Shown here: positions 1 through 48,569 of the stretch, one piece after another
Layout: every line of letters begins with the position of its first letter
Position numbering within the stretch: position 1 is the stretch's first letter
Assembly: GCA_022707425.1 (NCBI GenBank)
Contig: JAKJAQ010000009.1
Coordinates: 20,251 to 68,819, forward strand
DNA: 48,569 bases
Source of the DNA: Candidatus Babelota bacterium
GTDB taxonomy: Bacteria; Babelota; Babeliae; Babelales; JACPOV01
Reading direction: 5' to 3'
Position numbers and translations under genes: made by a program
The notes under the pieces: model-generated
What the model saw: only the letters and a program-made list of their open reading frames with translations
Databases searched by the model: none
What the model was told of the DNA's origin: nothing

Positions 1-392
1 GTATTTCCCATAGCAACCGCCGTTGAAACGAGTGACCCTCCACATACCACAATAAGAAGGAGTAGCGATAGAAGCGCTAATAAACAATAAGCAACGGTAC
101 GTGAAAAATAAACAAATGCACGACGCCAAACATTTGGCAAATTTACTGGATCAATTGGTAATATACGTACCCAACCGACACCTGCATACATAAAAAGCAA
201 TGCACCTAAAAAATCAACATGCACGAACGGATCCCACGAATAGTAACCTACGCGGGCTGGTGTATCATCACCCATCTTGTACGCAGCCCATGCTTGTGCA
301 AATCCACCAGTGGTTACACCAACAATGTACGTAAAAGCAAACGTGATAAACGCAATCAAATATTCAGCCGTTTTTAGTGATATCATAGTCAT
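1..392 (-). CDS. Site-2-protease-like (M50-type) membrane protein, degenerate active site, 3' part outside window
   Basis: About 130 N-terminal residues are visible and the frame stays open to the window edge. The start at 392 has AAGG five bases upstream. The protein begins with a hydrophobic segment, followed by GGFAQAWAAYKMGDDT and then DPFVHVD and GWVRILPIDPVNL. This follows the layout of the M50-like S2P family, which has HExxHA(Y/W)xAYxLGDxT, then NPxxHxD, then GWaKPVPVNP. The zinc-binding HExxH is replaced by GGFAQ, so both histidines and the glutamate are lost, while the downstream H-x-D remains. It is probably a membrane pseudoprotease; any function is unknown. It is divergent from the next gene, with 143 bases between them. 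Confidence 0.6.
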   Translation of the reverse strand, partial: MTMISLKTAEYLIAFITFAFTYIVGVTTGGFAQAWAAYKMGDDTPARVGYYSWDPFVHVDFLGALLFMYAGVGWVRILPIDPVNLPNVWRRAFVYFSRTVAYCLLALLSLLLLIVVCGGSLVSTAVAMGN

Positions 393-535
393 CAAAACCT
401 TATAAATTAAAGGTATTTTTCATTAGTCTAAAAAAAATGTGACTATTGGTCAAACAGGCATAATCAAAGCACTTGGCAAAACAACACATTTGAGTAAACT
501 GATTGCCAAAACCAAGTAGCAAAAAAAGGAATGGT

Positions 536-2833
536 ATGAAATCGTTAAAAGCTGCTGATAATAAAATTCAGCCACCTTCACAAATCGAATCTGATGCTCC
601 TGATCTTAACAAGAAAAATGCATGGTGGCGTTATATAGTGCCTCCCTTCATTTTAGCAACTTTTTCATATCTTTTTTATTATCCATCGCTTCATTATGAC
701 TTTCAATTTGATGATATTGTGAATATTCAGAAATTTTATAATATCAGGCACAATACGTTGTGGAGTTTGTTTTTAATTGGCCCTCGTTGGATAAGCTATT
801 GGCTCAATTCAATCAACTACAAAATTGGCAAATTCAACCCATTTGGTTATCGGTTAATGAATGTATCTTTTCATACACTTACCGGAATTTTGCTTTATTT
901 TTTCATAATCACCCTCTTGTCACGTTTGAAGAAAAATTCATTTTTTTCACAGTATCGTTTCGCAATCGCGTTATGCACAGCAGGTCTTTTTTTGATTCAT
1001 CCAGTGCAAACGCAAACGGTTTCCTATGTCATTCAAGGTCAGTTGGAAGGCCTTGCAACACTTTGTATGATACTTATTTGTCTTACGTTCTTAGCATTTA
1101 CAAGCGCTCGTTCTGTAATAATAAAAAGTGGATTATTGATTATATTTCTTTTTCTTGGATTCGTTTCTGCTGGAACAAAAGAAATTGCAATCGTTTCTCC
1201 TTTTTTAACCCTGCTCATTGATTGGTTTTTTGTTGCTCAAGGTAATTGGAACGATTTAAAAAAAAGAATCTGGATACACAGTTTCTTAATGATTGTTGTT
1301 TGGGGAATGTATCTCTATTTTTTAAAACCAAGTTTTTTTAAAAATGCACTTGGTTTACAAATGCAAGCATTCAACAATATAGGCAATGTATTAACTGAGC
1401 AGCGCTCAGACCCAATTACACCTCTTCATTTTTTTATTTCTCAATTTAAAGTGGTTTTACATTATCTCTTTATGTTCGTTTGGCCATTTTCTATTAGTGT
1501 TGAATATGATTGGAAATTAGTTCATAGTTTTTTTGCTCCTGATTGCATTTTACCGTTGATGATTTTATTGATTGGAGCTTGGTATATTACAAGATTGCTT
1601 TATCGTAATCCAACTTCAATTATTGGATTTGCTGTTCTTTGGTTTTTTATTGCCATTGCACCGCGCTCTAGCATTATTCCTTCTTCTGAACTCCTTGCCG
1701 ATTACAAAACTTATTTAGGTTCTATTGGTATTTTATTTTTAATCGCAGCGGGCTTAGTCAAAGGTATTCAATTGGCTTTTGAATATTTGCAGACAATTCA
1801 CATTCGTTTACCACAAACACATGCGCATCTCATTGGTCTCACACTCCTATTTATTCCATTAGGTTTTCTCACCTATCAACGAAACAAAGTATGGAGTTCA
1901 GCTGAAAAATTTTGGACAAATATTATTAAAAATGCTCCCCTGAAAGCACGCGCGTATAATAATTTGGGTGTTGCATTATCAGAACAAGGACGCATGCAAG
2001 AATCGGTCCCCTTGTATAAAAAAGCAATCTCGATGGACCGTTATTATCCAGATCCGTGGAATAATTTAGCAGTTGCATACTCAACTCTCAACAAACTCGA
2101 TCTTGCAATTGATACCATGAAACAAGCGCTCAATATCCATCGAAATTATCCCGAAGGCTATAACAATTTGGCCTCATTTTTGATTACTAAAAAAGATTAT
2201 GAAACAGCTGAGAAAATGCTTCAAATTGCGCTACAATTGCGTCCCTATTATGGCAAAGCATTTTTTAACTTAGGAAAATTGTATATGGAACAAGGAAAAC
2301 ATGACCAAGCACTCAATGCTTTTCGTTCAGCATGCATGAAAGCAGATCTTGATAATGTAGCAGGATTCACCGTTCTTGCAACCATGGCAATGGCAATGCA
2401 AAAATATCCTGATGCCATCTATGGTTATCAAAAGCTGCTTGAATTTGAACCTAACTCGTATGAACATGCATTTAATTTGGCATATGCTTATAGTCTCAAT
2501 AATCAGTTCAATGAGGCGGTACAAATGTATCGAATGCTTATCTCACGAAATAGCCATGATGGTCGATCCTGGTATAATTTAGGTGAATGCTATTTGCGGT
2601 TAAAAAGCCTTGATTTAGGTCTTGAGTCTTTACAGATGGCAAGAGCGCTTAAATTTCCTATGCCAAATCTCGATCTTCGTATTGCAGCTTGTTTACATGA
2701 TATGGGGCGAATTCAAGAGTCATATGATGTTATTGCTCAATATATTCAAAAACCAGATGCGCCCGAAGATTTAAAAAATACCGCTCGAGCTCTGCTAGGT
2801 GAGATTAATAAGCAACTTTCTCGACAAGCTTAG
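536..2833 (+). CDS. Multi-pass membrane GT-C-like protein with C-terminal TPR repeats (TMTC-like)
   Basis: The protein is 765 residues from ATG 536, which has AAGGA five bases upstream. An in-frame TTG at 503 would add 11 residues but has no clear ribosome site. Residues about 35-460 hold roughly ten hydrophobic segments. The first periplasmic loop has an acidic YDFQFDDIVNI motif, followed by NPFGYRLMNVSFHTLTG and later AGTKEIAIVSP. These are features of GT-C glycosyltransferase-like proteins related to eukaryotic TMTC proteins, which join a membrane domain to TPRs and O-mannosylate proteins. Residues about 470-735 contain seven or so TPR units (for example ARAYNNLGVALSEQGRMQES). A role in glycosylating envelope or exported proteins is inferred; the donor and acceptor are unknown. 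Confidence 0.7.
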   Translation: MKSLKAADNKIQPPSQIESDAPDLNKKNAWWRYIVPPFILATFSYLFYYPSLHYDFQFDDIVNIQKFYNIRHNTLWSLFLIGPRWISYWLNSINYKIGKFNPFGYRLMNVSFHTLTGILLYFFIITLLSRLKKNSFFSQYRFAIALCTAGLFLIHPVQTQTVSYVIQGQLEGLATLCMILICLTFLAFTSARSVIIKSGLLIIFLFLGFVSAGTKEIAIVSPFLTLLIDWFFVAQGNWNDLKKRIWIHSFLMIVVWGMYLYFLKPSFFKNALGLQMQAFNNIGNVLTEQRSDPITPLHFFISQFKVVLHYLFMFVWPFSISVEYDWKLVHSFFAPDCILPLMILLIGAWYITRLLYRNPTSIIGFAVLWFFIAIAPRSSIIPSSELLADYKTYLGSIGILFLIAAGLVKGIQLAFEYLQTIHIRLPQTHAHLIGLTLLFIPLGFLTYQRNKVWSSAEKFWTNIIKNAPLKARAYNNLGVALSEQGRMQESVPLYKKAISMDRYYPDPWNNLAVAYSTLNKLDLAIDTMKQALNIHRNYPEGYNNLASFLITKKDYETAEKMLQIALQLRPYYGKAFFNLGKLYMEQGKHDQALNAFRSACMKADLDNVAGFTVLATMAMAMQKYPDAIYGYQKLLEFEPNSYEHAFNLAYAYSLNNQFNEAVQMYRMLISRNSHDGRSWYNLGECYLRLKSLDLGLESLQMARALKFPMPNLDLRIAACLHDMGRIQESYDVIAQYIQKPDAPEDLKNTARALLGEINKQLSRQA

Positions 2834-2862
2834 TAAGAAAAAAATTATAAAAAGCCTGAATT

Positions 2863-2891
2863 TTGACCAAAAATGCAATTAGCCTTACACT
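2863..2891 (+). promoter_or_regulatory. Putative sigma70-type promoter for valS-ybeY
   Basis: TTGACC at 2863-2868 and TACACT at 2886-2891 are separated by 17 bases and lie about 40 bases upstream of the valS ATG. A 14-base palindrome (AAAA-ATGCAT-TTTT, 2897-2910) lies just downstream, in the likely leader. The promoter is assigned from consensus similarity only. Confidence 0.45.
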
Positions 2892-2931
2892 AATAAAAAA
2901 ATGCATTTTTAACTCATAAATTGCAGCAGAT

Positions 2932-5403
2932 ATGGAAAAAAAATACGATCATCAATCAAGTGAACAACAAGCACAACAACTGTGGTCAGATGGCCAAGTA
3001 TACAAAACCGATAAACATCCAGGACCTCTCTATTCTGTTGATACACCACCACCTACAGTGTCTGGGGCACTTCACATTGGCCATATTTTTTCCTATACCC
3101 AAACCGATATTATTGCTCGATTTAAACGCATGGATGGTTTTGCCGTATTTTATCCGTTCGGCTTTGATGATAATGGTTTGCCAACTGAACGTTTTGTAGA
3201 AAAAAAATGCAATGTAACTGCTCACAGCATGAAACGGTCCGAATTTATTAATTTGTGTCTCGAGCAAACCGCTGTTGTTGAAAAACAATTTGAACAATTG
3301 TGGCGGCGCATGGGGTTGTCGGTTGACTGGGATGCATGCTATTCAACTATCTCGCCTGAAGTGCGTAAAATTTCACAAGAATCGTTCATTGAGCTTTATA
3401 AAAAAGGTTTTATTTACCGTAAATTTGAGCCGGCACTTTATTGCACAGCCTGCAGAACTTCTGTTGCACAAGCTGAACTTGATGATGTAGAAAAACCATC
3501 ATTTTTTAACGATATTGTTTTCAAGATTGATGATGGAACAGAATTGATCATCGGCACTACACGGCCCGAACTCCTTAGTTCATGTGTTGCACTTCTATAT
3601 CATCCAAATGACAAACGATACCAAGCACTCCAAAATAAAGAAGCAATTGTTCCAATATTTGAAAATCGGGTAAAAATTATTGCTGATGAACTAGTCAATC
3701 CAGACAAAGGAACTGGTTTGGTAATGTGCTGTACATTTGGCGATAAAACAGACATTGTATGGTACAAAAAATATCAACTGCCGTTTAAACAATCAATTGG
3801 TCTTGATGGTCGTTGGCTTGAATCTACAGGACCGCTTGCTGGTTTAAAAGCACATGCAGCTCGAACAAAAATAATTGAACTTTTAAAAGAACAAAATTTA
3901 TTGCGCGCCCAAAAACCAATTACTCACGCAGTAAATGTTCATGAACGTTGCAAGCAAGAAATTGAATATTTACCATTATCACAATGGTTTTTAAATATCT
4001 TAGAACATAAACAGCAGTTTATTAAAATCGCCGATTCAATTGATTGGTATCCTGCATTTATGAAACAGCGATACATAAACTGGGTTGAAAATATTAATTG
4101 GGATTGGTGTTTATCTCGTCAACGTTTCTTTGGTATTCCATTTCCCGCATGGCATTGCACCAACTGCAATGAAATTATTTTGGCCGATCAAGCACAGTTG
4201 CCAGTTGATCCACAAGAAACTTCTTCTACTCAAAAAAAATGTCCTCACTGTGCAAGCACCACTATTCTGGGTGACACCGATGTGATGGACACTTGGAATA
4301 CTTCATCGCTCACCCCTTATATTTGCTCTACATTGTTTAACAATAAAGTAGAAAATCCATTCACCGACAAAGAAACATTGCAATTTATTCCAATGGGCAT
4401 GCGTCCACAAGCACATGATATTATTCGCACCTGGGCTTTTTATACCATTGTAAAAACATGGATGCATCAACATTCAATTCCATGGAAAGAAATTGTTATT
4501 TCTGGTCATGTACTGAGTGATTCAAAAGAAAAATTAGCAAAATCAAAAGATAATGCAAAAACTGATCCTGAACAATTGCTCAAGAGTTATCCAGCTGATG
4601 TAATTCGCTACTGGACTGCATCGGGCAGTTTGGGGCATGATATGGTTTTTTCTGAAACTCAGCTGCGCATTGGTCAACGACTGATTACAAAATTATGGAA
4701 CGCATTTTTATTCGTTAAAGAACACACTGTTTCAATTGATCAAGAATTTGATACAACCAAGTGTGGCACGATTAATGAATGGCTTCTTGATCGCGCATCG
4801 GCAACCTTTAAGAAATATCATTCATATTTGCAAAATCATGAATTTAATTTAGCTCTCGATTCAGTTGAACATTTTTTTTGGCATCATTTTTGTGACAACT
4901 ATCTTGAGTTGATCAAAGACCAACTATTCAAACCAGAACAATATTGCGCAGAACAAATTGTTGCAACGCGCTGGACACTATTTACCGTTGGTTTGCGCAT
5001 TTTACAAATGTATGCACCCTATTTACCGCATATTACTGAAATAATTTATCAAGAATTGTATCGTTCACCATTGAAAATTGATTCGATACATCTAACAAAA
5101 TTCAAAAACATTCAACAACCATATGCATTTGAGTTGAGTGTTCATGCAATTGATCAAGTTATCAATGTGATCACTGCTGTTCGAAAATTAAAATCAGAAC
5201 AACAATTGTCACTCAAAACAGAATTGAATGTATTACGTATTTACAGTCAGCAACAAGAACATTTGGGTTTACTTAAATTGCAAGAACAGTTAATAAAAGG
5301 CATTACACACGCGCATACAATTGAATATCATGTTGGTATTAATGAGAATGGTTCGCAACTAATTCAAGACAATGAAAATCGCATTTTAACGGTGCAGTTG
5401 TAA
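2932..5403 (+). CDS. valS: Valyl-tRNA synthetase
   Basis: This 823-residue class I synthetase charges tRNA-Val. The HIGH motif is GALHIGHIF near residue 45. The editing domain carries TRPELL, and CTAC and CERC cysteine pairs are present. The KMSKS loop reads KLAKS, so both lysines and the serine remain while M and the first S are replaced. Length and motif spacing (DNGLPTERFVEKK, DWDACYSTISPEVRKISQ) resemble the shorter archaeal-type ValRS also found in Rickettsia, rather than the roughly 950-residue E. coli type. It appears to lack the long C-terminal coiled-coil arm. ybeY follows after four bases, so the two are probably cotranscribed. Confidence 0.95.
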   Translation: MEKKYDHQSSEQQAQQLWSDGQVYKTDKHPGPLYSVDTPPPTVSGALHIGHIFSYTQTDIIARFKRMDGFAVFYPFGFDDNGLPTERFVEKKCNVTAHSMKRSEFINLCLEQTAVVEKQFEQLWRRMGLSVDWDACYSTISPEVRKISQESFIELYKKGFIYRKFEPALYCTACRTSVAQAELDDVEKPSFFNDIVFKIDDGTELIIGTTRPELLSSCVALLYHPNDKRYQALQNKEAIVPIFENRVKIIADELVNPDKGTGLVMCCTFGDKTDIVWYKKYQLPFKQSIGLDGRWLESTGPLAGLKAHAARTKIIELLKEQNLLRAQKPITHAVNVHERCKQEIEYLPLSQWFLNILEHKQQFIKIADSIDWYPAFMKQRYINWVENINWDWCLSRQRFFGIPFPAWHCTNCNEIILADQAQLPVDPQETSSTQKKCPHCASTTILGDTDVMDTWNTSSLTPYICSTLFNNKVENPFTDKETLQFIPMGMRPQAHDIIRTWAFYTIVKTWMHQHSIPWKEIVISGHVLSDSKEKLAKSKDNAKTDPEQLLKSYPADVIRYWTASGSLGHDMVFSETQLRIGQRLITKLWNAFLFVKEHTVSIDQEFDTTKCGTINEWLLDRASATFKKYHSYLQNHEFNLALDSVEHFFWHHFCDNYLELIKDQLFKPEQYCAEQIVATRWTLFTVGLRILQMYAPYLPHITEIIYQELYRSPLKIDSIHLTKFKNIQQPYAFELSVHAIDQVINVITAVRKLKSEQQLSLKTELNVLRIYSQQQEHLGLLKLQEQLIKGITHAHTIEYHVGINENGSQLIQDNENRILTVQL

Positions 5404-5407
5404 AAAA

Positions 5408-5863
5408 ATGGTTACGATAAAAAATAGTCAGCGAAAAATTAAGTATAATCCAGCGCACTTAAAAAAAGATGCACAATCTATTCTCCATTTTTTGAATTAT
5501 GGTGATTTTGATTTGGGAATTTGGTTAACAACCAATAAAACAATTCATCGCTACAATAAAGAATACCGCGAAAAAGACAAACCAACTGACATTCTTTCAT
5601 TCGCCTATCACCCAGATTTAAAACCAGGTAAACGGATCATTGTTCATGAAGATGAAGACAAAAATCTTGGCGATTTAATTATTTCTCTTGAATATGTTAA
5701 CCAAGTTGCAGATGAACTTGGCGTTTCTCTTGATGAACGCATGCGTGTTTTACTTGTGCATGGCATTTGTCATCTACGCGGTTATGATCATGAAACCGAT
5801 TCAGAATATAAAATCATGCACAAAGAAGAAAAACGCATTTTAGATTTTTTAAAAAAATCGTAA
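5408..5863 (+). CDS. ybeY: Endoribonuclease YbeY (rRNA maturation factor)
   Basis: The protein is 151 residues, normal for the family. The signature HGICHLRGYDH, near residue 118, gives the three zinc-binding histidines of this metal-dependent RNase, which acts in 16S rRNA 3'-end maturation and ribosome quality control. The upstream KPTDILSFAY block is also typical. It starts four bases after the valS stop and reads as the second gene of that operon. Its 3' end faces the convergent nitroreductase gene across 17 bases. Confidence 0.93.
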   Translation: MVTIKNSQRKIKYNPAHLKKDAQSILHFLNYGDFDLGIWLTTNKTIHRYNKEYREKDKPTDILSFAYHPDLKPGKRIIVHEDEDKNLGDLIISLEYVNQVADELGVSLDERMRVLLVHGICHLRGYDHETDSEYKIMHKEEKRILDFLKKS

Positions 5864-5880
5864 TTATTGATGGACACAAT

Positions 5881-6591
5881 TTACGGTAACTTACCTTCAA
5901 ATGCAAAAGTACTCACCGGTTTACGAATCGAAGGTTCTTCACGCGTGCGTAAATCTGCCGGTAAATCTTCACTGTTACCTGGCCTGCCAACTGCAATCAT
6001 CATCAATATTTCGTAATCATCAGAAATGTTAAGTTCGATTTTTGCACGATCATAGTCAAACCCGGCCATACCATGAGCTACAAGTCCCATTTGTGATGCT
6101 TGCAGCGCAAAATTTTGCCATGCCGCTCCCGCATCAAAGGCATGCGTTCGAGAAAATTCACCATTATGCGGAAAATATTTATACGAAACCATTAAAACTA
6201 ATGCCGATGCGTTGCAGGCCCAAGCTTGATTAAAAGGAACCATCAAGTTAAATAACGTGTTCCAATTTTCTGTGCCACGTTTTGCATAAATAAAGCGCCA
6301 TGGTTGCGCGTTATATGAAGAAGGAGCCCAGCGAGCCGCTTCAAAGAGTGGCATCAGCTCTTCATCGGTAATCTCTTTAGGTGATAATGCTCGCGGCGAC
6401 CACCGCTCAATAAAAATCGGTTCAACAGGAAAATCGGTTTTGCGAGATAGAGCTGCAACCGAATGCAAAATTCCTCTTTTCGATTCCATATCCTTTTTTT
6501 CGGCTAATGCAGCAACCATCATTGCCCCACCTGCCACAACAACTGCATATAATCCGACTAACTTGTATACGTTCATTGTTCTACCGTTCAT
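5881..6591 (-). CDS. Nitroreductase family protein with N-terminal membrane anchor
   Basis: This is an FMN-dependent nitroreductase-fold protein. ERWSPRALSPKEITDEEL and ARWAPSSYNAQPWRFIYA are the conserved flavin-binding regions, and a C-terminal AVGRPG block follows. Unlike its paralog at 7027-7602 it has an N-terminal hydrophobic stretch (VGLYAVVVAGGAMMVAAL), so it may be tethered to the membrane or exported. The start is uncertain. ATGs at 6591 and 6576 are both plausible and neither has a strong ribosome site; an upstream in-frame ATG at 6681 would overlap the preceding gene. The substrate is unknown. Confidence 0.8.
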   Translation of the reverse strand: MNGRTMNVYKLVGLYAVVVAGGAMMVAALAEKKDMESKRGILHSVAALSRKTDFPVEPIFIERWSPRALSPKEITDEELMPLFEAARWAPSSYNAQPWRFIYAKRGTENWNTLFNLMVPFNQAWACNASALVLMVSYKYFPHNGEFSRTHAFDAGAAWQNFALQASQMGLVAHGMAGFDYDRAKIELNISDDYEILMMIAVGRPGNSEDLPADLRTREEPSIRKPVSTFAFEGKLP

Positions 6592-6655
6592 TTTTTTTGT
6601 TTCAACACTACTCCGCGCATCGTACCATATCAATTGCATCTGTTCAAGCATCTGC

Positions 6656-7030
6656 TTATACGAACAGCAAAAACACTCCAAGCACCCAACTTATCAACGC
6701 AACGATAATTAAATAAACCAGTATTTTATGTTCTTTAGGAAGTAACCAACAATACCAAAAAATTAATTGTAAAAAGGCACCCACAATACCATCAAAAATC
6801 CAAAGATGAACATTATGCTCCATCATATTGTTCATACATGCATAAAGAGACCCTGCTACAAAACTCATCGCCCCAACAATGCTAGAAATAGCAATTGATG
6901 CTATAAACCCCTTTAGTTGCCGCGCTAAAGGGAGTTGATCTTGTAGTACGAACATGAAAAAACAATTTACCGTTAATTGATACACAATAATAAAGCGTAA
7001 TTGCTCTGTAATAAAATGCTCAATGATCAT
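6656..7030 (-). CDS. Small multi-pass membrane protein, unknown function
   Basis: The protein has 124 residues and about four hydrophobic segments (near residues 10-30, 42-66, 78-98 and 103-123) joined by short loops. The family is not recognised. Its ATG overlaps the stop of the upstream nitroreductase in an ATGA arrangement, so the two are probably translationally coupled. It lies between two nitroreductase paralogs, which suggests a common transcript, but no biochemical link can be read from the sequence. Confidence 0.65.
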   Translation of the reverse strand: MIIEHFITEQLRFIIVYQLTVNCFFMFVLQDQLPLARQLKGFIASIAISSIVGAMSFVAGSLYACMNNMMEHNVHLWIFDGIVGAFLQLIFWYCWLLPKEHKILVYLIIVALISWVLGVFLLFV

Positions 7031-7602
7031 TCTTTAAATTCGCCTTCGAATACAAATGATTGAATCGGATTACGATCAGAAGGAAACTCACGTTGTTGCA
7101 ATTCTGGTGGCAAACTTTCTTTTTTGCCTGGTTTGCCAATTGCGCACATTGCTTCTACCGTGTATCCTTCAGGAATGTTGAGCATTTTTTTTGATTTTTC
7201 ATAATCAAAACCTTCCATTCCATGCACCACCAAACCATCAGCAAACCCCTGTAATGCTAAATTTTCCCAAGCAGAACCAGTATCAAAAGAATGAGTACGC
7301 GCAGGTTTATTGTTAAGTGTAAACGAATCACGCGAAGCAATAACAACCAAAACCGCAGCGGTTTTTGCCCATCCTTGATTAAATGGCACCATCAAATCAA
7401 ATAATTTTTGCCAATGGGGCGTATCACGTTTTGCATAAATAAAACGCCATGGTTGACCATTATAAGAAGAAGGTGCCCAGCGCGCAGCTTCAAACAGTGT
7501 CATGAGCTGTTCATCGGTGATTGACTCACCAGACATAGCGCGTGGAGACCATCTGTTTAAAAGCAAATCTTGAATCGGATAAGCAGCTTTTCTTTTTTGC
7601 AT
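7027..7602 (-). CDS. Nitroreductase family protein (soluble paralog)
   Basis: This 191-residue protein has the nitroreductase FMN-binding motifs NRWSPRAMSGESITDEQL and ARWAPSSYNGQPWRFIYA, and ends with AIGKPGKKESLP. It aligns along its length with the protein at 5881-6591, including the LMVPFNQ(A/G)WA segment and a HGM(A/E)GFDY block. The pair therefore look like a local duplication that later diverged. The start has a near-perfect AAGGAG seven bases upstream, making this the likely first gene of a three-gene minus-strand operon. The physiological electron acceptor is unknown. Confidence 0.88.
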   Translation of the reverse strand: MQKRKAAYPIQDLLLNRWSPRAMSGESITDEQLMTLFEAARWAPSSYNGQPWRFIYAKRDTPHWQKLFDLMVPFNQGWAKTAAVLVVIASRDSFTLNNKPARTHSFDTGSAWENLALQGFADGLVVHGMEGFDYEKSKKMLNIPEGYTVEAMCAIGKPGKKESLPPELQQREFPSDRNPIQSFVFEGEFKE

Positions 7603-7744
7603 TACAAAACTCCTTTTTTTGTCGTTATCATTCTACACAGCTGATCAATAAACTAAAAAGAGTTCTTAATGATTGTGTTTAATCAACATTTATTCGTACA
7701 TTAGATATGAAAGATTTGTATCTTTTTTTAGGGTAGGAGTAGGG

Positions 7745-8140
7745 ATGTTTAATAAAAAATATATACTTACAGCAATTTTAATACTAAGCAGCCAATTATT
7801 CGCAACAACCATTTCTGTGCATAATCCATCTACGGAACCGATTGTAAGCGTCGATAAAGATGGAAATGTTACTGTCGATATTAGTCTTTTATCATCATTA
7901 ACGCAAAAGAATGCGGTAAACAATTCAAATACCATCATTAATAACAATCGAATTCACACAACACAAACAACACATCAAGAAAAAATAACACAAGCAATAC
8001 AAAATCAGAATACATCACTCAACAGTGCTCAAAATAGCAACGAGGAATTAAAAAAAGCGTGGCTCAATAGAGCCTATGGCGCATTGGCTGTCATTGCTTA
8101 TATTAAAATGCCACCATTCATTATTCTTTCATTGATTTAA
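7745..8140 (+). CDS. Exported small protein, unknown function
   Basis: The chosen ATG at 7745 follows AGGAG by five bases and gives 131 residues. Residues 1-21 form a signal peptide (MFNKKYILTAILILSSQLFA followed by TT). The mature part is rich in Asn, Thr and Gln (residues about 55-100), and a hydrophobic segment lies at the C-terminus (about 112-130). The family is not recognised. The next gene follows after 21 bases and also encodes an exported Asn/Thr-rich protein, so the two are probably one operon. Confidence 0.65.
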   Translation: MFNKKYILTAILILSSQLFATTISVHNPSTEPIVSVDKDGNVTVDISLLSSLTQKNAVNNSNTIINNNRIHTTQTTHQEKITQAIQNQNTSLNSAQNSNEELKKAWLNRAYGALAVIAYIKMPPFIILSLI

Positions 8141-8161
8141 GCGCAAAAAACGGAGGAATAT

Positions 8162-9070
8162 ATGTGTTATTTTTTAATATTATTATGCTTAACGTTCGCT
8201 TCAAGTATCAGTTTTGCTCAATTGAATCAACCACAACCAACACCAGCAAAAGTTCATGTTGATGGAACACCATCAACACTCTATATTACTATTCATACCG
8301 ATCCATCATATCAAAACAATAATACCGTGGTTAACACAAATCTACTGACCTCATTTCAGCAACAAATTCAGGCATTTGTCGATTACACCAAAGCGGGACA
8401 AGATTTCGTTAAAACGAAATTAACCAATTTTTCAGATTTCATGATCGCCTATGCAAAAGAAAATTCGATGCAACTATCAGTTGGGGCCGTTGGCGCAATC
8501 TATGCGGGAATATGGTTTCGTTTTATTTATTTACATCATCGTATTTTCAAACCGGATACTTGGGCTTCGTGGAAAAATAAAAGCGATCTTGATGAACTTC
8601 AATCAATTTCACAGGCGCAACTTTCTCGCGAGCTCGTTCTTGCAATTCAAAAAAAATATCAAGCTGCTGATAAAATTGCTGATTTCATTACCCCACTCAT
8701 GGCATTCATCGTTGACATAAATAGCGAAATGAATCATATAAACTCGTTCATTTGGCAATATGAATCGTTAAAAAAAATAAAATTAATCGCTTTATTTCCT
8801 GGTTATGGAAAAACAGTAAAACTTTTAAGAGAAAAACTTAAACGACTTTTATTTCTTAAAAATGTTTTTGGTTCATGGATGGCTGAATACAAAATTAGTA
8901 TGAACATGAAACCTGAAAATACAAGACGGGCAATTAATCGTGCAGCAAATCATACTACATTAGCAACTAAAAAACAGTACTCAGCAGCCAGAAACAAAGA
9001 AATTGTCGAGAATTTTTTAAAATCACAACCAACTACGCTCTCACAATCTCTTGCTCAACAAGCATGTTAG
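8162..9070 (+). CDS. Exported membrane-associated protein, unknown function
   Basis: The protein is 302 residues, with a strong GGAGG ribosome site before the ATG. It starts with a signal peptide ending near SFAQ (residue 20), followed by a Pro/Thr/Asn-rich stretch. One clear hydrophobic segment lies near residues 100-118 (VGAVGAIYAGIWFRFIYL). The remainder is basic and helical, with Lys/Arg-rich stretches around residues 215-240. The family is not recognised. It is probably cotranscribed with the preceding exported gene. It ends seven bases before the convergent MCE gene. Confidence 0.65.
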   Translation: MCYFLILLCLTFASSISFAQLNQPQPTPAKVHVDGTPSTLYITIHTDPSYQNNNTVVNTNLLTSFQQQIQAFVDYTKAGQDFVKTKLTNFSDFMIAYAKENSMQLSVGAVGAIYAGIWFRFIYLHHRIFKPDTWASWKNKSDLDELQSISQAQLSRELVLAIQKKYQAADKIADFITPLMAFIVDINSEMNHINSFIWQYESLKKIKLIALFPGYGKTVKLLREKLKRLLFLKNVFGSWMAEYKISMNMKPENTRRAINRAANHTTLATKKQYSAARNKEIVENFLKSQPTTLSQSLAQQAC

Positions 9071-9077
9071 CAAACAA

Positions 9078-10670
9078 TTAATCACCCTTAAGACTACCAA
9101 TACCAACTGCTGCAAGAAGATATTTAACATCATCATCACAGAAACGGAAACCGCCACCAAAGAAGCCGTTTGCGTTTTGACGACTGATAAAGTCATCGGC
9201 ACCAAAGACGAAATAAAGATTACGCATGAAGAAAACACGGTTAATCCATTTAAAATGCGGACGCGCATCGTTCAATCGATCGCGACCTCTAAAGTCGAAT
9301 GCTTCAAACGTAGTTACCCAACGGAACTTATCTGGACAGCCAAACGGAATATCAAAATCTACACCAAAACCAACGGTATTTTCAAACACACCAAATCGGA
9401 ATGCGAAATCTCTGAATATTTTTCCAAATTGGAACCCAATTTTAAATTGATCAAGCGTTCTATCGCTTGTTTCAATAAGACCAATTAATTCTGGAAGTGG
9501 CACATTAGCTGCGATCAACTCACTTGGTAAAAGTATTTTACCATTTTCATCAAACCATTGTTTCGTGAAAACATGCCGTCTGAGAGTACCCTTTTGTGTA
9601 CCAACCACCTGGAAAATATAAAATTTGTCTTCAGAAGTATGGAATCGTGCATCAAAATACCCTTTGGTATCTTCAAATTGCATATGTTCGGCTAACCCGT
9701 ACATAAACTCACTGTGCGCATCAAGCACAATGGTAACCGATTCCATTTTGGTAAAATAATTTTTTAATCCACCAATGGTGACTTTCAAATCGCGATATGT
9801 TTCATCTTCATTAATAAGTTTACCCAGCAGCCCTTTTCCTTCATCGAGTTTTTCTGCAACAGAGCCGATGTTTTTAAATCCATCACGCGCTTGCATCGCT
9901 GCATCTTCTAAAGCTCGCGCAGTTGATTCAAGCGTATTTGCTACGCGAGAAACATCACGATCGATAGTTTCTGATGCACGCTCAATGTTACCACGCAATG
10001 AAGGAAACTGATCCCGCAGGTCACGCGCAAATTCGCGCATGTCAGTGAGCATTCCGTTCAAATTGCCTTCATTTGATGAAAGTGTTCGATCGAGCATGGA
10101 TGAAACTGACGCAATTTTTTCTGCAGCTTGCTGAAAATTTTTAAACAAATTGTGCAGATCTTCTTGTCCTTGCGGCCCACCAAAATTGTTTTTCAATGAA
10201 TGTGTTACTTGTTGTACATCGGCAGCAATGTCGCTTACACGATGTAAAATATCATCAACAGAAACTGGTGTTCTGCCTGGTGTACGCAATGTTTGCCCAG
10301 CTTTTAACAAAGCTATTTCCGGTTCGCCAGGAACAATATCTAAATATTTTGCACCGATCAAACCTTCTTGGCGTACTATTGCATGTGCATCTTGGCGCAA
10401 TTGAAAATTTTTCGATACCATAATATCGGCACGTGCTTGGCATTGTCCATCTGAAACTAAATCAATTTTCTCAACCCAACCAACTTTTACACCAGCTATT
10501 TTCACGTCCGCTTTTTTTTCAAGACCGGAAACATCGTCAAAATAAACGATGTAATGATTGTACCGAATACGGTCAAATCGAAAAACACCCAGAAAAAAAC
10601 TCATATAAAAAAATATGCCGAGTGCAATTAATATAAAGATGCCAACTATCGTTTCTGCCTTTATCTGCAA
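9078..10670 (-). CDS. mlaD: MCE-domain (MlaD-type) lipid-transport protein with C-terminal beta-rich domain
   Basis: The protein has 530 residues. A single N-terminal membrane anchor (about 7-28) is followed by an MCE domain at about 38-116 (FDDVSGLEKKADVKIAGVKV, then QEGLIGAKYLDIVPG). A long, mostly helical region spans about 130-310. The final 200 residues are rich in aromatic beta strands and include FKIGFQFGKIFRDFAFRFGV, EAFDFRG and GGGFRFCDDDVKYLL. From memory, this tail resembles that of long MlaD proteins in Deltaproteobacteria. MCE proteins carry lipids between the inner and outer membranes; the tail may form a periplasmic or barrel-like element. It lies 15 bases after gspK on the same strand; no MlaE or MlaF gene is in view. 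Confidence 0.85.
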   Translation of the reverse strand: MQIKAETIVGIFILIALGIFFYMSFFLGVFRFDRIRYNHYIVYFDDVSGLEKKADVKIAGVKVGWVEKIDLVSDGQCQARADIMVSKNFQLRQDAHAIVRQEGLIGAKYLDIVPGEPEIALLKAGQTLRTPGRTPVSVDDILHRVSDIAADVQQVTHSLKNNFGGPQGQEDLHNLFKNFQQAAEKIASVSSMLDRTLSSNEGNLNGMLTDMREFARDLRDQFPSLRGNIERASETIDRDVSRVANTLESTARALEDAAMQARDGFKNIGSVAEKLDEGKGLLGKLINEDETYRDLKVTIGGLKNYFTKMESVTIVLDAHSEFMYGLAEHMQFEDTKGYFDARFHTSEDKFYIFQVVGTQKGTLRRHVFTKQWFDENGKILLPSELIAANVPLPELIGLIETSDRTLDQFKIGFQFGKIFRDFAFRFGVFENTVGFGVDFDIPFGCPDKFRWVTTFEAFDFRGRDRLNDARPHFKWINRVFFMRNLYFVFGADDFISRQNANGFFGGGFRFCDDDVKYLLAAVGIGSLKGD

Positions 10671-10685
10671 GTTAGTTCCTTTTTG

Positions 10686-11750
10686 TCAAAGCCAATAGAG
10701 TCTTTTAATCGCAAACGGTGCCCCATTAAGTTCTGTCGTTTTGCGTTTCTCTATAATAGCACATATTTTTTGTACTATCGCGCCAACTTTGCCATAACAT
10801 AGCACAGAAAATACGGTCGGTTCAAATTTTGGGTTGAGCATCGCAAGTGCCTCTTTTGGAATATCTTTCATTTCCTTGCCATATAATGTTTGCATCGCCT
10901 TTTGCCATAATTGCATTGGCTGCATTCCCTTAGAATAATCTTTAAGCAATGCTTCGACCTCTTTCGCTCGCTTTTCTCGATTTGGATTGGCTCGGTTAAA
11001 ATTAAGTACACCTAAAATCGAGTCTGAAAGCAACCATGCTTGCAGCGCCGCTTGTCCAGAAAATATGGTAAACACATCACTCAAAAATAATGGTCGTTTC
11101 GTTTTTTCATCTCCCTTTTGTGGTGGTTCATAAAAAAGAGTCGTTTTAAAAATTTTTGCAAATTCCGGTATTTCAAACAATTCCGAAATATCGTTAAGTT
11201 TATACTGCCGCTGTTTTAAGAATTTTTCAAACACTTCAAAAAGATCTTTATCATTCGTGAACTTTTTCATACCCGCAAAAATTATCTGCATAATTTTTTT
11301 TGCATCGGGTTGATCTTTAGAACCTTCATTAATAAATTTTTTTTTACTGAAGTCGAACCATTGATTAATATCTATTTTTCCATTTTCGCACACAATGCAC
11401 AATTTAATTTCGCCATCGATACCTTCTTTTTCTTTGGTCAATGAAAGTTCTTGCCACACATTAAGTTGCGGTACAATTTTTTTTATTGATTCGATGAGCG
11501 GATCAATATTTGAAGATTTCTCATTTTGTGTCGTTGTGGTTGATGTATCAAGTACAGAAAGTTGACTTAATGCCAACTGAATTCCACCAAACGCTAATTG
11601 TTTTGCTTTTTCACGTTCAATGATTGTTTTATCAAAAGCAACTTGGACCGATCCACGATAAAAAAGATGCGAAACAATTGCTACCGCAATTGCAAGCACC
11701 ATAATTGTTAATACTAAAATGTATCCTGGTTGCTTTGTTGTGTGATTCAC
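10686..11750 (-). CDS. gspK: Type II secretion minor pseudopilin GspK
   Basis: The protein has 354 residues. The prepilin-type N-terminus is KQPG followed by YILVLTIMVLAIAVAIV. It lacks the Glu at +5 that other pseudopilins have, which is typical of GspK. The large C-terminal region contains the SAM-like helical part expected of this tip protein (LNDISELFEIPEF). GspK caps the pseudopilus with GspI and GspJ. Its ATG overlaps the gspJ stop by four bases. The length is close to that of known GspK proteins. Confidence 0.8.
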   Translation of the reverse strand: MNHTTKQPGYILVLTIMVLAIAVAIVSHLFYRGSVQVAFDKTIIEREKAKQLAFGGIQLALSQLSVLDTSTTTTQNEKSSNIDPLIESIKKIVPQLNVWQELSLTKEKEGIDGEIKLCIVCENGKIDINQWFDFSKKKFINEGSKDQPDAKKIMQIIFAGMKKFTNDKDLFEVFEKFLKQRQYKLNDISELFEIPEFAKIFKTTLFYEPPQKGDEKTKRPLFLSDVFTIFSGQAALQAWLLSDSILGVLNFNRANPNREKRAKEVEALLKDYSKGMQPMQLWQKAMQTLYGKEMKDIPKEALAMLNPKFEPTVFSVLCYGKVGAIVQKICAIIEKRKTTELNGAPFAIKRLYWL

Positions 11751-12556
11751 TGTTTTTTAGTTTCATCAAAGAGTTGATACATAAAATTATACACTTTCTC
11801 TCGCTGCATTCTTTCGTCAAATAATATAATTTCAACTTTTACAAAATCGGGCATTTGTGGTTTTTGTTCTTTCTCGGATCGTTCTTCTGGTTTTGGCCAT
11901 TGCGTGAACGTTTTGTATTCGATTTTTTTTGCATCATCTTTTTGTTTTTCATCACGCTGCAAATATTCAATGCGGATAGTTTTTATTGATCGTGCAATTT
12001 CAAACGATTTAATTTTTTGTGCAGTTTTTGATTCAAATGATTCAAATGACAAATCTGTCGATTCTTGTCTAGTTAAAATAAAACTATTTTTTTGCTGCTT
12101 ATCTTCAGTTAATCGATACACCACTCTCACTACGCGCGGTTTTGGTATAATCCCTTTATCTTTTTCATACACATTCACCGGATTTACCGTAATAAAACTT
12201 AATACACTCATATTTTTATCTTTTTCATTCCCGATAAAAATACGTTCTAGTTGTTTTGGTTTTTCTTGTTGTTTAGTTTCTGGCACCAATTCCTGTTTTT
12301 CGTCTGTCTTCTTTTCTTGAACTTCTTTTTTTGGTTCTGGTTGCTTGAATGCTTGCACGGGAATAAACACACCAGCTAAATCTCGTTCTAACTGATTTTG
12401 CATAATGCTAATGCGCAGATCGCGATCAATAACACCATCTAAAAACCCTGCAACTCGGTTAAGCAAAAAATAACTTTGAAAAAGTGCCGTCATAATCATT
12501 CCTGCAATCGCAACAGCAACTACTAATTCGATCAATGAAAAACCGTGTCGTTTCAT
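11747..12556 (-). CDS. gspJ: Type II secretion minor pseudopilin GspJ
   Basis: The protein has 269 residues with a type IV prepilin signal, MKRHG|FSLIELVVAVAIAGMI, and Glu at position +5. LERDLAGV after the helix is typical of GspJ. A Lys/Glu/Gln-rich low-complexity insertion (about residues 72-105) makes it longer than the roughly 200-residue usual length. It overlaps gspK and gspI by four bases each. It probably forms the pseudopilus tip complex with GspI and GspK. Confidence 0.8.
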   Translation of the reverse strand: MKRHGFSLIELVVAVAIAGMIMTALFQSYFLLNRVAGFLDGVIDRDLRISIMQNQLERDLAGVFIPVQAFKQPEPKKEVQEKKTDEKQELVPETKQQEKPKQLERIFIGNEKDKNMSVLSFITVNPVNVYEKDKGIIPKPRVVRVVYRLTEDKQQKNSFILTRQESTDLSFESFESKTAQKIKSFEIARSIKTIRIEYLQRDEKQKDDAKKIEYKTFTQWPKPEERSEKEQKPQMPDFVKVEIILFDERMQREKVYNFMYQLFDETKKQ

Positions 12557-12975
12557 GATTTTTTCTTTTCTGGTAAATACAGAAACGTAATCATTGTCTC
12601 GCTACGATTTCCAAACCATTCTTTCCAACGTGCCGTTACTTTTTCAATCACAACAGATGGAAATAAAGTTAATGATGATCCTTTTGAAGGGCTTTTAATT
12701 TCAGAGGTAAGTGATGTTTCAGGATCTTTGATTTCTTGTTGTTTTTTTTCATTTGGCTTTGGAGCACCCGATTCTGCACGATCAAACACCGCCTGCATTA
12801 ACCTTCTTTTCATTAAAAAAATTCGGTCTAGCCGTTGAGAATAGCCGGTTACACCCTGTGTAATATTATTTTGTAAAGCAAAAAGAGATGTAAGAAGCAT
12901 GCCCACAATCATTAATGCGAGCGCCACTTCAATCAGCGTAAATCCAGTCACGTTATATTTTGCTGAACGATTCAT
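12553..12975 (-). CDS. gspI: Type II secretion minor pseudopilin GspI
   Basis: The protein has 140 residues with a prepilin signal, NVTG|FTLIEVALALMIVGMLL, and Glu at +5. The helix is followed by RLDRIFLMKRRLMQAVF, and the middle region is Lys/Pro/Glu-rich. Small size and position between gspH and gspJ support GspI, although pseudopilin subtypes are hard to separate by sequence alone. It overlaps gspH by 23 bases and gspJ by four, indicating tight coupling. Confidence 0.75.
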   Translation of the reverse strand: MNRSAKYNVTGFTLIEVALALMIVGMLLTSLFALQNNITQGVTGYSQRLDRIFLMKRRLMQAVFDRAESGAPKPNEKKQQEIKDPETSLTSEIKSPSKGSSLTLFPSVVIEKVTARWKEWFGNRSETMITFLYLPEKKKS

Positions 12976-13513
12976 ACAAACTCAATTGTGCAGTAAACGG
13001 ATTAACTATTAAACTAAATTGGTGCGCTTGTCCTTTTGGATCAATATCGTTTCCATCAAGTGCATTGATTATTACTTCTTGTACTAATCCTTCAGGAACA
13101 ATATAAAACCAAACTGATTCTACCTTTATTCCTGGTTGATTGAGTGCATCACTTGATTGAATAAAAAATTGTTTGATCGTAATTGCATCAGGTAACGTAA
13201 ATTGAGTTGTTGCATACGCAACATTGACCGGTTCGTAGCGTGGTTTTTGCCCTTCTCCCCTTGGCTCAATTACGCGCTCAAGTCGAACTATCTTGGTTTT
13301 CAAGTCAAACCATACGCGATGCAATTGCTGACTTTGCAATGCTTGCTGCCAACCAGCACGAACAAGTGCTCCCAACTTTTGCACCAATTCTTTGCGCTGG
13401 TAATCGGCAGCACGAAATTGCAAATTAGGAATTATCACTGAGCCAATCAGCCCTAAAATCAGCAGAACAACAACAATTTCTAAAAACGAAAATCCAGGTT
13501 TAGTCCCAAGCAC
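12953..13513 (-). CDS. gspH: Type II secretion minor pseudopilin GspH
   Basis: The GTG start at 13513 was chosen because GAGGA lies about eight bases upstream and it gives a short leader, VLGTKPG|FSFLEIVVVLLILGLIG, cleaved before Phe with Glu at +5. The resulting protein is 186 residues. The longer open frame to 13630 would put about 40 residues before the cleavage site and lie over gspG. The gene overlaps the end of gspG by 14 bases. GspH sits near the pseudopilus tip. Confidence 0.75.
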   Translation of the reverse strand: MLGTKPGFSFLEIVVVLLILGLIGSVIIPNLQFRAADYQRKELVQKLGALVRAGWQQALQSQQLHRVWFDLKTKIVRLERVIEPRGEGQKPRYEPVNVAYATTQFTLPDAITIKQFFIQSSDALNQPGIKVESVWFYIVPEGLVQEVIINALDGNDIDPKGQAHQFSLIVNPFTAQLSLYESFSKI

Positions 13514-13919
13514 TAAGGCGATCCTCAACAGGAGTGTCTGGGCCTTCAGCTGAACCATATGAATAGAGGTCATAAGGACGCTTACCACCAGCGGGAAGTA
13601 TCTTATAATAAAAATCTTGGCTCCAAGCATCTTTTGGTAATTTTTCTATGTAAGGACGCCAACTTTTTCCTGCATCTCCTTGTGGTCGCTCTGATAAATC
13701 AAGCAATCTCGTTGGATATCTTCCATGCTCCATTTGAAATAAATTGATACTATTCTTAAGAAGCGTTAAATTTCCTCGCGTTGTACTGATGCGTGCTTTA
13801 TTAACAAAATAGAAATATGAAGGCACACCAATTGACATTACCAGTGCCATAATAAATATTGCTATGACAATTTCGATAAATGAAAATCCTGGTGCAGCTA
13901 ATCGCTGATTCTGTGTCAT
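13500..13919 (-). CDS. gspG: Type II secretion major pseudopilin GspG
   Basis: The protein has 139 residues with a prepilin leader MTQNQRLAAPG|FSFIEIVIAIFIMALV and Glu at +5. HGRYPTRLLDL and KDAWSQDFYYK match the GspG pattern, and YDLYSYGSAEGPDTP followed by a terminal W-D resembles the calcium-binding C-terminal loop. This subunit forms the shaft of the pseudopilus that pushes substrates through the outer-membrane secretin. It starts 15 bases after the gspF stop. Confidence 0.88.
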   Translation of the reverse strand: MTQNQRLAAPGFSFIEIVIAIFIMALVMSIGVPSYFYFVNKARISTTRGNLTLLKNSINLFQMEHGRYPTRLLDLSERPQGDAGKSWRPYIEKLPKDAWSQDFYYKILPAGGKRPYDLYSYGSAEGPDTPVEDRLSAWD

Positions 13920-13934
13920 ACAAAAATCCTTTCA

Positions 13935-15158
13935 TCAAATATTAAATGCCTGTGTTTGACCTAAAATTGGTTGAATGATCGAAAGTACCACAAATCCAAC
14001 CACCACACCCATTACTAACAACATAATTGGACCAAGTAATGCAGATAAGGTATTAGAATACTCAGCCAAATCGTCCTCATATGTTTTTGCGATCGTGAGC
14101 AACATAAAATCAAGTTGTCCTGTTTGTTCACCGGTATTGATTAAATAAATTGCTATCGGTGGAAAAATATTTGTTTGTCGCAAATATTCTGCAATTTTAC
14201 CCTGTTTGATAATTTTATCACGCGCTTCTCTGAGCGCATCTGCAAGCACGCGATTATCAATCACTTTTACGACGATATCAAGCGCCTCTGCTAAATTCAC
14301 GCCACTTTCTACTAACATACCAAGTGTGCGTGAAAATTGCACCACCGCTCCCATTCGTGCAAAAAACCGCACTACCGGAATTTTTAATTTAATAACATCG
14401 ATTGTTCGTGCTCCACTGGGTGTTGATTTCCACCAACGAAATGCAAGATAGAGTAACACGACACCAATAATCAAAAAAGTAGAATATGACAACAAAAAAT
14501 CTGACATACCAAGCAAAATACGCGTACTGAGCGGTAGTTCCATTTTTTGCGAAGCAAAAGTGGAAACTAAATTTGGCACCACAAATGTTAGAAGTGCAAT
14601 AACAACAACAACCACCACTCCAAGCTGAATCAATGGATAGGTCAACGCGCCTTTCACACGCTTCATCACTTCTTGGCGCCGCTCCATATATTCGGTTAAA
14701 CGTTCCAAAATTGTTTCTAATTTACCGGTTGCTTCACCTGCGCGTACCAACTGAATATAAATATTATCAAAAACTTTTGGATATTTACTCAACGCCTCAG
14801 CAAGCGATTTACCTTCTCGTAAATCATCTTTTACTGAAATTAAAATGGTGCGCAATTTGCCACTAAACTGCTCAATGAGAAGTTCAACCGCTTGTAAAAG
14901 TGGCACACCAGCTTTGAGCAAAACTGCTAATTGTTTGGTAAATAAAATTTTATCTTTGACTGAAACACTTGATAGATAGGATAGAATGCGCTTGAATCCA
15001 GATAACTGCACTCCCGGAGTGCTAGTTGTGCTAACGGTAATTGGGTACATACCATTTTTGATTACCCAATCTCGCGCCGCTTCAGGAGTCGGTGCATCAA
15101 CGGTACCACTTAATTTTTTTCCATCTTTACTCAGCGCCTGATATATAAACAGTCCCAT
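13935..15158 (-). CDS. gspF: Type II secretion inner-membrane platform protein GspF
   Basis: The 407-residue protein has the usual GspF/PilC architecture: two cytoplasmic helical GspF domains (KILFTKQLAVLLKAGVPLLQ near residue 70, and FSRTLGMLVESGVNLAEAL near 275) and three membrane segments (about 170-195, 220-240 and 375-400). It is the first gene of the gspFGHIJK operon; AAGGA lies upstream of its ATG. The ATPase GspE, secretin GspD and GspL/M are not in this window and must lie elsewhere if the system is complete. Confidence 0.92.
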   Translation of the reverse strand: MGLFIYQALSKDGKKLSGTVDAPTPEAARDWVIKNGMYPITVSTTSTPGVQLSGFKRILSYLSSVSVKDKILFTKQLAVLLKAGVPLLQAVELLIEQFSGKLRTILISVKDDLREGKSLAEALSKYPKVFDNIYIQLVRAGEATGKLETILERLTEYMERRQEVMKRVKGALTYPLIQLGVVVVVVIALLTFVVPNLVSTFASQKMELPLSTRILLGMSDFLLSYSTFLIIGVVLLYLAFRWWKSTPSGARTIDVIKLKIPVVRFFARMGAVVQFSRTLGMLVESGVNLAEALDIVVKVIDNRVLADALREARDKIIKQGKIAEYLRQTNIFPPIAIYLINTGEQTGQLDFMLLTIAKTYEDDLAEYSNTLSALLGPIMLLVMGVVVGFVVLSIIQPILGQTQAFNI

Positions 15159-15218
15159 TCACTGCTTCCTTTGCGGTACGTAGGCATAGCAAATCGAACT
15201 TATTGCATGTATAATAAT

Positions 15219-15248
15219 TTTCATGATACGATTCTTTTCTAATATAAT
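15219..15248 (+). promoter_or_regulatory. Putative promoter for the exported protein at 15283
   Basis: A consensus TATAAT at 15243-15248 lies 18 bases after a weak TTTCAT at 15219-15224, about 35 bases before the ATG. The -35 element is poor, so confidence is low. Confidence 0.35.
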
Positions 15249-15282
15249 ATACTAAATAACTTCTCAATTGTGCAGGAGAAAC

Positions 15283-16302
15283 ATGATGCCATTAAAAAAA
15301 CAATCGGTTTTAATGCACGTGCTTGCAGTTATTTTCATTCATACTGTAATGGCGGAGGATAATCAATATTTTTTCCAGCTTACTCATAATGCAGATTATT
15401 CGTTAGATAGCGATAAGCTTTTGGAATCGTTTTACCAACCAATTAAATTTAGCAAAGTTGGTTTTAGCACTTTTCTCAAAGAAGAGTTCAATCGTCCAGA
15501 ATACGCAACCGATTTTATTCCACACAATCTTGATATTCATGTTGAACAATTTTTGCGTTGGTGTAATCAATCCAAGCAAGGAATTATGCATGCACATGCA
15601 TCGTTCCGTTTATTCACCAATAAAGTAAAAGCTGCTCCCTATATGACCATCACACCAGTAATTGGCATTACTCAACGGTTACCAGATTTAGTACAAGAAT
15701 ATTTTGTTGATGTACCAGTTTCCGTCTTTGCAAAACTTAAAAAATTGATCAAAAGAATTTTATTTACCGCATTCAATGCACATTTTGATTACTTCAAAGC
15801 TGAACCAAATAAATTTTTAGACACGCTCGCAAACGATATTGTTGAAGAAATTAAATCGAGCGAACTTGTTCAAGATCAGATCGATAAAGAGCAGTTGCGC
15901 AGCACCCTGGTCCGGTTTCTTGACACCAGCATTGCAAAAATTGTGTGGTCGCCGCTTGATCAAACCGATATTTGGGAATCGTTTAAAGAACTTTCTCATC
16001 ATCTAGCCACTTTAAAAAACCATGAAATTATCACCGAAGATGATCTTGATGATCTGCTGACCACATTAACACAACGATTCGTTTATTTCTTGGAGCTCAC
16101 GGGTTCAGATTTATCACCAGACACACTCCTTACCATTGAAACAGATCTGTTTAGTGATAATTTGACCATTAATCAGTTGCCAGAACAAGAAGAATATATC
16201 ACTCCAAAGCGTGAACATATTTTGAAAGCCATTAAAACAACCCAAGCAAAAATAATGGCACGGTCACAAGGAATCATTACTGAGATTATTCCAATTGATT
16301 AA
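15283..16302 (+). CDS. Exported protein, unknown function
   Basis: The chosen ATG at 15283 follows AGGAG by four bases; a second ATG directly after it is also possible. The protein has about 339 residues, with a signal peptide ending near VMAED (about residue 25). The mature part is soluble and mixed helical, with repeated acidic helices near the C-terminus (EDDLDDLLTTLTQRF). The family is not recognised. It has its own start between the gspF promoter region and a convergent small gene four bases downstream. Confidence 0.65.
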   Translation: MMPLKKQSVLMHVLAVIFIHTVMAEDNQYFFQLTHNADYSLDSDKLLESFYQPIKFSKVGFSTFLKEEFNRPEYATDFIPHNLDIHVEQFLRWCNQSKQGIMHAHASFRLFTNKVKAAPYMTITPVIGITQRLPDLVQEYFVDVPVSVFAKLKKLIKRILFTAFNAHFDYFKAEPNKFLDTLANDIVEEIKSSELVQDQIDKEQLRSTLVRFLDTSIAKIVWSPLDQTDIWESFKELSHHLATLKNHEIITEDDLDDLLTTLTQRFVYFLELTGSDLSPDTLLTIETDLFSDNLTINQLPEQEEYITPKREHILKAIKTTQAKIMARSQGIITEIIPID

Positions 16303-16306
16303 ATGA

Positions 16307-16678
16307 TTATCTCGCCCAATAAGTTGGAATTTCAAGTTCTTGACACAAACTGTGTAAATCATGGCCATTCAGTTGTGCAAGATACCGAGGCATTTGACCA
16401 GTTGCCGGATCATTAAAAATAGCGCCTCTTCTTGCTCGTTCAATTTTTTCTTCATCGGTTAATCTATTAAATGATTCAATAAATTTCTTGCATAATACAA
16501 CATCACTTACTTCATTAGAATTAATTTCATGAATTGCAAAAATAATTTTTTTTGTGTTGTTTAATTCTTGCTTCCTTTTTGTCCGTGGAGTAACTGGTTT
16601 ATTAAAAAGATATGACATCGCATTTAGACCAGAGGTCATCAGTGTGCTTAATAAAAGCACCTTCATATAGTTATTCAT
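16307..16678 (-). CDS. Small exported protein, unknown function
   Basis: The protein has 123 residues and begins with a signal-like sequence (MKVLLLSTLMTSGLNAM). The mature part is charged and includes RLTDEEKIERARRGAIFND and a C-terminal LNGHDLHSLCQEL. The family is not recognised. It lies 13 bases after the stop of the beta-barrel gene and is probably the last gene of that minus-strand transcript. Confidence 0.6.
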   Translation of the reverse strand: MNNYMKVLLLSTLMTSGLNAMSYLFNKPVTPRTKRKQELNNTKKIIFAIHEINSNEVSDVVLCKKFIESFNRLTDEEKIERARRGAIFNDPATGQMPRYLAQLNGHDLHSLCQELEIPTYWAR

Positions 16679-16691
16679 TTAAGTGATATCC

Positions 16692-17963
16692 CTAAAAATT
16701 AACCGTGAATGTTCCGCCAATAGTATTTTCAATAATTGATCGGGTACCAACAATTGGTATTTTATAGAATGCAGAGATTTGTGGTTTAAATCCATTATCA
16801 TCGCACACCACATGTTGAAAATCGTACCCTATTTTGAATATGAGCTCATTGATTGTCCAACCTTGCAAATTTTGTGCAGTATTTGCAACTTCTTGTGAAA
16901 AATCATTGGTGCATAGTGTCAATGAGTCATCATCATGCCGCCAATATTGATAGGCTGCTCCAAACCATAACCCACCACCAAGCAAGTTAAATGCTTCTAA
17001 ATACACATCAAAACGTTGCGTAAAACCATATTGCTTAAAGGCTCGTGCTTTTGCCAAAAATAATAAATCGGTCTGTTCTGCTTGCACTTTGATGCGTCGT
17101 TCGCGCGTGTTACCAAAGAGATGAATAAATTCCGCATCAATGCCACCACGCAGATAATTCCACCAATTTATCATGATGCCACCGCCACCAATAAAAGAAA
17201 ATGAACCATCAAAACCAAATGGAATTGATTCAATTTTATTTTCATCAACAGGGGCTCCGGTCGGAATCGTCAATCCCATACGCGCATTGAGTTCAACATT
17301 TTTTAAAATAGGCCGTCCTTGATAAAAATCACGTATCCATTCAATCACAAGAGCAACATCACCAAACGCCATCCGTTTCCAACCGGTAATATCAAGTGTC
17401 GGGTCTAATTGGGCAACTACGGCAGCAAAGTTATTGGTTAAATTATCTTTTACTACCACATCAGCAGGAGTCACATCTTGTGTTTGATCGATAAAAAAAA
17501 TATTTTTTAATTTCATCGCAAAAAATGGCAAATGAAATCCTACGGTAAAATTATGTGGAGCGTGATAACGCAGAGCAAAACCAAACGTCGAAGCTTCCAA
17601 ATCTCCCGTTACTTTAAAATTCCCACGAATGCCATCATCGGTGGGACTGCCAAGTACATTAACAAAAAAATCGGTTTCTGGACTATTCGGTCCAAATCCT
17701 TTGAGCATTGCCAGCGCATCTTGATTGGGCGTCCAAATTTGCGTAACAGGAACTTCATGCCCGTCAGCATCAAATCCATCAGCATGCAAACCAAACTCTC
17801 CCCAGCCAGTTACTTGGAAGGAGGTATTATGCCATTGTGGTGGCCGTAAGTTAATATCCCACGGTTTAAATAAATTGATAGGAAACATTGCCCCAAGAGG
17901 AACTGTGCACATAAGAAGTGCATAGAGAAAAATTATTGGCAAAAAACAACGTTTTGCTGTCAT
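16692..17963 (-). CDS. Probable outer-membrane beta-barrel protein
   Basis: The 423-residue protein has a signal peptide ending near PLGAM (residue 26) and no other long hydrophobic helix. The mature part alternates short amphipathic aromatic strands (FGFALRYHAPHNFTVGFHL, LNARMGLTIPTGA, FKIGYDFQHVV) and ends in Phe (GGTFTVNF), the usual terminal residue for BAM-dependent barrels. Two cysteines are seen near the C-terminus. AAGGA lies upstream of the ATG. It follows the large secreted protein gene after 24 bases, so the two may work together at the cell surface; this is inferred from position. Confidence 0.7.
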   Translation of the reverse strand: MTAKRCFLPIIFLYALLMCTVPLGAMFPINLFKPWDINLRPPQWHNTSFQVTGWGEFGLHADGFDADGHEVPVTQIWTPNQDALAMLKGFGPNSPETDFFVNVLGSPTDDGIRGNFKVTGDLEASTFGFALRYHAPHNFTVGFHLPFFAMKLKNIFFIDQTQDVTPADVVVKDNLTNNFAAVVAQLDPTLDITGWKRMAFGDVALVIEWIRDFYQGRPILKNVELNARMGLTIPTGAPVDENKIESIPFGFDGSFSFIGGGGIMINWWNYLRGGIDAEFIHLFGNTRERRIKVQAEQTDLLFLAKARAFKQYGFTQRFDVYLEAFNLLGGGLWFGAAYQYWRHDDDSLTLCTNDFSQEVANTAQNLQGWTINELIFKIGYDFQHVVCDDNGFKPQISAFYKIPIVGTRSIIENTIGGTFTVNF

Positions 17964-17987
17964 CGATGCTATCCTTATCTTGATTGA

Positions 17988-20687
17988 CTATTCACGAAGG
18001 TAGATGCCGCCATCACCACACATAAATAAATGACCCGTTGCCGTGTCCAAAATGATGTGCTCAACATGCGACCATCCAGTTATAAGCGGAATGTAGGTAC
18101 TCATGCTTTGACGCACTCCAGGTACATATCCAGGCTGTACAATTTGCTGAATTTGAATCATTGGTGATTGGCCACTAGTTAAACCCTTCGTACTGAACAC
18201 CAAAGAACCTTCAGCCATCAAATTGTGCCGAAATCCACGGCAGTTGACAAGCCATCGTTGCTCTTTGCTAAACGGTACGAACTTTATCTCTCCATTGTGT
18301 ACAAATAATCGATACACGAATCCACGACCTTCAATAAGCGAACCGGTCAAAACATAGAGTTGCCCGGCAGGTTCTAATTGATGTTCATTTCCCGAATGTG
18401 TAAGTAGAGAAAATTTTATTATTGCTTGATTACCCAGTTCATTAACCATCTTCCATTCAATATATTCTGCTTGAGGAGAATGTGCGCAATCTATTGATGC
18501 AAAAAACATTCCTTTAGTGGTACCAACAATTGCCGTGTTCGTTGAAATAATAAGATCATTAATGGTTGCTTTCTGCAATTGCTGTGTATTCATTAATTGT
18601 GTTGTGGTATATGAATTGACATGGTGTGCTTGATTAAAATCAATTCGATCAATCGAATCGCGCGTTGCAACATAAAAACAATTGTAACCACCAATAATTT
18701 TACGCACTAATTTATGATCGCTTATTTTTTTCCATTGATACTTTTCTGTAGCAAAAAGATCAACATAATCTTCAAATTTTTCTAAACGTGGTACACCATT
18801 ACCTTCTTGATCTACAAGAATGGCAACACCGTAAACACCACCTGCAAGAAAGCAAACCGTCGCATCACTTTGCATCTTTGCTATTTGCGTAATTGCACCG
18901 ATTGATTTGAGTGCTTCATCATTAAAAATATGTTTTTTTGCACTTGGCGAATGCACTATAGCACATTTTTGATAACCACCAGCCAAGACTAATCCGCTCA
19001 AATCGTTATCAATTGCAAGAAAAGGATCTGTCGCATCTTTAAAAATAATTGTTTGTATACCACCCTCTTTTTGTGAAAACGTGGTAGCCAATTGTTTGGC
19101 AACTTCGCTGTGATGTTCTTGTTTTTTTTCATCACCATTTTTTAATTCAAAATAACTCGTTGTGTGATAGGAAACACGGCCATCATCCAATATGCTCAGA
19201 ACCTGCATTACACGATCGATTGGGTTGAAACAAAATTTAAATGGCGCTCCTCTACTATACATACCACGCTTCCAAGGAGTCCATGCAGCAATTCTTCCCT
19301 GTTCATCAAAAATTGCATACGAGACAAACAAACCACTTTGTTGCTCCGTTTGACCTTTCACGGCAACCCACACTGCATCGCGCACTACTTCAATATCACT
19401 AACTGTTCCTGGTAAAGCGTGATTCGCTCCAACCATTGTTTGCAGTTGATTTGGCGTGCACATCTGTTCAATGTGCCCAGCACTTTGTGCAAATGTCGCA
19501 CCAAATGAAGTTGTCATGGTAACATCGGGTGCTGCTAACGTGCCAACATCTTTATCAAAAACCCATGTATCAAGTAACGCTATTAATCCTTTTTCAACAA
19601 GTGGCAGCGCACAAACTTTATTGACCGTTTCATCGGGTGTTCCATTGCCACCTTGCACAATAAGATACATGGTACCGGTTGTTGTTTTCATGGTGCGTAT
19701 TTTATGAACCGAGATTGATTTATCAGGACCGGTACCAGCAACAATTGAATCGCCCATTTGTTTAAGCAGATCATGTGGCACAAGCGGTTCAAAATTTAAA
19801 TGCCCATTCTCAATACGCCCAACTAACACAGCACACGCACCTTGGTCAACCCGTGCATCATGCTTTGTTTTTACTTGAAGACCAACAAAAAGCCGGTGCA
19901 ATGATTCATCCCAATGCATATCTACTACATTCGGAACAATTTCTGCTAACCCATCGTGAATGTTAATTGGATTATTTTCAACAGAACAATCAATTGGAAA
20001 AGCTCGGTTGCCATAATCATCACCGGTCACTGCATCAAGCGGATTAAAAAAACGACGCTTAATGCGTGTTTTTTCTTCTTCTTTTCCTGTTTGTTTGTTT
20101 TCTTCTTTATATGTCTCCACTTCAGTATCAAGTCTCAAGAGTGCAATACCGCTTCCCGATTGCCCAAATTCTGATTCATGCCCTTTTACTGCTAAGAAAA
20201 AATAATCTCTGCGCAAAGCAAGCTGCGTAGCAGTTGCACCAAAACTTAATCCGACAATTGCCGCTGTTTGTTGCGGCACTTCGTTTTTTCTATCTGCATC
20301 GTTTATGGTTTCAATGCTAACAATTGACATATTTTCAGCTGAACTTCCTTGCATAACCCAATAAAGCGCGCCTGGTTGATCTTTGGTAACAATTACAGGT
20401 GCTTCACCAAGAACGGAAAGGAGAGCAACCTCTTTATTTACAAGAGGATTAACACAACCTATTTGGCCATTTAAATATGCTTTTTCAGGAAAAACATAGG
20501 GGAACTGTCCCGTTGGAAATAATTTGACTAATGAAGAAGTATTGCGCCCTTTTTTAATTAAGAATGGAACTTCTTTAAATGAAAAACTCACTAATGGTTC
20601 TTGATCTATGCATGGTTCATTATTGTCTTGTGCACACAAGATAGTTACACACGAAATGACAATTAACAATAACCGGCAGCGCTTCAT
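17988..20687 (-). CDS. Large exported protein, probable beta-propeller-like fold, unknown function
   Basis: The start at 20687 has AAAGGAG seven bases upstream and gives 899 residues. It begins with a signal peptide, MKRCRLLLIVISCVTILCAQ. The mature protein is beta-rich and has recurring segments of the type VWVAVKGQTEQQSGLFVSYA, RLFVGLQVKT and YLIVQGGNGTPDE, which look like propeller blades, though no canonical WD, NHL or Kelch motif is clear. No transmembrane segment follows the signal. It is the first gene of a transcript with the beta-barrel gene. The family is not recognised. Confidence 0.65.
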   Translation of the reverse strand: MKRCRLLLIVISCVTILCAQDNNEPCIDQEPLVSFSFKEVPFLIKKGRNTSSLVKLFPTGQFPYVFPEKAYLNGQIGCVNPLVNKEVALLSVLGEAPVIVTKDQPGALYWVMQGSSAENMSIVSIETINDADRKNEVPQQTAAIVGLSFGATATQLALRRDYFFLAVKGHESEFGQSGSGIALLRLDTEVETYKEENKQTGKEEEKTRIKRRFFNPLDAVTGDDYGNRAFPIDCSVENNPINIHDGLAEIVPNVVDMHWDESLHRLFVGLQVKTKHDARVDQGACAVLVGRIENGHLNFEPLVPHDLLKQMGDSIVAGTGPDKSISVHKIRTMKTTTGTMYLIVQGGNGTPDETVNKVCALPLVEKGLIALLDTWVFDKDVGTLAAPDVTMTTSFGATFAQSAGHIEQMCTPNQLQTMVGANHALPGTVSDIEVVRDAVWVAVKGQTEQQSGLFVSYAIFDEQGRIAAWTPWKRGMYSRGAPFKFCFNPIDRVMQVLSILDDGRVSYHTTSYFELKNGDEKKQEHHSEVAKQLATTFSQKEGGIQTIIFKDATDPFLAIDNDLSGLVLAGGYQKCAIVHSPSAKKHIFNDEALKSIGAITQIAKMQSDATVCFLAGGVYGVAILVDQEGNGVPRLEKFEDYVDLFATEKYQWKKISDHKLVRKIIGGYNCFYVATRDSIDRIDFNQAHHVNSYTTTQLMNTQQLQKATINDLIISTNTAIVGTTKGMFFASIDCAHSPQAEYIEWKMVNELGNQAIIKFSLLTHSGNEHQLEPAGQLYVLTGSLIEGRGFVYRLFVHNGEIKFVPFSKEQRWLVNCRGFRHNLMAEGSLVFSTKGLTSGQSPMIQIQQIVQPGYVPGVRQSMSTYIPLITGWSHVEHIILDTATGHLFMCGDGGIYLRE

Positions 20688-20795
20688 AGGTAAACTCCTT
20701 TGCAAGTCGCACGTATTATATGAAGATGGTTGTTTTTAGTGTACGCCATTTTAAAAAAATCGCCACCATCTAACGCTTCTTCATTTTTTCCACAA

Positions 20796-20837
20796 TATAA
20801 TTTGATTAAAAATATGCAGATTTTAAATCAAATTATA
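20796..20837. repeat. 12-bp perfect inverted repeat between divergent genes
   Basis: TATAATTTGATT at 20796-20807 is matched by its exact reverse complement at 20826-20837, with an 18-base spacer. It lies in the 221-base gap between divergent starts at 20687 and 20909, just upstream of the rightward -35 box. An operator for a dimeric regulator or a cruciform-forming element are both possible. The arms are AT-rich, so chance is not excluded. Confidence 0.5.
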
Positions 20838-20843
20838 TTCCAA

Positions 20844-20873
20844 TTGACATCCTGATCGAATTATCGATACAAT
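20844..20873 (+). promoter_or_regulatory. Putative sigma70-type promoter for the exported protein at 20909
   Basis: A perfect TTGACA at 20844-20849 and TACAAT at 20868-20873 are separated by 18 bases, about 35 bases before the ATG. This is among the closest consensus matches seen in the window. Confidence 0.55.
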
Positions 20874-20908
20874 TAAGGTACTATCATTTGCAATTTTAAG
20901 GACATTGG

Positions 20909-21520
20909 ATGTATTTGAATTTGAGATTTTTAATATTGATTGCTCTATTTGCAACTTCATTCGCCATTCATTCTATGGATGAAGATAAATTCAAAGTTAT
21001 GATTGATAAATATAAATTGGAAAAAAGTATTGAAACATTAAATCCACAAGTATTTTCATTTACAATGGCAAGCATTTTAGCACCTTCTGCAAAAAAAACT
21101 GCCCTCACGATCATTGCCCATTCTATTCAAACAAAAAACATCGACGATATAAAATATATGGCAAAACATACGAGAGATTTAGACACAAATTTCATAACAT
21201 CAGGAGCAAAATCGGTAATTCAAAATCTTCTCGTAAAAATTCGAGAAGAACAAGAGAAGCAAACCTCTGAGCAAAATTTAAAAAAATGGCATACCTTTTA
21301 TTTTACTTGTGGGATTTTCAACGCGTTTGTCGCAACAGTGGGTATTGGTCTTATTTTTTCAGGGCACAAAAAAACAGGCGTTGCAACAACCTGTGCCGGC
21401 ATTTCCGCTCTTGGTAAAGTAGGATATACATACAAAAATCATAATAGCTATTATGAAAATCGTACAAAAAAAGCCGAAGAGCTTGAGGATATAATTACTA
21501 CTCTGAGTAAAAATCTTTAA
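20909..21520 (+). CDS. Exported or membrane-anchored small protein, unknown function
   Basis: The protein has 203 residues, with AAGGA six bases before the ATG. The signal peptide (MYLNLRFLILIALFATSFA) is followed by HSMDEDKFK. A helical charged middle region leads to a second hydrophobic stretch at about 135-160 (FNAFVATVGIGLIFSGHKK). It ends with a charged helix. The family is not recognised. comM begins 33 bases downstream on the same strand. Confidence 0.65.
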   Translation: MYLNLRFLILIALFATSFAIHSMDEDKFKVMIDKYKLEKSIETLNPQVFSFTMASILAPSAKKTALTIIAHSIQTKNIDDIKYMAKHTRDLDTNFITSGAKSVIQNLLVKIREEQEKQTSEQNLKKWHTFYFTCGIFNAFVATVGIGLIFSGHKKTGVATTCAGISALGKVGYTYKNHNSYYENRTKKAEELEDIITTLSKNL

Positions 21521-21553
21521 TAGAAAAAAAATAAATTAATCCAAAGTATTTAC

Positions 21554-23092
21554 ATGCACGCAAAAATATTTTCAGCAACAACGGTAGGAATCGAAGCGCA
21601 CGGTGTAGAAGTTGAAGTTGATCTTTCATATGGGATGCTTCAATTTTTTATTGTTGGGTTGCCCGATACCGCAATTAAAGAAAGTCGGCAAAGAATTCAA
21701 ACTGCGCTGAAAAATAGCGGCATTCGTTTACCTGAACGCAAAATCACGGTCAATTTAGCACCAGCCGATTTAAAAAAAGAAGGTACACTGTTTGATTTGC
21801 CCATTGCAATCGGTATTTTGTGTGCTGCAAAACTAGTTTCATTAACACCAGAGTTTTCTTCTGAAACACTTTTTATTGGCGAACTTTCGCTTGATGGCAC
21901 AATTCGTTCAATTAAAGGTGCACTTGCAATTGCATTCGATGCGCAAACCTTGGGCAAAAAACGGCTTATTGTACCAAAGGACAATGCACACGAAGCGGCA
22001 CTCATTGAACAATTGGAAGTTATTGGCGTTTCAAGTTTGGTTGAACTAATTGCCTATTTACGCAACGAAACACCAATTGCACCAACACAAAGCGCCTACC
22101 AACTGCCACTGCACAATGAAAATGAACTTGATTTTTCCCAAGTGCGCGGACAACACCAAGCAAAACGTGCATTGCAAATTTCCGCTGCAGGGCGACACAA
22201 TATTTTGTTCATTGGGCCTCCAGGTTCGGGCAAAACTATGCTTGCAAAACGGCTTCCAACAATCATGCCACCACTTTCGTTTCAAGAAGTTTTAGAAACT
22301 ACTAAAATTTATTCGATCAGCGGAAAATTAGCTCAACAAAAATTAATCACCCAGCGCCCATTTCGCAATCCGCATCACACAATTTCGCAAGCAGGGTTAG
22401 TTGGCGGTGGTTCATTTCCACAGCCAGGCGAAATTAGTCTCACGCATCATGGCATTTTGTTTTTAGATGAACTCACTGAATTTAAACGCACAACGCTTGA
22501 AGTATTGCGACAACCACTTGAAAATAAAACGGTGTGCATTTCGCGCGCTAATCATACCATAACGTTTCCTGCAAATTTTCTACTCATTGTCGCACTCAAT
22601 CCGTGCCCGTGTGGATTTTTGGGTGACACAAAACGGCAATGCCATTGTTCAAAAAATGCGATTGAACATTATTTAGCAAAACTTTCAGGTCCACTGCTAG
22701 ATCGCATTGATTTGCAAATTAATGTTGCATCACTTGATTATGATACACTCAAAAATAATGATGCACGGGCATTGAGCTCTGAACAACTTTTTACCGGTGT
22801 ACAAAGAGCACTCGAGGCACAACAGAACCGTTTTGGCAATTCTTTTACCTTTAACAGTTCAATGACTCCCAATCAAATTGACCAATTTTGCATGTTGTCA
22901 CCGGAAGCTGAACAATTAGTAAAACAAGCTTTTGAGCGTTTGCACTTGAGCATGCGCGGGTACCACAAAATTTTGAAAGTTGCTCGCACAATTGCAGATC
23001 TTGAACACGCGAAACAAATTCAAGTTGCGCATGTACGCGAAGCAATTATGTACCGCTCACTTGATCAAGCACTTGAAAAAATGCGTTCATGA
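21554..23092 (+). CDS. comM: ComM/YifB family Mg-chelatase-like AAA+ ATPase
   Basis: The 512-residue protein has the full ComM order: an N-terminal Lon-protease-like domain (GLPDTAIKESRQR, APADLKKEGTLFDLPIA), a Walker A GPPGSGKTML at about residues 220-229, a Walker B GILFLDELTEF, and the zinc-like cysteine motif NPCPCGFLGD followed by CHC. ComM is a hexameric helicase that promotes branch migration during natural transformation. Its presence fits DNA uptake or recombination but does not prove competence. It overlaps acpS by four bases (ATGA). Confidence 0.93.
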   Translation: MHAKIFSATTVGIEAHGVEVEVDLSYGMLQFFIVGLPDTAIKESRQRIQTALKNSGIRLPERKITVNLAPADLKKEGTLFDLPIAIGILCAAKLVSLTPEFSSETLFIGELSLDGTIRSIKGALAIAFDAQTLGKKRLIVPKDNAHEAALIEQLEVIGVSSLVELIAYLRNETPIAPTQSAYQLPLHNENELDFSQVRGQHQAKRALQISAAGRHNILFIGPPGSGKTMLAKRLPTIMPPLSFQEVLETTKIYSISGKLAQQKLITQRPFRNPHHTISQAGLVGGGSFPQPGEISLTHHGILFLDELTEFKRTTLEVLRQPLENKTVCISRANHTITFPANFLLIVALNPCPCGFLGDTKRQCHCSKNAIEHYLAKLSGPLLDRIDLQINVASLDYDTLKNNDARALSSEQLFTGVQRALEAQQNRFGNSFTFNSSMTPNQIDQFCMLSPEAEQLVKQAFERLHLSMRGYHKILKVARTIADLEHAKQIQVAHVREAIMYRSLDQALEKMRS

Positions 23093-23499
23093 ACATCGCT
23101 CTTGGTTTAGATGCGGTCGAAATTAGTCGTTTTGGGCATTGGCATGCTTACACCGATGCACAATTGCTTAAAATTTTTTCACCTGCTGAAATCATCTATT
23201 GCAGATCAATTTCGGTAAAAAGCGCCGAACGATTTGCAGCTCGTTTTGCAGCAAAAGAAGCATTTTTTAAAGCTCTTTGCCAATTGTTTGCACAGAAAAA
23301 ACTATCATTTCTCCCTGTTGCAAAACATGTGACCCTGCAGCATCACACTACCGATTCACCATACCTTGCGGTACAGTGGCAGCTGCTCTCGATTTGTGCA
23401 CCTGAACTCTTAATTGCGCCTCCAGAAGTGAAAGTTTCAGTCACCCATACCAAACAAACAGCAATTGTATGTGTAATTTTAATCGGACAAAACAGTTAA
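23089..23499 (+). CDS. acpS: Holo-[acyl-carrier-protein] synthase
   Basis: The protein has 136 residues, normal for AcpS. GLDAVEISRF contains the Asp that helps bind magnesium and CoA, and ERFAARFAAKEAFFKAL contains the catalytic Glu/Lys region. A C-terminal VSVTHTKQTA block completes the signature. It transfers 4'-phosphopantetheine from CoA to acyl carrier protein for lipid synthesis. The four-base overlap with comM suggests translational coupling. Confidence 0.92.
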   Translation: MNIALGLDAVEISRFGHWHAYTDAQLLKIFSPAEIIYCRSISVKSAERFAARFAAKEAFFKALCQLFAQKKLSFLPVAKHVTLQHHTTDSPYLAVQWQLLSICAPELLIAPPEVKVSVTHTKQTAIVCVILIGQNS

Positions 23500-23504
23500 A
23501 AGTG

Positions 23505-23538
23505 TTGACAAAGAATAAAAAAACAGTACCTTTATACA
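23505..23538 (+). promoter_or_regulatory. Possible promoter of the initiator tRNA
   Basis: A perfect TTGACA at 23505-23510 lies upstream of a TTTATACA stretch at 23531-23538. The spacing to TTTATA (20) or TATACA (22) is longer than ideal, so the -10 box is uncertain. Confidence 0.3.
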
Positions 23539-23598
23539 TGTCTCAACCTATGTTTTTCAAACATGTTCCAAGAGACTCTTTGAAAATTAAAAAATTGA

Positions 23599-23675
<77 letters not shown>

Positions 23676-23840
23676 AATTCAAAAAAGATAACGTAATGAT
23701 GTGCACTTTTCTCATTCACCCATCTCTCATCGCCCGGCAACTCTCAAAAAAATAGCCATTTTTTCAATAATTTGGTCACATTTAACCAATAATTATTGTA
23801 ACCTAAGCACAGAAATATTTTTTTTTGAAAGTTAACTCTC

Positions 23841-24899
23841 ATGAAGTTTTTATTATTTTGTACGTTATTAACCACCCACATTCTTTCGTGTATGGAAAAT
23901 TCAAATACCTCACTAGAGGAAAAAGCTGAATGGATTATTTCACATCCAAAATTATCTTCGGATTTGAAAGATCTAATATATGGTGAAACTCTTTTGAATT
24001 TAAAAAATGCAGCTGAGGTTAAGTCACTCAATTCCGATCTACCATTGATTTTTTATAAAACCAATTTCTCAAATCTACAAAGTAAGCAGATCGATCCATT
24101 TCTTGCACTCGGTTTTATTATTCAAAAGGAAAAAGCTATTACTTATTATCAACCAAAAAACTCTGCAGATTTGGTTAAACACGAAACTGGTATTTATCAC
24201 GTTCAAGCAATCGAAACTGAACTTGATTGGACCAAGATTGATGACCAGAATTTCAAAATCAATAATAAAAGAAATAGCGATGAAGTAAAAATACAATTTT
24301 CACAAACACTGAGCCGCTATATATTTATTAATGATCTCATTTCGCTCGAAAACATAGATTTGTCTCGTGGTTATTCATTTAGAATAATGATTGAAGCATA
24401 TTGTCCTTTCAGCCCTAAAAATTCTTTTTCAAGCAAAGGATCAATTTGCACAGATAAAGTATATTCAGATCAACCTTTTATTTTCTTTAAAGTCGCTAGC
24501 AAAAACAATAAGGTTTACGACAAACTCATTTTTTACAATGCGATTAATAAATCATTAGGGTTCTTTGGTAATGTTGAAACTGGCGAATTACCAACACAAA
24601 CAAACTATTTTTTCACTTCATTAAACGAGTACAAAAAATATTTAGAAGAAAAAAATTGGGTTCTTAATGAGCAACAAGCAACATTAACCAACAATGCATA
24701 TGTACATCTAGATGCATTAAAAAAAGAAAAGCCAGATGCACAAACTTTGCAAAAAGCGCAAGAATTTTTAACAGCCTTTAAATCACGCAACGATAAAATT
24801 AAAATCTTGTGGTTAACGCAAGATGAACTTACAAAACAAAATCCGTTTAAAAAATTGCATGAATTGTTGAAAAATTTAACAAATAATAACAACAGTTAA
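23841..24899 (+). CDS. Exported protein, possible lipoprotein, unknown function
   Basis: The protein has 352 residues. The first 17 residues, MKFLLFCTLLTTHILSC, form a signal peptide that ends with a lipobox-like ILSC, so lipidation is possible. The mature part is mixed alpha/beta, with a charged C-terminal helix ending in NLTNNNNS. The family is not recognised. A perfect 12-base palindrome, CAATAATTATTG (23787-23798), lies upstream in the gap after the tRNA. Its stop overlaps the convergent Nudix gene stop through a shared TTAA. Confidence 0.6.
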   Translation: MKFLLFCTLLTTHILSCMENSNTSLEEKAEWIISHPKLSSDLKDLIYGETLLNLKNAAEVKSLNSDLPLIFYKTNFSNLQSKQIDPFLALGFIIQKEKAITYYQPKNSADLVKHETGIYHVQAIETELDWTKIDDQNFKINNKRNSDEVKIQFSQTLSRYIFINDLISLENIDLSRGYSFRIMIEAYCPFSPKNSFSSKGSICTDKVYSDQPFIFFKVASKNNKVYDKLIFYNAINKSLGFFGNVETGELPTQTNYFFTSLNEYKKYLEEKNWVLNEQQATLTNNAYVHLDALKKEKPDAQTLQKAQEFLTAFKSRNDKIKILWLTQDELTKQNPFKKLHELLKNLTNNNNS

Positions 24900-25315
24900 T
24901 TGTTTTGCAAAAACGCATGTATTTTTTTTAATAAATTTTGCGCATTTTTGTAAGTAATTTTTTTGAGTGCTTGTTTATATTCGAGCCATTCATAACCAAT
25001 GTGTTCATGAGAAAGCTTAATTTTTTTGGTGTATGTTTGTCCGACAAAAAAATAAACTGTTTTATTAATCAGTTCGTGTGTTTTTGAATTTTTAAAAAAA
25101 TACTCAAATGAATCTTCAAAGCCTTCGCACAATTGTGCACTAATTCCTGCTTCTTCTTGCAGTTCCCGCAGCGCAGTTTCTTGTTTGGTTTCACCTTTTT
25201 CAATATGGCCTTTAGGAAAATCCCAATGACCTGACTCATAATGAAGTAGCAAATATTCAATTGTCTCTTCGTGTCGATAAAATACCACCACGCCGGCTGA
25301 AAATTCTCGTTTCAT
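24896..25315 (-). CDS. Nudix hydrolase (Ap4A-type)
   Basis: The ATG at 25315 has AAGGA about four bases upstream and gives 139 residues; an in-frame TTG at 25330 overlaps murJ and is less likely. The Nudix box is complete: GHIEKGETKQETA, then RELQEEAGI, with the metal-binding RELQEE core. The N-terminal SAGVVVFYR and the HWDFPKGHIE sequence resemble bis(5'-nucleosyl)-tetraphosphatases, which degrade Ap4A. It lies seven bases after the murJ stop, so it is the last gene of a lolD-murJ-nudix operon. Confidence 0.85.
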   Translation of the reverse strand: MKREFSAGVVVFYRHEETIEYLLLHYESGHWDFPKGHIEKGETKQETALRELQEEAGISAQLCEGFEDSFEYFFKNSKTHELINKTVYFFVGQTYTKKIKLSHEHIGYEWLEYKQALKKITYKNAQNLLKKIHAFLQNN

Positions 25316-25322
25316 GCATTCC

Positions 25323-26978
25323 TTATTCAAGAAAATAAAGTTTTATGCCAAACAGTTTGCGCGTTTTAAAAAGTATACCAAAAAAGATTCCAGCAAGCGG
25401 TATAAACCACACCCAAAATATAAGCGAATTGAGAAACATTGGTGCCGATGAGCCAAAACTCATTGAAATGATGCCAATGAGCGCATAGTATAAAATTAAA
25501 AATAGTCCACTTACCAACGCACATTGCAACAAACTTTTCGCTGCAAATTGTGCAAATGCTGTACCGTAAAAAGTAAACCCAAAAAAGTAATACAGCCCAT
25601 AAGCAAAGAGTGCTGTTTGTAGCGCACTCACAATCACAGTCGCGAGCGCAATACCGGTAGCACCAAAAAGTGGCATTAAAACAAAATAACTAAGCAATAG
25701 ATCGGTAGCTAATACCACACATGAAATAATGAGCGGAATGCGTGTTTCATGGAGTGCATAATATAAATTGAGCAATATATGATTGAGCGAAAAGAAGAAA
25801 AGACCAATAACAAAAATCATTAAAATGGTTCCCGCTTCTTGCACATTGGCAAGAGTAAATTTATTTGATAAAAACAGCGTCAAAAATAATTTATGCGCAA
25901 CAAATGCAAACATGAGTGAAACTGGCACCATCACCCAAAAAATCAATTTTGCAGCTTCATATAAATAAAAACTCAATCGGCGGTGCGCATAGGTGCCCAC
26001 ACGCGCAAATGAGGGGAATAAAACAGTTGAAAATGCACGAGAAAAAACACCAAGTGGAATGCCCATAAACCGATTTGCATAATAAATTAGCGAAATTGAT
26101 CCTGCAGGTAAAAATGACGCAACACTGGTGGAAACAAATAACAAGAGTTCCATCACACTCATGCTCAATAAACAAGGAATAAATTTATGGAGCACTTTTT
26201 TCATTGCGCTCCAGGTGGAATCTTCAATTGGTCCAAATGAAAAACCGGCATTAAAATAGGCAATTAAATGCCACACAAACTGTGCAATACCACTCAACAA
26301 AATAAAAAAGCACAAGTAAGTAACCGGTAATTGATAAGAGATACAAACCAAAATACCGGTAATAAAAATAACGTTAATGAGCACTTGTCCAAATGCAGGT
26401 ACAAAAAAGCGGTGCACTGATTGCAATGCGCTTGCAAGTAATGCACTCATTGATAAAAAGAGAATAAAACTGATCAAAATACGCAAAAAAGAAACAGCCA
26501 AAAGTGCTTGCTGGCTGGGCTGAGTTGTCGATAAAAATGCCACGCAAGAGCCGATTGTTTGATCGATGAACGGAATACCAAAAAGTGAAAATGTAGCAGG
26601 TGGTTGCACTACACAGTACCATCCGGGCACAATAAAACGAATAATTGTTTCTGCTTTCCAAAAAATAACTAAGCACACAATGCACAAAATTCCTTCGAAG
26701 ATCATCATCGAAAGTGTCATGAGGCTATTTACCGCTTTTTTATCATTTTGTGCATTTTCTGCTACAAACGATGGCAACAATGCCGCACTCAAGGCTCCTT
26801 CAGCAAAAACTTTACGCAGCGAATTGGGAATTTTGAAAGCGGTCAGAAATGCATCTGCCAACGGTCCAACTCCTAAGTAGTTTGCCATCAACACTTCACG
26901 CGCCAATCCAAGCAAACGGCTGAGCATGGTGGATGAAGCAACTTGTACCGTTTTTTTTCTGATGTCTGCTCTGTTCAT
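25323..26978 (-). CDS. murJ: Lipid II flippase MurJ (MviN family)
   Basis: The 551-residue polytopic protein has about 13-14 hydrophobic segments. The N-terminal MLSRLLGLAREVLMANYLG, FLTAFKIPNSLRKVFAEGAL and LLPSF are characteristic of MurJ. It moves the peptidoglycan precursor lipid II across the inner membrane, so the cell makes or once made a peptidoglycan wall. Its ATG overlaps the lolD-like stop by four bases. Confidence 0.92.
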   Translation of the reverse strand: MNRADIRKKTVQVASSTMLSRLLGLAREVLMANYLGVGPLADAFLTAFKIPNSLRKVFAEGALSAALLPSFVAENAQNDKKAVNSLMTLSMMIFEGILCIVCLVIFWKAETIIRFIVPGWYCVVQPPATFSLFGIPFIDQTIGSCVAFLSTTQPSQQALLAVSFLRILISFILFLSMSALLASALQSVHRFFVPAFGQVLINVIFITGILVCISYQLPVTYLCFFILLSGIAQFVWHLIAYFNAGFSFGPIEDSTWSAMKKVLHKFIPCLLSMSVMELLLFVSTSVASFLPAGSISLIYYANRFMGIPLGVFSRAFSTVLFPSFARVGTYAHRRLSFYLYEAAKLIFWVMVPVSLMFAFVAHKLFLTLFLSNKFTLANVQEAGTILMIFVIGLFFFSLNHILLNLYYALHETRIPLIISCVVLATDLLLSYFVLMPLFGATGIALATVIVSALQTALFAYGLYYFFGFTFYGTAFAQFAAKSLLQCALVSGLFLILYYALIGIISMSFGSSAPMFLNSLIFWVWFIPLAGIFFGILFKTRKLFGIKLYFLE

Positions 26979-27673
26979 CTGTTTTCCCTTTTTTGAGTAA
27001 AAGTCAACGTGCCATTGTTAATTTCCAGAATATTTTCCATCTGTGATAACAATAGTTGATCATGGCAACTTATAATGAGACCCATACCTAATGTTTGTTG
27101 ATATTCTAAAAAAAGTGCGGTTATTTCGGTTCCTGTTTGGGTATCAAGTGCACTTGTTGGTTCATCAGCAAGCAAAAAATTTGGGCGTGAAATGAGCGCT
27201 CGCGCAAGCGCAACCCGTTGTTGCTGACCACCTGAAAGTGTCGCTGGAAAATCATGTTTTTTATCTTCAAGACCAAGTTTTTTCAACAACAGATCCGCTT
27301 CGCGGTAAGCATTTGCTTGCGAAATTCCTGCAAGAAATCCTTTAATTGCAACATTTTCTCGCACTGAAAGTTGATAAATGAGCTGTGCATGTTGAAAAAC
27401 AATGCCGAGCGATTTTTGTCGTGCGCGGTGTGCATGCATTTCCGCTGAATATCGTACATCTTCATGAGCATACTCAACAGTACCCTTGGTTGGTTGCTCA
27501 AGACCGGCAATAAGATTGAGCAACGTTGATTTTCCCGATCCGGAAACACCAGAAATGCCATAGGTTTTACCTTCACAAAAAGTAGCATTGATGTTGGTAA
27601 ACAACATTTGTGCCGTTTTATGTACATAAAACGTTTTGTCTACTTGGTTTAAAATAATCGAAGCGAGTTTCAT
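26975..27673 (-). CDS. lolD: ABC transporter ATP-binding protein, LolD-like
   Basis: The protein has 232 residues. It contains Walker A GVSGSGKSTLLNLIAGL, a Q-loop in GIVFQHAQL, the signature LSGGQQQRVALARAL and Walker B NFLLADEPTSALD, followed by an H-loop in ISCHDQ. It is closest by eye to LolD/MacB-type ATPases, which drive release of lipoproteins from the inner membrane. The membrane partners LolC/LolE are not adjacent, so the exact role is less certain. It is the first gene of the operon with murJ. Confidence 0.8.
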   Translation of the reverse strand: MKLASIILNQVDKTFYVHKTAQMLFTNINATFCEGKTYGISGVSGSGKSTLLNLIAGLEQPTKGTVEYAHEDVRYSAEMHAHRARQKSLGIVFQHAQLIYQLSVRENVAIKGFLAGISQANAYREADLLLKKLGLEDKKHDFPATLSGGQQQRVALARALISRPNFLLADEPTSALDTQTGTEITALFLEYQQTLGMGLIISCHDQLLLSQMENILEINNGTLTFTQKRENR

Positions 27674-27792
27674 AAGTGCTAGCAGCCCAACTGATATAAA
27701 GAGTATTCAAATAGGCAAGATGGAGCAGGCACACAAGAATTGTTGTTTTTAAAATTGCTCATATTCTACACTGAGTAAAAGGGATACGGGAT

Positions 27793-38786: not shown

Positions 38787-38811
38787 CGCAGCACGATTTT
38801 TATGATATACT
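38783..38811 (+). promoter_or_regulatory. Putative promoter for gatB
   Basis: TTAGCG at 38783-38788 and TATACT at 38806-38811 are 17 bases apart, 39 bases before the gatB GTG. The -10 box is near consensus and the -35 box is weak. It overlaps the end of the WD40 gene. Confidence 0.4.
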
Positions 38812-38849
38812 AAACCCTGATTTAAGTTTTTCTCTAAAAGGGTTTACTC

Positions 38850-40307
38850 GTGTCTGGCAAATCATCATTTCTTGATAGTTATCCTGAATATCGTGTTGAT
38901 ATTGGTATTGAGGTTCATGTACAGCTCACGACCGCTAGCAAAATTTTCTGTACCTGCTCTAACGGTTTTGCCAAAGAAGCAAATATCAATATTTGTCAAG
39001 TATGCACCGGTCAGCCGGGTGTATTGCCTCGACTCAATAAGCAAGCGGTAGAATTTGCAATTAAGGCGGGCCTTGCTACCAATTGTCAAATAAGTAAACA
39101 ATCAAAATTTGATCGCAAACATTATTTTTATCCCGATTTACCAAAAAATTTCCAAATTACACAAAACGATCAACCAATTTGCACAAACGGTTTTGTAACT
39201 ATTCGTTTGGAAGATAGCAGCACAAAAAAAATTCGCCTCATTCGTATCCACATGGAAGAAGATGCTGGCAAAAACATTCATGCAGCAACTGGTGAAAGTT
39301 TTGTTGATTTAAATCGAGCTGGAACACCGTTGTTGGAAATTGTAAGCCATCCTGATATTTCAAACGCTTATGAAGCAAAAGCATATTTGCAGATGTTACA
39401 CAGTATTGTGCGTTATTTGGGAATTTCTACGGGAAATATGGAAGAAGGTGCTTTTAGAGCCGACACCAATATTTCGGTACGCAAAAAAACAAGTGATACA
39501 CTTGGCACAAAAGTTGAACTAAAAAATATTAACTCATTTAATTTTATTGTTCATGCAATTGAATATGAAATTGAACGACAAATTACCCTGCTTGAAGATG
39601 GCGAACGTGTCAAACAAGAAACACGTTTATGGGATACCAAAGAACGCAAATCGGTCTCTATGCGTTCCAAAGAAGAACTTGCCGATTATCGCTATTTTAA
39701 TGAACCTGATTTGCCAATTGTCGAAATTGATAATGATCATATAGAGCAAGTTAAATTAACATTGCCTGAACTTCCTGAGCAAAAATTTGAACGTTTATGC
39801 GCGCAAAAAAATCTTTCAGTCTATGAAGCAGAAATCTTAGTTGAAGATCCTGAGCTGGCCAACTATTTTGAAAAGGCGTATGCATCTATTGCAAGCAAAA
39901 ATATTATTAATTTAATTTTGCGCGATGTATTGAGTTTCATCAAAGAAGAAAAAATTAGTCTCAATGAACTCAAAATGACTCCTGAACAGTTAGCACAAAT
40001 TGTAACGCTTCTTGAAAAAGACGCAATTAATAATCGTGGTGCACAAGAACTGCTCAAACATGTTGCAAAAACAGGTGACAATCCTGCCGATGCAGTTAAA
40101 AAACTGGGTCTTGAGCAAGTTGGTTCCAGTGCAGAATTGGAATTAATAATTAAAGAATTAGTTGCTGCGCATCCTGCGCAAGTAGAACAATATAAAGCAG
40201 GACAACAAAAATTGTTTGGATTTTTTGTTGGTGAAGCGATGAAAAAAACACAAGGCCGTGGAAACCCCAAAATTATTCAAGAATTACTCAAAAAATATTT
40301 GAGTTAA
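38850..40307 (+). CDS. gatB: Asp/Glu-tRNA(Asn/Gln) amidotransferase subunit B
   Basis: The 485-residue protein starts at GTG 38850 with AAGGG upstream. The N-terminal IGIEVHVQL, CQVCTGQPGVLP and KHYFYPDLPKNFQITQ are family hallmarks, and a GatB/YqeY tail ends at GRGNPKIIQELLKKYLS. With GatA and GatC it converts Glu-tRNA-Gln and/or Asp-tRNA-Asn to the amide form; those genes are not in view. Its last 35 codons (40202-40307) recur as two diverged copies downstream, at 42011 and 45001, marking a tandem amplification. Confidence 0.95.
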   Translation: MSGKSSFLDSYPEYRVDIGIEVHVQLTTASKIFCTCSNGFAKEANINICQVCTGQPGVLPRLNKQAVEFAIKAGLATNCQISKQSKFDRKHYFYPDLPKNFQITQNDQPICTNGFVTIRLEDSSTKKIRLIRIHMEEDAGKNIHAATGESFVDLNRAGTPLLEIVSHPDISNAYEAKAYLQMLHSIVRYLGISTGNMEEGAFRADTNISVRKKTSDTLGTKVELKNINSFNFIVHAIEYEIERQITLLEDGERVKQETRLWDTKERKSVSMRSKEELADYRYFNEPDLPIVEIDNDHIEQVKLTLPELPEQKFERLCAQKNLSVYEAEILVEDPELANYFEKAYASIASKNIINLILRDVLSFIKEEKISLNELKMTPEQLAQIVTLLEKDAINNRGAQELLKHVAKTGDNPADAVKKLGLEQVGSSAELELIIKELVAAHPAQVEQYKAGQQKLFGFFVGEAMKKTQGRGNPKIIQELLKKYLS

Positions 40308-40315
40308 TAACCATA

Positions 40316-41785
40316 CTAGTGTGGTATTATTCTTTGTTTATTTTCATTAATTCTTTTATCCAAGGCATCTTTAAAATCTTGATATACGGTTGGCTTCAAT
40401 TGTTCTTGTAGTAATTTTAATTGTTGTGAATCAAAAAGCGGACTCAACAGGTAACCGGATGGTAAATAGCTGTCAACTAATGCATTGATTACAAAATTTT
40501 GTACCTCTTGCATATCTAAATAATCAAGAGCATTCATTAATTCAATATTTTCTTGCAACGGTGTTTGTTTAATTTGCTCTTCAAACCTCCACATGCTCTT
40601 GTCTGCATAAAAATTTGCAATAGAGTACAAATGCTTTTGTAACACAGCGATTTGTTCTTGAGTCAGCGAAGGGAGCATGATTTCATTAGAAATTTCTTCT
40701 TGATTCAATTCAATACTATGTTTTATTGTTTCCGATTTATTCAACAATTGTTCAAATTGTTTTTCGGTAAGATCCAACGGGAATAAACCTTCCGTTGTTT
40801 TAATAATAAGTCGACGAGTTACTATTGGCGCATTATAAATAAACTTTTTTACATCTTCAAGTGGGTAGTTTTGAAAAATTGGAAATGATTCTTGCTCTAA
40901 CGACCTAATTTCATCTTTTGTCAAAGATCTATTTTTCACAAGAGATTCTGTATCTTTTACCCAATCGAATAACCATTTATATTGTTCTTGATTTAAATTT
41001 AATGTAAGTGGACCTTCACTAGTATTTATTGTTACATCGCGTGATAGGTCAATCGATTTTATCAGATCATGATATACATTGGGATTCAATTTTCTTTGTA
41101 ATAGTTTTGAATCCGACTTTGGCATATTAATTTTTCCAAATGGTGCATATTTTATTTTCAATTGCTCGATTATGCCAAGATAAAAATCGGGAATATTTAA
41201 ATCATCAGCTGCATTTAATAAATCAATAATTTCATCAAGTGATGCATTTTTTATTTTTTCAACAAAAGTTTTTTGACCCATAATTGGATCGGTTGAAATT
41301 TGCTGCAAAATCGGCAGATAATTCACCACCATTTGCCATTCATTTTTTGTAAGATCAGGAACTCGAATAGTTTTGCCAATTTTTTTGATGCTCGTATCTT
41401 CTAACAAATTTTTCAACACGATTGAACGTTCTGTAAGAGCATCCAATTGCGTTTCATTTATTGCATATTTTGATAAACCATCAGCAGTGATTACATCAAT
41501 TTCATTATCGACTTGCGCAAATTCAATCATATTTTGTACTTGCGCTTTAGTAAGATTGTTATAAGGAAAAGTTTTGGCAATCTGTTCTATTTCTTCTTGG
41601 CTTGCCTGTGGGTTATTCGATCCTGTACGAAGAAGTGAATCTTTCAATATCCATTCGAATTGCTTTTGGGTTAAATCTAAACTCAGTGGCCCTTCACTTG
41701 TTTGTATTATCACATTATGCGTTGTTTCCATTGCTTGTACAGCATTGCTGCTCGATACGAGCAAGATTATTAACAACTTCTTCAT
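40316..41785 (-). CDS. Exported protein with two Skp1-like modules
   Basis: ATG 41785 follows AGGA by six bases; the product is 489 residues. The signal peptide MKKLLIILLVSSSNAVQAM is followed by TSEGPLSLDLTQKQFEWIL. A Skp1-like domain spans about 98-225: IDVITADG, SIVLKNLLEDTS, TIRVPDLTKNEWQMV and DLLNAADDLNIPDFY. The second half repeats the layout: TSEGPLTLNLNQEQYKWLF, then TTEGLFPLDLT, MLPSLTQEQIAVL and LMNALDYLDMQEV. Human SKP1 has matching blocks SVTIKTMLEDLG and LILAANYLDIKGL. The protein is a close paralog of the product at 43977. A host-directed adaptor role is inferred. Confidence 0.75.
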   Translation of the reverse strand: MKKLLIILLVSSSNAVQAMETTHNVIIQTSEGPLSLDLTQKQFEWILKDSLLRTGSNNPQASQEEIEQIAKTFPYNNLTKAQVQNMIEFAQVDNEIDVITADGLSKYAINETQLDALTERSIVLKNLLEDTSIKKIGKTIRVPDLTKNEWQMVVNYLPILQQISTDPIMGQKTFVEKIKNASLDEIIDLLNAADDLNIPDFYLGIIEQLKIKYAPFGKINMPKSDSKLLQRKLNPNVYHDLIKSIDLSRDVTINTSEGPLTLNLNQEQYKWLFDWVKDTESLVKNRSLTKDEIRSLEQESFPIFQNYPLEDVKKFIYNAPIVTRRLIIKTTEGLFPLDLTEKQFEQLLNKSETIKHSIELNQEEISNEIMLPSLTQEQIAVLQKHLYSIANFYADKSMWRFEEQIKQTPLQENIELMNALDYLDMQEVQNFVINALVDSYLPSGYLLSPLFDSQQLKLLQEQLKPTVYQDFKDALDKRINENKQRIIPH

Positions 41786-41831
41786 TATCAATCCTGATTG
41801 TAATTATGATAACAAATACCCTTTGTTATTA

Positions 41832-41861
41832 ATATTACCACTTTTGACAATCAGAATTCAA
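41832..41861 (-). promoter_or_regulatory. Family promoter of the Skp1-like gene at 40316
   Basis: Read on the minus strand: TTGAAT (41856-41861), an 18-base spacer, then TAATAT (41832-41837), about 45 bases before the ATG. The same layout, preceded by CTAA in three of the four cases, occurs before all four Skp1-family genes. Confidence 0.55.
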
Positions 41862-41917
41862 TTAGAAACAAAAAAATTATTTTTGGCCATCAATTTTTTA
41901 GAAAAAAATGGCATTTT

Positions 41918-41995
41918 TTAGAAAATATCGAGCGTGTAATCGTCATAAACGCCCTGTTGGGCTTTGTATTTGCCCACAAAAGCAATCATTACCGC
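41918..41995 (-). pseudogene. tsaD 3'-end remnant, copy 1
   Basis: The minus-strand reading is VMIAFVGKYKAQQGVYDDY then TLDIF and stop, 26 codons including the stop. The intact tsaD ends MIAFVGNYKADQGLFDDY then ALDIF. There is no start or upstream part. Together with the gatB remnant directly to its right it marks a duplication junction. The rest of the gap 41786-42010 holds only the cargo promoter and AT-rich sequence. Confidence 0.85.
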
Positions 41996-42010
41996 AAAAA
42001 AAACGGTAAA

Positions 42011-42115
42011 ACAGCAAAATTGTTTGGGTTCTTTGTTGGTGAAGCGATGAAAAAAACACAAGGCCGTTGAAACCCCAAAATTATTCAAGAACTACTCAAA
42101 AAATATTTGAGCTAA
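42011..42115 (+). pseudogene. gatB 3'-end remnant, copy 1
   Basis: The fragment reads LFGFFVGEAMKKTQGR, an in-frame stop where GatB has Gly, then NPKIIQELLKKYLS and the original stop position. One base is also missing just upstream. It is nearly identical to the gatB end at 40202-40307. The convergent Skp1-WD40 gene uses a stop codon inside this remnant. Confidence 0.9.
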
Positions 42116-43740
42116 TCGGTATTGTGTTTTAAAACAACGCCATATTTTTTAAAGAGTATTTCTTTTATTTCAGGTTCAAATTCGGTAAACAGTGCTATCA
42201 TTTTTTTATTTTCTAAGGCAACTGGCGCATTGTTTATCAAATAAACCATCAGCAGTTGTTGTTGCAAGTTTAAATTTTTGTTTAAGTTTAAGATCCATTT
42301 TATAGCGGTAGTATCGCGTGATCCTGTTAGAAGAAAACTATCATTATGCGCAAGCGCGAGTGATGTTATTGAAGCGGTATGTTCTTTGAGAACATTGAGG
42401 AGCTGGCCGGTTACCGCATGCCAAATCCGCGCAGTTGCGTCGCTACTTGCTGAAATAATTTTGTTATTATCATGGGTAAACACGAGTGCATTTATCTGCT
42501 CTTCGTGGCCAGTTAATTTTCTTGCTAATTTTTGTTGTTCAATATCCCAAATACAGATACTTTTATCAACACCACCCGATGCAATCAATTTCCCATTCGG
42601 GCTGAATGCAACGCATTTTATCACATCGGTATGTCCTACAAAATTGGCAATTAGATTATTCGTAGCAACACTCAATACACTTACCTTTTTATCAGAACCA
42701 CCAAAAGCAATGAGTGTGCCATCGTGACTAAATACAACTGCCTGAATCAATTTTGTGTTATCAGAAAAAATGATCTTGGAACTATCATTTTTCAAATCCC
42801 ATAATCGTACCGTACCATCAAACGAACCTGTCGCAACCAATAAGCCATCCGGACTACATGCAACTGCTTTCACTGTATCAGTGTGCCCGGTGAATGTTTT
42901 TATCAAATTTCTCGTTAAACCATTCCATACATACGCATTATCATTGTCACAACCACCCACAATCTGATTATTAGAATCGAATACAATGCTGGTAAGATTA
43001 CTTGGTGCTTTAATGCTCTCTACAAATTCTCCCGAATTTGCATCCCATAAAAAAATAATATTTTCATTACATGTCGCTATGTGCTTTTGATCAGAACTTA
43101 ATGCAAGCGAAATAATAGGAACTTCATTCTGTATCGCTATTGTTGAATTAATAACCGTGGGTTCATTTTGGGCAATAATTCGCGCTAATAACAACTGCAT
43201 TGGTACATTAATTTCATTTAACGCAGAGTTGCCAACTTGTTGTTCTACCCATGATTTTATCCAATCATTATTGGTGATTTTTTTAAGTAGAAAAGCAATA
43301 ATTGGTTCTCTCAAAACTGGGATATCTAAATAGTCTGCGGCATTGAGCAATCTACTTATTTTTTTTATTGGCAGCTCACTTAATGAACCAAAAAGTTCAT
43401 TGTACTCAATTGGCTTATCTAAGAAAAGTGCAATATCCCACAATAATCGTGCTTCTTTTCTAGATAATGATGGCACCAGTAACGTCAAGTTGCCTTGTTC
43501 CTCAGTTGCTCCAAGATCTTCAAGCATACTTTTATACATTATTGAATGCTGTTTAATTAATTCTAATTTCTTTATATTTTCAGAAGTTGCAGGCCTCAAA
43601 AGTTTTTTATTATCTGCACAAAGAATCGTTATGTTGTCTTTGATCACTGACTGTTCACCAGAAACTGCCGACCGTTCAGCTTCCATTGCTTGTAGGGCAC
43701 CGTTGCTCACTATCAGCAAACATAACAATAATTTCTTCAT
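42112..43740 (-). CDS. Exported Skp1-like domain fused to a seven-bladed WD40 propeller
   Basis: ATG 43740 follows AGAGG by seven bases; the product is 542 residues. After a signal peptide (MKKLLLCLLIVSNGALQAM), a Skp1-like domain spans about 35-165: ITILCADNKKLL, SIMYKSMLEDLG, LLVPSLSRKEARLL and RLLNAADYLDIPVLREP. Seven WD40 repeats follow at about 205-490, for example VKAVACSPDGLLVATGSFDG ending VRLWDLKN, and GHTDVIKCVAFSPNGKLIAS ending ICIWDIEQ. A C-terminal helical tail, FEPEIKEILFKKYGV, is shared with the protein at 45099. The repeats are well kept. In eukaryotes the two folds belong to separate SCF subunits. Function is inferred. Confidence 0.8.
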   Translation of the reverse strand: MKKLLLCLLIVSNGALQAMEAERSAVSGEQSVIKDNITILCADNKKLLRPATSENIKKLELIKQHSIMYKSMLEDLGATEEQGNLTLLVPSLSRKEARLLWDIALFLDKPIEYNELFGSLSELPIKKISRLLNAADYLDIPVLREPIIAFLLKKITNNDWIKSWVEQQVGNSALNEINVPMQLLLARIIAQNEPTVINSTIAIQNEVPIISLALSSDQKHIATCNENIIFLWDANSGEFVESIKAPSNLTSIVFDSNNQIVGGCDNDNAYVWNGLTRNLIKTFTGHTDTVKAVACSPDGLLVATGSFDGTVRLWDLKNDSSKIIFSDNTKLIQAVVFSHDGTLIAFGGSDKKVSVLSVATNNLIANFVGHTDVIKCVAFSPNGKLIASGGVDKSICIWDIEQQKLARKLTGHEEQINALVFTHDNNKIISASSDATARIWHAVTGQLLNVLKEHTASITSLALAHNDSFLLTGSRDTTAIKWILNLNKNLNLQQQLLMVYLINNAPVALENKKMIALFTEFEPEIKEILFKKYGVVLKHNTD

Positions 43741-43786
43741 TATTCTGCCTCTTTGCAATTATCAACTATAATTATCTTTTCTTATT

Positions 43787-43816
43787 AAGATAACAAATTA
43801 CGCAGAAAGAGTTCAA
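43787..43816 (-). promoter_or_regulatory. Family promoter of the Skp1-WD40 gene at 42112
   Basis: Read on the minus strand: TTGAAC (43811-43816), an 18-base spacer, TATCTT (43787-43792). The sequence just upstream, TTTTTTTGTTTCTAATTGAA, is shared with the promoter of the gene at 40316, showing common ancestry of the whole upstream region. Confidence 0.55.
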
Positions 43817-43976
43817 TTAGAAACAAAAAAATCGTGTTCAGAAAATTTTTCATGAAAGAAGTGGACATTTTTGAGAGAATATCTGATAATTTCATTCAAC
43901 CTTAAGGCAATGGAAAAGAAATTCATGGTTGCCTATATCTCACTAACTCATTACTGTGTTAAACGGTAAATACATA

Positions 43977-44768
43977 TCATCCTCCAACTATTCCAGCTAG
44001 ATTTTCTTTTTGTCGTTTATTCAAAGCATCTTGCAAATCTTGATAAGCATTTGGGTTTAAATTTTCTTGTAATAATGTTGATTCTTCATCAGTGTAAGAT
44101 GGAATAAAGTTATAACCTACAGGCAGGTATGTGTTCACCAAAGAAGCAATAATCATATTATAAAAATCAGGAATGTTTAAATAGTCAGATGAATTTAATA
44201 AATCAATACGTTCATCTAGTTTTGCTTTCTTTACTCTTTCTTCAAGTTTCGCTTGTCCGATAAATCGATCAGTTGAATATTGTTCTAAAATAGGCAGATA
44301 TTGGACAATTACATTCCACTGTTTTTTTGTCAGCCCAGGAACTTGAAGCGTATCACCAATTTTCTCGACTCCCATATCTTCAAATAGTTCTTTAAGAGTA
44401 ACGGAAAGATACGCAAGCGCATTTAATTCACTTTCGCTCAATGTATTCTTAATAGATCCATCAGCAGTTACCACCGTAATTTCACGAACCGTAGCCGGAG
44501 ATGATTCGATCATCTCTTGTACTTGTACTTTGCTTAGATGCTGATAGGAAAATGTTTTTGCTAATTCTTCTATTTCTTCTTCGGTTGCATCCATATTTCC
44601 AATTGCGGTTATAAAACGCGAATGATCCAGAAGCGATTCATATTGTTTACTTGTTAGATCGATGCTCAGAGGCCCTTCACTTGTTTGTATTATAACATTT
44701 TTTGTAGTTTCCATTGCATTGAGCGCACCACAGAGCATAAATACGAAAAATAGCAGTAATTTCTTCAT
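43977..44768 (-). CDS. Exported protein with one Skp1-like module
   Basis: ATG 44768 follows AAGGA by seven bases; the product is 263 residues. The signal peptide MKKLLLFFVFMLCGALNAM is followed by TSEGPLSIDLTSKQYESLL. A Skp1-like domain spans about 97-225, with the family's clearest match: ITVVTADGSIK, SVTLKELFEDMG, LQVPGLTKKQWNVIVQYL and RIDLLNSSDYLNIPDFY. Human SKP1 has SVTIKTMLEDLG and AANYLDIKGL. The whole protein aligns with the first half of the protein at 40316. No WD40 repeats follow. It may act as an adaptor subunit, but no partner is proven. Confidence 0.75.
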   Translation of the reverse strand: MKKLLLFFVFMLCGALNAMETTKNVIIQTSEGPLSIDLTSKQYESLLDHSRFITAIGNMDATEEEIEELAKTFSYQHLSKVQVQEMIESSPATVREITVVTADGSIKNTLSESELNALAYLSVTLKELFEDMGVEKIGDTLQVPGLTKKQWNVIVQYLPILEQYSTDRFIGQAKLEERVKKAKLDERIDLLNSSDYLNIPDFYNMIIASLVNTYLPVGYNFIPSYTDEESTLLQENLNPNAYQDLQDALNKRQKENLAGIVGG

Positions 44769-44815
44769 CGCTGATTCCTTTTTTGCAATTTTAGATAAAA
44801 TATCTTTTATTTTTA

Positions 44816-44845
44816 ATCTTAGCACTTTTCATGATTAAAATTCAA
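44816..44845 (-). promoter_or_regulatory. Family promoter of the Skp1-like gene at 43977
   Basis: Read on the minus strand: CTAA-TTGAAT (hexamer 44840-44845), an 18-base spacer, TAAGAT (44816-44821). The spacer ends AAAAGTG(C/G), identical in that part to the promoter of the gene at 40316. Confidence 0.55.
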
Positions 44846-44911
44846 TTAGGATCATGCGACAATTTTTATATCGCAACTTTTTCATCAAAAAGAGGACAAT
44901 TTTTAGATTTT

Positions 44912-44989
44912 CTAGAAAATATCGAGCTTGTAATCGTCAAAAAGGTTCTGATCTGCTTTGTAATTGCCCACAAAAGCAATCATTGCTGC
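44912..44989 (-). pseudogene. tsaD 3'-end remnant, copy 2
   Basis: The minus-strand reading is AAMIAFVGNYKADQNLFDDY then KLDIF and stop. This copy is closer to the intact tsaD end than copy 1. The match ends at the same codon as copy 1, where the gatB remnant side begins. The remainder of the gap 44769-45000 holds the cargo promoter and AT-rich sequence. Confidence 0.88.
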
Positions 44990-45000
44990 AAAATTCGGTG

Positions 45001-45102
45001 GCGCAACAAATATTGTTCGGGTTCTTTGTTGGTGAAGCGATGAAAAAAACACAAGGGCGCGCAAACCCAAAAATTATTCAAGAATTGCTGAAAAATATTT
45101 AG
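45001..45102 (+). pseudogene. gatB 3'-end remnant, copy 2
   Basis: The reading is ILFGFFVGEAMKKTQGRANP then KIIQELLKNI and stop. It stays in frame with GatB until a single A deletion near the end shortens the last codons. The stop of the convergent gene at 45099 overlaps it. It is joined to tsaD remnant 2 through about 11 bridging bases. Confidence 0.9.
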
Positions 45103-47132
45103 TCTAGACTCTCTTGATTAACTGTAGGTTCGCTTAGTTTTTCATCTTTTTGTTTAGTTGTTTTCGATTTTTTTATTAATTGTTGCATTTTTTCAACAAC
45201 AGAAGTAAATCGTGGATCTGTTTCATCAATTTTATATTTTGCACGTAAAATTTCTTTTAATGAATCATCAAAGTCATGGAACGCGTTAATTATTGCTTCA
45301 TTTTGCCCAATTTTGAATAATTGATTTGGTGATTGATTCATTTTTCTCAAAATAAGTGCTTGTGGCAAAGTAATCTGCTTAATAAATGCATCATATTTCT
45401 TCATAAATCCGTAAAAATCGAGTCTTTGTAATAATTGTTTATCTCTCATTAAAAAGAAAATACCACTTCTGAGCGTAAATCTAGCAGGAATCATTTGAAC
45501 AATATTAATTGGAGCTTTGTCTGCTAAAAATGATAATACTATTTTTTCTTCCTCCAATTGCCATACAGTTATATTGCCATCATGACTGCCAGATACAAGA
45601 TATTTTCCTTCAGAGTCAAATGACAATGTATCAATAGCGGCATTGCGTTTATATCTTGCTGTTTGCGCAAAGGGCAATTTAACTACTTGTGCAAGATTTG
45701 GAAATTCTTTGCATAAAAAAATCTCTCCATTATTTAAACCATAAGCAAATTCTTTTCCATTAGGGCTGAAGGCAAATGCGGTTATATTTCCTTTAATTCT
45801 TGTTATTACTTCTCGTCTTTGAAACGAATAGAGAATTAAATTTTCACTCGTGACATGAACAATAAAATTTCCATCCGGGCTAAAAGAAACAGACTTACTG
45901 ATACCATCAAAAGTATCTTTATTTTCAGCAGTATTGTTACTTTTTTGTGACATCAGTTCAACAACATTGCCTGTCTTAAGATCTATTAAGCTTAATGAAC
46001 TTTTGGGTGTCATATCTGAATTTTTATTCACCTGATTGAAAACAATTTCGTTTCTCTCGGCATTAAATGATATTGATTTAATCTGAGCGTCATCGATTTC
46101 ATATTTAAAACTTTCATTGCTAATAACTTGAGGTGGTGGCGTTGTAGTTAAAACAGATAAATCATAGAGAGAGATAGCACTTGAGCTATCATTAATAGTG
46201 TTATAAAGAATCGCCAATTGTTTTTGTATTTGATCAAATCTACCATCAACAGGTATTAATGCTGGATTTAGATCAATTATAGAAGCTTTTAAACCAGGTT
46301 TATCAATAAATGTATCGGTCACTTCGCTATGCGAACCTCGAAATGCATAAAATTGCAATAATTCATCATTGGCAACAAGCACATTATATCCGAGCACATA
46401 TTCTTTCCTTGTAACAATGTCGCTCTTATCTAATAATAGTGATTGTGCAATGTTATGATCTTGCATGATGATTTGTTTTGCAATCAGATGATTTAGTTGA
46501 GGATCTTCTATCAACGAATTGATCAGCTCATCTTTACCAAGATTATTAATTGTTTCATCTAATTTTTTTTTATTTTTTAACAAATCAGCGATTGAATCGG
46601 CAATAATGTCAGCAAGAGGAATATCCAAATAATCAACCGCATGAAGCAACTTAATCATCCCTTCTAAACCTTGCGATTCAATAAACGTTTTTAGCTGATT
46701 TTTGTTACCGACTTGAATGCGAATGATGGCACTTTTTTTATTCACATTAGATATCGATTCAAATTTACCGTCTAGAGCATGAAATTCATGTAATAATTGG
46801 AGAAGCAATTTTAATTGAGTGACACTCAAATTTGGTAACGTCATTTGGCTGAAACTGCCTATATCTTCGCTCATGTTTTTTATCGTTTGTGAATACTCAC
46901 CTAAAAACAATAATTCTTCAGCGGTTATTGGTAGCGATCCATCATTCAGTACAATTACTATTTCATAATTTTGCGGCGTCATTTTTTGTTTTTGTAGTTC
47001 TCTCAGCTTTTTTCTTCCTTCGATGACTCTCTCTTGTTTTCTTTTCAATTCATCTGCTGATAAACTCGTTTCCATCGTTTGTAGAATATGAAAACTCATC
47101 GCAACTACAATAAATGACAAAACTTTTTTCAT
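45099..47132 (-). CDS. Exported Skp1-like domain fused to divergent WD40 repeats
   Basis: ATG 47132 follows AAAGG by eight bases; the product is 677 residues. The signal peptide MKKVLSFIVVAMSFHILQTM is followed by a Lys/Arg/Glu-rich helix. The Skp1-like part spans about 55-190: IVIVLNDGSLPI, YSQTIKNMSEDIG, LPNLSVTQLKLLL and KLLHAVDYLDIPLADI. A helical linker leads to WD40-like blades at about 360-575 (KSVSFSPDGNFIVHV, FAFSPNGKEFAYGLNNGEIF, LSFDSEGKYLVSGSHDGNIT). The tail FDDSLKEILRAKYKI matches the protein at 42112. A Lys-rich C-terminus follows. It is more diverged than its paralogs. Confidence 0.72.
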   Translation of the reverse strand: MKKVLSFIVVAMSFHILQTMETSLSADELKRKQERVIEGRKKLRELQKQKMTPQNYEIVIVLNDGSLPITAEELLFLGEYSQTIKNMSEDIGSFSQMTLPNLSVTQLKLLLQLLHEFHALDGKFESISNVNKKSAIIRIQVGNKNQLKTFIESQGLEGMIKLLHAVDYLDIPLADIIADSIADLLKNKKKLDETINNLGKDELINSLIEDPQLNHLIAKQIIMQDHNIAQSLLLDKSDIVTRKEYVLGYNVLVANDELLQFYAFRGSHSEVTDTFIDKPGLKASIIDLNPALIPVDGRFDQIQKQLAILYNTINDSSSAISLYDLSVLTTTPPPQVISNESFKYEIDDAQIKSISFNAERNEIVFNQVNKNSDMTPKSSLSLIDLKTGNVVELMSQKSNNTAENKDTFDGISKSVSFSPDGNFIVHVTSENLILYSFQRREVITRIKGNITAFAFSPNGKEFAYGLNNGEIFLCKEFPNLAQVVKLPFAQTARYKRNAAIDTLSFDSEGKYLVSGSHDGNITVWQLEEEKIVLSFLADKAPINIVQMIPARFTLRSGIFFLMRDKQLLQRLDFYGFMKKYDAFIKQITLPQALILRKMNQSPNQLFKIGQNEAIINAFHDFDDSLKEILRAKYKIDETDPRFTSVVEKMQQLIKKSKTTKQKDEKLSEPTVNQESLD

Positions 47133-48569: not shown

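Follow-up and report, generated by a model that had tools for sequence, protein, structure and literature searches.

At one edge of the 48,569-nucleotide stretch of DNA analysed here (the window, G000:C20:20251-68819, from a 1.03 Mb genome of the phylum Candidatus Dependentiae, also called TM6 or Babelota) lies a minus-strand gene related to the site-2 proteases (S2Ps), in which other residues stand in place of the zinc motif HExxH. The features of this gene and of its upstream neighbour are as follows.

1..392, minus strand: N-terminal part (about 130 codons) of the pseudo-site-2-protease (pseudo-S2P) gene, running off the window edge into a 78-base N-run
G000:C20:19945 to about 20172, minus strand: C-terminal part of the pseudo-S2P gene, beyond the N-run
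308-261, minus strand: GGFAQAWAAYKMGDDT in the pseudo-S2P frame
294..308, minus strand: GGFAQ in place of HExxH (H to G, E to G, H to Q)
204..248, minus strand: GYYSWDPFVHVDFLG, the counterpart of GRLTLNPxxHxDxxG, kept
243..245, minus strand: Tyr where active copies of the phylum have the Arg of GRLTLNP
141..176, minus strand: GWVRILPIDPVN, the counterpart of GWAKPVPFNPxN, kept
503..2833, plus strand: divergent membrane protein with a TPR tail (seven PF00515 stretches), adjoining the family upstream in 30 of 64 loci

The start codon of the gene is an ATG at 392-390 or at 386-384. The reading frame is interrupted by 78 N, past which the C-terminal frame (LYLSVILGVLSFILDGFRF...) resumes and is followed by tyrS, the gene for tyrosyl-tRNA synthetase (TyrRS). 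When a family profile was run over the contig, both pieces were matched in order (model positions 1-132 and 161-236), most simply because they belong to one gene with an unread stretch. Completion of the gene from the neighbouring contig therefore recovered both ends, while the N-run between them is still blank. The letters LDG (FILDGFRF) are kept, so that a possible ligand Asp remains, and the window row holds X at the columns of the two prolines that precede this motif in active copies. On the other side, the TPR-gene family is the commonest immediate upstream neighbour of the family and is mentioned as context only. Further along the plus strand, a class I aminoacyl-tRNA synthetase gene (2932-5403, ValRS-like by eye) is followed by a small gene (5408-5863) that we presume to be YbeY-like; 27 of 105 loci have a relative of this synthetase nearby. 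Above its gathering threshold, Rfam matched a single feature of the window, a tRNA (23599-23672, plus strand), and it matched nothing else in the six sources searched.

The original prediction held that the HExxH of an M50 peptidase had become GGFAQ while the rest of the family pattern was kept. Both statements are borne out, as the open frame on the minus strand reads GGFAQ at 308-294 and the GYYSWDPFVHVDFLG and GWVRILPIDPVN blocks are present. The proposed M50 likeness stands as homology and is best placed with a set of small S2Ps that carry GRLTLNPxxHxD; the 131-residue window piece matched no Pfam family at cut-off (best E 0.15, with PF02163 absent at E up to 5) and no NCBIfam model. The same piece matched genes of other genomes with an intact HExxH at E values down to 1.6e-15 (the gene in L042), on which grounds a chance match was rejected. 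Within the window's own genome, the active-family profile found, at E up to 0.001, no other active small-type S2P; it matched only the gene described here and, in a longer RseP-like M50 gene, the C-terminal part. Pfam M50 was assigned to two longer genes in this genome.

A homologue of the 131-residue piece was present in 93 of 101 genomes of the phylum, and 110 family frames were drawn from 96 fetched loci (L006-L101). HExxH is found in 19 of these frames (active copies) and is absent from the other 91 (dead copies), so that loss of the motif is shared by the relatives of the window gene, as are the kinds of substitution. The position of the catalytic Glu is occupied by Gly in 88 of the 91 dead copies, by Asn in two and by Thr in one; the first His is mostly replaced by Ala, Ser, Arg or Asn, and the second mostly by Arg (30), Gln (30), Lys (12) or Glu (9). 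The original prediction would have failed on a functional HExxH elsewhere in the protein, and none occurs anywhere in the 91 dead frames, the window frame having been scored up to the N-run and its part past the N-run inspected by eye. Beyond the motif, Arg(+21) of GRLTLNP is present in all 19 active copies and in none of the dead ones, where it has become Phe (66), Tyr (11), Leu (8) or another residue (6). The dead copies fall into two groups according to the LPxPPxDG segment: in 20 genes (PSA) its PP is aligned, and is kept in 19, while in 71 genes (PSB), including that of the window and its genus, the PP is a gap.

Several positions outside the zinc motif are well conserved in dead copies. 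The G of GD is kept in 87 of 91 and D(+13) in 88, the Pro of NP in 89, and His(+29) of NPxxH in 84. The retention of D(+13) and His(+29) might be taken to mean that catalysis persists through other residues, with the GD, H and D of GDxT...NPxxHxD binding a metal or acting otherwise in what would still be an enzyme. All 19 active copies have these residues too, however, so that none of them is a new ligand; only 65 of 91 dead copies retain D(+31), HExxH is gone from every dead copy, and the PP before the third-ligand loop is missing throughout PSB. We regard a surviving enzyme as very improbable. That the dead copies, the window gene among them, are pseudo-S2Ps is, in our assessment, almost certain.

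The pattern of nucleotide change argues that the dead gene is maintained. Between two species of the window's genus (L007-L008), the dead gene shows dN 0.02, dS 0.51 and omega 0.04 over 232 codons, and tyrS of the same pair has an omega of 0.03. The other pairs show wide divergence or saturation of silent sites, and omega of the dead gene, where it could be computed in them, ranged from 0.07 to 0.38 (highest in L069-L095). No internal stop was found among the matches listed for the 131-residue piece. These observations support the proposal that the gene encodes a conserved pseudoprotease and is not in decay. The N-run that cuts the window gene might raise the suspicion of gene decay or of a contig-end artefact; most genomes of the phylum, however, have open homologues with substitutions of the same kind, and these, together with the selection acting on them, leave this explanation practically no room, and it was rejected. 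A different possibility is passive retention, in which the protein would have a weak structural role or the gene would merely carry expression signals of tyrS. It accords with the finding that, in 13 of 14 pairs, the dead copy is less conserved than the adjacent tyrS (for example, identity 0.67 vs 0.82) and with the highest computable omega. Against it stand the omega of the closest pair, the several positions held in 84 to 89 of 91 dead copies and the lack of stops in the listed matches, and we consider passive retention distinctly unlikely.

By copy number, the 93 genomes divide into 75 with dead copies only, 16 with both kinds and two with active copies only. One of the latter, G071, has a single active copy, and the other, G063, has two active copies before tyrS; this tandem active pair (L061 3944-5278, plus strand) looks as if an active duplicate had replaced the dead copy. 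In three genomes of one genus (G010, G011 and G012; loci L023/L067, L032/L068 and L028/L042), a dead copy at tyrS is accompanied by an active copy elsewhere. Eight of the 101 genomes gave no match in the initial search. One of these, G035, has a dead gene directly before tyrS after all, and the tyrS genes of G039 and G040 are situated near contig ends (judged for G039 from coordinates only). The remaining five genomes without a family member also contain no tyrS above the NCBIfam cut-off, and the locus is therefore probably missing from their assemblies.

In 90 of 96 loci, tyrS lies downstream of the family gene or genes in the same orientation, at a distance of 20 bases or fewer in 57 of the 90 and of more than 200 in six, the window gene with its N-run among them. 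Three of the six loci that lack a following tyrS (L042, L067 and L068) are separate extra active copies, and in the other three (L015, L064 and L084) no tyrS frame was found inside the fetched flank; in L106, whose motif is as in L015, tyrS is 1318 bases away. In a neighbour control on 66 loci with wider flanks, the immediate downstream gene was tyrS in 60 of 64 loci, and no single cluster accounted for the gene after tyrS in more than 4 of 56. Adjacency that is seldom broken amid a scrambled gene order, the operon-like spacing, and the joint absence of family and tyrS from the five genomes that have no contig-end explanation could all be read as signs of a functional tie to TyrRS: the protein would anchor or regulate the synthetase at the membrane, or serve a membrane step that uses Tyr-tRNA, its S2P ancestry being raw material. 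Active S2Ps occupy the same place in G071 and G063, however, so that any such link would be older than the loss of catalysis; gene order can also be preserved, without any contact, through co-transcription with an essential gene; and the genomes without both genes probably lack the locus in assembly. A direct tie to TyrRS therefore appears unlikely to us as the explanation of the family.

Relatives outside the phylum served as a control. The scan took a single genome for each species (84,980 according to the description of the tool) and used two peptide patterns that exclude the zinc motif; the best 80 of 186 relatives were examined, so that pseudo-S2Ps of other phyla could sit among the others. 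HExxH was found in 70 of 71 loci from other groups (L111-L181, of which L143 is titled simply 'bacterium'), the exception, L136, being cut at its N-terminus, and in none of the nine further loci assigned to the phylum that the scan returned (L102-L110, seven with Dependentiae, TM6 or Babeliales in the title and two with 'bacterium' alone). Within the examined sample, loss of HExxH is thus specific to the Dependentiae. A search at E 1e-10 detected no tyrS frame in the flanks that were fetched for the 71 outside loci. As a separate observation, the outside active S2P is followed in 18 of these loci by a gene of one and the same family, on the same strand and at a median distance of 4 bases; its representative in a Ruminococcus record (L173 2690-3412, plus strand) reads like ScpA by eye.

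Profile comparison relates the dead and active forms to each other. An hhalign comparison of PSB with the active family gave a probability of 99.8 and an E value of 4.4e-30 over 207 columns, and of PSB with PSA a probability of 99.7 and an E value of 2.7e-25. To judge from these alignments, the dead family is descended from the S2Ps of family M50. PF02163, at E up to 1, recognised 17 of 17 active members, 16 of 20 PSA members and none of the 27 PSB members scanned. In a search of PDB sequences, the active profile retrieved 3b4r together with RseP and SpoIVFB entries, and the dead profile gave no match up to E 10.

AlphaFold2 models were obtained for a dead PSB relative (L102, pLDDT 93.3) and for an active relative from outside the phylum (L172, pLDDT 91.6); the structure alignments took in 65 and 46 of the 80 species-scan loci. 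The comparison with S2P structures called for by the original prediction succeeded for the active model, which matched them with VIA-align Z scores of 8.5 to 12.1 (the top nine rows being S2P) and with 3b4r as the best Foldseek match (E 1e-3). For the dead model, no S2P structure appeared in the best 50 of 115 Foldseek matches or in the best 50 of 344 VIA-align chains with Z of at least 2, an absence that does not amount to a new fold; its best rows were unrelated proteins (Z about 7, best Foldseek E 0.26). According to lists of secondary-structure elements, compared without superposition, the dead model has an unbroken helix at 167-206 with an extra helical stretch before it, whereas the active model has two helices (115-136 and 145-151) split by the stretch that holds LPIPPLDG. 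We suggest that this unbroken helix and the extra stretch are the reason for the dead model's lack of an S2P match. The fold of the dead branch may have been remodelled around the lost metal site.

A tree was built from 80 rows with the motif columns omitted, comprising 30 of 71 PSB, all 20 PSA, 17 of 19 active (two cut by contig ends being omitted) and 13 of 71 outside sequences. PSA (support 99/99), PSB (100/100) and the active phylum copies (98/95) each fall on one side of a branch. In the free tree PSA groups with the active copies (94/86, an unstarred branch) and PSB sits on a long branch; a tree constrained to unite PSA and PSB in a single clade is not rejected (p-AU 0.318). Given the long branches and the free tree, a single dead clade is a possible reading. 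One origin of the dead groups is favoured by features that they share, namely the change from Glu to Gly, the lost Arg(+21), for which Phe stands in most copies, and their common position before tyrS.

Gene arrangements in living species provide the corresponding stages. A dead gene followed by an active gene on one strand occurs in 13 loci, with tyrS next in the 11 that have tyrS in the fetched DNA. An active copy is missing from the loci of seven PSA genes (L082, L093, L096, L097, L098, L099 and L101), and in three of these (L096, L099 and L101) tyrS follows the dead gene after 9 to 18 bases. Near relatives of these three in the tree carry an active copy at that place, and most simply, therefore, the active copy has been lost there and the dead copy kept. 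The sampled species thus include loci with active copies only, with dead and active copies together, with dead copies only that have PxPPxDG, and with dead copies only that are without the PP. We propose a model in which an S2P gene beside tyrS would have been duplicated in an early ancestor, the upstream duplicate would have lost zinc binding and become a non-catalytic subunit, and the active copy would later have been deleted in many lineages while the dead copy stayed.

Nearly every sampled genome of the phylum keeps the dead version beside the same neighbour gene, and the protein therefore probably does its job without cutting. We favour, with somewhat better than even confidence, the reading that it is a pseudo-S2P conserved throughout the phylum, which arose when an S2P was duplicated and has been retained as a client-binding membrane protein without catalysis. 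The former substrate groove would still bind transmembrane segments of such clients. Beside an active copy, the dead protein would be a regulatory partner that gates substrates or presents them, which is the form of the model we prefer for the tandem species; where it stands by itself, as it does in the genome of the window, it would keep hold of clients, shield them or pass them to FtsH, in the manner of rhomboid pseudoproteases. That action as an adaptor or partner is the actual function of the dead copy is a more tentative proposal, plausible to us and yet short of an even chance. FtsH (Peptidase_M41) is encoded in 96 of 101 phylum genomes and in 10 of 14 control genomes, and its wide occurrence in bacteria means that its presence says little for the adaptor reading. 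In three genomes of one genus (G024, G025 and G026), seven or eight Peptidase_M41 stretches were counted, compared with one to four in other matched genomes; several of the stretches in this genus are pieces of one frame.

Three known groups of proteins offer points of comparison. The small bacterial S2Ps (PF02163), which we take to correspond to MEROPS M50, subgroup cd06158 (S2P-M50_like_1), are homologous to the dead family over the 207 columns aligned and have the GD, NPxxHxD and GW...P blocks in common with it; the dead family differs in the missing HExxH, which active S2Ps carry in their first transmembrane helix, in the gap before LDG (71 of 91 copies) and in the replacement of Arg(+21). 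EGY3, a chloroplast protein of the EGY group, is likewise an S2P homologue without the zinc motif that is conserved in its own clade; it is found only in plants, and the likeness is drawn from its description. EGY3 is reported to be linked to the stability of other proteins (PMC10978774, PMC9355673), and a paper of 2022 called it the only S2P pseudoenzyme (PMC9355673). A third comparison concerns rhomboid pseudoproteases and is one of working with a dead S2P, not of descent, as rhomboids are a family of serine proteases unrelated to S2P. Inactive rhomboid relatives, the iRhoms and Derlins, handle clients without cutting them. The bacterial rhomboid protease YqgP acts as an adaptor of FtsH independently of its own activity (PMC7231995).

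Among the papers listed by a full-text literature search, which covered mostly papers open without subscription, none dealt with a bacterial pseudo-S2P or with this gene in Dependentiae. A term search of the Babela massiliensis paper (PMC4378268) gave no mention of M50, site-2 or tyrosyl, and a term search of the Chromulinavorax paper (PMC6561590) gave M50 peptidases just named as membrane bound and nothing on this gene.

The family is a widely conserved Dependentiae protein, of which PF02163 misses all 27 stand-alone members scanned. Inactive relatives are well known for rhomboids, and for S2P only the plant EGY3 had been described as of 2022 (PMC9355673). On a more far-reaching reading, to which we give a low probability, a dead intramembrane protease has here outlived its live partner and may have taken on a new role coupled to TyrRS at the membrane. 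With the tandem pairs of dead and active genes, the path from membrane protease to non-cutting regulator becomes testable, and species with the dead copy only, set against those with the tandem, allow the action of the dead copy to be compared with and without a live partner.
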